Below the pieces are notes generated by a model. The model did no database searches and was not told the DNA's origin. It was given only the letters and a program-made list of their open reading frames with translations. Below, one piece after another: positions 1 through 57,158 of a DNA stretch of 57,158 nt (position 1 is the first letter of the stretch; every line of letters starts with the position of its first letter). Where the stretch lies: NCBI GenBank assembly GCA_002694745.1, contig NZMY01000041.1, positions 1-57,158 of the forward strand, in the 5' to 3' direction. A program made the translations under genes and the position numbers. The DNA is from Croceicoccus sp. GTDB taxonomy: Bacteria > Pseudomonadota > Alphaproteobacteria > Sphingomonadales > Sphingomonadaceae.

Positions 1-29
1 GAGCGTCCTGCCCGCCCCGCCGATCATCC

Positions 30-2453
30 TCAGGCGGTCAGTTCGCCGATAACCTCCATAAGCGCATCCTTGCGCCAGCCCTGCGAGGCATCCAGCGTGG
101 CCGAGGCGAGCGGGGCAGCCGCGCTCTTCACCGCGGCCTTGCTGCCCGACCCGGCCTTCATCGCCTGCAGCGAAGCGGCCAGCGGATCGATTAGCGCCCC
201 GTCCACGCCCGCGCGGCGCAGCTGGTCGACATAGGCCAGCGCGACCACCGGATCGGCGGGCCATTCGACCGGGAACTGCTGCTGCGGATTGAACGTGCCG
301 TTCACTTCCTGCGCCAGCGCGGCGGCGTCGATCTCGTTCTGCGTCAAATAATCGCTGGGCTGCAGGCGGAACACGTCGAGGCCGCGCGCGATCTCGGTCC
401 CATAGATCTGGCCCTTGTAGAAATAGGTCGACCAGTATCCGCCCAGGATCTGATGCTCCGCCGAGACCGGGCCGCGGTCGAAATGCGCGATCTCGACCGG
501 ATTGGCGCTGTCGGTGAAATCCATGATCGACAGACCGCCTTGGTACCACGCCTGCGCGAAGATATCGCGGCCCGGGATGGGCACGATCGACCCGTTATGC
601 GCGACGCAGTTCTCCTTCTCGCCCTGCGCGGCGGGCAGCTTGTAGTGGCTGCGATAGGTGAGCTTGCCGTCCTCGATGTCATAGACCGCGTCGGCGCCCC
701 AGTCGGCGGGGTCGAACACGCGGCAACGCGGGCGCATGCCGCCGCCCCATTCGTCGGTGAACACCACCTTGTCGCCGCGATTGTTGAAGGTGGCCGAATG
801 CCAATAGGCAAAGCCCTTGTCGGTCACCGCGTCGATCCGCTTTGGCTTCAGCGGATCAGAGATGTCGAGGATGATGCCATTGCCCGAACAGGCCCCCGCG
901 GCAAGGTTCAGCGAGGGGAACACGGTGATGTCGTGGCACTGGTCGGTGCGGCGCGTTTCCTGCGTGCCGTCGCCATGGTCGCCGCCGCGCCACAGCCCTG
1001 CGATCCCGCCCGAGGATTCGTCGGCGAAGACGCGCGGGCTGTCGACCACGCGGGCCTTCGACGGGTCGGCGACGGGGATCTCGACCACGTCGATGCTGAA
1101 CAGCGCGCTGTTCTCGTCCCCCGGCAGCCCGGCGACGCAGCCTGCCAGCTCCTTCTCGTCCCGCACCGGGCCCGTGCCGGAGACATAGACGATGATCTTG
1201 CCATCTTGGCCGGGGCCGCTCACCACCGAATGGGTATGCGATCCGCGGCAGTTCTGCACCACGCCGGTCTGGCGCGGCAGCGCGGGGTCAGAGATGTCGA
1301 AGATCCGCAGGCCCAGCATGCGATCCTTGCTGACGTCGTCATCGATGCCCTGCAGCCCGCAGTCGACGCGGGCGCTGTGCTGCTCGACCGACATGATCAG
1401 CGTGTCGCCCACGATGGACACATCGCCCTGACCGCCCGGACACACGACCGAGCTGACCAGCGAGGGCATGCCTTCGGCGCCAAGGCGGTAGATGTTGAAC
1501 CCGTGGTAATTGCCCGCGACCATCAGGTCGCCGCGAAACGCCATGTCGGTGTTGGCAAAGCTGAGATGCGATCCGCGCTTGCCATAGCTGGGGTCCTCGC
1601 CCTCGGTCTCGGCCGGGATCGCGGGGGGCAGGTTCGACGGGTTGCCGGGGTCATAGAAACCCGCCGGTTTGCGCAGTTCCTTCACCAGCACCATGTTCCT
1701 TGCCGACATGCCCGCATTGGCAAAGCCCGCCGACAGGCCGGTGCGCGGATCCTCGGTCAGGCTGGCCAGCACGCCGACCATCGCGTCGATTTCGGCCTGC
1801 TGCTCGGTGGTGACGTCGGTGGTGAAGTTCAGCAGCACCGGATCATAGGCGGTGCCCGACTGGTCCAGCAGATCCTCCACCATGGTGATCGCGCCATTGT
1901 GATGCGCCACCATCAGCGTCAGGAACTGGCGGTCGAATTCGACGCCGCTGGCGGCGGCCAGGGCGGCCATCTGTTCGGGCGTCGCCATGCCGGCCATTGT
2001 CTTGTGGCTGGCGGACATGCCGTGCTGCGCGCCGTGGCCCATCGCGGCATGCGCGGCGGGATCGGGCGCCATCTCGCCGCGCTCTTTCAGCCAGCCTTGC
2101 ATGAAGGCGATTTCGTCGTCCTGGCTCGCCTCGATCCGCGAGGCGAGGCTGAGCACCTCTTCGTCATTAGTGCGATCCGCGACGAGGTTCACCATCTCGA
2201 TCGCCTGGTAATGGTGATGGATCATGTCCTGCAGAAACCGCACGTCGGCGGGCGAATAGCCAGCCTGCGCAACCTCGATCGCCTGTTCGGGAGACAGCGC
2301 GGTGGAGGCCTGTCCGGGTGCGCCGGGGCGGACCAGCGGCGCGTCCTGCGCGAATGCCAGCGCGGGCGCGAGGGCAAGGGCACCCGAGATTGCAAGCAGG
2401 GACGGCAGGCCAAGCAGGGAAACCCGGACGGACCGGCTGGATGGTGTGATCAT
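30..2453 (-). CDS. Secreted DUF305 - LVIVD beta-propeller fusion protein
   Basis: 807 residues. Residues 1 to about 36 form a signal peptide ending near ALAFAQ, so the protein is periplasmic or outer-membrane facing. Residues about 60-235 hold a duplicated DUF305 (ferritin-like four-helix) unit, shown by the paired motifs DMIHHHYQAIEM and LMVAHHNGAITM with their Met/His ligands. The rest, about 290-740, reads as LVIVD-type repeats (for example LRIFDISDPALPRQTG, GIILDISDPLKPKRID, LSIMDFTDSANPVEIA), a propeller fold typical of secreted proteins. DUF305 proteins are often linked to copper or other metals, but the function of this fusion is unknown. ATG start. It is divergent from the penicillin-binding protein gene; the 200 bp between them show no clear element beyond room for two promoters. 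Confidence 0.88.
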   Translation of the reverse strand: MITPSSRSVRVSLLGLPSLLAISGALALAPALAFAQDAPLVRPGAPGQASTALSPEQAIEVAQAGYSPADVRFLQDMIHHHYQAIEMVNLVADRTNDEEVLSLASRIEASQDDEIAFMQGWLKERGEMAPDPAAHAAMGHGAQHGMSASHKTMAGMATPEQMAALAAASGVEFDRQFLTLMVAHHNGAITMVEDLLDQSGTAYDPVLLNFTTDVTTEQQAEIDAMVGVLASLTEDPRTGLSAGFANAGMSARNMVLVKELRKPAGFYDPGNPSNLPPAIPAETEGEDPSYGKRGSHLSFANTDMAFRGDLMVAGNYHGFNIYRLGAEGMPSLVSSVVCPGGQGDVSIVGDTLIMSVEQHSARVDCGLQGIDDDVSKDRMLGLRIFDISDPALPRQTGVVQNCRGSHTHSVVSGPGQDGKIIVYVSGTGPVRDEKELAGCVAGLPGDENSALFSIDVVEIPVADPSKARVVDSPRVFADESSGGIAGLWRGGDHGDGTQETRRTDQCHDITVFPSLNLAAGACSGNGIILDISDPLKPKRIDAVTDKGFAYWHSATFNNRGDKVVFTDEWGGGMRPRCRVFDPADWGADAVYDIEDGKLTYRSHYKLPAAQGEKENCVAHNGSIVPIPGRDIFAQAWYQGGLSIMDFTDSANPVEIAHFDRGPVSAEHQILGGYWSTYFYKGQIYGTEIARGLDVFRLQPSDYLTQNEIDAAALAQEVNGTFNPQQQFPVEWPADPVVALAYVDQLRRAGVDGALIDPLAASLQAMKAGSGSKAAVKSAAAPLASATLDASQGWRKDALMEVIGELTA

Positions 2454-2657
2454 GGAGGCTCCGGCAACAGGATTGATTTCACGAGATACTTGTTTGCGAA
2501 ACTGCCGAAACGGCGCGGATCGTCAAGTGTCGTTTCGCGCAGGGTCGTGCCGCCATGCCCGGAAGGCGCTGATGGCAACTGTTCAAGCGCCGCGAATTCT
2601 GCTCAAAACCCGTGCCATGAACCGCCCCGCCCCGTTGCACCGATCATTTCGCGCCGG

Positions 2658-4691
2658 ATGAACAGCACCGCGATACCCGCAAGCCCGCCTTCCCCGCGCA
2701 GGGGTGCAAGGGCATGGGACTGGCTGAAGGCGCAGCCGCGCTGGCTGCTGGCGCTGTGCGCGGCGCTGCTGCTGCTGGTCGGCTGGCAGGCATGGATGGC
2801 GCCGCCATGGCGCGTGGGTGCGCCGCCGGGGCCGGCGGGGGTCGATTTCCTGGCCGCCGACGGCACATTGCTGGCGCATCGCGGCGACAGGCCCGTGGCC
2901 GAAGTGGACGCGGCGGCCTTGCCCGCCCATGTGCGGCAGGCGTTCCTCGCGATCGAGGACCGGCGCTTTTATGACCATGGCGGCGTCGATTTCCGCGGGC
3001 TGGCGCGCGCGACCTTCGACAATCTGCGGGCGGGCGGCGTGGTCGCGGGCGGATCGACCATCACCCAGCAATATGTGAAGAACGCCTTCTTTACGCAGGA
3101 CCGCACCCTGACCCGAAAAGCGCAGGAAATGCTGCTGGCCGATTGGGTCGAGACATGGGCGGCGAAGGACACGATCCTCTCGCGCTATCTGGAAAACTGC
3201 TATTTCGGCGAGGGGCAGACGGGTCTGGTCGCCGCCGCGAACCATTATTTCAGCAAGACGCCGCAGGAATTGTCGCTGGGCGAGGCGGCGATGCTGGCGG
3301 GCATGGTCAAGGCCCCGTCGCGGCTGGCCCCGACGGTGGATTACGAAGCCTCGACCGAGCGGATGCGCGTGGTGCTGGACGCGATGGTGGAGGCGGAGTT
3401 CATCACGCAGCAAGAGGCCGATGCGGTCGCCGACCCCGAACTCGAAATCGGGGAAGAGGAGAAATCGGCCGAACAGGCAGGCTGGTTCGTCGACTGGCTG
3501 GCCGCCGACCTGCCCGAGGATTTCACGGGCGAAGTGCAGACGACGCTGGTGCCCGAGATACAGGCGCGCGCCGAACGCGCGGTGCGGCGTGCGCGGCTGG
3601 GCGGGTCGCAGGTCGCGCTGCTGGCGATCCGGCCCGACGGGCGCGTCGTCGCCATGGTCGGCGGCAAGGAATGGACGCCCGAGGCTTTCAACCGCGCCAC
3701 CATGGCCGAAAGGCAGCCGGGATCGACCTTCAAGCTTTTCGACTATTTCGCCGCAATCCGCGAGGGGATGGATCCGGGCGACACGATCACCGACGCGCCC
3801 GTACGGATCGGCAACTGGCAGCCGCGTAACGGCTATCGCGGCTATCGCGGCGAGATGACGCTGCGCGAGGCCTTTGCCATTTCCAGCAACACTGCGGCGA
3901 TCCGCGTGGCCGACCGCGCAGGCCTCGCCAATGTGCGTGAAGCGGCGAGGGACCTTGGCGTCACCGCCGAATTGCCCGAGGACGCCAGCATCGCGCTGGG
4001 CAGCGCTTCGATCACATTGAAGGAAATGGCCGCCGCCTATGCCGCATTCGCCAGCGGGCGCTATCCGGTGAAGGTGCACGGGGTGGAGGGCCGCCGCCGC
4101 CGTCCGGGCCGCGCGCTCGACCCGCAGCGCGAATGGGCGCCGATGCTCGACCTGCTGTGGCATGCGGCAAACAACGGGACGGGGCGCGCCGCCGCGCTGG
4201 GGACGCCCACCTTCGGCAAGACCGGCACATCGCAGGAAGGGCGCGACGCGCTGTTCATCGGCTTTGCGGGCGATCTGGTGACCGCCGTGTGGGTCGGGCG
4301 CGACGACAATGCGCCCGTTCCGGGCAACAGCGGTGGCGGGCTGCCCGCGCGGATCTGGCGCGATTTCATGCGCGGCGTCGATCTGGGCGAGATCGCGCTG
4401 CCCATCGATCCCGCCAGCCTGCGCCGCGCGCCTCCGCCCGCCGCGCCGATCAGCCCTGAGGAAGAGGATGTCCCAATGGTCGATCCCATCGACGGGGAAG
4501 GCATCGTGATCCAGGCCGGCCTCGAAGGGCTGGTGCCGCTCGAGCTTGATCTGTTGCCGCCGCCCGATGGCGCGCTGGCCGATCCGGTCGATCCGGAATT
4601 TGCGCCGGGCGAACTGCCGGACGATGCCCCCGGTCCGGGCGATGCAGGCGCGGTCCCGGACGTTCCCCTGCCCGAGGACGTGCCGCAGTGA
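2658..4691 (+). CDS. Bifunctional penicillin-binding protein (class A, PBP1-type)
   Basis: 677 residues. An inner-membrane peptidoglycan synthase that polymerises glycan strands and cross-links peptides in the periplasm. One N-terminal membrane helix (about 28-47) follows a short cytoplasmic tail. The GT51 glycosyltransferase domain follows, with the AIEDRRFYDHGG motif (catalytic Glu about 100) and GGSTITQQYVKN. The transpeptidase domain has its nucleophile in STFK (Ser about 356), SSN (about 409-411) and KTGT (about 521-524). The tail after about 590 is acidic and proline-rich, probably disordered. The reading frame is open far upstream, but that part is antisense to the DUF305 gene; the ATG at 2658 directly precedes the cytoplasmic tail and helix. 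The stop overlaps mobA by four bases. Could be called PBP1a or PBP1c-like; I cannot separate these. Confidence 0.9.
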   Translation: MNSTAIPASPPSPRRGARAWDWLKAQPRWLLALCAALLLLVGWQAWMAPPWRVGAPPGPAGVDFLAADGTLLAHRGDRPVAEVDAAALPAHVRQAFLAIEDRRFYDHGGVDFRGLARATFDNLRAGGVVAGGSTITQQYVKNAFFTQDRTLTRKAQEMLLADWVETWAAKDTILSRYLENCYFGEGQTGLVAAANHYFSKTPQELSLGEAAMLAGMVKAPSRLAPTVDYEASTERMRVVLDAMVEAEFITQQEADAVADPELEIGEEEKSAEQAGWFVDWLAADLPEDFTGEVQTTLVPEIQARAERAVRRARLGGSQVALLAIRPDGRVVAMVGGKEWTPEAFNRATMAERQPGSTFKLFDYFAAIREGMDPGDTITDAPVRIGNWQPRNGYRGYRGEMTLREAFAISSNTAAIRVADRAGLANVREAARDLGVTAELPEDASIALGSASITLKEMAAAYAAFASGRYPVKVHGVEGRRRRPGRALDPQREWAPMLDLLWHAANNGTGRAAALGTPTFGKTGTSQEGRDALFIGFAGDLVTAVWVGRDDNAPVPGNSGGGLPARIWRDFMRGVDLGEIALPIDPASLRRAPPPAAPISPEEEDVPMVDPIDGEGIVIQAGLEGLVPLELDLLPPPDGALADPVDPEFAPGELPDDAPGPGDAGAVPDVPLPEDVPQ

Positions 4692-5218
4692 CGCGCGGGG
4701 CAGGCATCCTTGGCGCGATCATCGCGGGCGGCAAGGCGCAAAGGTTCGGCAGCGACAAGGCGCTGGCGCTGTTCGATGGAAAGACGCTGATCGATCACGC
4801 GATCGACGCGCTTCGTCCGCAGGTCGATGCGCTGGTGCTGTGCGGGCGCGATCATGCGGGGGTGGAGCGGATCGACGACCGGCCCGAACCCGGCATCGGC
4901 CCGATGGGCGCGATCAATGCCGCGCTTCACCGCGCCGTGGAACAAGGCTTTCACGGCGTGCTGTCGGTGCCGGTCGACGTTCTGCCTTTGCCCGACGATC
5001 TGTGCGAGCGGCTGGGCACGGACCGGCTCGCCTGTTTCGACCAGCAGTTCCTTGTCGCGTTCTGGCCCGCGCGGCTGGCGGGCGAAGTGGAGCGATTTGT
5101 CGCCGAGGGGGGCCTCAAGCCCGCCCGATTGCTGGACATGCTAGGCGCCGCGCGCGTGCCCGATCCGATCGGGATCGCCAATGTGAACCGCCCCGGCGAC
5201 CTGGAGCGGCTTCGCTGA
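4688..5218 (+). CDS. mobA: Molybdenum cofactor guanylyltransferase MobA
   Basis: 176 residues, slightly short for the family (about 190). Transfers GMP from GTP to molybdopterin to form the guanine dinucleotide cofactor, in the cytosol. The N-terminal nucleotide-binding signature is clear (GAIIAGGKAQRFGSDKAL), followed by the RPEPGIGPMGAI segment and the SVPVDVLPLP strand carrying the metal-binding Asp. The start is GTG, in a GTGA overlap with the preceding penicillin-binding protein gene, so translation is probably coupled. No other molybdenum cofactor gene lies in this window. Confidence 0.88.
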   Translation: MTRGAGILGAIIAGGKAQRFGSDKALALFDGKTLIDHAIDALRPQVDALVLCGRDHAGVERIDDRPEPGIGPMGAINAALHRAVEQGFHGVLSVPVDVLPLPDDLCERLGTDRLACFDQQFLVAFWPARLAGEVERFVAEGGLKPARLLDMLGAARVPDPIGIANVNRPGDLERLR

Positions 5219-5227
5219 TAGGGGCGG

Positions 5228-5256
5228 CTGAAATTTAAGGGGCGCCTGAAATTTAA
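5228..5256. promoter_or_regulatory. Paired 11-bp direct repeat upstream of scoAB
   Basis: CTGAAATTTAA occurs at 5228-5238 and again at 5246-5256, 18 bp start to start, in an otherwise GC-rich 260-bp gap between mobA and scoA. Each copy has the palindromic core AAATTT. This looks like a double operator or regulator site for scoAB, but no regulator is known from the sequence. The rest of the gap (5257-5478) shows nothing else I can name. Confidence 0.35.
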
Positions 5257-5478
5257 GCAGCGGGCACGCGACCATTTCGGTTCCGGGCTTGCGATGCGGC
5301 TCCATCCCGCGCAAGATAGCAGCAGGCAGGGTCCTTCCTGCCGGCCGTTCGCAACGGGCATCCAAAGGCGGTGCCTAGCACAAGTAACAATGAACCCGCC
5401 CGAACGCGGCCTGTATGGGAATGCAGCGCCCGAGCGGTACGGTTGGGTTCGATAATCGGAGACGGGGCATTTCGCGCG

Positions 5479-6186
5479 ATGAAGAAACTCTATCCTGACG
5501 CGGCCGCCGCGCTGGACGGCTTGCTGAAAGACGGGCTGCTGATCGCCAGTGGCGGTTTCGGCCTTTGCGGCATTCCGGAAAGGCTGCTTGACGCGGTGCG
5601 CGACAGCGGGGTCAAGAACCTGACCTTCGCATCGAACAACGCGGGCATCGACAATGAAGGCATCGGCAAGCTGCTGCGTACCAAGCAGGTGAGCAAGATG
5701 ATCTCGTCCTATGTGGGCGAGAACAAGGAATTCGAACGCCAGTTTCTGGCCGGAGAGCTTGAGGTCGAGTTCTGCCCGCAGGGCACGCTGGCCGAACGCA
5801 TGCGCGCGGGCGGCGCGGGCATTCCCGGTTTCTACACCAAGACCGGCGTCGGCACGCAGGTGGCCGAGGGCAAGGAGGTGAAGAGCTTCGACGGAGAAGA
5901 CTATATCCTCGAACGCGGGATCTTCGCCGATCTGTCGCTGGTCAAGGCGTGGAAGGCGGACGAAAGCGGCAATATCGTGTTCCGCAAGACCGCGCGCAAT
6001 TTCAACGTGCCCGCCGCGACCTGCGGCAAAATGTGCGTGGTGGAAGTCGAGGAAGTGGTGCCGACCGGCAGTCTCGACCCCGACTGCATCCATCTGCCGG
6101 GCGTCTATGTCCAGCGCATGATCGTGGGCGCGCCCTATGACAAGAAGATCGAATTCGTGACCACCCGCAAGAGGGAGGCGGCGTAA
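5479..6186 (+). CDS. scoA: 3-oxoacid CoA-transferase subunit A
   Basis: 235 residues, normal for the family. With ScoB it moves CoA from succinyl-CoA to acetoacetate or other 3-oxoacids in ketone-body and polyhydroxyalkanoate breakdown, in the cytosol. The family-I CoA-transferase alpha-subunit glycine motif is at about 24-37 ([13 protein letters not shown]), and [15 protein letters not shown] is also typical. The ATG at 5479 is chosen because the family starts close to the [11 protein letters not shown] segment and a GGAGA element lies upstream. Its stop overlaps the scoB start by one base (TAATG). ScoA versus AtoD/PcaI naming depends on substrate, which cannot be read from sequence alone. 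Confidence 0.9.
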
Positions 6187-6821
6187 TGGCCTGGACGAGA
6201 GACCAGATGGCCGCTCGTGCGGCGCAGGAACTGGAAGACGGTTTCTATGTGAACCTTGGCATCGGCATTCCCACGCTGGTCGCCAACCACATCCCCGACG
6301 GCGTCGAAGTGACGCTGCAATCGGAAAACGGCATGCTGGGCATCGGGCCCTTTCCCTATGAGGGCGAGGAAGACGCCGATCTGATCAATGCCGGCAAGCA
6401 GACCATCAGCGAACTGGACCGCAGCGCCTATTTCGACAGCGCCACCAGTTTCGGCATGATCCGCGGCGGGCATATCGACCTGACGGTGCTGGGCGCGATG
6501 GAAGTGGCCGAGAACGGCGACATCGCGAACTGGATGATCCCCGGCAAGATGATCAAGGGCATGGGCGGCGCGATGGATCTGGTCGCTGGCGTCAAGAAGA
6601 TCATCGTGGTGATGGAGCATACCAGCAAGAACGGATCGCCCAAGTTCATCCCGGAATGCACGCTGCCGCTGACGGGGACGAACGTGGTCGACATGATCAT
6701 CACCGACCTCGCCGTGTTTCAGCGGCCCGATCACGACAGCCCGTTCCGGCTGATCGAACTGGCGGACGGGGTGACGGCGGAAGAGGTAAGGGAAAAGACG
6801 ACGGCGCATTACGTGGACTGA
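6186..6821 (+). CDS. scoB: 3-oxoacid CoA-transferase subunit B
   Basis: 211 residues. The beta subunit carries the catalytic glutamate in the SENG motif ([12 protein letters not shown], Glu47), which forms the glutamyl-CoA thioester. Other family segments are [10 protein letters not shown], the [14 protein letters not shown] stretch and GMGGAMDLV. It is translationally coupled to scoA through a one-base TAATG overlap, so the two subunits should be made in equal amounts. About 85 bp separate it from pntAA; no terminator is obvious in that gap. Confidence 0.92.
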
Positions 6822-6905
6822 TGTCCGGATCATAAGCGGGAAGGCGGTGTCCGGTGCTGCAAGACAGCGGCCCGCCGACCCAAGACAACGGAGGGAAGGG
6901 ATAGC

Positions 6906-8054
6906 ATGGCGGAGGCCGAGACAGTGGCTGGACCCGTCATCGCGACGCTGAAAGAGCGCGCGGATGGCGAGACGAGGGTGGCATTGAGCCCCGAGACGGC
7001 GAAGAAACTGACCGCGCTGGGCGCGACGGTGCGGGTCGAGAGCGGGGCGGGGCTGAAGGCCGCGATCACCGACGAGGCCTATCGCGAGGCGGGGGCCGAG
7101 GTCGGCGATCTGGCCGCCACGGTCGCGAACGCCGACTGGGTGTTCGGCGTGCAGGCGCCCGAAGTGACGCTGATGACCGGCGCGAAGCAGGGCGCCAAGG
7201 TCGCCGCCGTGTTCGACCCGTTCCGCGACCGCGCGCGTACCGATGCCTATGCGGCGGCGGGTTACGAAGCGCTGGCGATGGAACTGATGCCGCGCATTAC
7301 CCGCGCGCAATCGATGGACGTGCTATCCAGCCAATCCAACCTATCCGGTTACAAGGCCGTGATCGCAAGTGCCAATACATATGGCCGCGCCTTTCCGATG
7401 ATGATGACGGCGGCAGGCACGGTGCAGGCCGCGCGCGTCTTCGTGATGGGCGTGGGCGTCGCGGGGCTTCAGGCCATCGCCACAGCCAAGCGTCTGGGCG
7501 CGCAGGTCTCTGCGACCGACGTGCGCAGCGCCACCAAGGAACAGATCAAGTCGCTGGGCGCCAAGCCGATCTTCGTCGAGAAGGTCGCCGGGATCGAAGG
7601 CGAAGGCAGCGGCGGCTATGCCACCGAGATGAGCGAGGAATACCAGGCCGCGCAGGCGGAGCTGGTGTCGAGCCATATCGCCAAGCAGGATATCGTCATC
7701 ACCACCGCGCTGATCCCGGGCCGCGCCGCGCCGCGCCTTGTCACCGACGCGCAGATCGCGACGATGAAGCCGGGCAGCGTGATCTTCGACCTGGCCGTCG
7801 CACAGGGCGGCAATGTCGAGGGATCGGTGCCCGACCAGACGGTCGAAAAGCACGGCGTCAATATCATCGGCTATTCCAATACGCCGGCGCATCTGGCGGC
7901 GGACGCTTCGGCCTTGTTCGCACGCAACCTGTTCAACTTCGTGTCCGCCTTCTGGGACAAGGACGCGGGCGGACCGGTGCTGGACGAGGAAATCGGCAAT
8001 GCGATCCGGCTGACGCAGGGCGGCAAGATCGTCCACGAACGGCTGCTGGGCTAA
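6906..8054 (+). CDS. pntAA: NAD(P) transhydrogenase subunit alpha, part 1 (NAD-binding dI)
   Basis: 382 residues. Cytosolic NAD(H)-binding domain I of the proton-translocating transhydrogenase, which uses the proton gradient to drive NADPH formation from NADH. The Rossmann motif is at about 180-192 (MGVGVAGLQAIATA), and the AlaDH/PntA N-terminal region (KERADGETRVALSPET) is clear. A strong Shine-Dalgarno stretch (GGAGGGAAGGG) lies 5 bp before the ATG. As in many alphaproteobacteria, the alpha subunit is split into two genes; this one is followed by pntAB and pntB. Confidence 0.94.
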   Translation: MAEAETVAGPVIATLKERADGETRVALSPETAKKLTALGATVRVESGAGLKAAITDEAYREAGAEVGDLAATVANADWVFGVQAPEVTLMTGAKQGAKVAAVFDPFRDRARTDAYAAAGYEALAMELMPRITRAQSMDVLSSQSNLSGYKAVIASANTYGRAFPMMMTAAGTVQAARVFVMGVGVAGLQAIATAKRLGAQVSATDVRSATKEQIKSLGAKPIFVEKVAGIEGEGSGGYATEMSEEYQAAQAELVSSHIAKQDIVITTALIPGRAAPRLVTDAQIATMKPGSVIFDLAVAQGGNVEGSVPDQTVEKHGVNIIGYSNTPAHLAADASALFARNLFNFVSAFWDKDAGGPVLDEEIGNAIRLTQGGKIVHERLLG

Positions 8055-8069
8055 GGGGGGGAACCGGAC

Positions 8070-8384
8070 ATGGACTTTATTGCGATCCTGTCGATCTTCG
8101 TGCTGGCGTGTTTCGTCGGCTATTACGTGGTGTGGTCGGTAACGCCCGCGCTGCACACGCCGCTGATGGCGGTGACCAATGCGATCTCGTCGGTCATCAT
8201 CGTCGGCGCGCTGATCGCCGCCGCCGAAGCGGGCAGCGAAACCGCCAAGTGGCTGGGGCTGCTGGGCGTCGTGCTGGCCAGCGTCAACATCTTCGGCGGC
8301 TTTGCGGTCACCGAGCGCATGCTGGCGATGTACAAGAAAAAGGAACCGCGCGCGCTCAAGAAGGCCGAAGGGGGTGAGGCATGA
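8070..8384 (+). CDS. pntAB: NAD(P) transhydrogenase subunit alpha, part 2 (membrane)
   Basis: 104 residues with three to four hydrophobic helices, corresponding to the C-terminal membrane part of a full-length PntA. It supplies part of the dII proton channel. The segments GYYVVWSVTPALHTPLMAVTNA and the Lys-rich cytosolic tail (KKKEPRALKKAEG) are typical. It lies 15 bp after pntAA and overlaps pntB by four bases (ATGA). Confidence 0.93.
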   Translation: MDFIAILSIFVLACFVGYYVVWSVTPALHTPLMAVTNAISSVIIVGALIAAAEAGSETAKWLGLLGVVLASVNIFGGFAVTERMLAMYKKKEPRALKKAEGGEA

Positions 8385-9856
8385 GCATGCTTAACCTTCT
8401 GGCCGTCGGCGCAGGCGATACCGGCGTGAATCCCTGGGTGGCGCTTGCCTATCTGGTCGCGGGCGTGTGCTTCATCCTCGCGCTGCGCGGATTGTCGAGC
8501 CCGGCCACCAGCCGTGCGGGCAACCGCTATGGCATGATCGGCATGACAATCGCCGTCGTGACCACGCTGATCACGCACGACATCGCCAGCCTGCCTGAAA
8601 TCGGCATCGCCATCGCCATCGGCGGCACGATCGGTTTCGTGATCGCGCGCAAGATCGCGATGACCGCGATGCCGCAGCTGGTTGCTGCGTTTCACTCGCT
8701 GGTCGGGCTTGCCGCGGTGCTGGTGGCGGGCGCGGCCTATGCCAATCCGGGCGCGTTCGGCATTCTCGACAGCTTCGTCGATGCCACGGGCCTGGAAACG
8801 CTTGTCATCGATCCGGTCAGCCGGGTCGAGATGGCGCTGGGCGCGGCGATTGGCGCGATTACCTTCTCGGGATCGGTCATCGCGTTCCTCAAGCTGAACG
8901 GAAACATGAGCGGTTCGCCGATCATGCTGCCCGCGCGGCATGTCATCAACCTGGGCACCATCGTCGCGATCCTGGTGCTGACCGCGATGTTCGCGCACAG
9001 CAACCCGGTGCCGGAATGGGTATTCCCGGTCATCCTCGTGCTTGCCTTCGTCATCGGCTTCCTGCTGATCATTCCGATCGGCGGGGCGGACATGCCGGTG
9101 GTCGTCTCCATGCTCAACAGCTATTCGGGCTGGGCCGCGGCGGCGATGGGCTTTACCCTGCACAACACGGCGATGATAATCACCGGCGCGCTGGTCGGAT
9201 CGTCGGGTGCGATCCTGTCCTACATCATGTGCAAGGCGATGAACCGCAGCTTCATCAGCGTGATCGCGGGCGGTTTCGGCGCGGACGACAGCGGCGGCGG
9301 AGACGGCGCGGTCAAGGTCGACCGTCCGTGGAAGCGCGGCAGCGCCGAGGACGCGGCCTTCATGATGAGCCAGGCCGAACAGGTCATCATCATCCCCGGA
9401 TACGGCATGGCGGTCGCACAGGCGCAGCACGTGCTGCGCGAGATGAGCGACCTGCTGAAAGAGAAGGGCGTCACGGTCAAATATGCGATCCACCCGGTCG
9501 CGGGCCGCATGCCCGGCCACATGAACGTCCTGCTGGCCGAAGCCAACGTGCCCTATGACGAGGTGTTCGAGCTGGAGGACATCAACGGCGAGTTCGCGCA
9601 GACCGATGTCGCCTTTGTCATCGGCGCGAACGACGTGGTCAATCCGGCGGCGAAGACCGACAAGTCCTCGCCCATCTTCGGCATGCCCGTGTTCGACGTG
9701 GGCAAGGCCAAGCAGGTGTTCTTCATCAAGCGTTCGATGGGCGGCGTCGGCTATGCCGGCGTCGACAACGACGTGTTCTACATGGACCAGACGATGATGC
9801 TGCTTTCCGACGCCAAGAAGATGGTCGAGGAAATCAACAAGTCGCTGGCCGATTGA
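8381..9856 (+). CDS. pntB: NAD(P) transhydrogenase subunit beta
   Basis: 491 residues. About nine membrane helices (dII) are followed by the cytosolic NADP(H)-binding domain dIII from about 315 on. In dIII the GYGMAVAQAQH nucleotide-binding loop, HPVAGRMPGHMNVLLAEA, and the KRSMGGVGYAGVDN segment near the C terminus are diagnostic. Translation is probably coupled to pntAB by the ATGA overlap. The operon ends at the hairpin at 9866-9899. Confidence 0.94.
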   Translation: MSMLNLLAVGAGDTGVNPWVALAYLVAGVCFILALRGLSSPATSRAGNRYGMIGMTIAVVTTLITHDIASLPEIGIAIAIGGTIGFVIARKIAMTAMPQLVAAFHSLVGLAAVLVAGAAYANPGAFGILDSFVDATGLETLVIDPVSRVEMALGAAIGAITFSGSVIAFLKLNGNMSGSPIMLPARHVINLGTIVAILVLTAMFAHSNPVPEWVFPVILVLAFVIGFLLIIPIGGADMPVVVSMLNSYSGWAAAAMGFTLHNTAMIITGALVGSSGAILSYIMCKAMNRSFISVIAGGFGADDSGGGDGAVKVDRPWKRGSAEDAAFMMSQAEQVIIIPGYGMAVAQAQHVLREMSDLLKEKGVTVKYAIHPVAGRMPGHMNVLLAEANVPYDEVFELEDINGEFAQTDVAFVIGANDVVNPAAKTDKSSPIFGMPVFDVGKAKQVFFIKRSMGGVGYAGVDNDVFYMDQTMMLLSDAKKMVEEINKSLAD

Positions 9857-9865
9857 TGCGGCGCA

Positions 9866-9899
9866 CACCGGCGGCGGGATAAAATTCCCGCCGCCGGTG
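9866..9899 (+). terminator. Strong hairpin after pntB
   Basis: A perfect 14-bp stem: CACCGGCGGCGGGA at 9866-9879 and its reverse complement at 9886-9899, with a TAAAAT loop. It begins 9 bp after the pntB stop. No T-run follows, so it may terminate with help from Rho or act as a 3' stabilising hairpin. Confidence 0.6.
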
Positions 9900-10004
9900 G
9901 CCCTTGCCGCCATGCTTTGATAGGCCTGACCTGAACGAGGTTATGGAGCAGGCGGGATCGCGGTAAACGGGCTATCTGACACGGCAAGCGCCGCCCGAAG
10001 AGGG

Positions 10005-10436
10005 TTGGCGCTGCTCGCCATCGCCCTCATGGCATTCGCGCTCCTTATCGCGCCATTTCCGGCCGCGGCCCAGCAGTCCCCCGGCGAAGCGTGGCCCGAT
10101 GCGCCCACTTTCAGCGAAACCGGCCCGCTGACCAGCGATACCGGGCAAGTCACTTTCGAGTGGCAGGCGTTCGAACCGACACGCCTTACGATCACCGGCG
10201 ACAATGGCCGTTCCCGCCCGATCTATCGCGGCAAGGGTGACAGGCTGTTCGTTTCCGGCCTTGCCGACGGGGATTACCGCGCCGAACTGGTGGGCGAGGA
10301 CAGCGGCACGGGCGACACCATCATGGTCGAGGTGCGGCACCAGTCGCTGACCCGCGCCTTGCTGCTGACCCTGCTGGGCGGGGTCGTGTTCCTGATGGTG
10401 CTGGCGATCATCCTGCGCGGTGCGCGCCGTGGCTGA
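10005..10436 (+). CDS. Membrane-anchored periplasmic protein, first gene of the transcarbamylase operon
   Basis: About 143 residues; function not recognised. The N terminus is a strongly hydrophobic signal peptide ending near PFPAAAQQ. About 85 residues of polar, beta-rich sequence follow (TGQVTFEWQAFEPTRLTI), then a C-terminal membrane helix (about 115-137) and a basic RGARRG end. This suggests a periplasmic beta-sandwich domain anchored in the inner membrane. The start is doubtful: TTG at 10005 is the best in-frame candidate, but an upstream non-ATG start would add two arginines before the hydrophobic stretch, as signal peptides usually have. It overlaps the start of the SSS symporter gene, which argues for shared expression and perhaps partnership. 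Confidence 0.65.
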   Translation: MALLAIALMAFALLIAPFPAAAQQSPGEAWPDAPTFSETGPLTSDTGQVTFEWQAFEPTRLTITGDNGRSRPIYRGKGDRLFVSGLADGDYRAELVGEDSGTGDTIMVEVRHQSLTRALLLTLLGGVVFLMVLAIILRGARRG

Positions 10437-11853
10437 ACGCACGATCTTCCTCGACCCCACGCTGGGCTGGATCCTGCTGGCGGGGTTCAGCGTGCTGTGG
10501 GTCGGGCTGGGCATCTATTGGGGCCGCCGCAACAAGAGCTTCGAGGATCATGCGCTGGCAGGCCGCAATGTCGGGCTGGCGCTGGGATCGGCGACGGCGG
10601 CGGCGACGTGGATCACGTCGAACACAACGATGCTGGCTCCGCAATTCGCGCTGGAGCTGGGGGTGTGGGGCATGATCGCCTATTCCACCGCCTCGCTGGG
10701 ATTGATGCTGTTCGCGCCGCTGGCGGTGCGGATCCGCACGCTGATGCCGCATGGCTATACCAGCGGCGATTTCTTCCGCCTGCGATATGGCCGCGCGACC
10801 TGGGCGGTGTTCCTGATCTTCACCCTGTTCTATTCGCTGACATGGCTGGTCAGCATGGCGATGGCGGGCGGCATCTTGCTGGAGGCGCTGGCCGGGATCG
10901 ATTATGTCTGGGGGATGACGGTCATCCTCGGCGTCTGCGTGCTTTATACGATGCGCGGCGGGCTGGGGGCGGTGATCGGCACCGATTTCATCCAGACGCT
11001 GATCATCATCATTGGCATCGTCATCACCGGATTCGCGGTGCTCAGCCAGGTGTCCGTCGGCGAGATCCACGCCGAACTGTCCGCGAACAAGCCCGCGCTG
11101 CTCGACGTATTGTTCCCCGCCGCGATCATGGCGATCTTCAACAATCTGCTGTTCGGCCTGGGCGAGGTGTTTCACAACAACGTCTGGTGGAGCCGCGCCT
11201 TTGCGTTCCGCGAAGGCGTGGGCGGCAAGGCGTTCTTCATCGGCGGGCTGGTGTGGTTGCCGATCCCCGTTGCGGCTGGCTTCATCGCGCTCGCCTCGGG
11301 CGCGCTGGGCGTCGCGGTGCCCAGCGCGGACATGGTCGGACCGCTGGTGATCGCGCAGGTGCTGGGCACGGCGGGGGCTATCGGCATTTTCATCATCGTG
11401 TTCTGCTCGCTCGCCTCCAGCATCGACAGCCTGCTCGCCGCCACCAGCGATCTGGTGACCGAGGATATCTGGCGCCGCCTGCTGCGCCCCGATGCCTCGC
11501 CCGCGGCGCTGAAATCGGCGGCGCAGTGGATCACGCTGGCGCTGGGGCTGCTGACATGGGCGCTATGCGCGCCGCGCATCGGGACGCTGGCCAGCGTGCT
11601 GTTTTTCGCCGGGCCGCTGGTCGGGGCGATGATCTTTCCGATCATCACCGGCCTCTATTGGTGCAGCGCCAGTACGGCGGGCGCGCTGGGCGCGATGCTG
11701 CTGGGCGCGGGCGCGGGGCTGATATGCTATTTCACCATCGGCTGGTTCGTCGCGACGACCATCGCGACCGCGGTGTCCATGGTCTGGATGCTGGCGGCCT
11801 GCGCGCTGAACCGGAACCGGTTCGACTGGGCGCGGTTGAAGGAGGACTCATGA
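10429..11853 (+). CDS. Sodium:solute symporter (SSS family)
   Basis: About 474 residues with 12-13 hydrophobic helices, a LeuT-fold secondary transporter of the inner membrane. SSS hallmarks include the early ALAGRNVGLALGSATAAATW segment, YTSGDFFRLRYG and the long GGLGAVIGTDFIQTLIIIIG stretch. General architecture and the HNNVWWSRAFAFR loop remind me of the DUR3-type urea branch, but I cannot confirm the substrate. GTG at 10429 is preferred; a GTG at 10420 would add three residues. It overlaps the previous gene, and its stop overlaps the next start by four bases (ATGA). Context suggests transport of a nitrogen-rich solute linked to the transcarbamylase and amidotransferase downstream. Confidence 0.85.
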   Translation: MAERTIFLDPTLGWILLAGFSVLWVGLGIYWGRRNKSFEDHALAGRNVGLALGSATAAATWITSNTTMLAPQFALELGVWGMIAYSTASLGLMLFAPLAVRIRTLMPHGYTSGDFFRLRYGRATWAVFLIFTLFYSLTWLVSMAMAGGILLEALAGIDYVWGMTVILGVCVLYTMRGGLGAVIGTDFIQTLIIIIGIVITGFAVLSQVSVGEIHAELSANKPALLDVLFPAAIMAIFNNLLFGLGEVFHNNVWWSRAFAFREGVGGKAFFIGGLVWLPIPVAAGFIALASGALGVAVPSADMVGPLVIAQVLGTAGAIGIFIIVFCSLASSIDSLLAATSDLVTEDIWRRLLRPDASPAALKSAAQWITLALGLLTWALCAPRIGTLASVLFFAGPLVGAMIFPIITGLYWCSASTAGALGAMLLGAGAGLICYFTIGWFVATTIATAVSMVWMLAACALNRNRFDWARLKEDS

Positions 11854-11972
11854 GCTTTTCTGCAGGTTTCCTCGAATTCGCGGTCTGGACCGCGCTGATC
11901 TGGTGCGCGATCTCCGCGCTTGCGCTGGGCGCGATGCTGCTGCGCGATGCGAAATCGGGGTCGATCTGGTGA
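11850..11972 (+). CDS. 40-residue single-helix membrane peptide between symporter and transcarbamylase
   Basis: 40 residues: short polar start, one hydrophobic helix (about 8-31), then a polar RDAKSGSIW end. The start has GGAGG 5 bp upstream and an ATGA overlap with the symporter stop. Its TGA overlaps the GTG of the transcarbamylase (GTGA). Both junctions being translational-coupling overlaps is good evidence that this is a real gene. Some SSS transporters have a small membrane partner encoded next door, so it may be a symporter subunit; that role is inference. Confidence 0.7.
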   Translation: MSFSAGFLEFAVWTALIWCAISALALGAMLLRDAKSGSIW

Positions 11973-13066
11973 ACGACATTCAATCCGCCAGCCAGCTGGA
12001 CCACCGCGCCGATCCGCAGCGCAAGGCGGGGGTGCTGGGCAATCGCCCCGATCCCCATGACCTGCTCGCCATGTCGCCAAAGCTCGACCTCGACGTGCTC
12101 GACCGGCTGCACAATTGCTCGATCCTGTCGGCGGCGCAGTTCGATCTGCCGCTGATGCAGGAATTGTCCAAGCTGGCCGCCTATCTTCAGCTGCGCAAGT
12201 TTCCGGCGGGCCATGCGCTGGACGACAAGATCATGGCCGCGGCCTTCTTCGAACCGTCCACCCGCACGCGGCTCTCGTTCGAAAGCGCGATGCTCCACGT
12301 CGGCGGCAAGACGCTGAGCGTGGCCGACGCCAAGACCACCGGCGTCGCCAAGGGCGAATCGATGCGCGACATCGGGCAGATGTTCAACAGCTACGCCGAT
12401 GTCGTGGTGGTGCGGCATACGCAGCAGCAGGCCTTGCAGCAGCTGACCGAATATATGCGCATCCCGCTGATCAATGGCGGCAACGGGTCGGACGAACATC
12501 CGACGCAGGCGCTGGCCGACTGGTACGCGCTGATGAAATGGCGGCCCGAGCTGGCGTTCGGCACCTTGCCCGAACAGTTCCGCCTGACCATCGGCATCAT
12601 CGGCACGCCGGGCAATATGCGCACGGTGAAGAGCTTCCTTACGCTGGCGCTGCTGTTCCACAAGAACATCAACCATATCACGATCTTCTCGGAAATGGCG
12701 GACCCGCTGGGTGCGGAACTGCGCGCGCTGACCAATGCCAGCCCGATCACTTTCGATTTCAGCCGCAATCTGAAGCAGAGCCTCGAATATCTCGACGTCA
12801 TCTACATGAACGCCATCGCGTTTTTGGGCGACGGCTACCGCTTCTTCGGCGACGAGTTTTCGCTGTCCTCGCAAAGCCAGCTGAAGACCGACACGGTCAT
12901 CCTGCACCCGCTGGCGCGCGGGGAAGAGCTGGGCACCTGCCTCGATGACACCGACCATAATCTCTATTTCAACCAGGCGGATGGCGCGGTCTGGCTGCGG
13001 CAGGCGCTGCTGCTCGCCATTTTCGGGCGGGTGCGCAACATCGTGCCCCGCGAACTCATCAAGTAA
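11969..13066 (+). CDS. ATCase/OTCase-superfamily carbamoyltransferase of altered specificity
   Basis: 365 residues, about 50 longer than an aspartate transcarbamylase catalytic chain because of an N-terminal extension. Should transfer a carbamoyl group from carbamoyl phosphate to an amine. The carbamoyl-phosphate site is intact: STRTR (97-101), Arg149 in RHTQ, HPTQ (177-180), and the neighbour-subunit loop Lys128. Arg218 (NMRTVKS) matches E. coli PyrB Arg167, which binds the substrate alpha-carboxylate. The aspartate side-chain residues are missing: PyrB Arg229 and Gln231 align with Ala282 and Ala284 (YMNAIA), and HPLPR has become HPLAR (313-317). So it is probably not a pyrimidine-pathway ATCase but acts on another amino acid. 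GTG start in a GTGA overlap; an AsnB-type gene follows 12 bp later. Confidence 0.88.
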   Translation: MNDIQSASQLDHRADPQRKAGVLGNRPDPHDLLAMSPKLDLDVLDRLHNCSILSAAQFDLPLMQELSKLAAYLQLRKFPAGHALDDKIMAAAFFEPSTRTRLSFESAMLHVGGKTLSVADAKTTGVAKGESMRDIGQMFNSYADVVVVRHTQQQALQQLTEYMRIPLINGGNGSDEHPTQALADWYALMKWRPELAFGTLPEQFRLTIGIIGTPGNMRTVKSFLTLALLFHKNINHITIFSEMADPLGAELRALTNASPITFDFSRNLKQSLEYLDVIYMNAIAFLGDGYRFFGDEFSLSSQSQLKTDTVILHPLARGEELGTCLDDTDHNLYFNQADGAVWLRQALLLAIFGRVRNIVPRELIK

Positions 13067-13078
13067 AGGAACGCCCCG

Positions 13079-15016
13079 ATGTGCGGAATTGCCGGGCTAT
13101 GGGCCCGCTCCCATCACCCCGAAACCGTTATCCGTGCCGAGAAGATGGCCGACGCGCTGTATCACCGCGGGCCCGACGGGCGCGGCTTTCATATCGATGC
13201 GCGCAATGCGCTGGCGATGATCCATACGCGGCTGTCGATCATCGGGCTGAACGCAGGCGACCAGCCGATCTTCGGCCGCGAGAGCGACGGCACCGGTGGT
13301 ATGGTGCTGACCGCGAACGGCGAGTTCTACGACTACAAGCGTATTCGTGGCCTGCTGCGCACCGATGGCTATGACTTCAACACCAAGTCGGACAGCGAGC
13401 TGGCGATCAAGCTTTACCACAAGCATGGCCTTGATTTCGTGCACCATTTGCGCGGCGAATTCGCCTTCGCCATCTTTGACGAGGCGAAGCAGCAGCTGAT
13501 CCTTGTGCGCGACAGGTTCGGCATTCGCCCGCTGTTTTGCCATGTGGGTGAGGCGGGCGTGTTCTGGGGCAGCGAGATCAAGGCGATGCTGGCGCATCCC
13601 GATGTTCCGCGCGAACTCGATCCGCGCGCGCAATTGCACCAGATGATGCAGGTGATGGTCCCCGGCATGACGCTGTGGAAGGGGATCGAGGCGGTGAAGC
13701 CCGGCCACATGCTGATCGTCAGCCGCGACGGCGACGGCTTCGCGGTGGAAGAGCGCCGCTATTGGGACGCCGACTTCCCGCTCGACGGTGAGCATGACGA
13801 ACTTCCCGACGAGGAGCATATCGAGAATGTCCGCAAGGCGCTGGTCGAATCCATCGCCCTGCGGCTGGAGGCGGACGTTCCGGTCGCCTGCTACCTGTCC
13901 GGCGGCATCGACAGCTGCTCGATCCTCGGCATGGCGGCGGCGATCCAGCAATCTCCCGTCAAGGCCTTCACCATTGGCTTCGACGATGCGCGCTATGACG
14001 AAACCTCGATCGCCACCGAAATGGCCGAGATGGTCGGCGCGGACCAAGACATATTGCGGGTGTCCGCCGCCGATCTCTACGGCCAGAATTTCGAGGATGC
14101 GGTCTATTATTCCGAGCGCACTTTCTACAACACGCTGGGCGTCGCCAAGATGCTGATGTCAAAGCACGTGACCGAAAACGGCTACAAGGTGGTGATCACG
14201 GGCGAGGGCAGCGACGAGCTGTTTGGCGGCTATGCCCAGTTCAAGGCCGATTATTTCCTCCACGACCCCGCCTATGCGACAAGCGCCGCCGGGGCCGAGA
14301 TGAAGGAGCGCAACAAGATCTTCTCGGGCAGCGTGCTGGCCGAGGAGACGATCAGCCATCCCGCGTTCGAGGAGGTGATGGGTTTCACCCCCAGCTGGAT
14401 CCAGCCATGGATGCTGGTCTACGAACGGGTGAAGCCGCTGCTGTCGGACGAATTCGTGGCGAAGCTGGACGGCTATGACCCGGTCGCGGCTATCGCCTAC
14501 TCGCTCGACAAGTCGATGCTCGACGGGCGGCATGTGCTGGATAAGGTGCAATACAGCTGGATCAAGACCATGCTGGAGGGCCAGATCCTCAACTGGGGCG
14601 GCGACCGCGTCGACATGGCCAACAGCCTGGAATCGCGCCCCGCCTTCCTCGACCATCATGTCGCCGAACTGGCCATGCGCATCCCGCCATCGGTCCGCAT
14701 CCGCGACGGGATCGAGAAATGGGTGGTGCGCGAGGCGATGAAGCATGTGCTGCCCGAAGTGCTCTACAAGCGCGAGAAATTCGCCTTCATGGCCCCGCCC
14801 GCGCATACCAGCGACGAGAAGGGGCGCGAGATCGACCTGCTGCTGGACAAATGGCTGTCGTCGGACAAGATCGCCGAGCACGGCATCTTCGACGAGGAAA
14901 AGCTGCGCGCCAGCATCGCCGAATACAAGCAGTCCGACGATCACACCGCGAACACGCGCAAGGACATCATCCTCAACCACGCGATTGCGCTCCACGCGAT
15001 CGAGGAACTGATCTGA
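13079..15016 (+). CDS. Glutamine-dependent AsnB-type amidotransferase
   Basis: 645 residues, longer than E. coli AsnB (about 554). The N-terminal class-II glutaminase domain begins MCGIAGLW with catalytic Cys2 (after Met removal), then YHRGPDGRG and ANGEFYDY. The synthetase domain has the ATP-pyrophosphatase loop SGGIDS at 274-279 and GEGSDELFGGY near 376-386. Such enzymes activate a carboxylate with ATP and amidate it with ammonia from glutamine. Family members include asparagine synthetases and special amidotransferases such as the one in N-acetylglutaminylglutamine amide synthesis. It sits 12 bp after the atypical transcarbamylase and 7 bp before an Nramp-related gene, so a specialised role is more likely than plain asparagine supply; the substrate itself is inferred. 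Confidence 0.9.
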   Translation: MCGIAGLWARSHHPETVIRAEKMADALYHRGPDGRGFHIDARNALAMIHTRLSIIGLNAGDQPIFGRESDGTGGMVLTANGEFYDYKRIRGLLRTDGYDFNTKSDSELAIKLYHKHGLDFVHHLRGEFAFAIFDEAKQQLILVRDRFGIRPLFCHVGEAGVFWGSEIKAMLAHPDVPRELDPRAQLHQMMQVMVPGMTLWKGIEAVKPGHMLIVSRDGDGFAVEERRYWDADFPLDGEHDELPDEEHIENVRKALVESIALRLEADVPVACYLSGGIDSCSILGMAAAIQQSPVKAFTIGFDDARYDETSIATEMAEMVGADQDILRVSAADLYGQNFEDAVYYSERTFYNTLGVAKMLMSKHVTENGYKVVITGEGSDELFGGYAQFKADYFLHDPAYATSAAGAEMKERNKIFSGSVLAEETISHPAFEEVMGFTPSWIQPWMLVYERVKPLLSDEFVAKLDGYDPVAAIAYSLDKSMLDGRHVLDKVQYSWIKTMLEGQILNWGGDRVDMANSLESRPAFLDHHVAELAMRIPPSVRIRDGIEKWVVREAMKHVLPEVLYKREKFAFMAPPAHTSDEKGREIDLLLDKWLSSDKIAEHGIFDEEKLRASIAEYKQSDDHTANTRKDIILNHAIALHAIEELI

Positions 15017-15023
15017 TCGCCGC

Positions 15024-16262
15024 ATGAGCGAGCAGCCGTCGGGAAGCCTCTGGCGCCACATCGGCCCCGGCATCGTCGTGGCCGCCACCGGCGTGGGTGC
15101 GGGCGATCTGGTTGCGACGCTGATCGCGGGTTCGCGCTTCGGCTATGCGCTGTTGTGGGCGGCGATATTGGGCTGCATCGTCAAGAACGCGCTGTCCGAA
15201 GGGTCGGCGCGCTATCACCTTGCGACCGGATCGACGATCCTGGCGGGCTGGCAATCCTTGGGCCGTTGGACCGGCTGGTATTTCGGCATTTACGTCGTGG
15301 TCTGGGGCTTCATCTATGGCGCCACCGCGATGAGCGCGACCGCGCTGCCGTTGGCGGCGCTATTCCCGGCGATTCCGCTGACCGGCTGGGCGATCCTGAC
15401 GGGTCTGGCCGGTTTCGCCTTCGTTTTCTTCAACCGGTACGAGCGGCTTGAAGTGCTGGTGAAGCTGCTGGTCGGGCTGATGTTCGTCATCATCGTCGGG
15501 CTCGCGATACTGGCCGCGCCCGATTTCCCGCAGGTGCTGGCGGGCCTTGCCTTTTCACTGCCCGACAATTCGCTGTTCTATACGCTGGGGCTGATCGGCG
15601 GGGTGGGCGGCACGGTGACGACCGCCGCCTATGGATATTGGGCGCAGGCCAAGGGCTGGAACGGCACCGGCTGGCTGCCGCTGATGCGGATCGACAATGC
15701 GCTGGCCTATGTGCTGACCGGCATTTTCGTCGTCGCCATGATGATCGTCGGCGCGGAGCTGCTGTTTGCCGCCAGCATCGCGCTGCAGAGCGGGGACCGC
15801 GGCCTGCTGGACCTGTCCAACGTGCTCGAGGCGCGCTTTGGACGCTTCATTGCCGCCGCTTTCCTCGTCGGCTTCGCGGCCACCGCCTTTTCATCGGTGC
15901 TGGGCGTGTGGCACGGGATGAGCCTGTTCTTTGCCGACTGGTACGTGCAGTTCTTCGACCGGCCCCTGCCCGAAGGCCCGCCCGAACGCAGCGCGCCGTT
16001 TCGCGCCTATGCCGCGTGGCTGACCTTTCCGCCGATGCTGCTGCTCTATGCGCAGCAGCCGTTCCTGCTGGCGGTGATCTATGGCGCGTTCGGCGCGCTG
16101 TTCATGCCGTTTCTGGCGGTCACTCTGCTATGGCTGCTGAACCGCCGTGACTTTCCGGCCGAGGCGCGCAATGGCTGGCTGTCGAACCTGACGCTGGCAG
16201 GTTCGGCGCTGCTTTTCGCCGTGCTGGCGGGGCAGCAATTGTGGAGCCTGTTCGCGGCCTGA
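15024..16262 (+). CDS. Nramp-related LeuT-fold transporter lacking the canonical metal motifs
   Basis: 412 residues, about 11 hydrophobic helices, inner membrane. Overall layout matches the Nramp (COG1914) family: GPGIVVAATGVGAGDL at the first helix and GLIGGVGGTVTTAAYGYW at the sixth. The metal-binding signatures are altered: the helix-1 DPGN motif reads GAGD (25-28), and the helix-6 MPH motif reads TAA. Without these side chains, Mn/Fe transport as in MntH is doubtful. It lies 7 bp after the AsnB-type gene as last member of the operon and is followed by a clear terminator. It may move an organic solute or a different ion. Confidence 0.8.
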   Translation: MSEQPSGSLWRHIGPGIVVAATGVGAGDLVATLIAGSRFGYALLWAAILGCIVKNALSEGSARYHLATGSTILAGWQSLGRWTGWYFGIYVVVWGFIYGATAMSATALPLAALFPAIPLTGWAILTGLAGFAFVFFNRYERLEVLVKLLVGLMFVIIVGLAILAAPDFPQVLAGLAFSLPDNSLFYTLGLIGGVGGTVTTAAYGYWAQAKGWNGTGWLPLMRIDNALAYVLTGIFVVAMMIVGAELLFAASIALQSGDRGLLDLSNVLEARFGRFIAAAFLVGFAATAFSSVLGVWHGMSLFFADWYVQFFDRPLPEGPPERSAPFRAYAAWLTFPPMLLLYAQQPFLLAVIYGAFGALFMPFLAVTLLWLLNRRDFPAEARNGWLSNLTLAGSALLFAVLAGQQLWSLFAA

Positions 16263-16268
16263 AAAGCG

Positions 16269-16304
16269 AAAGGGGCGAACGCTCGTGAAAGCGCCCGCCC
16301 CTTT
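16269..16304. terminator. Bidirectional terminator between the operon and the adhesin gene
   Basis: A 9-bp stem AAAGGGGCG (16269-16277) / CGCCCCTTT (16296-16304), followed on the plus strand by CTTTG. The stem itself has A and T tracts on both sides, so it can serve the plus-strand transporter operon (stop 16262) and the minus-strand adhesin gene (stop 16323). Confidence 0.75.
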
Positions 16305-16322
16305 CTTTGCACTTGGTAAGTA

Positions 16323-17364
16323 TCAGAAACCCAGCGCGACGCCCACGCGTCCGCCGGTCGAGTTCTTCGCGGTCGACCCCGCAATGCCCCCCGAGACATA
16401 GATGCGCGGCGCGACCCGTGCGGCGACCGAGCCGGCAAAGCCCTGCTCGCCGCGATAGGTCGAGACATTGCCCGAGACCGAGATCGTGCTGTCAGGCACG
16501 ATCATCTGGCCGCCCAGCGCCATCGCCGAGGCAATGCCGCCGCGCGTGCTTTCGTCGAGGTCGTCAAGCTGGAAGCCCAGCGTGTCGACATCGGCCTGCA
16601 GCGCCGCGAACTGCGCATCGGACACCGCCGCCACCGCCTGCATCTGGGTGGCGAGCGAGGCCACCTGCTGGCCGGTCGCCAGCGCGCTGCCCTTGCCCAA
16701 CGTGCCTTCGTTGTCGACGGTCACGGAGTAGAGCTGCCCTTCCTGCGCAGCCGTCGAGGCATCGATATCGCCGACCCGCACCGACGACCCGGTGCCGCCC
16801 AGCGTGACCTGGTTCACATCGGTCGTCGTCGCCTGATAGCCGACAGCGGTCGAGTTGTTGAACGCGGCCACGGCGGAGGTGCCCACGGCGACAGCAGCCG
16901 ATCCGCTGGCGACGGCCTGGGTGCCCATGGCGACAGCGCGGCCGCCGCTGGCGGTCGCTTCATAACCGAACGCGCCCGACAGGATGCCCGATGCGTTGGC
17001 AGCCCGGCCAAAGGCGGCAGCATCGCGGCCCGCGGCGCTGGCGAAATTGCCGACTGCGGTGGAGCGCAAGCCCGCCGACTGCGCGCGGAAGCCGATGGCA
17101 TTACTGAACCCGCCGCCGGCATTCGCCTCGGTCCCCATAGCCGTCGCCGATTCGGCGGTGGCCCCGGCATTGGTGCCGATGGCGATGGAGTTGGTCCCGG
17201 ACGCGTCGGCGCCCAGGCGGGAGCCGTCGTTCAGATTCCCGTCGCTGCCAAAGGCGATGCCGTTGACGCCCGATGCGCGCGCGTAAGCGCCGATGGCGCT
17301 GCCGCCTTGCGCCGACACGGTTGCGACCTTGCCGATGGCGGTGCCGAATGCGGCGCTGACGCGC
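16323..17364 (-). pseudogene. YadA-type trimeric autotransporter adhesin, 3' part (split by an IS)
   Basis: C-terminal part of a trimeric autotransporter. It contains several YadA-head repeats (SNAIGFRAQSAGLRSTAVGN, GRAVAMGTQAVASGSAAVAV, NSTAVGYQATTTD), a stalk, and a C-terminal membrane anchor of about 70 residues ending GRVGVALGF, with the terminal Phe expected for BAM-dependent insertion. The reading frame runs to the insertion junction; from there the only ATG lies inside the IS terminal repeat and gives no signal peptide. The 5' part is at 20602-21042. Joining the halves with one copy of the 10-bp duplication gives an uninterrupted frame across RVS. So this is a recently split gene rather than an old decayed one. 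Confidence 0.85.
17355..17364. repeat. Target-site duplication, left copy
   Basis: GCTGACGCGC directly next to the left end of the IS; identical to 20602-20611. IS1595 elements usually make 8-bp duplications, so two of the ten matching bases may be chance or the element may differ. Confidence 0.85.
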
Positions 17365-17388
17365 GGCATTATGTAGCAAACGCACCAA
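17365..17388. repeat. Left terminal inverted repeat of the IS
   Basis: 24 bp beginning GGCATTATGTAGCAAACG, the exact reverse complement of 20578-20601. Confidence 0.9.
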
Positions 17389-17432
17389 CGTGCGGATAGA
17401 TGCCATCACCGGTTATGCGCTATGTATCGCGT

Positions 17433-17882
17433 ATGACGACAGACCCCATTTTAAACGGCTTGGCGAACAAGCGCGCTGAAATCCTTCGCGACATCACCAT
17501 AGCCAAAGACAGCATAGCGATGCTTGAGGCAGACCTTGCCAGCATCGAAGGCGCTATCAGGGTGTTCGATCCTGACGTTACGCTCAGAGACAGCGTAAAG
17601 CGCGTTCCAGCCCTACACGCGGCACCGGAAGGGCAGATGGCCCGCCACATCTTCACCTGCCTGAGACAGGCTGACAAACCGCTAAAGACGATAGAGGTAA
17701 CCGAGTTCGTGATGCAGGCTCGCGGGATTGATCCACGCGACAAGCGTATGCGTCAGAACATGGTGGATCGCACCTATGCGGCTCTAGGCAGGCTCAAGAA
17801 GGCGGGGCAGGTGCGGCAGACCGATGACAAGGGGCACCGGCGGTTTTGGGTGATGGTCGGAGATCCTTTAGCCGTCACATAA
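17433..17882 (+). CDS. Coiled-coil / winged-helix-like passenger protein of the IS
   Basis: 149 residues; no named family recognised with certainty. The first about 45 residues form an amphipathic coiled coil (LANKRAEILRDITIAKDSIA). The rest (about 65-140) looks like a winged helix: a helical EVTEFVMQARG segment, a recognition-helix-like RTYAALGRLKKAGQV, and a wing DDKGHRRFWVMV. A DNA-binding role is inferred. ATG at 17433 is preferred (MTTDPILNG); upstream in-frame ATGs at 17400 and 17415 reach into the IS end and are less likely. It lies just inside the left end of the IS on the strand opposite to the transposase. Confidence 0.6.
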   Translation: MTTDPILNGLANKRAEILRDITIAKDSIAMLEADLASIEGAIRVFDPDVTLRDSVKRVPALHAAPEGQMARHIFTCLRQADKPLKTIEVTEFVMQARGIDPRDKRMRQNMVDRTYAALGRLKKAGQVRQTDDKGHRRFWVMVGDPLAVT

Positions 17883-17940
17883 AGATTCCCTTATATAACC
17901 AGCACTTTATGTCTTTACGCAAATATGTTGCATAAAGATC
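17878..17940. repeat. Repeated CATAAAGAT sites inside the IS
   Basis: CATAAAGAT at 17878-17886 and 17931-17939, with an inverted CTTTATG at 17905-17911, in AT-rich DNA after the passenger gene stop. The same CATAAAG occurs at 19381-19387 before the DUF6471 gene. They may be binding sites for an element-encoded protein; function unknown. The 260 bp from 17883 to 18141 hold nothing else except the hairpin at 18104-18121. Confidence 0.3.
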
Positions 17941-18103
17941 ACGGCTTCAACTTGTTCGACTAGTGTTCACGATTCATTCGGAGATTCGATTCGACTTTCG
18001 CGGCCCGTCAACCTCATAAGGTTTGCGACGGTCCGCCGTCTTTCTTCTGCTTGACCCCATGGCGCGCTGATGCCGCCCGGGGCGCATGGGGCGACCCCGG
18101 AGC

Positions 18104-18121
18104 CCGGGGCTTTAACCCCGG
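18104..18121 (+). other. Hairpin in the leader of the 37-residue peptide gene
   Basis: CCGGGG (18104-18109) pairs with CCCCGG (18116-18121) around the loop CTTTAA, ending 20 bp before the small gene start. It may shape translation or mRNA stability. No T-run follows. Confidence 0.4.
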
Positions 18122-18141
18122 ACCCCTGCAGGAGACTGACT

Positions 18142-18255
18142 ATGCGGATCGCATGCAGTTGGCCGAAGGCGGTGTCAGTAACGAGCTACACCCGCATTCG
18201 GTTTGGCAAAGTGGAACACGTCTGTGCCCACTGCCGGTCATACCCTAGCCGCTAA
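18142..18255 (+). CDS. 37-residue peptide inside the IS
   Basis: 37 residues, basic, with a CxxC pair near the end (VCAHCRSYP). The Shine-Dalgarno sequence GGAG sits 7 bp before the ATG (GGAGACTGACTATG), one of the best in the window, which is the main support for a real gene. The hairpin at 18104-18121 lies just upstream. I recall similar short basic peptides beside mobile elements but cannot name a family; function unknown. Confidence 0.5.
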   Translation: MRIACSWPKAVSVTSYTRIRFGKVEHVCAHCRSYPSR

Positions 18256-18346
18256 CGCGGTTTGTTGACCAAACTCGCGGCGGACCGTCACCCTTGTTCT
18301 CTTTTCACTCGGAAATTGCAAACGCAAAATTGCGATCATCGCAATT

Positions 18347-19300
18347 TCAGCGCTGCCAGTATCCCGACCACTGGCGGCTCTGACGCGCTTCCATAGCCGA
18401 ACCAGCCACCATCATAGCCTGCGAACCGTTGCACTGGCGGCGGTTGTTCTCACGCCATGCAGCTTCACCTGCATAGGCATAGAGATACGGCCCAGCGATA
18501 TGGTGATGGGTGCCGACTTCCATCCGGCGAAGGCGCGAGAAGTAGCTTTCAGCCTGATTGGTGCAGGCACCCTCAGCCGAATATGCCAGCGAGTGATTGA
18601 TGCGCCATGCCTGCCAGCCAGCGTGAAGCGCATCCCAGCTTGAAGCCTCGTCAGCGTGAATCACGGCAAGGTTGTCAACGTGGTCGCGCACATAGGGCAC
18701 TGCATCGCCTTCCTGGCGCACCACGAAGGGCAGCGCACGACCGCCACGCTCGCGCATGATGACAACGCACTGCCGCTTGCCAGTCTGGTTTACGGCAAGG
18801 CGGCGATCCTTGCGATCTTCCTTGCGATTGGCAGGGCGAACGTGACCGCCAAAATAAGCCCCGTCCATTTCGACCGTGCCTTCAAGCTTGGTGTCGGCCA
18901 GCTCGCGGGCCATCGCTTCGCGCAGCTTGTGAAACAGCACGAAGGCGGTCTTATACTGAACGTCCAGATCGCGGCTCGCCTGCAGAGCGCTGATGCCCTT
19001 GGCACCGTTCACGAAGATCACGATAGCAGCCAGCAGATCGGTGAACGACAGCTTGCGCGAAGCGAAGATCGTGCCGCTGGTGACGCTGAACTGGTGATGG
19101 CAGGCAACGCACTTGAACTTGCGACGGGTGGCGATGTTGTAAGTCTCGACACAGCCACAACGTGGGCAAACGGCTTCGCCTTCCGTCTCAGGCCACCGAA
19201 GATGGCAGAAGGTCTGATAGGCCGCATCTTCGCCCATGCGAAAAACCGCCTTCAAAGAGAGGCTGCGGGCTTTTGCGGAGAGGAGAAAGTGTTGTGCCAT
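18347..19300 (-). CDS. IS1595-family (ISXO2-like) transposase
   Basis: 317 residues, complete. The N-terminal part has a zinc ribbon (CPRCGC ... CVACHHQF), then the DDE-like catalytic region with TVEMDGAYFGGHVRP, IHADEASSWDAL, and NQAESYFSRLRRMEVG (Asp, Asp, Asn/Glu type residues) typical of this family. It cuts and joins the inverted repeats at 17365-17388 and 20578-20601. A Shine-Dalgarno-like GGAAA lies 7 bp before the ATG. A promoter with TTGACA at 19351-19356 (minus strand) and an AT-rich -10 around 19327-19333 fits this gene. It looks intact, so the element may still be mobile. Confidence 0.92.
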   Translation of the reverse strand: MAQHFLLSAKARSLSLKAVFRMGEDAAYQTFCHLRWPETEGEAVCPRCGCVETYNIATRRKFKCVACHHQFSVTSGTIFASRKLSFTDLLAAIVIFVNGAKGISALQASRDLDVQYKTAFVLFHKLREAMARELADTKLEGTVEMDGAYFGGHVRPANRKEDRKDRRLAVNQTGKRQCVVIMRERGGRALPFVVRQEGDAVPYVRDHVDNLAVIHADEASSWDALHAGWQAWRINHSLAYSAEGACTNQAESYFSRLRRMEVGTHHHIAGPYLYAYAGEAAWRENNRRQCNGSQAMMVAGSAMEARQSRQWSGYWQR

Positions 19301-19312
19301 GTCATCGTTTCC

Positions 19313-19382
19313 AGTGCTTATGCACTATATATGATGACACTATGCACTGTTGTCAAGGATAAACGTATCGCCTATGATGACA
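19313..19382. promoter_or_regulatory. Repeat-rich divergent control region of the IS
   Basis: TATGATGACA occurs at 19330-19339 and 19373-19382 (43 bp apart). AGTGC-TTAT-GCACT (19313-19326) is a small palindrome, and TATGCACT repeats at 19341-19348. These surround the transposase promoter and the DUF6471 start. They look like operator sites by which a passenger protein could control transposition; this is inference. Confidence 0.35.
19326..19356 (-). promoter_or_regulatory. Probable transposase promoter
   Basis: On the minus strand TTGACA (19351-19356) is followed after 17-19 bp by an ATATA-rich -10 (19326-19333). It lies 26-56 bp before the transposase start, within the divergent region shared with the DUF6471 gene. 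Confidence 0.45.
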
Positions 19383-19404
19383 TAAAGCATCATCGGAGAT
19401 AGCA

Positions 19405-19635
19405 ATGCCTGTGCAGGAAAAGGAATGGGAGGACCGCGTGAAGGGCCTTCTGAAAGCCGAATTGAAGCGGCGGAACGTCACCTATGCCGATCTGGTCGGC
19501 AAGTTGGCTGACATTGGCGTGATGGACTCCGAGCCGAATATCAGGAACAAGATCAGCCGGGGTAAATTCACGGCGGTGTTTCTCATTCAATGTCTGACAG
19601 CAATCGGCTGTTCGTCGCTGCACTTGCAGGACTAG
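19405..19635 (+). CDS. DUF6471 domain protein (IS passenger)
   Basis: 76 residues, nearly all one DUF6471 domain: EWEDRVKGLLKAELKRRNVT, YADLVGKLADIG and NIRNKISRGKFTAVFLIQCL. The fold looks like a small helix-turn-helix, and I recall members sitting beside IS1595-type transposases. A repressor or accessory role for the element is inferred. CGGAG lies before the ATG. It is divergent from the transposase across a repeat-rich region, and its end overlaps the start of the next reading frame. Confidence 0.75.
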   Translation: MPVQEKEWEDRVKGLLKAELKRRNVTYADLVGKLADIGVMDSEPNIRNKISRGKFTAVFLIQCLTAIGCSSLHLQD

Positions 19636-20509
19636 CGGCACTTCTAATAGCTTTCGGTTTGGGTGCCATGACAATGGCGTCAAACGATACCGAGCAAAAA
19701 CGGTATCAGCCCTATAGCCAGGCCGATAGCAAGCCACAGTGGCCGGATGCCCTTTCTGCCACTCAGGCCCCCAAACCTTCCCAAATCGCACCCCCTGCGA
19801 AGATCCAAAAAGCGAGAGCGAAAGCGACCTTTGCGCTCAGTGGAAGTCGGCCAATGCTGCCGAAGATAGTGCATTTTGGACAAAGTGGGGCTTCTGGGTC
19901 GCCGTAATCGGCTCTAGCCTTTTGCTTTGGCAGATCGCTCTGACTCGCGAAGCCGTCAAAGACACTGGCGATGCTACTAAGGCGATGGTCCGAGCGAACG
20001 AAATCGCTGAGGCGGCGCAGCGCGCCTGGATCATTGTTGAGCCTAAAATTGCTAATGCCGCCTATGAGAAAAAGGGGCTTAATATTAGGTGGGAGTGCGA
20101 TTTTCGTAACATCGGGAAAACAGTAGCGGCTGATGTTAAACTTTCGGCCGCGCTTAAAATCTACCATCCCTCGAATACGAGAGCCGAGACGCTTTTCGCC
20201 AGCTGTGAAGCCAAAGAGCGAAGGCCCACGAATATAATCCCAGGGGAAGCCATAACGGGTGGTGCTGGTGAGAACTACCGACTGGTGGACGCTATCCAGC
20301 ACATCGAAGCCGAGAAGGAAGTCTCGATACTTTTGGTGGCAACTGCCAAATATCGCACCAGCACTGACGATGAATGGCATTTTACTAAGCGAGCCTACGC
20401 CGTGACCGTAGGTGAACGGTGGTTTTCGCTGCTCGATACGGATTACAAGAACTTCACGACCGAACGGGCTAAGTTCATGCCGATGGGCGAATACACTATC
20501 AGCACCTAG
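19590..20509 (+). pseudogene. Membrane protein broken by a frameshift (IS passenger)
   Basis: Two overlapping frames look like parts of one protein of about 305 residues. The first (from ATG 19590) has a signal-anchor helix (VAALAGLAALLIAFGLGAMT) and ends in YSQADSKPQWPD. The second, which is open from 19739 to 20509, continues with CEDPKSESESDLCAQW, a helix (FWVAVIGSSLLLWQIAL) and a soluble domain rich in beta strands. The change of frame (minus one) most likely lies near the run GCCCCCAAACC at 19767-19777, so a homopolymer indel or a sequencing error is the simplest cause. Function unknown; similar proteins occur on phages and IS passengers. It ends about 70 bp before the right end of the IS. 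Confidence 0.55.
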
Positions 20510-20577
20510 CGCCCATACAGGCTTTGCACCACAAACGATGACAAGCAGCATCGCGCAGATGGATAACCATCTACGCA

Positions 20578-20601
20578 TTGGTGCGTTTGCTACATAATGC
20601 C
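20578..20601. repeat. Right terminal inverted repeat of the IS
   Basis: 24 bp ending GCTACATAATGCC, exact reverse complement of 17365-17388. Confidence 0.9.
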
Positions 20602-20611
20602 GCTGACGCGC
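20602..20611. repeat. Target-site duplication, right copy
   Basis: GCTGACGCGC directly after the right end of the IS; identical to 17355-17364. Confidence 0.85.
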
Positions 20612-21042
20612 GAATCCGCGCCAACCGCAGTGCTGAAATCGGCGAAACCGTAAGTCGTATTGCCGCCGGCGGTGCCATCGACGGTTCCAACGCGGGCATC
20701 ATTGCCAAGGGCGATCGTATCGAAGCCCACGGCAACAGCGCGGGCACCGAACGCCACGGCACCGTCGGTGAAACCGGTCGGCACGACGGCTGACGTCAGA
20801 TTGGCCTTCGCCTGATAGCCTACGGCGGTGCTGTTGGGACTGTTGGCAGAAGCTTCGGTTCCGCAAGCGGTGGCAGTGGCGCCATTGCTTGTCGCACCCT
20901 GCGTGCTTTGCGTCGCGGAGCCCGAATCTTCCATCACGCATTCCTCCGCCATGGCGGATTGCGGCGCGGTCATCGCGACGAATGCTGCAAACGCGGTGCC
21001 TGTCAGCATGCCGGTCCGGCGAGCACGATCGAATTGTCTCAT
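20602..21042 (-). pseudogene. YadA-type trimeric autotransporter adhesin, 5' part (split by an IS)
   Basis: N-terminal part of the adhesin whose 3' part is at 16323-17364. It has a signal peptide (arginine-rich start, then GTAFAAFVAMTAPQSAMA) and head repeats such as NSTAVGYQAKANLT, GARAVAVGFDTIALG and FADFSTAVGADSR. Reading runs into the IS and stops after three foreign residues (GIM). The ATG at 21042 is preferred because AAGGGAA lies 7 bp upstream; an in-frame ATG at 21066 would add eight residues. The intact protein would have been about 490 residues and surface-exposed. The truncated product has no membrane anchor and cannot be displayed. Confidence 0.82.
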
Positions 21043-21237
21043 ACGAATTTCCCTTCGCTTGGCCATGGGGGCGAGGGGATAAATCGAAATTAACCGAGTT
21101 CGATAAGTAAAACCTTGAAAATACCTGCCCCCGGGAGACCTTTCATCCCCCTGCGAGACAGATGTGGCAAGGCCATCAACCCTTTCGAGATATGATTTCT
21201 CTAATTTGCTGCCACCATTGCGACAAATCGTGCGCGA

Positions 21238-22545
21238 TCAGCGGGAAACCGATTGTTCCAAAGGGTTAACGCGCTCCGGCGCGCAGGCTAGTTCCATGAC
21301 GCAGTTGCACAACAGCTGCACGCCGCGTTCGACATCGGTCCAGTGAGTCCATTCGTCGGGGGCATGGCTGATGCCGCCCACGCTGGGCACGAAGATCAGG
21401 CCGGTGCGGGTCAGAGCGGTGAAGAACTGCACGTCATGCCCCGCGCCCGACGGCATCACCTTGTAGCTGTAGTCCAGCGCTTTCGCGTTGCGTTCGATCG
21501 TCGCGACGATCCCTTCGTCGCAATAGGCGGGGGCAAGCCAGCTCATCTGTTCGTAATCGAACTTCAGACCGTGGCGGCGCGAGATCGATTCCAGCACCTT
21601 GCGGCAGCTGTCGGCCAGCCGCTTCATCACCTCTTCGTCGAGATCGCGGCCCACGATGGTAAAGTCCGCCTCGCCGGGCACGGTATGCGGGAATCCGGGT
21701 TTCAGCGCGACATGGCCGATGGTGATCCGGCTCTTGTCGGTGCCTTCCTCGTCGATGATGCGCGGGATTTCATGCGCGAAATCGACCATGCCCATCAGCG
21801 CGTCGGACCGCAGGTGCATCGGCGCGGTGCCCGCATGGTCGGGCTTGCCCTTCAGCTTGACCATCCATTTGAACACGCCCGAAATCCCCTCGACCACGCC
21901 GATGGTGGTGTTTTCGGTGTCGAGCACCGGACCCTGCTCGACATGAAGTTCCAGAAAGGCGTGCAGCGTTTCGGGCCGGCGATAGGCGTGGAGCGCCTGC
22001 AGATAATCCAGCCCCGCGTCCGCCATCGCGTCCTTCAGCGCCAGCCCATGCTCGTCCGCCGCGCCTTCCAGCCATTCGCGGGTCAGGTTTCCGGTCATCG
22101 CCTGCGCGCCGAGCATGCCGCCGAAACGGCCTTCCTCCTCGCTGGTGGCGATAACCTCGATCGGGTAGTTCGGCTTGACGCCCGCGTCCTTCATGGTGCG
22201 GATCACTTCCAGACCAGCGACCACGCCCAGCACCCCGTCGAATATGCCGCCCGCAGGGACCGAATCGAGATGCGAGGCGATGACGATGGCAGGCTTGTCG
22301 GCGCCCGCGCCATCCGGGTCGTAACGCCCGATCACATTGCCCGCCCCGTCCATGCGGTGATCGAGCCCCAGTTCGCCCATGCGGCCTCGCAGCCACTGCC
22401 GCGCGGCCATGTCCTCGGGCGAGAAGCCCTGGCGATAGACACCGCGGTCCTCCTCGTTGAAACCGAAGCGCGCGATGGCGTTGATGTCGCCCTCCACCCG
22501 GCCGATGTCGATGCGGGGCTGGTTCATGCCGTCGCGCGTGGTCAT
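21238..22545 (-). CDS. M20-family Zn-dependent amidase (hydantoinase/carbamoylase type)
   Basis: 435 residues. Metal-dependent hydrolase of the N-carbamoyl-L-amino-acid amidohydrolase / allantoate amidohydrolase group. Visible motifs are ASHLDSVPAGGIFDGVLGVV (metal ligands His and Asp), EEEGRFGGMLGAQAM, ELHVEQGPVLD, PDHAGTAPMHLRSDA of the dimerisation domain and PSGAGHDVQFF near the C terminus. It removes carbamoyl groups or related ureido groups in the cytosol. ATG at 22545 overlaps the stop of the upstream M20 gene (ATGA), so the two are coupled. Its presence about 5 kb from an atypical transcarbamylase operon may be meaningful, though the IS and adhesin lie between. Confidence 0.86.
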   Translation of the reverse strand: MTTRDGMNQPRIDIGRVEGDINAIARFGFNEEDRGVYRQGFSPEDMAARQWLRGRMGELGLDHRMDGAGNVIGRYDPDGAGADKPAIVIASHLDSVPAGGIFDGVLGVVAGLEVIRTMKDAGVKPNYPIEVIATSEEEGRFGGMLGAQAMTGNLTREWLEGAADEHGLALKDAMADAGLDYLQALHAYRRPETLHAFLELHVEQGPVLDTENTTIGVVEGISGVFKWMVKLKGKPDHAGTAPMHLRSDALMGMVDFAHEIPRIIDEEGTDKSRITIGHVALKPGFPHTVPGEADFTIVGRDLDEEVMKRLADSCRKVLESISRRHGLKFDYEQMSWLAPAYCDEGIVATIERNAKALDYSYKVMPSGAGHDVQFFTALTRTGLIFVPSVGGISHAPDEWTHWTDVERGVQLLCNCVMELACAPERVNPLEQSVSR

Positions 22546-23789
22546 GCGGGCAAACCTTTCTGCAAGACCGCCAGCCCCAGCGCCGCCAGCAGGGCGGCCC
22601 CTCGCGGCAGGGCAGTCTCGTCCATATGCATGCGCGGCGAATGCAGGCCGCAGCACTGCGACCAGTCGTCGCCTTCGCGCGCGACGCCCAGGAACAGCAT
22701 CGCGCCGGGCGCATGGTTCAACACATAGCTGAAATCCTCCGCCGTCATCAGCGGGCGTTTCAGCGTCTCGAAGCTGTCCGCGCCAAATTCGCGAACCGCA
22801 ACCTCGCGGGCGAGGGCGAAGGCGCGCGGATCGTTCACGGTGACGGGAAAGCCCGGTTTCACCGTGACCTCCGCGCTCAGCCCATGGGCGGCAGCGATGT
22901 TGGTGGCCAGCCGTTCGATCGCTTGCGGCAGGCGGGCGCGGGTCTCGTCCGAGAGGGTTCGCAGCGTGCCGCGCATGGTGCAGGCATCGGCGATGACATT
23001 GTCGGCATGCCCTGCCTCGATCCTCGTGACGGTGACGACCACCGGCTCGCCCGCATCGAACTGGCGCGTGACCATCGCCTGCAGCGCGGTCACGATCTCT
23101 GCCGCGACGGGCATGGGATCGGCCGCGCCGTGGGGCATGGAGGCATGGCCGCCCGAACCCTTGACCACCACCTGCAGAGTGTCCGAAGCCGCCATCAGCG
23201 GGCCGGGGATGCAGGCGATCTGGCCGTGCCGGGCATTGGGCATGACATGGAGGGCGAAACAGGCGTCGGGCGGGCCATGTTCGTCGGTCAGCAGGCCGTC
23301 CTCGACCATCATGCGCCCGCCGCCAAAGCCTTCCTCGCCCGGCTGGAACATCAGCCAGACCTCGCCATCGAAATCGCCGCTGCGTTCGGCGAGCAGCTTT
23401 GCCGCGCCGACCAGCATGGCGGTGTGCCCGTCATGGCCGCAGGCATGCATCCGGCCCGTGATCTGCGACGCAAAGGGAAGGCCGGTTTCCTCGGCCAAAG
23501 GCAGCGCGTCCATATCGCCGCGCAGCACCACGCGGCGCCTTTTGCCGGTGGCGGGACCACGGCCTTTCAGCACGGCGACCGCGCCGGTGGTCTGCGGGCC
23601 TTCGCGCCATTCCAGCGGCAAATCCGCCAGCGCGTCCTTCACCTTGGCCAGCGTACGCGGCGTTTCCAGCCCCAGTTCGGGATCGGCATGGATCGCGCGG
23701 CGCAGCGCCGCGATCTCGTCGCCCAGCGCCTCGGCCGCCTCTGCAATCGAGGAGCCGATGTCGCCGGGCGGAGTCGCGTGAAGGTTCAT
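22542..23789 (-). CDS. M20D-family amidohydrolase (hippurate / amino-acid amide type)
   Basis: 415 residues. Cytosolic metallo-aminoacylase of the HipO/IAA-amino-acid hydrolase group that splits N-acyl or amide bonds. Motifs are LRGDMDALPL, HACGHDGHTAML (metal site), FQPGEEGFGG, ALHVMPN and SGGHASMPH, with MTAEDFSYVL and FLGV near the end. ATG at 23789 (MNLHATPPG) is chosen; a TTG 36 bases upstream is less likely. It is coupled to the carbamoylase gene by a four-base overlap and follows the DUF2141 gene after about 50 bp. Confidence 0.87.
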   Translation of the reverse strand: MNLHATPPGDIGSSIAEAAEALGDEIAALRRAIHADPELGLETPRTLAKVKDALADLPLEWREGPQTTGAVAVLKGRGPATGKRRRVVLRGDMDALPLAEETGLPFASQITGRMHACGHDGHTAMLVGAAKLLAERSGDFDGEVWLMFQPGEEGFGGGRMMVEDGLLTDEHGPPDACFALHVMPNARHGQIACIPGPLMAASDTLQVVVKGSGGHASMPHGAADPMPVAAEIVTALQAMVTRQFDAGEPVVVTVTRIEAGHADNVIADACTMRGTLRTLSDETRARLPQAIERLATNIAAAHGLSAEVTVKPGFPVTVNDPRAFALAREVAVREFGADSFETLKRPLMTAEDFSYVLNHAPGAMLFLGVAREGDDWSQCCGLHSPRMHMDETALPRGAALLAALGLAVLQKGLPA

Positions 23790-23838
23790 ACCGGCAGGGC
23801 TAACACTTCCCCGCTGGTCAGGCAAAGATGTGCGGGGT

Positions 23839-24354
23839 TTACGGGTATTTCACCGCCACCCGCGTGGCGAGGCCAGGGCGCGAGACGCGCACGGCGGTTT
23901 CCTTCCAACTGGGGCGGCGGATGCGTTCCATGCTGGGATTGTTCGAAAAGCCGCCGCCTTCGGTCGGACTCATCTTCAGGAAGTTGAAGTTGAGTTTCTT
24001 GTCCATGTCCTCGTCATGATAGACGAAGAAGGCATAGGTGCCGTTCTCGGGCAGCTTCATGCAGATGCGCTGGTTGCCGGGCTTGGCGGGCACGCGGATG
24101 ACATCCATCGAACCGCCGCTGGCAAGGAACTCGTCCGCGTCGTTGTAGATCTTGACCGTCAGCCAGCCCTTGGCGTTGCGCATGCCCTGCGCTTCCAGAA
24201 AGACCCAGCTGTCGCCGCTGGTGTCGCCCACGCAGCCTGCCGGGGCCGCCATGGCGGGGGCGGGCAGCATGGCCGCCGCGCCGACGCCAAGCGCGCCAAT
24301 CACGCTGGCGGCGCGCAGGCGCAGGGGACGAGGGGTCGGATACGCTTGGGTCAT
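23839..24354 (-). CDS. Secreted DUF2141 protein
   Basis: 171 residues. Signal peptide to about residue 37 (VIGALGVGAAAMLPAPAMAA), then one DUF2141 domain: GWLTVKIYNDADEFL, GTYAFFVYHDEDMDKKLN and the GGGFSNNP motif. Function of the family is unknown; it is exported to the periplasm or outside. ATG at 24354 is chosen because GGAG lies 10 bp before it; the in-frame ATG at 24363 sits next to that element. It may be in one transcript with the two M20 genes downstream. Confidence 0.8.
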   Translation of the reverse strand: MTQAYPTPRPLRLRAASVIGALGVGAAAMLPAPAMAAPAGCVGDTSGDSWVFLEAQGMRNAKGWLTVKIYNDADEFLASGGSMDVIRVPAKPGNQRICMKLPENGTYAFFVYHDEDMDKKLNFNFLKMSPTEGGGFSNNPSMERIRRPSWKETAVRVSRPGLATRVAVKYP

Positions 24355-24500
24355 GCGAAACATGCTCCACTGAAATCGAAAAAGGGGGAAGGCGGCGAGA
24401 TGGACTGCCTTCAGGAATGGTCAAGCCGTGGGGTGTGATTTCGCCGCATATTGATGCCTTATATGCCGCTCAGGCCGTGAATAGCCGCTGAATTGCGCGT

Positions 24501-26267
24501 TTAGCTGCGGGAAGGGTGCGGGTCCGTTTGTTCGGCGATACGCCCGCCTCGCAGGGTGACGATCCGGTCCGCCATGCCGGTCAGCGCACCGCGATGTCCG
24601 ATGATCAGGATTGTGCACTGGCCCTTCAGCGCGGCGATGGCGCGCCCGATTGCCGCATCGTTCTCGGCGTCCAGCGCGCTCGTCGCCTCGTCCAGGATCA
24701 GCAGCGCCGGATCGCTCAGCAGCGCCCTCGCCAGCGCGATGCGCTGCCGCTCTCCGCCCGACAGCCGCCTGCCCGCATCGCCGACGATGGTGTCCAGCCC
24801 TTCCGGCAGATCCAGCACGAAGCGCGCCGAGGCCTTGTCCAGCGCGGCGATCAGATCGGCCTCGGCAGCATCGGGGCGGGCCCACAGCAGGTTCTCGCGG
24901 ATCGAGGCATGGAACAGCACGGGTTCCTGATGCAGATAGGCGGTGACCCGCCGCCATCCGACCAGCGCGGGCCCCTCCAGCCTTTGCCCGTCAATCGAGA
25001 GCCCGCCCGTGTCGGGCGCGAACATCGCGCCGAACAGATCGGCCAAGGTGCTCTTGCCCGCGCCCGAGGGGCCGACCAGCGCGGTCATCGAACCGGCGGG
25101 CAGGGTCAGCGAAACGTCGTCCAGCGCGGGCCGGTCGCGTCCGGCGTGGCGCACGGTCGCCTGTTCGACCGCGATCTCGCGCACGGGGCGCGGGGCAGCT
25201 TCCGCCGGCCATTCGGGCTCCCTCGCCGCATCCGCCTCTGCCACCAGATGTTCGGCGCGTTCGATGGCGGGCAGCGCGTGGGACCAATGCTGAAGCCCGG
25301 TCTGCAGCGTGTCGAGCAGCGGAACCGAGCGTGCGAACAGCGCGACCAGCGGCAGCAGCACGGCCAGCGGCGTGCCCTGTGCCTGCGCGACATAGACGAC
25401 CAGCGCCATCACCACCGCCCCGCCGACCAGCAGCAGCGCGCGGCTGCCCGCGGTGGTGCCGATCATCGCAAGCTGCGCGCGGCGCAGGGCAAAGACATTG
25501 CGGGTGAGGCGCGAGGCCGCCGCCGATTCGCGGCCATGCGACTTGATCAGCCGCAGTGCGCCCAAAGCCTCCTGCGCCTCGCCCTGCAGGCTGCCGATCT
25601 CTCGCACCACGTCGCCGCCTAGCGCCCGCGCGCGGCGGCGAAAGCGCGTGAACAGCGCCATCACCACCAGCCCGCCCGCCGCGCCCGCCAGCGCGGTCAG
25701 TGGCGACAGCGCAAAGGCCGCCGCCCACACCACTGCCAGCGTCACAAGGCTGGTCGCCAGCATCAGCAGGCGAAAGATCCCGTCGCCGATGGTATCGACC
25801 AGCTGCACCAGCAGGCTGATATTGTCCGATTGCCGCATCGCCGACAAATGACGCCAGCTCGCCGCCAGCAGCGCGCGATAGATACGGCTGCGCCAGTCGT
25901 CGACCACGGCATACTGGCTGCGCGTCTGTGCCAGCGCGAGCCGGTAGTTCAGCACCGCCCGCGCCGCCACCAGCGCCACGAACAGCACCAGCAATCCGCC
26001 GAGTCCCAGCCGGTCGACGAGAAGGCCCGATGCGCCAGCCACCCAGTCCGGCATTCCAGCCGCCAGCTGCCCGCCCGGGACACCGCCGCCCGCCAGTGCG
26101 CCGCCGGACAGGACCGCCAGCATCGGCACCAGCATCAGCAGCCCGACACCCTCGCTCAGCGCCGAGGCCAGCGTCAGCGCGACCAGCCCCGCCATGCGGG
26201 CGGGCGGGATCGAACGCAAAAGGCCGATCGCATAAGGGATCATGGGCGGGATCGTCGGGCGGATCAT
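24501..26267 (-). CDS. ABC exporter, fused membrane and ATPase domains
   Basis: 588 residues, a half-transporter of the MsbA/CydDC type. Six membrane helices in the first about 330 residues, then an ATP-binding domain with Walker A GPSGAGKS (about 398-405), signature LSGGERQR, Walker B LLILDEATSALD and switch histidine IIGHR. It should work as a dimer in the inner membrane. Substrate unknown; neighbours (DUF2141 and rpe) do not help. ATG at 26267 (MIRPTIPPM) is preferred over longer in-frame starts that would lack a clear ribosome site. Divergent from rpe. Confidence 0.86.
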   Translation of the reverse strand: MIRPTIPPMIPYAIGLLRSIPPARMAGLVALTLASALSEGVGLLMLVPMLAVLSGGALAGGGVPGGQLAAGMPDWVAGASGLLVDRLGLGGLLVLFVALVAARAVLNYRLALAQTRSQYAVVDDWRSRIYRALLAASWRHLSAMRQSDNISLLVQLVDTIGDGIFRLLMLATSLVTLAVVWAAAFALSPLTALAGAAGGLVVMALFTRFRRRARALGGDVVREIGSLQGEAQEALGALRLIKSHGRESAAASRLTRNVFALRRAQLAMIGTTAGSRALLLVGGAVVMALVVYVAQAQGTPLAVLLPLVALFARSVPLLDTLQTGLQHWSHALPAIERAEHLVAEADAAREPEWPAEAAPRPVREIAVEQATVRHAGRDRPALDDVSLTLPAGSMTALVGPSGAGKSTLADLFGAMFAPDTGGLSIDGQRLEGPALVGWRRVTAYLHQEPVLFHASIRENLLWARPDAAEADLIAALDKASARFVLDLPEGLDTIVGDAGRRLSGGERQRIALARALLSDPALLILDEATSALDAENDAAIGRAIAALKGQCTILIIGHRGALTGMADRIVTLRGGRIAEQTDPHPSRS

Positions 26268-26432
26268 CGCGCCTGTCCTAACCGGATTTGCGATGCTTGG
26301 CACGGGTGGTCGCGCTTTCCCACCGGCTCGGCCACCAGAACTGTCTCCATAAGGGACGAACCGGGGCGACCGTGTGGACAAAACAGGCTATCTTGCTTGT
26401 GACGCTTCGGCCCGGTGGACTAATCAGCTTGC

Positions 26433-27095
26433 ATGCCCAAACCGCTCATCTCCCCGTCCATCCTGTCCGCCGATTTCGCCCGGCTGGGAGAGGAAGTCCG
26501 CGCCATTGACGAGGCGGGGGCCGACTGGATCCATGTCGACGTGATGGACGGCCATTTCGTGCCCAACATCACCATCGGTCCCGCCGTGGTAAAGGCGCTG
26601 CGCCCGCATTCGGACAAGGTCTTCGATGTCCACCTGATGATCAGCCCGGTCGACCAGTATCTGCAGGATTTCGCCGATGCGGGGGCCGACATCATCACCG
26701 TCCATCCAGAGGCGGGGCCGCATGTCCACCGCACGGTGCAGGCGATCAAGGGGCTGGGCAAGCAGGCGGGCATCTCGCTCAATCCCGCGACGCCCGCCAA
26801 GATGCTCGATTACCTGATCGACGAGATCGACCTTGTCCTGGTGATGAGCGTCAATCCCGGCTTCGGCGGGCAGAGCTTCATCCATTCCCAATTGAAGAAG
26901 ATCGAGGCGGTGCGCCGCATGATCGAGAAATCGGGCCGCGACATAAGGCTTGAGGTCGATGGCGGGGTGAACGCCGAGACCGCGCGGCTGTGCGTCGATG
27001 CGGGCGCCGACGTGCTGGTCGCGGGCAGCGCCACCTTCAAGGGCGGACCGTCGCAATATGCCGCCAATATCGCGGCCCTGAAGGGTGAGGATTGA
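26433..27095 (+). CDS. rpe: Ribulose-phosphate 3-epimerase
   Basis: 220 residues, full length. Converts D-ribulose 5-phosphate to D-xylulose 5-phosphate in the pentose phosphate pathway; TIM barrel with a metal centre. Family motifs: [25 protein letters not shown] (34-47, catalytic Asp and ligand His), [29 protein letters not shown] and [11 protein letters not shown]. The stop lies just before the heparinase-like gene, an arrangement common in alphaproteobacteria (rpe, heparinase, purH). Confidence 0.95.
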
Positions 27096-27102
27096 TCCGG
27101 CC

Positions 27103-29028
27103 ATGACGTTTCACCCCTCTCCCTTGCGTGACGGCGCCGAACCGCATTCGGGCGCGGACGGCGTGCGCGGCATTCCGCTGGCGGGTGGCGGCGGCGATGG
27201 CGGCTGGGTCGAGCGCGCGGATGCGGCGGACGGCGGCTTCGCTTCTGCCGGGGCCATGAACGGCGCCGGGCCCATGAATGGCGAAGGCCCACACGCCCCG
27301 CCGCCGCAGTCTGCACCTCACCGCGATGGCGAGCTGGCGCTGGCCGAACTGTCGCCGCCCAGCCTTGGCCCGATCGACCGGACGATGCGCTTTCTCTATG
27401 CGCGCGGCATTTCGGCGCGCAATCTGGTGCGCCCGTTTCACAAACCGTCGAAGATGCGCCTGCTGGCGACGGTCGCCGAACCGCTGCCGGGCGAGCGTCC
27501 GGGCGGCATGGCGCTGCGCGCCGGGCATTTCCTGATCGCGGGCAAACGGCTCAGCGTCGAGAACCTCGACTTCAGTTCGGCCAAGCTGGCCCCGCCGATC
27601 GCGCGGGCGATCCACGGCTTTACATGGCTGCCCGATCTGGAAGCGGCCGGGACACGCGACAAGGTCGCCCCCGTGGCCGAGGACATATTGCGCCGCTGGA
27701 TGCTGGCCAATCCGGTGATCGGCGAGGGGCCGGCATGGCAGACGGGCGTGGCCGGACAGCGCCTGCTGATCTGGCTGGTGCATGCGCCGCTGATCCTGTC
27801 GGGCAGCGACCGGGCGTTCCGCGCCGCGCTGCTGCGGCACATGTCCGAAACCGCGCTCTGGCTCGACAAGCAGGCGCGCCGCCGGAATAGTCCGCAGGAC
27901 GCGATCGCGGCATGGACCGCGGTGACCGCCGCGGGCCTGCTGATGCCCGATGGCAAGCCGCGCCGCCTGTATGGCGAGGCCGGGCTGATCGCCACCTTGG
28001 GCGACGCGGTGGGCGAGGATGGCGGCATGCTGTCGCGCAGCCCCGACGACCAGATCGCCGCGATCGGCGCGCTGCTGCGCCTTGTCGCCTGCTATCGCGC
28101 GTGCCGCCGCGAACCGCCGATCCAGATCGAAACGATGCTGCGGCTGATGACGCCGCCTCTGCTGGCGCTGGCGCATGCCGACGGATCGCTGGGTAGCTGG
28201 CAAGGCTGTGCGCCGATTTCCGCGCATCGCCTGATGATGCTGTGCGAGGCGGCTGATCCGCATGCGCGTCCCTTGCGTGAGGCGGGGCACTGGGGCTTTC
28301 AGCGGCTGGCCGCGAAACAGGCGGTGCTGCAATTCGACGCCGCGCCGCCGCCTTCGGGTCGCGAGGCGCATGGCGGCTGCGCATCGACGCTGGCCATCGA
28401 ATTCAGCCATGGGGCGGAGCGTATCTTCGTCAATTGCGGCGGCGCATCGATGGCGGGCGGGGCGGTGCCGCGCCGGATCGAGGAAGGGCTGCGCAGTACC
28501 GCGGCGCACAGCACGCTGACGCTGGGCGATAGCGATTCGACCGCGGTCGAGGCCGACGGACGGCTGGGCGGCGGGGTCAAGACCGTCACCTTCGACCGCG
28601 AACGGGCCAAGGGCGCAAGCATCATGATTGCCAGCCACGACGGCTATGTCGCGCGGCACGGGCTCTATCACGAACGGCGGCTGGCGCTGGCCGACGACGG
28701 GGCGATCCTGGAAGGACAGGACGCGCTGATGCCGCGCGGCAAGCGGGCACGGCGCGGCAGCCATAATTTCGCGATCCGCTTTCACCTTGGCGCCAATGTC
28801 GCCGCCGACCATCTGGTAAAGACCGAGGATGGCGGCAGCGGCGCGATGCTGGCGCTGCCCGACGGCAGTTTCTGGCAGTTCCGCGTGGACGAGCCCGGCC
28901 TTGCGATAGAGGAAAGCCTGTGGGTCGACGGCGGCGGACAGCCGCGCCAGACGCTGCAGCTGGTCGTCACCGGCGATGTCGGGCGTGAAGGCGACATGGT
29001 GCACTGGTCGCTGCGCAAGATGGGCTGA
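27103..29028 (+). CDS. Heparinase II/III family protein
   Basis: About 641 residues. The first about 85 are Gly/Ala/Pro-rich and look disordered. The alpha-toroid region follows (about 90-400; RFLYARGISARNL, GFTWLPDL, AWQTGVAGQRLLIWL, SPDDQIAAIGALLRLVACY), then a beta-sandwich heparinase II/III C-terminal domain (LAIEFSHGAERIFVNCGG, AHSTLTLGDSDS, HDGYVARHGLYHERRL). The family includes polysaccharide lyases, but cytosolic or envelope members next to purH are uncharacterised. I see no clear signal peptide. ATG at 27103 is chosen; a GTG at 27085 is possible. It probably belongs to an rpe-heparinase-purH unit. Confidence 0.8.
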   Translation: MTFHPSPLRDGAEPHSGADGVRGIPLAGGGGDGGWVERADAADGGFASAGAMNGAGPMNGEGPHAPPPQSAPHRDGELALAELSPPSLGPIDRTMRFLYARGISARNLVRPFHKPSKMRLLATVAEPLPGERPGGMALRAGHFLIAGKRLSVENLDFSSAKLAPPIARAIHGFTWLPDLEAAGTRDKVAPVAEDILRRWMLANPVIGEGPAWQTGVAGQRLLIWLVHAPLILSGSDRAFRAALLRHMSETALWLDKQARRRNSPQDAIAAWTAVTAAGLLMPDGKPRRLYGEAGLIATLGDAVGEDGGMLSRSPDDQIAAIGALLRLVACYRACRREPPIQIETMLRLMTPPLLALAHADGSLGSWQGCAPISAHRLMMLCEAADPHARPLREAGHWGFQRLAAKQAVLQFDAAPPPSGREAHGGCASTLAIEFSHGAERIFVNCGGASMAGGAVPRRIEEGLRSTAAHSTLTLGDSDSTAVEADGRLGGGVKTVTFDRERAKGASIMIASHDGYVARHGLYHERRLALADDGAILEGQDALMPRGKRARRGSHNFAIRFHLGANVAADHLVKTEDGGSGAMLALPDGSFWQFRVDEPGLAIEESLWVDGGGQPRQTLQLVVTGDVGREGDMVHWSLRKMG

Positions 29029-29150
29029 CCGCCGCCGCCGGGCAAAACGCGGCATCCGGGGGTTATCGCCGGGTTGATGAATGGCGCTTGCGGGCCTAAG
29101 CGCACGCGCACAATTGGCGCATGCGCGCCGCTGCCACGAAAGCCCGATCC

Positions 29151-30743
29151 ATGGAAAACCCCGTCCCCGTTCGCCGCGCCCTGCTGTCCGTTTCGGACAA
29201 GACCGGCCTCGCCGATCTTGGCAAGGCGCTGGCCGCGCGCGATGTCGAGCTGGTTTCGACCGGCGGCACGGCCAAGGCGCTGCGCGAGGCGGGGCTGACG
29301 GTGAAGGACATCTCGGACCTCACCGGCTTTCCCGAAATGATGGATGGCCGCGTCAAGACATTGCACCCCAAGGTCCACGGCGGGCTGCTGGCGGTGCGCG
29401 ACGATCCGGCGCATGCGCAGGCGATGGAAGAGCACGATATCGGCGCGATCGATCTCGTCGTCGTCAATCTCTATCCCTTCGTGGAAACCGTGGCCAAGGG
29501 GTCCGACCGCGACGAGATCATCGAGAATATTGACATCGGCGGCCCCTCGATGGTGCGTTCCGCGGCGAAGAACCATGCCTATGTGTCGATCGTCACCGAT
29601 CCCGACGACTATGCCGCGCTCATTACCGAGCTGGATGCGGGCGAGGGCAGCACCGGCTATGCGTTTCGCAAGATGCTGGCGGCCAAGGCCTATGCCGCGA
29701 CGGCGGCCTACGATTCGGCGATCAGCCAGTGGTTCGCCTATTCGGACCAGCAGCTGAAGTTCCCCCCGCGCCGGACCATGGCCTCAAAGCTGGTGACGAC
29801 CCTGCGCTATGGCGAGAATCCGCATCAGGAAGCCGCGCTCTACGTGCCCGAAGGCCCGCACGCCGTCGGCCTGCCGCAGGCCGAGCAGCTGCAGGGCAAG
29901 GAACTGTCCTACAATAATTACAATGACGCCAATGCCGCGCTGGAACTGGTCGCCGAATTCGCGGACGGCCCGCCGACCGTGGTGATCGTCAAGCACGCCA
30001 ACCCCTGCGGCGTCGCGGTCGGCGAAAATTTGGCCGAGGCGTGGGACAAGGCGCTGGCCTGCGATTCGGTGTCGGCATTCGGCGGCATCGTCGCGGTGAA
30101 CCGCCCGCTCGACGGCGCGACGGCGGAAAAGATCGCGCAGATCTTTACCGAGGTCGTGGTCGCCCCCGGCGCGGACGAAGCGGCACGCGCGATCTTTGCC
30201 CGCAAGAAAAACCTGCGCCTGCTGATCGTGCCTGCGCTGCCCGACCCGCGCCGCCGCGGCATATCGCAGGTGGTGATCGCGGGCGGATTGCTGGTGCAGG
30301 ACCGCGATTTCGCCCATGTCGATCCGCAGGAGTTGAAGGTCGTGACCAGGCGCGAGCCGACCGATCAGGAACTCAAGGACTGCCTGTTCGCCTGGACCGT
30401 CGCGCGCCACGTCAAGTCGAACGCCATCGTCTATGTGAAGGACGGGCAGACCGCAGGGATCGGCGCAGGCCAGATGAACCGCCGCGATTCGGCGCGCATC
30501 GCCGCGGTCAAGGCGAAGGAAGCCGCCGACATCTATGGCTGGAACGAGCCGATGACCGTCGGCAGCGCGGTCGCGTCGGACGCGTTCTTCCCCTTTGCCG
30601 ACGGCTTGCTGTCCGCGGCCGAGGCAGGCGCCACGGCGGTGATACAGCCGGGCGGATCGATTCGCGACGACGAGGTAATTGCTGCCGCGGACAAGGCCGG
30701 ACTGGCGATGGTGTTCACCGGGATGCGCCATTTTCGCCATTGA
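29151..30743 (+). CDS. purH: Bifunctional AICAR transformylase / IMP cyclohydrolase
   Basis: 530 residues, usual length. Catalyses the last two steps of IMP synthesis. The N-terminal cyclohydrolase domain has [40 protein letters not shown] and NLYPF. The transformylase domain has [36 protein letters not shown] and [11 protein letters not shown] at 29151 is preferred ([12 protein letters not shown]); the ATG at 29121 would add ten residues. A terminator-like hairpin follows at 30777-30811. Confidence 0.95.
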
Positions 30744-30776
30744 TCGATCCGATCGGGCGATTGGTCGATCCGAAGA

Positions 30777-30811
30777 TGAACGGCGCACGACGGCGTCGTT
30801 CACGCTTTTTT
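30777..30811 (+). terminator. Terminator after purH
   Basis: TGAACG (30777-30782) pairs with CGTTCA (30797-30802), with further GC pairing in the loop. TTTTTT follows at 30806-30811. Good Rho-independent candidate 33 bp after the purH stop. Confidence 0.65.
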
Positions 30812-30868
30812 CAGCGCCATTCCGGTAGAACCGGTAACCATATTGAAGTTCGAAACGAAAGCAGCACC

Positions 30869-31009
30869 ATGAGCATTCTGGCATCCGTCCTGCGCGACCG
30901 CGCCCTGATCCGCAATCTGTCGATCGGCTTTGCCATCGGCACGGCGGGCCTGTTTGCTGCCACCGGCTTCCCCATCGCTTCGGACGCCATTGCCGCCGTT
31001 TTCGTGTAA
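30869..31009 (+). CDS. 46-residue small membrane protein
   Basis: 46 residues: MSILASVLRDRALIRNLSIG, then a hydrophobic segment (IGFAIGTAGLFAATGFPIA). It starts after the purH terminator and ends 9 bp before msrA, so it may lead the msrA transcript. No family recognised. Support is codon use, position and membrane-like composition; no strong ribosome site is visible. Confidence 0.5.
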   Translation: MSILASVLRDRALIRNLSIGFAIGTAGLFAATGFPIASDAIAAVFV

Positions 31010-31018
31010 GAAGGGCGA

Positions 31019-31693
31019 ATGATCTTTCGCGCCTCTACCATCGTTTTCGCAGCTGCCCTGCTGGCAAGCTGCCAGAATCCCGCCTTTGCTGAGGAACCCG
31101 TCCGGACGCCTGCCGCCAAGCTGCAGGCCAAGGAAACGGGCGGCCTGCGCACCGCGATCTTCGCGGGCGGATGCTTCTGGGGTGTCGAGGCGGTGTTCAG
31201 CCATGTCGACGGCGTGACCAGCGCCGTGTCCGGCTATCATGGCGGGACCAAGGCCGATGCGGACTATCGCAAGGTCAGCGCCGGTCTGACCGATCATGCC
31301 GAGGCGGTGAAGATCACTTACGATCCTTCCAAGGTTCGCTATGACGAATTGCTGCGCATCTTCTTTGGCGTTGTCGCCGACCCGACATTGGTGAACCGGC
31401 AGGGCCCCGACACAGGCCGCCAGTATCGCAGCGCCATCGTCCCCACCACGCCGGTCCAGGAAAAGGTCGCCCGCGCCTATATCGCGCAGCTTGGCGATGC
31501 CGGTCTGTGGGACAAGCCGATCGCGACGAGGATCGAGGCGGAAAAGCGCTTTTATGCTGCCGAGACATATCATCAGGACTTTGCGCTGAAGAATCCGCGC
31601 CACCCCTATATCCTGCGCTGGGACGCGCCCAAGGTGAAGGCGTTGCAGGCCATCTTCCCGGACGATTACCGCGCCTCTTTCAAACGGGGCTGA
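31019..31693 (+). CDS. msrA: Periplasmic lipoprotein peptide-methionine (S)-S-oxide reductase
   Basis: 224 residues. Repairs S-sulfoxide methionines. A lipoprotein signal is visible (AAALLASC, lipid Cys about 18), so the enzyme is anchored in the envelope. Catalytic motif GGCFWGVEAVF (Cys about 52), then VSGYHGGTKADADYRKVSAG, HAEAVKITYDPSKV, RQGPDTGRQYRSAI and YHQDF, all typical for MsrA. AAGGGCG directly precedes the ATG. A likely periplasmic MsrB is encoded at 43570-44061. Confidence 0.92.
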   Translation: MIFRASTIVFAAALLASCQNPAFAEEPVRTPAAKLQAKETGGLRTAIFAGGCFWGVEAVFSHVDGVTSAVSGYHGGTKADADYRKVSAGLTDHAEAVKITYDPSKVRYDELLRIFFGVVADPTLVNRQGPDTGRQYRSAIVPTTPVQEKVARAYIAQLGDAGLWDKPIATRIEAEKRFYAAETYHQDFALKNPRHPYILRWDAPKVKALQAIFPDDYRASFKRG

Positions 31694-31767
31694 AGTCAGG
31701 CCCAGGATGGGTCGATACGACGGGGCGCTTGCCACGCGGCCCCCGGCCCCATATCTCCGTCGGCGAC

Positions 31768-32286
31768 ATGACGCAGGCTGATCCCGCAATCGAAGACCAT
31801 TCGAAACACGACCACGAGGAACACTCGGGCCAGTCGCTGTTGTCCGCCGCGCGCGATGCATTGACCGATGCGGGCGAGCAATGGACCGACATGCGTAGTG
31901 CCGTTTTCGGCCAGCTGATGAAAAGCGCCGCGCCCGTATCCGCCTATGACATTGCCGAGGACCTGACCCGCGAGCGCGAAAAGCGTGTCGCGCCCAACAG
32001 CGTCTATCGCATCCTCGACCTGTTCGTGCGGACCAATCTGGCCAACCGGATCGAAAGCGCGAACGCCTATCTCGTCAATCGCCATCCCGGCTGCCGCCAT
32101 GACTGCATCTTCGTGATCTGCGATCATTGCGGGCGCGCCGACCATATCGACGACGACCGCCTGACCGACGGATTGCGCGAAGCGGCGGCTTCCGCAGGTT
32201 TCGGATCGCTACGCACGGTGGTCGAATTGCGCGGAACCTGCGCCGAATGTGCCGCCAAGGGTCTGGGCGACGCGGAAGGCGATTAG
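31768..32286 (+). CDS. zur: Fur-family metalloregulator, Zur-like
   Basis: 172 residues. Winged-helix repressor for zinc homeostasis, judged from a Zur-like layout: His-rich start (EDHSKHDHEEH), DNA-binding domain (TDMRSAVFGQLMKSAAPVSA, RVAPNSVYRILDLF), then the dimer and metal domain with CDHCG and CAEC cysteine pairs and the HPGCRHDCIFVICD segment. ATG at 31768 is chosen, as the frame upstream is antisense or overlaps msrA. Assignment as Zur rather than Fur rests on sequence feel; a target gene is not visible. Convergent with the membrane protein gene at 32325-34100. Confidence 0.78.
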   Translation: MTQADPAIEDHSKHDHEEHSGQSLLSAARDALTDAGEQWTDMRSAVFGQLMKSAAPVSAYDIAEDLTREREKRVAPNSVYRILDLFVRTNLANRIESANAYLVNRHPGCRHDCIFVICDHCGRADHIDDDRLTDGLREAAASAGFGSLRTVVELRGTCAECAAKGLGDAEGD

Positions 32287-32332
32287 CCGAACTGAACTGG
32301 CCGAACTGGGCTAGCCGAACTGAGCTAGCCGA
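32284..32332. repeat. 14-bp tandem repeat between convergent genes
   Basis: About 3.5 imperfect copies of TAGCCGAACTGAAC, starting at the zur stop codon (32284) and running through the end of the convergent gene (its stop is at 32325-32327). Units start at 32284, 32298, 32312 and 32326. Likely a slippage product; may vary between strains. Confidence 0.75.
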
Positions 32333-34100
32333 TCACCCGCCAGACGAGCACGCCCTGATCGCCGTCATGCGCGATCGGCATCAGCCAATCGGGCGCGGCC
32401 CCCGCGGACAGACGATCGGCAAAATTATCCTCACCCATGCTGCGATACAGCCGAAGCTCGGCCTTGCCCGGGCACATCATCACGAAACCGATGCGCCGTT
32501 CGCGCAGGATCGCATGGGCGGCCTGCTCCGTCCCGGTGAAGGTGCGGATCGTGTCGCCGATGCCGCGATGCGCGCGGTGATGCGCGGTCGCGACGACGCG
32601 GTGCGGACTGTCGAGCAGGATCGCGGGGCCAAGGTCGATCGGCGCCATCACATTGGCGGTATCGCTGCCCAGCGCGGGCAGAACGCCGCGCACGTCGCAG
32701 CTGTCGCCGCTGATGGCAGGGGCGGCCTTGGCGGATGAGGCATGGCTGGGCGCGGCATGCATCATCAGCGTCAGCGGCATGGCGGGCAGCAGCGAGGCGA
32801 TCATGCCGGCGACCGCGATGGCCTGCTTGCCCGGTCGTCCCAGATTGCGCAGCTGCCGCAGCCATTGCTTGAGCTGGATGCCGATCGGCACCGCGGCCAT
32901 TCCGGCGACCAGCCCGCTCGACCGCGGAAGAAAGATTGCCAGCGCCAGTGCCGCCAGCAGCAGTGCGGCATATTCCAGGTGCCAGCGGTGCAGCCAGTCC
33001 GCACTGCGCGCCGCCAGCCGCAGCGATACGACGATCGCGACGATGGCAGGCAGCAGGATCTGCGCGATCAGGTCGAGAGGGTGATGCCACAGCGGCTTGC
33101 TCTCGATCACATTGGCGAGCCACACGTCGCGGGCCAGCGGATCCATGCCCGCAAAGCTGCCGTCCGCGCATTGCGGCGCCATCTGCAGCAGCACGACCAG
33201 ACCCGTCAGCGCGCCGGTCCCCAGCACCAGCACCATGAACAGCCACGGGCGCGGGGTTTCGGCGCGGGCCAGCCCGGTTGCAGCGACGGCCACGATGGCC
33301 AGTGCCGCGATATGGGCGGGCGCCATCGCATCGCACATCGGCAGCGACGGTGTCAGCCCGCGCGTCAGCAGGTAGAGCCCCGCCGAACCGGCTGCCAGCG
33401 ATTGAAGCATGGAGGCCAGCCATGCACGGTCGCCCCAGCAGCGCAGCCAGCGCACGAACAGGATCCCGCCGAACACCGCCACCATCGGCAGCGCTTCCAT
33501 CGAGATATTGAGCCACAGCGCCAGCGCGCCGCCCAGAATCCAGCCGCCGCGCCGCGCATCGCGCGCCATCAGCGCATTGACCGACAGCATGAACAGCACG
33601 ATCTGCCAGCCGTGATGATCGATCCGCATCGGCCGCATCTGGTGCAGCAGCGGCGCGGCCAGCGCGGCGGCAAGACAGGCAAGGCCGGTCGCTTCCTCGT
33701 CGCAGATCTTCCACGCGATCCGCCCGATCAGCAGCACCGCGATCCACAGCGTGCCCAGCGGCACCACGACGGCGGCGATATGCTCGGCCATCGGCTGACC
33801 GAAAATCGGCGACAGCAGCACGATCAGGACGGCGAGGGGTATGTCGACCAGCCGCGACCAGTGCATGCTGGCCCCGTAAGGCGCGTCGATCCGGTATTGC
33901 GAGACATCGAACCAGCTTTGTCCGGCCAGCCAGTCGCGGACCTGCAACAGGCGCATGATGTCGTCGCCTTCGTTGAACTGCCGCTCCGCCACGGACGAAA
34001 ACCCCGCGATAGCCAGCAGCACCGCCATCAGCAGCCACGCCAGCGTCGCGCGAACGACGAGGTCGGCGTCGATCAGGGGGCGGCGGCGCTCACCGATCAT
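32325..34100 (-). CDS. Polytopic membrane protein, GT-C / STT3-like
   Basis: 591 residues, about 11-12 hydrophobic helices in the first 420 residues, then a periplasmic domain of about 150. An early loop contains GDDIMRLLQVRDWL and APYGASMHWSRLVD, like the acidic motif and substrate loop of GT-C glycosyltransferases (STT3/PMT type) that use polyprenyl-phosphate sugars. A glycosyl- or oligosaccharyl-transferase role is therefore plausible but unproven. Two genes upstream on the same strand (GtrA and a UDP-galactopyranose-mutase-like flavoprotein) fit a lipid-linked sugar pathway. ATG start at 34100. Confidence 0.7.
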   Translation of the reverse strand: MIGERRRPLIDADLVVRATLAWLLMAVLLAIAGFSSVAERQFNEGDDIMRLLQVRDWLAGQSWFDVSQYRIDAPYGASMHWSRLVDIPLAVLIVLLSPIFGQPMAEHIAAVVVPLGTLWIAVLLIGRIAWKICDEEATGLACLAAALAAPLLHQMRPMRIDHHGWQIVLFMLSVNALMARDARRGGWILGGALALWLNISMEALPMVAVFGGILFVRWLRCWGDRAWLASMLQSLAAGSAGLYLLTRGLTPSLPMCDAMAPAHIAALAIVAVAATGLARAETPRPWLFMVLVLGTGALTGLVVLLQMAPQCADGSFAGMDPLARDVWLANVIESKPLWHHPLDLIAQILLPAIVAIVVSLRLAARSADWLHRWHLEYAALLLAALALAIFLPRSSGLVAGMAAVPIGIQLKQWLRQLRNLGRPGKQAIAVAGMIASLLPAMPLTLMMHAAPSHASSAKAAPAISGDSCDVRGVLPALGSDTANVMAPIDLGPAILLDSPHRVVATAHHRAHRGIGDTIRTFTGTEQAAHAILRERRIGFVMMCPGKAELRLYRSMGEDNFADRLSAGAAPDWLMPIAHDGDQGVLVWRVIG

Positions 34101-34135
34101 GATGGTCTGTCCGGGTGGCGGGGCGGGTCATGGCG

Positions 34136-34564
34136 TCAGGCTCTCTCGCCCATCGGTTCGCGCAATTCGCCAGGTGCGAACACGAAGCGGGCGCGCAGAA
34201 CGAAGGTCGCGACGAAGCTGGCGGCAATCGCGCTCAGCTTGGCGAGGCGCGGGTCGAGACCGGCGGCGACGCCCATGCTGACGATCAGCCATGTCAGCGC
34301 CAGCCCGACAAGCGCAGAGGCGGCGAACAGCCCCATCTGTGCTCGCCGCGCCGCACCCGCCTCGGCGACGCGCCCTGAAAAGACCACGCGGCTGGAGGCG
34401 ATCCAATGCGCCGCGATGCCCAGCGAATATCCGCACACCGCGGCCAGCGGGGCGGCCATGCCCCCTGCCAGCAGCAGCAGATAGGCACCCATGTCAAAGC
34501 CCAGCGTCACCGCGCTGGCGATGCCATAGGCGGCGAAGCGCCGGGCTTCGCGCAGCAGGTTCAT
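34136..34564 (-). CDS. GtrA family membrane protein
   Basis: 142 residues with four helices. GtrA-like signatures: RRFAAYGIASAVTLGFDMGA at the start, HWIASSRVVFSG between helices 2 and 3 and a final FVLRARFVFAP. GtrA proteins are thought to flip or help transfer undecaprenyl-phosphate sugars and usually work with a glycosyltransferase. The ATG overlaps the stop of the upstream flavoprotein gene (ATGA), so the two are translated together. Confidence 0.85.
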   Translation of the reverse strand: MNLLREARRFAAYGIASAVTLGFDMGAYLLLLAGGMAAPLAAVCGYSLGIAAHWIASSRVVFSGRVAEAGAARRAQMGLFAASALVGLALTWLIVSMGVAAGLDPRLAKLSAIAASFVATFVLRARFVFAPGELREPMGERA

Positions 34565-36177
34565 GCCGCGTCGCGTCCCTGCATCGGTGCGGGAACCGCA
34601 TCGGGCTTGTTTGCCACCGGCATCGGCACCGCGCGCATCGAGGACAGGGCGGCGGCGCGATCGGCGGCATCGCCGACATGCTGCGGGAAGGCGGGCTGCT
34701 CGCCCTCGCTTCCGGCCTCATGATATTCCGCGTCCTCGTTCACGCACCAGGTGTCATAGACCCGCTGGCCCGCGAGGATGTTCTCGACCGTCAGCATGGC
34801 GGTCATCATCGCATGGTCCTGGTTGTTGTAGCGGTGCATGCCGTTTCGGCCGACGAGATGCAGCGTGGGGTGCTTGTCCTCTAGCTCCTCGCGCATGACG
34901 GCGACGCGCTTTGCGTAATCCGCGTCATAAACCGGATAGGCCTTTTCCTGCCGCACCACCGTGCCGCCGATGACGTCTTCGGGGCGGGCGAGGCCGAGAA
35001 TTTCCATCTCGCGCGTCGCCAACGCCACCAGATCATCGTCCGAGGACGCCCAGAGCCCGTCGCCCTCGAAACAGAAATATTCAAGGCCGACACACGCGAC
35101 CGAGGCATCGGGCACCATTTCGGGCGACCAGCTGCGGAAGTTCTGGATGCGGCCGACCTGCACCTTGGAATCGTGGATGTAGATCCAGTTGTCGGGGAAC
35201 AGATCCTCGCTGCGGATTTTCAGCGCGACGGTCAGGAAATCGCGATATTTAAGACCGCTGGCATCCAGAACCGCATCGGGCACGGGCGACAGCCGCGCCG
35301 CCAGTTCGCGCATCGGGGCCGAGCTGATCGCGTGTTTCGCGCGGATGATCCGCTCTTCGCCATCCGCGGTCACCGCGTCCAGCCGCCAGCCGCCTTCGCC
35401 GTCGCTCGCCAGCTGCTTGAGCGCATGACCCATCAGCACCTTGTTGCCGCCCGCCACCACGTTGTCGCGCGCCGCATCCCACATCATGCCGGGGCCAAGC
35501 CGCGGATAGCGGAATTCTTCCAGCAAGGTCTTGGCTTGCATGCCGTTGTTGGGTCTCTTGTTAAGGCCGAGCGAACGCTTGACCCCATCGACCACTGCGC
35601 CCCACAGCGATAGCCCCTTGATCCGCTGCGCAGCCCAATCGGCGCTCATCTCGTCGCAAGGCATGCCCCACACCTTCTCGGTATAGGTCTTGAAGAAGAT
35701 CGAATAGAGCTTCTCGCCGAACTGGTTGACGGTCCAGTCCTCGAAGCTTTTCACCTGCTTGCGCGGGAACGCCTGCACCCTGGCAAAGCTTGCCATGCAC
35801 ATCGCCGAGCGCCACAACCCCAGATTGCGCAGCGCCTCGAACGCGCGGAGGGGATAGGAGTAGAACTTGCCCTCGTAGTAGATGCGGCTCATCCGCGGGC
35901 GGCTGATGAATTCGTCGGGCAGGATCTCGTTCCACAGATCCACGACGGCTTTAGATTTCGAGAAGAAGCGGTGTCCGCCGATGTCGAAGCGGTAACCCTC
36001 GTGCTCGACCGTGCGGCTGATGCCGCCGACATAGGTCTCGTCCTTTTCGATCACCGCGACCGACTGGCCGGCTTTGGTCAGCAGATAGGCCGCGGTCAGC
36101 CCGGCCGGGCCGGCGCCGATGATGACGACGTCGACGGCCAGATCGGCTTGGCCAGCTGCTTGGTGTGAGATGTTCAC
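34561..36177 (-). CDS. FAD-dependent oxidoreductase, UDP-galactopyranose-mutase-like
   Basis: 538 residues. N-terminal FAD site DVVIIGAGPAGLTAAYLL (about 17-34), then EKDETYVGGISRTV and DIGGHRFFSKS, as in UDP-galactopyranose mutases and related amine-oxidase-like flavoproteins. C-terminal flavin contact is LVGRNGMHRYNNQDHAMMTA. The last about 70 residues are low complexity. Likely role: sugar-nucleotide or lipid-linked sugar modification, given the coupled GtrA gene and the GT-C-like gene. GTG at 36177 is chosen because GGGGG lies 6 bp before it; a longer TTG start has no support. Length exceeds typical Glf (about 370-390), so it is probably not Glf itself. Confidence 0.8.
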   Translation of the reverse strand: MNISHQAAGQADLAVDVVIIGAGPAGLTAAYLLTKAGQSVAVIEKDETYVGGISRTVEHEGYRFDIGGHRFFSKSKAVVDLWNEILPDEFISRPRMSRIYYEGKFYSYPLRAFEALRNLGLWRSAMCMASFARVQAFPRKQVKSFEDWTVNQFGEKLYSIFFKTYTEKVWGMPCDEMSADWAAQRIKGLSLWGAVVDGVKRSLGLNKRPNNGMQAKTLLEEFRYPRLGPGMMWDAARDNVVAGGNKVLMGHALKQLASDGEGGWRLDAVTADGEERIIRAKHAISSAPMRELAARLSPVPDAVLDASGLKYRDFLTVALKIRSEDLFPDNWIYIHDSKVQVGRIQNFRSWSPEMVPDASVACVGLEYFCFEGDGLWASSDDDLVALATREMEILGLARPEDVIGGTVVRQEKAYPVYDADYAKRVAVMREELEDKHPTLHLVGRNGMHRYNNQDHAMMTAMLTVENILAGQRVYDTWCVNEDAEYHEAGSEGEQPAFPQHVGDAADRAAALSSMRAVPMPVANKPDAVPAPMQGRDAA

Positions 36178-36319
36178 GCTACCCCCTGTTTCGATGGACC
36201 CTGCAAGGCCGAACGAGCGGCGGGGATCCAAGGCAAAACCTGACCGATATTGGCTAAGGGATGGTTAACGCGTGGGGTTTTGCGCGCGCGGAGCGCCGAT
36301 TTGCCGCGTTTCCGGACGC

Positions 36320-37015
36320 TCAGCCGTTGACCGCGCGCCTTTCGGGCTGCGACGGGGCGGGGCGCACGATGCCCTGGCGCGGATGTTCCCTGCGCCAGAT
36401 GCGAGAGATCGCCTGCAGATTGCCCGCCATATGGGCCACTTCCTCAAATCGGAAGGTTTCGAGAAACGCGAGGCCATACCCCGGATGCTCGCGCCAGCGC
36501 ACCACCGCATAGACCTCGCCCAGCGAGGGAAGCGCGATTCGCAGTTGCTGGTCCATCGCAAGCGGATGATCGCTGACGATCCGCGCGCCCTGATGCGAGA
36601 TGTCCTCGATCTTCACCTCGTGCTTGCTGCCCAGCACGGTGATGCTGGACGACAATTCGACCCCGATGCGGATCGCGCGCTTGCGGAAAGGCCCCTTTTC
36701 GCCGACCAGCGCCCGCAGATCCGCAAACTGGGGAAAGCGCAGGCCCGCATGACCGTCGCGCTGCCAGACCAGCTCGACCGCGTGCCGGTCGCCATCGCCG
36801 AACTCCAGTTCGATCGGTTGGGTGTCGGCGGGAATCGCGTCATAGATGCGCACGCGCAGCGCGCTGTTCGATATGTCGCGCAGAACGCAGGGCATCTCGA
36901 CATCGCCATAGACCAGCTTGGCCGTTCGTATGATCGGGAAACGCGCCTCGCTGCGCCGTTCCGCATGGGTGGCGATGGCCTCGCCGAACATTGAATGTTG
37001 TCCCAGATCGCTCAC
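36320..37015 (-). CDS. Tandem PilZ-domain protein
   Basis: About 231 residues with two PilZ domains. The first has ERRSEARF (RxxxR) followed by RDISNSALRV; the second has EDISHQGARI, the DxSxxG motif. Such proteins sense cyclic di-GMP and control motility or envelope functions. In domain one the last Gly of DxSxxG is Ala, and in domain two the RxxxR part is unclear, so only one or a weak site may bind. GTG at 37015 (GGGGAA upstream) is preferred; ATG at 36991 is possible. The gene stands alone between the sugar locus and tRNA-Leu. Confidence 0.8.
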   Translation of the reverse strand: MSDLGQHSMFGEAIATHAERRSEARFPIIRTAKLVYGDVEMPCVLRDISNSALRVRIYDAIPADTQPIELEFGDGDRHAVELVWQRDGHAGLRFPQFADLRALVGEKGPFRKRAIRIGVELSSSITVLGSKHEVKIEDISHQGARIVSDHPLAMDQQLRIALPSLGEVYAVVRWREHPGYGLAFLETFRFEEVAHMAGNLQAISRIWRREHPRQGIVRPAPSQPERRAVNG

Positions 37016-37191
37016 GCCAGTTCCCCTGCTTGCCCCGTGGCAGGACCGGACGTTCGTTCCGTGCCCGATCCTCCACGCATCGGGTTTACGATGGGAATGG
37101 TTAAGGGATTGTTCGCCAGGCTTCGAAATTATCCTGATAAATCGGCAGGATGATCTTAACCATCGCGTCCCACACCGGGGGATGCGCCAGC

Positions 37192-37276
37192 TGGTGCGGA
37201 CGGTGGGACTCGAACCCACACGATCAAGGATCAGGGGATTTTAAGTCCCCGGCGTCTACCATTCCGCCACGTCCGC
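37192..37276 (-). tRNA. tRNA-Leu (anticodon TAA)
   Basis: On the minus strand an 85-base cloverleaf: acceptor GCGGACG pairs with CGTCCGC, A discriminator, encoded CCA at 37192-37194. The anticodon loop reads CTTAAAA (anticodon TAA) and the T loop GGTTCGAGTCC is normal. The long variable arm (TGATCCTTGATCG) is that of a leucine tRNA. Confidence 0.95.
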
Positions 37277-37395
37277 ACGGCGCCGCGGCAGGCGATCAGC
37301 CGCGGGCGCGCCCTGACTAGGCGCGTGCGCGTTCCCGTGCAACGCCGGACGCGTCCGGCTTGCCGAAATTCATCTGCTTGCCGGTTTCGGCAGGA

Positions 37396-37674
37396 TCAGT
37401 CGTTCAGGCGCTCGCGCATTTCCTTGCCCGCCTTGAAATAGGGGACGCGCTTGCCGGGCACCTCGACCGTTTCGCCGGTACGGGGATTGCGGCCCGCCCG
37501 CGCGGAACGTTCGCGCGTCGAGAAGGCCCCGAAACCGCGCAATTCCACGCGGCCGCCGTCTGCCAGCCGATCAGCGATCGCATCGAAGAAGGTGGTGACA
37601 ACAGCCTCGACCTCTTCAGGGCGAAGCTCGGGATTGTCCCGTGCCAGTGTCTGGATGAGTTCCGATCTGATCAT
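37396..37674 (-). CDS. ihfB: Integration host factor subunit beta
   Basis: 92 residues. Small DNA-bending protein that forms a heterodimer with IhfA. It has [36 protein letters not shown] and the DNA arm [20 protein letters not shown] with the conserved Pro. ATG at 37674 has a GGGGG element 9 bp upstream. The 200 bp upstream up to the GntR gene hold no gene, only a weak hairpin (37824-37839). IhfB rather than HU is judged from the MIRSELI start and the length. Confidence 0.9.
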
Positions 37675-37880
37675 TCGCAAAACCCCCGCTTGCCGTGGCT
37701 GCGACCCCTTCGGCATCCGTCAGTCGAACTCCCGTATGGCCGGGCCCCTCCCAGTCCAGAACAAGTGCAAGAAACGGAATTGGCAAACCATGCCATTCGC
37801 AGGCGCAACATTCAAGGGACTTACCCCTGCACCAAGGGGCAGGATCTTACGAAAATGGATAGGAAAAATACCGATCGGGG

Positions 37881-38240
37881 TCAGTTCGCGGCTGTGGCAA
37901 GACGTCCTGCGTCCAGTTCCAGCAATTCCATGCGCTGGCGAATCGCCGGCCAGTCTTCCGCCAGAAACTGCGCGCGCTCCTGCTCCAGCAGGCGGCGGCG
38001 CGCGCCGGGGAGCAGTTCGACGCCGATTCCGCGCCGTACCGCGATCAGCCCGTCGTCCTGAAATTGCTGATAGGCCTTGGCCACAGTCAGCGGATTGGCG
38101 CCATGCTCCGCGGCGAAGGAGCGGACCGATGGCAGCAGTTCGCCCTCGCGGAACGTGCCCGTCAGGATCGCCGCCACGATCTCGTCGCGCAGCTTGAGAT
38201 AGACGGGGCGCGTGGCCTGGGTTCCGGTGGGGCGTGGCAT
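37881..38240 (-). CDS. GntR-family regulator, YtrA-like short type
   Basis: 119 residues. GntR winged helix at about 10-80 (PVYLKLRDEIVAAILTGTF, EGELLPSVRSFAAEHGANPL, TVAKAYQQFQDDGLIAVRRG), then a short helical tail without a ligand domain, as in the YtrA subgroup, which often controls ABC transporter genes. No ABC genes are next to it here. Possible autoregulation through its 150-bp upstream gap with the divergent POT gene. Confidence 0.85.
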   Translation of the reverse strand: MPRPTGTQATRPVYLKLRDEIVAAILTGTFREGELLPSVRSFAAEHGANPLTVAKAYQQFQDDGLIAVRRGIGVELLPGARRRLLEQERAQFLAEDWPAIRQRMELLELDAGRLATAAN

Positions 38241-38388
38241 GGCGTAACACTGGCATAATACACTGCCGCAGACAAGCGGGCGAACCCGACCAGAGCGTGT
38301 CTTGAGGGCAACGATACCGGTTTCACATGCAACAATCGGGGCTTTACCCGCGCCCGCGATGCTTTAGGGTGCGCCGCTTAAGGTTTGG

Positions 38389-39993
38389 ATGCGAGACAAG
38401 GAAGCAAGCCCGCAGATGGCGACCAGTTACGAGCAGAGCGGCGATGCCCGCGGGACGATCCTAGGCCACCCCAAGGGCCTGTTCATCCTGTTCTTCGCCG
38501 AGATGTGGGAGCGTTTTTCCTATTACGGAATGCGCGCCCTGCTCATCTTCTACCTCACCAAGCACTGGCTGTTCTCGGACGGCGAGGCGGGGGTCATCTA
38601 TGGTGCCTATACCGCGCTGGTCTATATCACGCCGGTGCTGGGCGGCTATCTGGCCGACCGCTGGCTGGGGCAGAGGAAGGCCGTGCTGTATGGCGCGGGG
38701 ATCCTGACCTTCGGGCATTTCCTGATGGGATTCGAGGGGACGGGCGGACAGGATGCCGCCTCGCTCAACATCTTCTGGCTTGCGCTGGCCTTCATCATCG
38801 TGGGATCGGGCTTTCTGAAGGCCAATATCTCGGTGATCGTCGGGCAGCTTTACCCGCGCACCGATGCGCGGCGCGATCCGGCCTATACGATCTTCTACAT
38901 GGGCATCAATCTGGGCGCGTTCCTCGGCTCGCTGCTGTGCGGCTATCTGGGCGAGGTCTATGGCTGGTCGTACGGCTTTGGCGCGGCGGGCGTCGGCATG
39001 CTGCTGGGCCTGATCGTGTTCATCATCGGCAAACCCTATCTGATGGGCCGGGGCGAGCCGCCCAAGGCGCTGTCCAAGGGGATGGAATACGGCCTCTATG
39101 TCGTGGGCCTCGGCGCGGTCGTCGTGTGCTGGTGGATGGTGCAGAACCAGGACGTGGTCGGCACGCTGCTGGGCGTGTTCGGCGCGATCCTCGTGCTGGG
39201 CATCATCGGCTATTCGGTGGTGAAACTGCCCGCACAGGACCGCGACCGCATTTTTGCCGCGCTGTTTCTGATCTTCGTGTCCATCGTGTTCTGGGCGCTG
39301 TTCGAACAGGCGGGCAATTCGCTGAACCTGTTCACCGACCGCCATGTCGACCGCTCGCTGTTCGGCTGGGACGTTCCGGCCTCGATGTTCCAGTCGCTGA
39401 ACGCGGCCTATATCTTCCTGCTCGCGCCGTTCTTCGCATGGGGCTGGACGATCCTCGGCCGCAAGGGGAAGGAGCCTTCGGCGCCGTTCAAGTTCGGCCT
39501 TGGCGTGATTCAGGTCGGCCTCGGCTTCCTCGTCCTCGTCTGGGGCGCGAATGCCGCGGGTGTCAGCGCGGTGCCGGTGATCTTCATCTTCCTGATCTAT
39601 CTGCTCCACACCACGGGTGAGCTTTGCCTGTCGCCGGTCGGCCTGTCGTCGATGAACCGGCTGGCGCCCGCGCACATGGCCTCGCTGATCATGGGGACGT
39701 GGTTCTTCGCATCGGCCACCGGCAATTTCGCGGCGGGCCTGATCTCCAGCGCGGCCGGCGGCGAGGGGCTGGAAGGCGAGGAGGCCGGGCGCGAACTGGT
39801 GCTGTCGGTCTATTCGACGGTCGGCTGGTACGCCATCGGCATCGGCGTCGCGGTGCTGGTGCTGTCGCCCGCGATCCGCTGGCTGATGCATCTCGACACG
39901 CTGCAGGACGACAATGTCGGCGACGACCTGCTGGGGCAGGCCGAAGCGGGCGAACCGCAGGCCGCGGGCATGCATCCGGAAACGAGGGGCTAG
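38389..39993 (+). CDS. POT-family proton-coupled peptide transporter
   Basis: 534 residues, 12-14 helices. POT/PTR hallmarks are HPKGLFILFFAEMWERFSYYGMRALL (begins about residue 27, ExxERFxYY), GGYLADRWLGQRK and FYMGINLGAFLG. Takes up di- and tripeptides with protons across the inner membrane. The chosen ATG (38389) has AAGG 5 bp upstream; an ATG at 38416 is also possible. After the stop an 8-bp stem hairpin (39983-40006) overlaps the end of the gene. Confidence 0.92.
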   Translation: MRDKEASPQMATSYEQSGDARGTILGHPKGLFILFFAEMWERFSYYGMRALLIFYLTKHWLFSDGEAGVIYGAYTALVYITPVLGGYLADRWLGQRKAVLYGAGILTFGHFLMGFEGTGGQDAASLNIFWLALAFIIVGSGFLKANISVIVGQLYPRTDARRDPAYTIFYMGINLGAFLGSLLCGYLGEVYGWSYGFGAAGVGMLLGLIVFIIGKPYLMGRGEPPKALSKGMEYGLYVVGLGAVVVCWWMVQNQDVVGTLLGVFGAILVLGIIGYSVVKLPAQDRDRIFAALFLIFVSIVFWALFEQAGNSLNLFTDRHVDRSLFGWDVPASMFQSLNAAYIFLLAPFFAWGWTILGRKGKEPSAPFKFGLGVIQVGLGFLVLVWGANAAGVSAVPVIFIFLIYLLHTTGELCLSPVGLSSMNRLAPAHMASLIMGTWFFASATGNFAAGLISSAAGGEGLEGEEAGRELVLSVYSTVGWYAIGIGVAVLVLSPAIRWLMHLDTLQDDNVGDDLLGQAEAGEPQAAGMHPETRG

Positions 39994-40006
39994 CCAAGGC
40001 CCCTCG
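39983..40006 (+). terminator. Hairpin at the end of the POT gene
   Basis: CGAGGGGC (39983-39990) and GCCCCTCG (39999-40006) with the gene's TAG in the loop. No T-run, so only a possible terminator. Confidence 0.4.
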
Positions 40007-40050
40007 GGGCTGTCACGATCCGCGCCTTACAGCAAGGACAGGCGGCGCAC

Positions 40051-40737
40051 ATGGATCTACGGCTCTCCTTCCTGCTCTCGGCGGCGATCGTCTTCGTGGG
40101 CACGCATATCATCCTGACCCACCAACTGCGGCAACCGCTCATCGCCCTTCTGGGCAAGGCGGGGTTTATGGCCGCCTATTCGCTTATCGCTTTCGTTACC
40201 CTGGGCTGGGCGATCTTCGCCTTTGGCACCGCGCCGCGCGGGCCCTATGCGTGGCAGCCCTATTCCGACTGGGCATGGATCGCCGCCATGGTGCTGACCT
40301 ATCCCGCCCTGCTGCTGCTGATCGGTAGCTTCATCCGCAATCCCGCCGCCCCGTCGCCCAATGCCGAGGAAGTGGTCGCCACCAAGGAGCCGACCGGCGT
40401 GTTCGCGGTGACGCGGCACCCGATGATGTGGGGGATCGCGATCTGGGCATTGTCGCACATCCTGCTGGTGCCCGAACCGCGCACATTGTTCCTGCTGGGG
40501 TCGCTGATCGTGCTGGCGCTGGTCGGATCGGCGATGCAGGACCGCAAGAAACAGCATCAGCTGGGAACGGCATGGAGCGGCTGGCAATCGCGGACCAGCT
40601 ACTTCCCGCGCCCCGCCGGATTTGCCGCGATACGCCCGGTCATGTGGCTGGGCGCTTTCGCATTGTGGCTGCTCATCAACTGGTTGCACATGCCGCTGGG
40701 CGGCATCGCGGCGGGGTTCTGGCGCTGGCTGGGCTAG
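40051..40737 (+). CDS. NnrU family membrane protein
   Basis: 228 residues with six helices. NnrU motifs: GTHIILTHQLRQPL, GWAIFAFGTAPRGPYAWQP, the TRHPMMWGIAIWALSHILL methyltransferase-like segment and YFPRPAGFAAI. NnrU was first linked to nitrite/nitric oxide metabolism, but many homologues are in non-denitrifiers and are isoprenylcysteine-methyltransferase-like. No denitrification gene is nearby. Its last four bases overlap the convergent hydrolase gene. Confidence 0.87.
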   Translation: MDLRLSFLLSAAIVFVGTHIILTHQLRQPLIALLGKAGFMAAYSLIAFVTLGWAIFAFGTAPRGPYAWQPYSDWAWIAAMVLTYPALLLLIGSFIRNPAAPSPNAEEVVATKEPTGVFAVTRHPMMWGIAIWALSHILLVPEPRTLFLLGSLIVLALVGSAMQDRKKQHQLGTAWSGWQSRTSYFPRPAGFAAIRPVMWLGAFALWLLINWLHMPLGGIAAGFWRWLG

Positions 40738-41543
40738 CGCTCGGCAGGCTGGCGCGTTTCCAGCCAGTCGCGAATGCTGCGGCCCGATTCGGGCAGGTAG
40801 GCCAGCTCGTGCCCGGCATTGTCGAAGATGCGCAGCGCAAACCGGTCGGACAATGACGCCAGTTCGCGGGCATGGCTGGCCGAAATCAACGCATCGCGCG
40901 AACCGTGCAGGATCAGGGCCTGTCCGCCGTAACCCGACAGCTTGGCCCGATTGTCGAACCGGTCCTTCATCAGCAGCCGCACCGGCAGAAACCGAAAACG
41001 GGCGCTCGCCGCATCGGGAAGGCTGGTGAACGGCGACACCAGCACCAGCCGTTCCAGCCCGTATGCCGCCGCCACATGGGCCGCGACGCCTGAGCCAAGC
41101 GAATTGCCAACGGGCACGATCCGTTCCGGCGGCACCCCTTGGGCGCGTAACCATGCCAGCGCCGCCTCGCCGTCGCGGTAGAGCCCTTCCTCGCCGGGAT
41201 CGCCAGGATTGCCGGAATAGCCGCGATATTCGGGAAGCAGCACGCCGAATCCCGCGCGGGCCAGCGGCAGGACGGCCTGCGCCGCACCCGCCCAGCGGTC
41301 GCCATTGCCGTGGAAGAACACGATGACGGGCCTCTCCGGCAGGCCTTCGCGCCACGCGGCGTCGATCTCCAGCCCGTCGGAGGTTTTCAGTATGACGCGG
41401 TCATAGCCACCGGGAACCGGCTGCGACCCCGCAGGCGCCGGATAGATCAGCCGCCGCTGCCCCAGATAGGCCGCCGCGACGACAAGTCCGTAAAGCAGGG
41501 CCGCGCCGATGATGAGGATCATCACGGCGCGGAAAGCCGTCAA
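40734..41543 (-). CDS. Alpha/beta hydrolase with N-terminal membrane helix
   Basis: About 269 residues. One N-terminal helix ([20 protein letters not shown]), then an alpha/beta hydrolase fold of the Bem46/YsgG type: [16 protein letters not shown] oxyanion motif, nucleophile elbow [18 protein letters not shown] (acid) and NAGHELAYL (histidine). Probably membrane-bound, facing the periplasm or cytosol; substrate unknown. The TTG start (41543) overlaps the dxs stop (TTGA); the ATG at 41522 would give a shorter N terminus. Convergent with NnrU, overlapping by four bases. Confidence 0.82.
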
Positions 41544-43477
41544 GCGCGCGCTTCCTCGACCCCCGCGCTATTGTGGCGCAGCGCCTTTAGCACCGTGTCC
41601 ACGATATGCGACGCGTTCAGCCCCGCCGTATCATATTGCTTGTCGGGAGAATCGTGGTCCTGGAACACATCGGGCAGGCGCATGGTGCGGATCTTCAGCC
41701 CGTTGTCGAGCAGCCCCTCGTCGCTCGCCATGGTCAGCACATGCGCGCCCAGCCCGCCGATCGAGCCTTCTTCCACCGTGACGACGACGTCGTGGCTGGC
41801 GATCAGACTGCGGATCATCTCTTCGTCCAGCGGCTTGGCGAAGCGCAAATCGGCGACCGTGGTGGACAGGCCCTTGGCTTCCAGCTGGTCGGCGGCCTTC
41901 AGCCCCTCGGCCAGCCGCGTGCCCAGCGAAAGCACCGCGATCTTGCTGCCCTGCCGCACGATCCGGCCCTTGCCGATCTCAAGCCGCTCGGGCTTTTCAG
42001 GCATGGGCACGCCAATGCCTTCGCCGCGCGGATAGCGGAATGCGATGGGGCCGCTGTCGTGGCAGGCGGCGGTATAGGTCATATGCGCCAGCTCCGCCTC
42101 GTCCGCGGCGGCCATCACCACCATGTTGGGCAGGGTCGCCAGATAGGTGACGTCGAAACTGCCCGCATGGGTCGCGCCGTCGGCACCGACCAGACCGGCG
42201 CGGTCGATCGCGAAACGCACCGGCAGGTTCTGGATGGCGACATCGTGCACCACCTGGTCGAAGGCGCGCTGCAGAAAGGTGGAGTAGATCGCGCAGAACG
42301 GCCGCATGCCCTGTGCGGCAAGCCCTGCCGCGAACGTCACCGCATGCTGTTCGGCGATGCCCACGTCGAAACTGCGCCCCGGATGCGCCTTGGCAAAGAT
42401 GTCGACGCCCGTGCCGCCCGGCATGGCGGCGGTGATGGCGCAGATGCGCTCGTCGGTGTCCGCCAGATCGGCCAGCGTTTTGCCGAACACGTCCTGATAC
42501 TTGGGCGGTCCGCCCTTGGACTTTTTCTGCTCGCCCGTGATGACGTCGAATTTCTGGACGCCGTGATACTTGTCCGCCGATTTCTCGGCAGGCGCATAGC
42601 CCTTGCCCTTTTGCGTGACGACATGGACGAGGCACGGCCCCTCGGCCGCGTCGCGCACGTTTTCGAGGACGGACACCAGCGCGTCCATGTCATGCCCGTC
42701 GATGGGTCCGACATAGTAAAAGCCCAGCTCCTCGAACAGGGTGCCGCCCATCGCCATGCCGCGGGCGAATTCGTCGGTCTTGCGCGCCGCGACATGCAGC
42801 GGGCGGGGCAGTTTGCGCGCGAACTTGCGCGCCAGATCGCGCAGGCCAAGAAACTGGCCCGAGGATACCAGCCGCGCAAGATAGCTCGACAATCCGCCGA
42901 CGGGCGGCGCGATCGACATGTCGTTGTCGTTCAGGATCACGACCAGCCGGTTGCCCGCCTGCTCGGCATTGTTCATCGCCTCATAGGCCATGCCCGCGCT
43001 CATCGCGCCGTCGCCGATCACCGCAATGCCCTTGCCGGGCTTGCCCGACAGCTTGTTGGCGACCGCGAAACCCAGCGCCGCGCTGATCGAGGTGGAGGAA
43101 TGCGCCGCGCCGAACGGGTCGTATTCGCTCTCGCTCCGCTTAGTGAAACCCGACAGCCCGCCGCCCTGCCGCAGCGTGCGGATGCGGTCGCGCCGCCCGG
43201 TCAGGATCTTGTGCGGATAGGCCTGATGGCCGACGTCCCAGACCAGCCGGTCGTTGGGCGTGTCGAACACGTAATGGATCGCGGTGGTCAGTTCGACCAC
43301 CCCAAGCCCCGACCCCAGATGCCCGCCGGTCTGGCCGACCGCGTCGATCATCTCCAGCCGAAGCTCGTCAGCCAGTTGCCGTAATTGGGATGGGGCCAGT
43401 CTGCGCAGGTCGTCCGGTGTGTCGACCGTGTCCAGCAGCGGCGTGAGCGGTTTGTTTTGGGCCTGTTCGGCAGTCAT
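41540..43477 (-). CDS. dxs: 1-deoxy-D-xylulose-5-phosphate synthase
   Basis: 645 residues, full length. First enzyme of the MEP isoprenoid pathway, making DXP from pyruvate and glyceraldehyde 3-phosphate with thiamine diphosphate. Motifs: [46 protein letters not shown], the ThDP/Mg loop [18 protein letters not shown], and in the transketolase-like domain [32 protein letters not shown] and FRYPRGEG. The stop is coupled to the hydrolase gene. Isoprenoid demand (carotenoid, quinone) is high in this group of bacteria. Confidence 0.95.
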
Positions 43478-43569
43478 TTCTATGGTCTAGCCGTGAATTG
43501 CGCGGGAGTCGATTGCTGCGCGTCCAGCCAATGGCACGCGCGCGGACCCCCTTTGGATAAACGCAACCC

Positions 43570-44061
43570 TTAGGACGGGCCGGGAATGAAATCCAGTGCC
43601 ACGCCGTTCATGCAGTATCGTTTGCCCGTAGGGGCAGGTCCGTCGTCGAACACATGGCCCAGATGCCCGCCGCAATTGGCGCAATGCACCTCGGTCCGCG
43701 GATAGCCGATCTTGTAATCGGTGCTGGTGCCGACACCGCCCTTCAGCGGGCGATAGAAGCTAGGCCAGCCGGTCCCGCTGTCATATTTGGTGCGCGAAGA
43801 GAACAGCCGGTGGTCGCAGCCCGCGCAGGCATAGATGCCCGAACGCTTTTCATCGTCGAGCGGCGAGGAATAGGCCCGTTCGGTCCCTTCCTCGCGCAGG
43901 ATGCGATATTCGGCAGCAGTCAGCCGCTTGCGCCACTGCGTCTCGCTCAGCTGGAAGGGGAAGCTCTCCTTCGCCGTGGCCTCGCGCCCGCAGGCAGAGG
44001 CGAGCGGGGTCAGGGTGCCTGCAAGCAGCAGGCCGATAAAGCTGCGGCGATCATTGGTCAT
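43570..44061 (-). CDS. msrB: Peptide-methionine (R)-S-oxide reductase with Tat-like signal
   Basis: 163 residues. Reduces R-sulfoxide methionines. It has zinc pairs CAGC and CANC, SRTKYDSGTGWPSFY, EVHCANCGGHLGHVF and catalytic Cys in KRYCMNGVALDFIP. The N terminus (NDRRSFIGLLLAGTL) has the twin-arginine motif, so export to the periplasm by Tat is likely. It would pair with the lipoprotein MsrA at 31019-31693. ATG at 44061 is chosen; ATG 44073 adds four residues. Confidence 0.9.
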   Translation of the reverse strand: MTNDRRSFIGLLLAGTLTPLASACGREATAKESFPFQLSETQWRKRLTAAEYRILREEGTERAYSSPLDDEKRSGIYACAGCDHRLFSSRTKYDSGTGWPSFYRPLKGGVGTSTDYKIGYPRTEVHCANCGGHLGHVFDDGPAPTGKRYCMNGVALDFIPGPS

Positions 44062-44086
44062 GGGGAGCAGCATAGCAATCGGTGCC

Positions 44087-45343
44087 TTAGGCCTGCCTGA
44101 ACGAACGGGTCATGACCTGCCGCAGTAATGCGCCCAGCCCGCGCTTGCCCTGCGAGGGGCCCGATTTCATCACCGTCTTGCGGAACAGCGCCGCGCCCGC
44201 GCGCACGATCAGGAAGACCCACAGCCCCTGCCACGCGATGGCGACGAAATGCGGCCAGATCTCGGGCTGCATGGCGGCTCGCGCCAGCATGGCGAAGGGC
44301 GAACTGAACGGCACGATGGCCGCGACCATCTCGATCGTCTCACCCTGATGGCCCAGCGAATAGGAGGCGAGGAAGAACACCAGCAACTGCGCCATGGTGA
44401 CGGGCATCGACAAGGTCTGCACCTCGCGCACCGTGGCGGCCAGCCCGCCGATCGACAGGAACAGCGACCCCAGCAGCAGATAGGCGCAGGCGAAATAGGC
44501 AAGGCCCAGCGCCATGAACATCGGCCATCCCACCGCAGGCGTCGACAGCATCGACAAACCGCCGCCGCCCGCCAGCAGGGCCAGCCCCGCGACGCTTCCC
44601 CATACGGCGATGCCGACAAGGCTGACACCCAGCATGGCCAGCAGCTTGCCAAAGAACACCGCGTCCATCGGCACGGCGGCGGCCAGCACCTCGATGATCT
44701 TGTTGGCCTTTTCCTCGACCAGATTGGACAGCACCATGCCCGCCAGCAGCATGGTCAGCAGGAACAGCAGCGTCTGGCCCGCCTGCGCGGTGCGGATGCG
44801 GCCGCCCGCCTCGTCGATCTGGCTGGGCTGCGCCATGGGTTGCAGCGCGACGGCGGGCCATTGGCGCGCGCCGTCGCCGGCCTGCAGATCGCGCAGCCGC
44901 CGCGCCTCGTCCACCAGCAGGGTGACATGGCCCTGCCATCCCGAAATGCGGCCCTGCGGACCCGACAAGGCCGGATTGTCGAGCGTGCCCGACAGCACCG
45001 CCGCCACGTTCCGCTCGCCCGGTCCGTCGGCCAGGATCGCGCGGATCTCGGCGGGGCTGTTGCGGTCACCATGCAAAATCTCGATCCCCGGCAGGCCGCC
45101 CGCGGCGCGCGACAGCGAACCGCGCGCCTGCGTCACCAGCGCGCTTTCGGCGGGGGCCATCGCGATGCCAAGGCGCGCCTCGCCCGTCGCCCCCTGCACG
45201 CTGGCGCCGATGCCGCCCGCCATCCACGCGACGATCACCGGAAACAGCGGGCCCAGGATGAAGAACAGGAACGACCGGCTGAACAGGATCGCGCGAAAAT
45301 CGCGGCGGGCGATCACCATGATCCTGGCAAGGAACTGCTTCAC
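44087..45343 (-). CDS. ABC-2 type permease (NatB-like)
   Basis: 418 residues. Helix near the N terminus (RAILFSRSFLFFILGPLFPV), a large periplasmic loop of about 150 residues, then five to six helices including LLFLLTMLLAGMVLSNLVEEKANKI, a typical ABC-2 NatB/YhaP stretch. Forms an exporter with the ATPase encoded directly upstream (four-base overlap, ATGA). Sodium export is known for NatAB but the substrate here is not determinable. Confidence 0.85.
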   Translation of the reverse strand: MKQFLARIMVIARRDFRAILFSRSFLFFILGPLFPVIVAWMAGGIGASVQGATGEARLGIAMAPAESALVTQARGSLSRAAGGLPGIEILHGDRNSPAEIRAILADGPGERNVAAVLSGTLDNPALSGPQGRISGWQGHVTLLVDEARRLRDLQAGDGARQWPAVALQPMAQPSQIDEAGGRIRTAQAGQTLLFLLTMLLAGMVLSNLVEEKANKIIEVLAAAVPMDAVFFGKLLAMLGVSLVGIAVWGSVAGLALLAGGGGLSMLSTPAVGWPMFMALGLAYFACAYLLLGSLFLSIGGLAATVREVQTLSMPVTMAQLLVFFLASYSLGHQGETIEMVAAIVPFSSPFAMLARAAMQPEIWPHFVAIAWQGLWVFLIVRAGAALFRKTVMKSGPSQGKRGLGALLRQVMTRSFRQA

Positions 45344-46362
45344 CGGGCGGCTCCCGTCTCTTCCTCAAGCGCCTTGGCCGCGGCTTCGCCAGCGATGGCG
45401 ACGAAGGCATCGTGCAGCCCCGCGCGTTCGATCGACAGCGATTCGATCCCCGCCTTGCCCTCGACCAGAGCGGTCAGCAGCGGCTCCACCCCGTCATCGG
45501 GCAGCGAGAATCCCCAGATCGCCCCGCCGCCCTGCTTCAGCTGCGGCACGGCATTTTCAGGCAGCGCCGCGCGCCATGGCCCGTCGATGGAGCGGGTTTC
45601 CAGATGCACTTGCGGCGGCAGCCGGTCGCGCGCGGTGGAGACGAGGCCATGAAACGGCACCCGCCCGCCCGCGATGATCGCGATCCGCTCGCACAACCGC
45701 TCGGCATGGGCGAGGACATGGGTGGAAAAGATAACCGTCGTGCCCCGCGCGGCAAGCTCGCGAATGGTGCGCTCCAGTCGCCCCTGGCTGATCGCGTCGA
45801 GGCCCGAGAAAGGCTCGTCCAGCACGACCAGTGCGGGGTCGTGCACCAAAGTGGCCAAAAGCTGCACCGTCTGTGCCTGTCCCTTGGACATCTGGCGGAT
45901 CTGGCGGTCCGCGATATGGGCGAAACCATGCTCTTCCAGCAGGCGGTATCCGCGCCTCCGACCTTCCGCCGTGGGCAGCCCGCGCAAGGCGCCGACGAAG
46001 GCAATGGCATCGACCGCCTTCATCGCCGGATACAGCCCGCGCTCTTCCGGCAGATATCCGATGCGATTGGCCAGCGCGTGCGGATTTTCGCTCCCCAGCA
46101 CGCGGCGGGTGCCCTTGTCGGGGTCGATGATGCCCAGCAACATGCGCAAGGTCGTCGTCTTGCCCGCGCCATTGGGGCCGAGTATGCCGAAGATCGAGCC
46201 TTCGGGCACGGCGATGTCGACACCGTCGACCGCGACAACGCCGTCGAACCGCTTGACCAGCCCCCTGGCTTCGATTGCATAGGAAGTGGCGGAATCGATA
46301 TCGTCAGGCGATGCAATCGGGCCATGGCCCGGGGCGAGCATCGGATCGAAAGCTTGTGTCAT
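45340..46362 (-). CDS. ABC transporter ATPase (NatA-like)
   Basis: 340 residues. Walker A GPNGAGKTTTL, signature MSKGQAQT (a degenerate LSGGQ common in NatA-like ATPases), Walker B LVVLDEPFSGLDAI and IFSTHVLAHAE. A DUF4162-like C-terminal domain follows from about 240. ATG at 46362 (MTQAFDP) is chosen. Stop overlaps the permease start. Divergent from queG. Confidence 0.9.
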   Translation of the reverse strand: MTQAFDPMLAPGHGPIASPDDIDSATSYAIEARGLVKRFDGVVAVDGVDIAVPEGSIFGILGPNGAGKTTTLRMLLGIIDPDKGTRRVLGSENPHALANRIGYLPEERGLYPAMKAVDAIAFVGALRGLPTAEGRRRGYRLLEEHGFAHIADRQIRQMSKGQAQTVQLLATLVHDPALVVLDEPFSGLDAISQGRLERTIRELAARGTTVIFSTHVLAHAERLCERIAIIAGGRVPFHGLVSTARDRLPPQVHLETRSIDGPWRAALPENAVPQLKQGGGAIWGFSLPDDGVEPLLTALVEGKAGIESLSIERAGLHDAFVAIAGEAAAKALEEETGAAR

Positions 46363-46435
46363 CGCCTGCTGCAACTAGATTCCCCGGATGAGAATGCGGC
46401 TTTGCCCGCAAACTCGCAAGATAAGGTTAAGGCAT

Positions 46436-47527
46436 TTGAACGACGCAAGCGCTGACAGGCTGGAACGGCTGAGGCAAGCGCTTCTGACACGGGCGCAGGA
46501 GGAAGGCTTCGTTGCTGCCGGGATCGCCGGCGCGGGCGAGGATCCGCGCCGGATCGCACGGCTGAAGGGCTGGCTGGACGAAGGACGCCACGGCTCGATG
46601 GGCTGGATGGAGGACCGCGCCGACCAGCGCGGCGCGCCGCAGACCCTGTGGCCCGAGGCGCAGAGCGTGATCGCGCTGGGCATGAGCTATGCGCCCGGGC
46701 ACGATCCGCTGGCGCTGGAGGGGCAGGGGGACCGCGCCCGCATCTCGGTCTATGCGCAGGGGCGCGATTATCACGACACGGTGAAAAAGGCGCTGAAGCG
46801 GTTGGCCCGCTGGCTGGTCGAGGAAGCGCGGCGCGAAGGGATCGAGGCGGGAGTCAAGGTCTTCGTCGATACCGCGCCGGTGATGGAAAAGCCGCTGGGC
46901 GAAGCGGCGGGCATCGGCTGGCAGGGCAAGCACACCAACATGGTCAGCCGCACCCATGGCAGCTGGCTGTTTCTGGGAGCGATCTACACCACCCTGCCGC
47001 TGCGCGCCGACGAGGTGCATCCGGACCGCTGCGGCAGCTGCAGCGCATGCCTCGACGCGTGCCCGACGAACGCGTTTCCCGCGCCGCGCCAGTTCGATGC
47101 GCGGCGCTGCATTTCGTACCTCACCATCGAGCACAAGGGGCCGATCCCCGAGGAGTTCCGCGAGGCGATGGGCAATCGCATCTATGGCTGCGACGACTGC
47201 CTTGCGGTGTGCCCGTGGAACAGCTTTGCCCAAAGCGCGGCGGCCAATCGCGCCTTCCTGCCGCGCGCCGAGCTGGTTGCGCCGCGGCTGGCGGAATTGC
47301 TGGCGCTGGACGATGCGGGCTTTCGCGCGCTGTTCTCGGGCTCTCCCATCAAGCGGATCGGGCGCGACCGGTTCGTGCGCAATTGCCTGATCGCGGCGGG
47401 CAACAGCGGCGAGGCGGCGCTGATCGAGCCGGTCGGCGCGCTGCTGACCGATCCCGATCCGGTGGTGGCCGAAGCCGCCGGGTGGGCGCTGGCCCGGCTG
47501 GAGCGCGCGCTACAGCCAGTCGGTTAG
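46436..47527 (+). CDS. queG: Epoxyqueuosine reductase
   Basis: 363 residues. Cobalamin- and iron-sulfur-dependent last step of queuosine tRNA modification. It shows [31 protein letters not shown], and two [4Fe-4S] clusters [12 protein letters not shown] and CDDCLAVCP, followed by HEAT-like C-terminal helices ([13 protein letters not shown]). TTG at 46436 ([12 protein letters not shown]) is chosen because it matches the family start and has AAGG upstream; the ATG at 46388 would add 16 residues. The end overlaps the convergent ferredoxin reductase gene by four bases. Confidence 0.92.
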
Positions 47528-48756
47528 CCCTCTGCCATTTCCTTCAGCGCCACCTCATTGTCGGACAGCAGATCCGGGTCGATCACCGCATGGCGTTCGA
47601 CCAGCTTCTTGCCCTGCACGTAATCCTTGATCTTGTTCACGCAGTCGAGCGCCACGACCTTGCCGTCGCGCAGATAGACGATGGAAAAGCTGCGGCTCTC
47701 GGGCTCGCCGCGCACGACGAACTGGTCGAAGCCCATCGACAGGCCGACGGTCTGCAGTTTCAGGTCATACTGGTTTGACCAGAACCACGGCGTCGCCTTG
47801 TAGGGCTGTTTTTCGCCGCAGATCGCCAGCGCCGCCGTCTTGGCCATGTCATTGGCGTTCTGCACCGATTCCAGCCGGATCACCGCGCCGTCGGCATAGT
47901 CGTTGGCATGCGCCGCGCAGTCGCCGATGGCATAGACGTCCTCAAGCGAGGTGCGGCAATAATCGTCGACGTCGACCCCGTTCGCCCCGGTCGCGCCCGC
48001 CACGATCAGCGGGCCGATGCAGGGCACGATGCCAATGCCCACGATCACCATCTCCGCCTCGATCTCGCTGCCGTCCGACAGGCGCACGCCGGTGACCTTG
48101 TCCCCGTCGCCCAGGATGCAGTCGACGCCGGTTTCCAGCATGATATTGACGCCGTGGTCGCGGTGTTCCTTTTCGTAGAAGCGCGACAATGTCTCACCCG
48201 CCACGCGCGCCAGCACGCGGTCGAGCATTTCGATCAGCACCACCTCGATATCCAGCTTGCGCAGCACCGCCGCCGCTTCCAGCCCGATATAGCCGCCGCC
48301 GATGACGACGCAGCGTTTCGCGCCCGCGTCGATCTCGGCCATCATGCGGTCGACATCGGCGCGCGTGCGCACGGCATGCACGCCGCGCAGCTCCGCGCCC
48401 GAACAGGACAGCCGCCGCGCGTCGCCGCCCGCTGCCCAGATCAAATGGGAATAGCCCATGTCCTCGCCATTGCTCAGCTTTACGGTCTTGGCGCGGGGAT
48501 CGATCTCGGTCACGCTGGTGCCCAAAATCAGATCGATGTCCTTCTCACCCCAGAACTGCGGCGGACGGATATACAGCCGCTCGAACTCCTTCTCGCGCGC
48601 CAGATATTCCTTGGACAGCGGCGGACGTTCGTAAGGCGGCTCCTTCTCGCGCCCGATCATGGCGATCGAACCCTCGAAACCGGCCTGCCTCAAGGCGAGT
48701 GCGGCGGCGGCACCGCCGTGCCCTGCGCCCACGATGATGACGTCTGCTTGATTCAT
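47524..48756 (-). CDS. Ferredoxin reductase (putidaredoxin-reductase type)
   Basis: 410 residues. FAD site [21 protein letters not shown] at the start, NAD site [20 protein letters not shown] (about 145-165), flavin-binding [13 protein letters not shown] and a C-terminal domain with [13 protein letters not shown]. It passes electrons from NADH to a 2Fe-2S ferredoxin that supplies a P450 or dioxygenase. No partner gene lies in this window. ATG at 48756 (MNQADVII). Confidence 0.88.
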
Positions 48757-48847
48757 CCCAATCCTTCTCCCCCCGGCATTCGGGCCGGGCCAATCGCGCA
48801 CAGGGCTAGGGCAAAGCCGACCGGGATGGCAAGACGCTTGCGCTGCA

Positions 48848-49843
48848 TCAGGCGGGAAGTGCCGCCTCCATCGCCTCCATGGTCAGCGAGAGCGAGCGTT
48901 CGCGCGCGGCGGGGTCGAAGCAATTGCCCGCCAGAATCAGCTCGTCCGCACCCGTGCGGCGGACCAGCGCGGCCAGCTGCTCGCCCACTTCCTCGCGCGT
49001 GCCGATAGCGCTGACCGAGCGCATCGATTGCAGCATGGCGGCGGCCTGCGGGGGAAGGCTGTCGCGGTATCCGGGAACGGGCGGCGGCAGCTTGCCGGGC
49101 GTGCCGGTGCGCAGGGCCACGATGCTCTGGTCCCCGCTCGAGGCGAGGAGATAGGCTTCCTCGGTCGTGTCGGCGGCAAAGGCATTGGTGCCGACCATCA
49201 CATGCGGTTTTTCGTATTGTTCCGACGGCTGGAAGAACTCGCGATAGACGCGCAAGGCATCGTCAAGCTGAGTGGGCGCGAAATGGGCCGCGAACGCATA
49301 GGGCAGGCCCAGCCGCGCGGCGAGCTGCGCGCCGAACAGGCTGGAGCCGAGCAGCCAGATATCGATATTCGCGCCCGCGCCGGGGGTGGCTTGCAGCGGC
49401 AGCCTTTCGTCGCCTGCGAAGATCGCCTGCAGTTCGACGACGTCCTGCGGGAAATTCTCCGCCGCGCCGTGCAGGTCCTTGCGCAGCATGCGTGCGATCC
49501 GGCCATCGGCGCCGGGTGCGCGGCCCAGCCCCAGGTCGATGCGGCCCGGAAACAGTGCCTCCAGCGTGCCGAACTGCTCGGCAATGACGAAGGGGTTATG
49601 GTTGGGCAGCATGATCCCGCCCGATCCGATCCGGATGGTGCTGGTCGCATGGCCGATATGCGCAAGGCACACCGATACCGCGCTGCTGGCGATGCCGGGC
49701 ATGGCGTGATGTTCGGCCAGCCAGAATCGGTGATAGCCCTCGGCCTCGGCATGGGCGGCAAGGCGGGCACTGGCGGCCAGCGCGTCGGAGGCGGTGCCGC
49801 CTTCGACAATGGATACGAAATCGAGAACGGAGAATTTTGTCAT
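48848..49843 (-). CDS. Luciferase-like monooxygenase family protein
   Basis: 331 residues. LLM-class flavin oxidoreductase with TIM barrel: [19 protein letters not shown] at the start, [35 protein letters not shown] and [16 protein letters not shown]. Uses reduced FMN to oxidise an unknown substrate. It is near the ferredoxin reductase and an alpha/beta hydrolase, but the genes are not overlapping. Confidence 0.87.
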
Positions 49844-49873
49844 GGGACCGATATGGGGATCAGGCCCCCAGCC

Positions 49874-50656
49874 TCAATGCAGCAATTCTTCCAGCGTGGA
49901 CAACAGCAGCTTTATATCCTGTTCGCGTGACAGGCGGTGATCGCCGTCCTTCACCAGCACGACGCGAATGTCATCGCCCGCCAGCGTATGCGCCAGCCGG
50001 ATCGAGGTTTCCCACGGCACGTCATCATCGCGCTGGCCGTGCAGCAGGCGGGTCGGCGCCGTGATCGCCAGAGGCTCTCCCAGCAGCAGCTGCTCCTCGG
50101 CATCGGTGAAGAAACCGGGATGCGTCGGCGTGGGTTCGGGGCCATAGGGATTGTCCTCGTACAGCACCTTGCCGCTGGCCAATGCGCGCCGCTGCTGTTC
50201 GTCAAAGCCCCAGCTGGTGAAATCGGGCGCGGCGGCAATGCCGATCATGCCCGCCACCGACGCATCGCCATGCGTCGCCGCCAATTCGCGCGCGACCAGC
50301 AGCATCAGCCAGCCGCCCATCGACGATCCGATCAGCAGCACGGGCCTGTCCGGTGTGCCCGCGCCGTGCTGTTCGATCAGGTGCAGCACCTCGTCCCGCC
50401 AGCGCGACAGCGTACCATCTGCAAATCGCCCCGCGCTTTTCCCGCAGCCCGAATAGTCGAGCAGCAGGCACGCGCGCCCATGGTCCGCCGCCCATTGCAG
50501 CACGGCCTCCGCCTTCGATCCCGCCATGTCGGACATATATCCGGGCAGGAACACGATCAGCGGGCCGTCACCCTCGGCATGGCGGCAGGCGAGCGCAAGG
50601 CCGTCCGGACCGGAGCAGCGCGTGATCTCGGGAAGCGGGGTCGCGGTTTCGCTCAT
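49874..50656 (-). CDS. Alpha/beta hydrolase
   Basis: 260 residues. Serine hydrolase fold: VFLPGYMSDMAGSKA, DYSGCGKSAGRF, nucleophile elbow LIGSSMGGWL, LLHGQRDDDVPWE (acid) and KDGDHRLSR (histidine). Most like the palmitoyl thioesterase-like (ABHD10-type) hydrolases. No signal peptide, cytosolic. ATG at 50656. It follows the M48 gene by 30 bp on the same strand and could be in the same transcript. Confidence 0.85.
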   Translation of the reverse strand: MSETATPLPEITRCSGPDGLALACRHAEGDGPLIVFLPGYMSDMAGSKAEAVLQWAADHGRACLLLDYSGCGKSAGRFADGTLSRWRDEVLHLIEQHGAGTPDRPVLLIGSSMGGWLMLLVARELAATHGDASVAGMIGIAAAPDFTSWGFDEQQRRALASGKVLYEDNPYGPEPTPTHPGFFTDAEEQLLLGEPLAITAPTRLLHGQRDDDVPWETSIRLAHTLAGDDIRVVLVKDGDHRLSREQDIKLLLSTLEELLH

Positions 50657-50686
50657 GCTCGTTTCACTCTCCGGTCGGGGGCAGCG

Positions 50687-51736
50687 CTAAAAATAGAATT
50701 CCTCGACGTCTTCGTCTTCGTCGCACATGGTTTTCAGCGCGCCGAAATCCTGTTCGGACAGCGCGGGCCGGTAATCCGCCCCTTTTTGCGCGGCGCGTTC
50801 GAACTGTTTCTGCCGTTCGGAGGGGACGGGATGGCTTGCGACCCATGCGGCCCAGTCGGGCCCGTCGCCGTGCTCCTTCTTCAGCCTTTCGAAAAAGGCC
50901 GCCGCGCCCAGCGGAGAGATATCCGCCGCCGCCAGCCTTTCGCGCGCATATTCGTCGGCCTCGCGTTCGGCCGATCGGGTGTAGCTGGTCGACGCGATGC
51001 CAAAGATGCCGCTGCCGACGTCGGAATTGATCCCGCCCAGCAGGATCGACAGGCCGAACTGCCGCAGCAGCGCCTGCATGACGTGGCGTTCGCGCACATG
51101 GCCGATTTCATGCGCGATCACGCCCGCCAGCTCGTCCGCGCTTTCCGCTTCCTGCACCAGCCCGTCGAATACGACGACCCGCCCGCCGGGCAGGGCGACG
51201 GCATTCACCATGTCGATATTGGCGATGTCGACGCGGGTGACCGGGCGTTCGGGGTCGATCGCGGCGGCCAGCTGCTTCAGCGCAGGATCGCCGAATTCGG
51301 AATGGCACAGCGTGTTGCCCATGTCGCCGATCACCGCATCGCCCGCGCGCCGTTCCCACGATTGCGGGATCAGCGGGCCAAGCCAGTTGGGCAGCGTCAG
51401 CACCGCCGCCAGCGCCACCGCGCTGATCCCCGCAAACAGGGCGGCGGCCTTTGGCAGGCCCAGCCGGTCGATCCAGTGGCCATAGCGGCTTTCGCCCGGC
51501 AGGCGTTCGGCCAGATCGGGCGGGATCGTGCCCAGCAGGCGCAGGCGAAAACCGCGATTATCGTTGAGCGACAGAACCGGACCTTCGGGGCGGCGCTCGA
51601 CAAAGCGCAGATCCTGCAAGGGCAGGGCGGTTTGCGTCCCGTCATCCTCCCGCAATAGCAGGACGCTGCCCGACAGAGAGGCATGGCCGGTCCGCTTGCG
51701 CGCCGTCAGCCCGTCGTACCACTCCGCCTCGACCAT
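50687..51736 (-). CDS. M48-family membrane metallopeptidase
   Basis: About 349 residues. The N-terminal domain of about 80 residues ([15 protein letters not shown]) precedes one membrane helix ([18 protein letters not shown]), then the M48 catalytic domain: HEIGH at 209-213, and [13 protein letters not shown] as the third zinc ligand, with an Asp/Glu-rich tail. Probably a periplasmic or envelope peptidase. ATG at 51736 is used; a GTG at 51745 is possible. It begins 13 bp after the DUF898 gene stop, a pairing that recurs in proteobacteria. Confidence 0.85.
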
Positions 51737-51749
51737 CTCCGCCACGAAG

Positions 51750-52904
51750 CTAGATCGCACCCATATCGAACGCGTCCAGCAGACCTTCGCCATGTTTGGC
51801 CATCGGCGTGTCGGATTGCATCAGCGCGTCGGGATCGATCACGCCATAGGCTTCCACATAGGTGATGAAGAACTTCCAGTGGCGATAGGAAAGGAAGATC
51901 CAGCCGACGCCCAAGGTCACCAGCACCAGACCCACATCGCCCAGGATCAGGCGGAACCAGTCCTTGGTGGTCGCCGAAAAGCCGAAACTGATATCGTCGC
52001 CCAGCCGCATCTCGCCGATCACCACGCGCAGATATTTGGCATAGAAGAACAGATAGGCCAGCCCCCACAGCAGGTAGAAGGCGACGAAGCCGATCGCGAT
52101 CAGCCCGCCCAGCGCGCCCCACGCCAGTTCCTTGCGGTCGAACTCTCCCGCCGCACCGATACCCAGCGCGACCGCCCCGATGGCAAGGAAACCGACGATC
52201 AGCAGGATCAGCGGCGCGAGATAGAACAGCAGATATCGCTTCATCACCGGCGAGAAATCGGCCTGTCCGCTGAAACGCAGTTGCCCGAAGCTCATGTGCC
52301 CCCAGCGCTCGTTCCACAGCGAGACCATGGCCCACGGCACCATCAGGCCCATCGCCAGATAGCCGACCGCATATTTCCACATATAGGACAGGCCATAGCG
52401 AAAGCCGGGGTCATAGCTGCCGCCCCGGATTCCGCGCCAATGCGTGCGGCCCAGCCGGTAGCGCAAGGCCCGATAGCGCGCGACGCCCGACAGGTAGAAG
52501 ATCGTCAGCACCATCGCCACCATCAGCGCCGCGCCGAGGCCCGGATAGCCCTGGATCATCAGCGCCTCGACCACGAATTGCAGGACGAGCACGGGAATGC
52601 CGAACAGCACCGCGACCATCAGGAAGCCGAAGAACAGCTCCTTGCCAAGACCGGTCCATTCGAGATGCTCGTCGATGAAGCGGCTGCGGCTCCACAGATA
52701 TTGCCGTTCGCGGGTGGTCGCCCAGAACCGGTAGATGCCCAGCGTGACGATGGTCAGCAGCAGGTTGGTAAAGGCGATGGGCGCGAATTCGCGCCACGTC
52801 CCTTCGAACACGAAGGCCGATGCGGGGCCGCCGTCGGCATTGGCCGGGTCGCCGCCCGAAGGCGCGCCGCCGTCTCCGCCGAAACCGCCAGCCATACCGT
52901 CCAT
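51750..52904 (-). CDS. DUF898 / YjgN family membrane protein
   Basis: 384 residues with about eight to nine helices. YjgN-like motifs: [37 protein letters not shown] and [17 protein letters not shown]. Gly-rich start. ATG at 52904 has a GGGG element 8 bp upstream. The function of the family is unknown, but it often sits with an M48 peptidase as here. The promoter region contains a 9-bp inverted repeat just before the start (52918-52940). Confidence 0.85.
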
Positions 52905-52917
52905 GTAACGACCCCTC

Positions 52918-52940
52918 GTGACCCTTGCCGTAAGGGTCAC
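52918..52940. promoter_or_regulatory. 9-bp perfect inverted repeat before the DUF898 gene
   Basis: GTGACCCTT (52918-52926), loop GCCGT, AAGGGTCAC (52932-52940). It ends 14 bp from the DUF898 ATG on the minus strand, near a TTGACA at 52956-52961 (minus strand). It could be a dimeric repressor site or a 5' mRNA hairpin. Confidence 0.5.
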
Positions 52941-53005
52941 GCCATAGCGGCAGAGTGTCAAGCAAACGGTAACGCGCCCGGAGCGTTTTTCACGGCTTCG
53001 AAAGG

Positions 53006-53034
53006 GTGACAGGGCGCTGCATCGTCGCTATCTG
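53006..53034 (+). promoter_or_regulatory. Possible thrS promoter
   Basis: GTGACA (53006-53011), 17 bp, TATCTG (53029-53034). Transcription would start only a few bases before the leader ATG at 53045, so the leader could be nearly leaderless. Confidence 0.35.
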
Positions 53035-53044
53035 TCATGGCATC

Positions 53045-53119
53045 ATGAAGCAGATCCAGACCGCGACCACGACGACGACTAACACCCGGCTCGCCCGGGG
53101 ACGGCTGGTCGCGCATTGA
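53045..53119 (+). CDS. Threonine-rich leader peptide of thrS
   Basis: 24 residues, starting MKQIQTATTTTTNT. Seven are threonine, five of them in a row (codons ACC, ACG, ACG, ACG, ACT at 53066-53080). It resembles the attenuator leader peptide of enteric thrABC. It lies 137 bp before thrS, followed by alternative hairpins. Its role would be to sense charged tRNA-Thr. No strong ribosome site is visible, and codon usage cannot prove translation, but the placement before thrS is hard to explain otherwise. Confidence 0.65.
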   Translation: MKQIQTATTTTTNTRLARGRLVAH

Positions 53120-53191
53120 CGCTGCCGCCGTCGCCCGGGGTTCGGGCGGACGGCGTCTCTTCCCGATATCCCGCTTTTTTCGCCGACGCCG
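53100..53191 (+). promoter_or_regulatory. Alternative hairpins of a thrS attenuator
   Basis: Segment A (GACGGC, 53100-53105, inside the leader) can pair with B (GCCGTC, 53127-53132). B extended (53127-53137) also pairs with C (53143-53154), 11 bp with one bulge. C (CGGCGTC, 53151-53157) can pair with D (GACGCCG, 53185-53191). A T6 run lies at 53175-53180. The folds exclude each other as in attenuators. Which one terminates transcription is not clear, because the T-run is not directly after a stem. Confidence 0.5.
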
Positions 53192-53256
53192 CCCCTTCCG
53201 GCTGGGCCGTGCATGTGCCATGGCGCGCCCAGCCCTTTTGATCGGCCTGAGAGACT

Positions 53257-55254
53257 ATGAGCGAACTTCTGAAAATCAGCCTGCCCGACGGTTCGGTGCG
53301 CGAGATGCCCGCAGGCTCAAGCCCCGCCGATGTCGCCGCCGCGATCGGCCCCGGCCTTGCCAAGGCCGCGATCGCCGCGCGCGTCGATGGCGAACTGCGC
53401 GACCTTGGCCGCCCGTTCGACGGCGATGCCGAGCTGGCGCTGGTGACCGCGCGGGACGAGGATGACGCGCTGGAGCTCGCCCGCCACGACTATGCCCATG
53501 TGCTGGCAGAGGCGGTGCAGACGCTGTGGCCCGGCACGCAGATCACCTTTGGCCCCGCGACCGACGACGGGTTCTATTACGACGTCATGGCCCCCGCCAC
53601 CCGCGACCCGTTCAGCATGGACGACCTTCCCGCCATCGAGGAAAAGATGCGCGAGATCATCAAGGCCGACAAGCCGCTGCGCCGCGAGGTCTGGACTCGC
53701 CAGCAGCTGATCGACCGCTGGAAAGCCGAGGGCGAGACTTTCAAGGCCGAATGGGCCGCCGAACTGCCCGAGGGCGAGGAACTGACCGTCTATTGGTCGG
53801 GCGAGGACTGGCTCGACATGTGCCGCGGCCCGCATCTGCCCTCGACCGGAAAGCTCGACCCGCAGGCGTTCAAGCTGATGCGCGTCGCCGGTGCATACTG
53901 GCGCGGCGACCAGAAGAACGCGCAGCTGACGCGCATCTACGGCACCGGCTGGCTCAATAAAAAGCAGCTGAACGCGCATCTGACGCGGCTGGAAGAGGCC
54001 GCCAAGCGCGACCACCGCAAGCTGGCACGCGAGATGGACCTGTTCCACTTGCAGGAAGAGGCGCACGGGTCGGTCTTCTGGCATCCCAATGGCTACAAGG
54101 TCTGGCGCGAGCTTGAGGCATATATGCGCCGCGCCATCGACGGCGCGGGCTATCAGGAGATCAAGACTCCGCAGGTGATGGACGCGCGCCAGTGGGAGAA
54201 ATCGGGCCACTGGGGCAAGTACCGCGAGAACATGTTCGTGGTCCCCGACGAGGTGCCCAACGTCGAGGACGAAGGCCCCGTCGTGTCGCATGACGCCGAC
54301 TGGATGGCGCTGAAGCCGATGAACTGCCCGGCCCATGTGCTGGTGTTCAAGCAGGGCATCACGTCCTATCGCGAGCTGCCGATCCGCCTGTACGAGAACG
54401 GCTGCTGCCACCGGAACGAGCCGCATGGCGCGCTCCACGGGCTGATGCGGGTGCGCCAGTTCACGCAGGACGACGCGCATATCTTTTGCCGCGAGGACCA
54501 GATCGTCGACGAGGTTCGCGCCTTCTGCGAACTCGCCGACCGGGTCTATCGCGATTTCGGTTTCACCTATTCGATCAAGCTGGCGCTGCGTCCCGACCAG
54601 CGTTTCGGCAGCGATGCCGACTGGGACAAGGCCGAGGACGAGCTGCGCAACGCGGTGATCGAGGCGGGCCTCGCGACGGAAGAATACGGTTGGGAAGAAC
54701 TGCCCGGCGAAGGCGCGTTCTATGCGCCCAAGCTGGAATGGCACCTCACCGATGCCATTGGCCGCACATGGCAGGTGGGCACGATCCAGTCCGACCGCGT
54801 GCTGCCCGAACGGCTGGACGCGACCTATGTGGGCGAGGACGGCGAGAAGCACCGCCCGGTCATGCTGCACCGCGCGATCTTCGGTAGTTACGAACGTTTC
54901 ATCGGCATTTTGATCGAGCATTTCGCGGGCAAGCTGCCCGTGTGGCTCGCGCCGGTGCAGGCGGTCGTGGCGACCATCGTGTCCGATGCGGACGATTACG
55001 CGAACGAGGTGGTCGCGAAACTGCAGGCCGCCGGCGTGCGGGTGGAGAGCGATCTTCGCAACGAGAAGATCAACTACAAGGTCCGCGAGCACTCGGTCGC
55101 CAAGATCCCTCACCTGCTGGTCGTCGGCAAGCGCGAGGCCGAGGAAGGCACCGTCGCGATCCGCACCTTGGGCGAACAGCAGCAAAATTTCTGCTCGCTG
55201 GACGAGGCGATCGCCATGCTGAAGGCGGAGGTCACCCCGCCCGATCTGACATGA
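53257..55254 (+). CDS. thrS: Threonyl-tRNA synthetase
   Basis: 665 residues, complete. Charges tRNA-Thr in the cytosol. Domains: TGS-like N terminus (1-60), editing domain (HDYAHVLAEAVQTLWP, GPATDDGFYYD), catalytic core (MNCPAHVLVFKQGITSY, CCHRNEPHGALHGLMRVRQF motif 2, zinc ligands Cys and His) and anticodon-binding domain (LPVWLAPVQAVVATI, INYKVREHSVAKIPHLLVVG). GAGAG lies before the ATG. A Thr-rich leader peptide and alternative hairpins lie upstream. Confidence 0.96.
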   Translation: MSELLKISLPDGSVREMPAGSSPADVAAAIGPGLAKAAIAARVDGELRDLGRPFDGDAELALVTARDEDDALELARHDYAHVLAEAVQTLWPGTQITFGPATDDGFYYDVMAPATRDPFSMDDLPAIEEKMREIIKADKPLRREVWTRQQLIDRWKAEGETFKAEWAAELPEGEELTVYWSGEDWLDMCRGPHLPSTGKLDPQAFKLMRVAGAYWRGDQKNAQLTRIYGTGWLNKKQLNAHLTRLEEAAKRDHRKLAREMDLFHLQEEAHGSVFWHPNGYKVWRELEAYMRRAIDGAGYQEIKTPQVMDARQWEKSGHWGKYRENMFVVPDEVPNVEDEGPVVSHDADWMALKPMNCPAHVLVFKQGITSYRELPIRLYENGCCHRNEPHGALHGLMRVRQFTQDDAHIFCREDQIVDEVRAFCELADRVYRDFGFTYSIKLALRPDQRFGSDADWDKAEDELRNAVIEAGLATEEYGWEELPGEGAFYAPKLEWHLTDAIGRTWQVGTIQSDRVLPERLDATYVGEDGEKHRPVMLHRAIFGSYERFIGILIEHFAGKLPVWLAPVQAVVATIVSDADDYANEVVAKLQAAGVRVESDLRNEKINYKVREHSVAKIPHLLVVGKREAEEGTVAIRTLGEQQQNFCSLDEAIAMLKAEVTPPDLT

Positions 55255-55279
55255 CCGTGCAGACGGGCAGACACGGGTG

Positions 55280-56167
55280 ATGACCGCGCGCAGCTTTCTG
55301 TGGCTGGTCGGGATCTGCCTCGTCTGGGCGCTGAACACGATCGTGTCGAAAATCGCGGTGAGCGATCTGGGACTGCCGCCGCTGTTCTACGCGACGCTGC
55401 GCTCGGCGGTGGTGGCGCTGGCCCTGCTGCCGTGGTTGAGGCCGCTGCCGGACCGTTTCCTGTTCGTCGCCGCCACCGCGCTCTCGGTCAGCGGCGGATC
55501 GTTCGCGCTGCTGTTCATCGGTCTGACCGATGCCAGCCCCTCGGCGGCTGGCATCGTCAGCCTGACCGGCGCGCCGCTGACGGTGCTGTTCGCGATCATC
55601 CTTTTGCGAGAAAAGGTGCACTGGCGGCGCGCGCTCGGTATCGCGCTGACCTTCGTGGGCGTGGGCATCGCCGTCGCCTCGCCATCGGGCTGGCAAAGCA
55701 GCATCGGCCTGCTGTTCGTGGGTGCGTCCTCGGTGGTGGGCGCGCTGGGCAGCGTGGGCCTGAAACGCATATTGCTCGAACCGCTGCGCATGCAGGCGTG
55801 GGCGGGGGCGGTATCGGCCATCGTGCTGCTGCCCCTGTCGCTGGCGCTGGAGCATGGACAGGTCGCCGCCGTCGGAGCGCAGCCATGGGGCGCGCTGGGC
55901 GCGATCCTGTTTTCCGGGCTGGTCGTCTCGGTCGGCGCGCACACGCTCTATTTCCGCCTGCTGGCCGAGCATGACGTCAATCTGATCGCGCCGCTGACGC
56001 TGATGACGCCGGTGTTCACTGTGCTGCTGGGCGTGTCGCTGACGGGCGACCAGGTGGGGCCTACTCTGGTCGCCGGCGCGCTGGTCGCGGCGGCAGGCGT
56101 GCTGGTGATCGTGCTGCGGCCGGGACGGAACTATCTCAAGGCGATGCTGGTGCGGACGCGTTTGTAG
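55280..56167 (+). CDS. DMT-superfamily (EamA) transporter
   Basis: 295 residues, ten helices in two EamA repeats: LVWALNTIVSKIAVSDLGLP and FIGLTDASPSAAGIVSLTGAPLTVLFAIILLREKVHW in the first, LFSGLVVSVGAHTLYFRLL and LMTPVFTVLLGVSLTG in the second. Probably a metabolite exporter; substrate unknown. ATG at 55280 is chosen (GTG at 55277 directly before it). It begins 25 bp after thrS and may be in the same transcript. Confidence 0.87.
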   Translation: MTARSFLWLVGICLVWALNTIVSKIAVSDLGLPPLFYATLRSAVVALALLPWLRPLPDRFLFVAATALSVSGGSFALLFIGLTDASPSAAGIVSLTGAPLTVLFAIILLREKVHWRRALGIALTFVGVGIAVASPSGWQSSIGLLFVGASSVVGALGSVGLKRILLEPLRMQAWAGAVSAIVLLPLSLALEHGQVAAVGAQPWGALGAILFSGLVVSVGAHTLYFRLLAEHDVNLIAPLTLMTPVFTVLLGVSLTGDQVGPTLVAGALVAAAGVLVIVLRPGRNYLKAMLVRTRL

Positions 56168-56209
56168 GTGTTAGCGGGTTTTTCAGAACTATCCGCATAC
56201 CCAAAATGA

Positions 56210-56740
56210 ATGACGATCGCCGACCATAGTTTTTATCCCGGAGAAGGCGCCAACCCAGAGCAGATGCTCCGGCTGGCAGATGAATACAAGGCGGCAGCCG
56301 AAGCATTGCGTAATATGAAATGCGGAGGTGAGCGCGCCCCTTTTCGCCTGCTCGCCATCCATGCGATTGAGCTATACTTAAACGCTTGGCTTTCTGTCGA
56401 AGGACATCCGAACCGCCGGATCAGGGGTCTTCAGCATGATCTGATGAAACGGATCGAGCTGGTTGAGGAGGGCAAGCTGCGATTGAGAAAGCTGACACTG
56501 CAGCATCTGAGGCAAATTTCATTATCGAGAGAATATCTGGTTTCCCGCTATCAGCCATCGGGCTCTAAGCTGTCGGAACTGAACCGCCTTGAAGCGACGT
56601 TGAACGAAATCGCCAGGAAGATTTCCGCCCATGTGGTGCACGAGCAATCCCGGCGCAGCGCTGAGATCCTGCCTCACGTGCACAAACAAAAAGGGCCGGA
56701 AGCCCCAACGCCTCCGACCCAATTTCGTCCAAACCGGTAA
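56210..56740 (+). CDS. HEPN-like protein
   Basis: 176 residues. The central helical part (RAPFRLLAIHAIELYLNAWL then GLQHDLMKRIELV) resembles HEPN-fold proteins, which often carry a His-Asp-Leu (GHDL-like) motif and can be RNases or nucleotide-binding partners. A clear RxxxxH active site is not certain (RGLQH or RIRGLQH). The tail is Pro-rich (GPEAPTPPTQFRPNR). The gene is more AT-rich than its neighbours, a hint of transfer. Its last 50 bases overlap the sdhA terminator on the other strand. Weak ribosome site; start ATG at 56210. Confidence 0.6.
   Translation: MTIADHSFYPGEGANPEQMLRLADEYKAAAEALRNMKCGGERAPFRLLAIHAIELYLNAWLSVEGHPNRRIRGLQHDLMKRIELVEEGKLRLRKLTLQHLRQISLSREYLVSRYQPSGSKLSELNRLEATLNEIARKISAHVVHEQSRRSAEILPHVHKQKGPEAPTPPTQFRPNR
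56688..56720 (-). terminator. Terminator of the sdhA operon
   Basis: On the minus strand, GGGTCGGAGGC (56720-56710) pairs with GCTTCCGGCCC (56703-56693) with two G-T pairs, then five Ts (56692-56688). A clear Rho-independent terminator 27 bp after the sdhA stop. It lies inside the 3' end of the HEPN-like reading frame. Confidence 0.8.
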
Positions 56741-56746
56741 GGCGGA

Positions 56747-57158
56747 TCAGTAGACCCGCTTCTTCGGCTTGATGTATTCGATATCGTCGGTCAGCGTGAA
56801 CTCGTGCACCGGGCGGTAGTCCAGCTTGACCGATCCGCCCTTGCCGCCCCAGCCATCGAACCAGCTGGCGGTGTGCTTCATCCATTCGGCATCGTTGCGC
56901 TCGGGAAAATCCTCGTGCGCGTGGGCGCCGCGGCTTTCCTTGCGGTTGAACGCCGAATGCATGGTGACGGTGGCTTGGCTGATCAGATTGTCCAGCTCCA
57001 GCGTCTCGATCAGGTCGCTGTTCCAGATCAGCGACTTGTCGGCCACGGAGATGTCCTCCATCCGCGCATAGGTGGCGGCCAGCTTTTCCTTGCCTTCCGC
57101 CATCAGTTCGTCGGTGCGGAACACGGCGGCGTGGGCCGACATGGTGCGCTGCATCTCG
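56747..57158 (-). CDS. sdhA: Succinate dehydrogenase flavoprotein subunit, C-terminal part
   Basis: Partial gene: the last about 137 codons; the start lies beyond 57158. SdhA oxidises succinate to fumarate with covalent FAD in complex II. Visible are [19 protein letters not shown] (the capping/flavin region), [36 protein letters not shown] and the family end [22 protein letters not shown] at 56747. sdhB is normally downstream in such operons, but here a terminator follows, so sdhB is probably elsewhere or upstream. Confidence 0.93.

Follow-up and report, generated by a model that had tools for sequence, protein, structure and literature searches.

By gene content, the conserved core of a cluster in Croceicoccus sp. 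is a third transcarbamylase (TC) encoded beside an AsnB-type glutamine-dependent amidotransferase. The two enzymes likely make N-alpha-carbamoyl-L-glutamine 1-amide (CGA), a compatible solute known since 1991, as a salt protectant, with associated hydrolases recycling the product. We assign this explanation as a whole a probability of roughly 0.7. The sequence evidence consists of gene content, co-occurrence across genomes, active-site residues and the presence of the cluster in the type strain of a reported CGA-accumulating species. The window, by which we mean the entire analyzed stretch of 57,158 nucleotides, was originally predicted to encode successive carbamoylation and amidation steps. 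This two-step reading is supported by residues, co-occurrence and the cluster of strain DSM 4180, with L-glutamine as the proposed acceptor. The original prediction also knew of no genes assigned to CGA synthesis, and we likewise found no assignment in the open-access literature, with subscription papers mostly outside the scope of the search.

The operon in the window comprises six closely spaced open reading frames, all on the forward strand (10005..16262; Table 1). The expectation of a tight operon with a common terminator held, as neighboring genes overlap by 17 or 4 bp or are separated by at most 12 bp, and a terminator-like hairpin lies 3' of the last gene. The hairpin z-score stems from 200 shuffles, one of which folded equally well. 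A simple consensus terminator scan of the window did not list the hairpin, probably because the structured loop is long. A consensus promoter scan gave no useful signal, with 4 sites found versus 3.6 expected. Chance does not explain the arrangement, since distant bacteria share this order of genes. Pfam searches matched SSF, OTCace_N/OTCace, Asn_synthase with GATase, and Nramp, in agreement with the earlier family calls, and neither Pfam nor NCBIfam matched P1 or the 40-residue peptide. The TC start was placed at GTG 11969, since the homologue alignment extends upstream of ATG 12071. Judging from neighborhoods in other genomes, the conserved unit extends past 10005..16262 and includes an M20 carbamoylase gene.

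Table 1. Predicted features of the window (positions counted from its first nucleotide).
Feature	Position	Strand	Characteristics
P1, small anchored protein	10005..10436	+	signal peptide, beta-sandwich, C-terminal membrane helix
P2, SSS/SSF sodium:solute symporter	10420..11853	+	PF00474, 81.7 bits; 17-bp overlap with P1
P3, 40-residue membrane peptide	11850..11972	+	4-bp overlap with SSS gene
TC, third transcarbamylase	11969..13066	+	PF02729/PF00185; GTG start; 4-bp overlap with P3
AsnB-type glutamine-dependent amidotransferase	13079..15016	+	PF00733/PF13537; 12-bp gap after TC
Nramp-family transporter	15024..16262	+	PF01566; 7-bp gap after AsnB
Terminator-like hairpin	16268..16305	+	-25.5 kcal/mol, z -4.2, then CTTTCTTT
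M20 N-carbamoyl-L-amino-acid hydrolase	ORF 21238..22656, homology 21289-22518	-	TIGR01879; 86% identity to Croceicoccus mobilis M20

On profile scores and residues, the TC is a third transcarbamylase set apart from PyrB and ArgF. It falls short of the NCBIfam cut-offs for aspartate carbamoyltransferase TIGR00670 (166.4 bits, cut-off 236.95), NF002032 (163.3 bits, cut-off 263) and the ornithine equivalog TIGR00658 (89.8 bits, cut-off 280.85). Each of the 12 cluster genomes examined encodes exactly two additional transcarbamylases. The fold and the carbamoyl-phosphate site are shared with PyrB, and the AF2 model (mean pLDDT 91) has the CAD ATCase 5g1n as top Foldseek match. Equivalents of S52, T53, R54, T55, K84, R105, H134 and Q137 (E. 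coli numbering), which form the carbamoyl-phosphate site, are kept in 108/108 aligned TC rows, though the first four are true by construction in the 21 rows chosen by the STRTR motif. The R167 equivalent is also retained in all 108 rows. Unlike PyrB, the TC has lost the equivalent of Arg229, which we take to bind the aspartate beta-carboxylate in ATCase. The residue is found in 5/5 PyrB rows and in 0/108 TC rows, which carry Ala (72), Ser (33) or Thr (3) instead. HPLAR occurs in every TC row, whereas PyrB rows contain HPLPR (2) or another motif (3). The motif D-x-W...SMG, assumed here to be that of ornithine carbamoyltransferases, has Asn in its first column in 108/108 TC rows versus Asp in 8/8 OTC rows. 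One pair of the 108 rows is identical. Loci that could not be parsed (7 of 20 for paralogues, 1 of 5 for degenerate copies) were dropped, and the Gln231 column was left out due to unreliable alignment. Nothing on the roles of Arg229 or Gln231 was retrieved from the open-access literature. The cut-offs, the loss of Arg229 and the extra paralogues rule out PyrB or ArgF, and the anticipated departure from aspartate specificity is borne out at the sequence level by Arg229 loss and the paralogues. We propose that the TC is an L-glutamine N-alpha-carbamoyltransferase.

A TC tree was built from 59 rows, thinned manually from 125, with a quick method that carried a long-branch warning; it contains two subclades. 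The window TC falls in subclade I and the DSM 4180 TC in subclade II. The two enzymes share only 44-47% identity, and their acceptors may differ. TC relatives without AsnB occur in four gammaproteobacterial genomes, and a fifth genome carries one in addition to an intact pair. They appear degenerate: in the four of five that were aligned, substitutions affect several carbamoyl-phosphate residues that are invariant elsewhere. One of these four (L173) is cut by a contig end and misses the first four positions, and the fifth relative (L174) was judged by eye. The degenerate rows branch beside subclade II (support 87).

The AsnB-type enzyme passes TIGR01536 (403.8 bits, cut-off 267.1). Cys2 (after Met), the PP-loop SGG(I/V)DS and the catalytic Glu are present in 83/83 rows, and the Lys of REKF in 81/81 ungapped rows. 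Synthesis of N-acetylglutaminylglutamine amide (NAGGN) likewise relies on AsnB-type amidation of an alpha-carboxylate to give an uncharged glutamine-derived osmolyte. The N-cap proposed here is a carbamoyl group added by a transcarbamylase, whereas NAGGN carries an acetyl group. The window enzyme is ruled out as a NAGGN synthase, reaching 291.6 bits against the TIGR03104 cut-off of 570.1. We propose an N-carbamoyl-glutamine alpha-amide synthetase.

The predicted co-occurrence of the two genes was upheld. In the window's order, the 14 of 396 genomes that have TC are also the 14 that have AsnB. Among gammaproteobacteria, TC is present in 27 of 369 genomes, which include all 23 genomes with AsnB. 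AsnB lies within 93 of 95 TC-bearing loci (four of the 95 are duplicates), and in the remaining two the TC sits at or near a contig end. The AsnB gene directly adjoins TC on the same strand in 89 of the 93 loci, and an M20 gene together with an isochorismatase-type gene is placed between them in the other 4. Every one of the 69 loci with full flanks contains AsnB. Partner counts are based on 89 loci, which exclude duplicates (L022-L025), pieces of the split G092 (L034/L035) and paralogue loci (L036/L037) and still contain near-identical pairs from sister strains.

Transport functions recur around the core. Of 69 full-flank loci, 64 encode the SSS symporter; the five that lack it are from Ectothiorhodospira. 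In all 64 symporter-bearing full-flank loci, a short hydrophobic ORF (30-40 residues as called) whose last residue is W lies between the symporter and TC genes. Some SSS symporters pair with small one- or two-helix partners, and here too a membrane peptide is encoded right after the symporter. The cluster differs in the length of about 40 residues, the terminal Trp and the additional anchored FnIII-like protein. The single-helix peptide P3 is probably a small symporter subunit. P1, with homologues in 54/69 full-flank loci, is probably an accessory subunit of the symporter. Its AF2 model (mean pLDDT 89), in which strands precede a helix at 115-142, suggests one membrane-anchored Ig/FnIII-like beta-sandwich. 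Foldseek matches of P1 include FnIII and Ig domains, yet these are generic and all TM-scores shown are <0.5 by query length. The Nramp gene is restricted to 2/89 loci, the window and Croceicoccus mobilis, which rules it out as a core member, contrary to the original prediction. By this distribution, the transporter is a lineage-specific addition outside the conserved unit. The other five members of the initial gene set recur. That set did not include the M20 carbamoylase or the isochorismatase-type enzyme encoded in other hosts.

The M20 protein of the window is 86% identical to the M20 encoded downstream of the C. mobilis cluster. It passes TIGR01879 (353.3 bits, cut-off 204) and NF006771 (493.1 bits, cut-off 399), as expected of the M20 hydantoinase-carbamoylase family, and its closest solved structure by sequence is an N-carbamoyl-L-amino acid hydrolase (3n5f). 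It differs from that family in being tied to a biosynthetic pair and in scoring 362.1 bits for the ErtE N-carbamyl-L-glutamate hydrolase, below the cut-off of 520. M20 genes occur in 51/69 full-flank loci and are missing nearby in 18. We propose this L-carbamoylase family member as a recycling enzyme. The isochorismatase-type (amidase-like) gene is not found near 52/69 full-flank loci. The window's side of the tree is without it, since every tree locus having the enzyme belongs to subclade II.

The link to CGA comes from Ectothiorhodospira. In E. mobilis DSM 4180, TC, AsnB, M20 and the isochorismatase-type gene are clustered together, and all 10 genomes examined from the genus of this strain contain TC. 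The accessible text of PMC7824335 lists DSM 4180T as E. marismortui, and that of PMC1224877 reports CGA accumulation by E. marismortui, for which it gives E. mobilis as another name. Taking the CGA report at species level, the cluster is thus present in the type strain of a species reported in these texts to accumulate the solute. The proposed chemistry on glutamine would give exactly this compound. In 2013, CGA was regarded as a minor solute known from a single organism, and E. marismortui extracts gave no CGA-attributable Raman signal, the compound being absent from the spectral library (PMC3857566).

Habitats and neighboring genes are partly consistent with a role in salt protection. Among the best 80 of 530 relatives, most named hosts are marine or halophilic judged by name, in line with the expected link to salt. 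The link is incomplete, as N. endophyticum, N. mathurense, C. bisphenolivorans and C. estronivorus are not marine by name. TC is rare inside mixed genera, with 2/61 genomes in that of N. aestuarii and 8/119 in that of N. mathurense. Betaine- or sucrose-synthesis genes border nine loci. A glycine/sarcosine methyltransferase homologue follows AsnB in L073, L085, L088 and L104, and a sucrose synthase homologue flanks five Ectothiorhodospira clusters. The first operon gene at L089, L100, L107 and L112 is of PII type (Pfam check for L089).

We infer substrate, step order and physiology from the sequences as follows. The TC would use carbamoyl phosphate to carbamoylate L-glutamine at its alpha-amine, giving N-carbamoyl-glutamine. 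The AsnB-type enzyme would then activate the alpha-carboxylate with ATP and convert it to the amide, a second glutamine supplying the ammonia. The product would be CGA, in which carbamoylation and amidation would mask both charges. The symporter, the 40-residue peptide and the anchored FnIII-like protein might retrieve leaked solute or a precursor. The symporter is likely dispensable for synthesis because the five Ectothiorhodospira loci examined are without it. When salt drops, glutamine could be recovered by the M20 L-carbamoylase together with an amidase, for which the isochorismatase-type enzyme is the candidate where present.

The same two steps might act on another amino acid, such as asparagine, glutamate or a non-proteinogenic one, or subclades I and II might make different amides. 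We consider this unlikely, yet it is the most serious alternative, given that Arg229 loss with Arg167 retention does not specify a side chain, that the window and DSM 4180 enzymes are so divergent, and that the window M20 stays below the ErtE cut-off. Against it, the one natural product known to us from such chemistry is the glutamine compound, in the type strain's own species. Both subclades also have the same partners (AsnB, symporter, peptide, M20) and agree in their substituted residues. A catabolic module could also account for the frequent symporter and M20 L-carbamoylase partners. The symporter would import N-carbamoyl amino acids or hydantoin products, the M20 enzyme would hydrolyze them, and a reversed TC would yield carbamoyl phosphate and ATP. 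Such a module is improbable, as the ATP- and glutamine-consuming AsnB is the invariant partner in full-flank loci, in contrast to M20 and symporter, and no carbamate kinase was seen by eye in 15 neighborhoods.

A specialized ureido-amide, serving as signal or antibiotic rather than osmolyte, would fit the known use of AsnB-type enzymes in such pathways and the hydroxyamidotransferase 7ylz as nearest solved relative of AsnB by phmmer. However, no NRPS/PKS or tailoring genes were seen by eye in 15 loci, and several loci are flanked by genes for other compatible solutes, which makes this very improbable. We see even less room for an extra PyrB and an extra AsnB without special product. Homology of TC to ATCase and the TIGR01536 match of AsnB agree with duplicated pyrimidine and asparagine enzymes, but the two other transcarbamylases per genome, the lost Arg229 equivalent, the TC scores under ATCase equivalog cut-offs and the frequent pairing with M20 and symporter do not.

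The CGA reading supplies candidate genes for a long-known solute and defines a transcarbamylase clade with an altered acceptor site. It also yields a prediction that can be tested in many marine bacteria. We lean towards the view that CGA is widespread in the sea as a compatible solute and that two dedicated enzymes, a transcarbamylase of new specificity and an AsnB-type alpha-amide synthetase, produce it in Alpha-, Beta- and Gammaproteobacteria, Planctomycetota, Spirochaetota and Myxococcota. Such a pathway would explain how Pseudidiomarina and similar groups tolerate salt. Twelve Idiomarinaceae loci with TC, AsnB and symporter are among the best 80 of 530 relatives. The Idiomarina ATCH4 genome has the cluster (L106), and the accessible text of its genome paper attributes salt tolerance to other genes. 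For Pseudidiomarina strains, the accessible text of PMC10893183 describes osmoadaptation as not deducible from the genome, with no ectoine or glycine-betaine synthesis. If CGA is indeed the product, the Idiomarinaceae cluster would bear on this gap, with the match at family level. Ectothiorhodospira magna, described in the accessible text of PMC7824335 as without biosynthetic capabilities and relying on betaine and ectoine uptake, also has the cluster (L110).

The two enzyme genes at the center of the operon, the transcarbamylase gene (TC) and the AsnB-type amidotransferase gene (AsnB), occur together across distant genomes, as the original prediction had proposed to check. Among 396 genomes of the window's order, TC (E<=1e-45) and AsnB (E<=1e-130) were detected in an identical set of 14 genomes. 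At E<=1e-20, TC was found in 17 of the 396 genomes, with the best matches of the three extra genomes at ~1e-21 to 1e-22. Among 369 genomes of the class of Ectothiorhodospira mobilis DSM 4180 (gammaproteobacteria), TC (E<=1e-50) was found in 27 and AsnB (E<=1e-130) in 23, all 23 falling within the 27. The four TC-only genomes contain relatives of 36-45% identity. The aligned degenerate relatives stem from three of these genomes and from a second copy in a fifth genome, and they carry substitutions at several carbamoyl-phosphate residues that do not vary otherwise; the relative in the fourth TC-only genome looks degenerate by eye. Degenerate relatives (L171-L175; L173 is truncated by a contig end) have no adjacent AsnB and are possible pseudo-enzymes or regulators. 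The genome G654 carries an intact TC/AsnB pair together with a degenerate TC copy. TC and AsnB distances are correlated over 83 loci (r=0.957; as high in 0 of 999 permutations), which common species history alone can also explain.

The two genes are embedded in a larger conserved unit. The order of a small anchored protein (P1), an SSS symporter, TC and AsnB is repeated in 12 genomes of the window's order, which were found by TC. Searches by tblastn reported no P1 in two and no 40-residue ORF in eight of the 12 genomes, and a directed search recovered a similar short ORF in all eight. A scan of genome contigs confirmed 530 relatives, of which the best 80 were retained. Neighborhoods were counted over 89 loci, after leaving out four duplicates and four partial or paralogue loci, and 69 of these have at least 6 kb on each side of TC. 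These full-flank loci contain AsnB in 69, the symporter in 64, P1 in 54, an N-carbamoyl-L-amino-acid hydrolase gene (M20) in 51, a MarR-type gene in 22 and an isochorismatase-type gene in 17 cases, the latter every time with M20. The five loci lacking the symporter are all from Ectothiorhodospira. A hydrophobic ORF of 30-40 residues with a C-terminal Trp lies between symporter and TC in 64 of 64 symporter-bearing full-flank loci (raw count). The single-helix peptide of ~40 residues is shared by the window and 63 other loci, Trp always being last; Pfam and NCBIfam searches with the window copy gave no match. Four spirochaete-labelled loci (L089, L100, L107, L112) show the order TC, M20, isochorismatase-type gene, AsnB, so that both hydrolases sit between the core genes. 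A PII-type (GlnB-like) paralogue is the first operon gene in these four loci (Pfam-tested in L089).

In the window itself, all six predicted ORFs are present, and family assignments agree with the predicted families. Adjacent ORFs overlap by 4-17 bp or stand 7-12 bp apart. A terminator-like hairpin follows the last gene. GTG 11969 is the most likely start codon of TC, to judge from homologues aligning to residues upstream of ATG 12071, and with this start TC overlaps the end of the 40-residue ORF by four bases. The six-gene observation was right overall, but it wrongly included the Nramp transporter gene, which is found in two of the 69 full-flank loci, and overlooked the hydrolases. The window M20 gene lies ~5 kb beyond the Nramp gene. 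Between them are two pieces that resemble parts of one trimeric-autotransporter-type gene, with a transposase-bearing stretch separating the pieces, and this would explain the distance. Croceicoccus mobilis (L039) has the gene as one uninterrupted ORF. A second M20-type amidohydrolase adjoins the M20 carbamoylase in C. mobilis and possibly substitutes for the absent amidase. The window belongs to a genome of 4.02 Mb. Its TC is 91% identical to the C. mobilis TC and 96% identical to the TC of a Croceicoccus MAG, which places the source in Croceicoccus or close to it.

Coordinates of features in the window and in related loci
Feature	Locus	Position	Strand	Remark
40-residue ORF	window	11850-11972		
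TC	window	11969-13066	+	
AsnB	window	13079-15016	+	
Hairpin	window	16268-16305		
Autotransporter-type piece	window	16323-17369	-	matched to L039 by clustering
IS1595-like transposase ORF	window	18347-19300		by eye; between the two pieces
Autotransporter-type piece	window	20590-21066	-	matched to L039 by eye
Autotransporter-type ORF	L039	13666-15231		
Second M20-type amidohydrolase	L039	16705-17970	-	by eye
PII-type gene	L089	6485-6859		
PII-type gene	L100	6004-6417		
PII-type gene	L107	6124-6483		
PII-type gene	L112	6288-6617		

TC is an atypical transcarbamylase, as predicted. Exactly three transcarbamylases (E<=1e-10) are encoded in each of 12 cluster genomes. The other two in the window genome adjoin ORFs resembling dihydroorotase and Hsp33 (by eye), as expected for PyrB and ArgF. 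The AF2 model of TC (mean pLDDT 91.1) has the ATCase fold (TM ~0.8 by query length). TC reaches neither the ATCase nor the OTCase equivalog cut-off. Residue numbers and roles are those of E. coli ATCase. None of the 108 aligned TC rows shows a change at the carbamoyl-phosphate residues, at K84 or at R167; the rows are not independent (21 were chosen by the STRTR motif and one pair is identical). The R229 column holds Ala, Ser or Thr in all 108 rows and Arg in five of five PyrB rows, and the P268 column is Ala throughout TC. This pattern fits an alpha-amino acid acceptor without a beta-carboxylate. TC groups with its degenerate relatives in a single clade (SH-aLRT 100) that has two parts. Subclade I (98) includes the window, Nitrosomonas, Scalindua, myxobacteria and the spirochaete-labelled L073, and subclade II (92, or 87 including degenerate rows) includes Ectothiorhodospira, other gammas and other alphas. 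AsnB exceeds the Asn-synthase model cut-off and fails the PEP-CTERM and NAGGN amidotransferase models, and thereby differs from the enzyme of NAGGN synthesis. All 83 AsnB rows retain the Cys that follows Met1, as well as the PP-loop and the Glu of GEG; NGE is complete in 80 of 83 rows, and the REKF Lys is kept in 81 of 81 ungapped rows. Going by its family, AsnB should transfer ammonia from glutamine to an adenylated carboxylate.

Several clusters adjoin genes of osmolyte metabolism. A glycine/sarcosine methyltransferase gene and a sarcosine/dimethylglycine methyltransferase homologue lie 3' of AsnB in L073, L085, L088 and L104, which span both TC subclades. The former exceeds the NF051855 cut-off in both loci tested (L085 and L073), and the latter, with scores of 389.1 and 320.5, does not reach its cut-off of 550. 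A sucrose synthase homologue lies beside five Ectothiorhodospira clusters (TIGR02470, 1182 bits in L087, the sole one tested). Hosts named among the best 80 of 530 relatives include Croceicoccus, marine Novosphingobium, Nitrosomonas marina and aestuarii, Scalindua, Idiomarina, Aliidiomarina, Pseudidiomarina, Enhygromyxa salina and Ectothiorhodospira; N. endophyticum, N. mathurense, C. bisphenolivorans and C. estronivorus are non-marine by name. Within two genera the unit is patchily distributed: it occurs in 2 of the 61 genomes from the genus to which Nitrosomonas aestuarii belongs, and in 8 of the 119 from the genus of Novosphingobium mathurense. One cluster (L067, M20 read as two pieces) is in a MAG labelled Oscillatoriales cyanobacterium, which may be a binning error.

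A passage of PMC3857566 describes N-alpha-carbamoyl-L-glutamine 1-amide (CGA) as a minor solute that had been found in a single organism; Raman did not reveal it there, the compound being absent from that study's spectral library. We found no genes assigned to CGA in the titles, abstracts and passages of the open-access literature, which leaves most subscription papers outside coverage, and likewise none in such literature on Idiomarina solutes. The osmoadaptation strategy of Pseudidiomarina strains was described as not deducible from the genome (passage of PMC10893183). Salt tolerance of Idiomarina ATCH4 was ascribed to betaine, proline, glutamate, glutamine, transport and potassium genes (passage of PMC12279604), in a text that lacks the word "carbamoyl". 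The ATCH4 genome carries the cluster (L106). According to passages on the reported producer, E. marismortui, alias E. mobilis, accumulates CGA (PMC1224877) and is listed as DSM 4180T (PMC7824335). E. mobilis DSM 4180 is a TC-bearing genome, and TC is present in 10 of 10 genomes examined of its genus. The DSM 4180 locus (L087) contains, in this order, sucrose synthase (-), MarR, M20, the isochorismatase-type gene, TC, AsnB and a sugar-kinase-like gene (-, by eye). CGA synthesis from glutamine would require one N-carbamoylation and one alpha-amidation, both of which the TC/AsnB pair could supply. Breakdown would require an amidase and an L-carbamoylase, roles that the isochorismatase-type enzyme and M20 could fill. 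Independent comparative evidence and the DSM 4180 link support the predicted N-carbamoyl amino-acid amide pathway, in which transcarbamylation and AsnB-type amidation would yield CGA or a relative, with glutamine as the predicted substrate.
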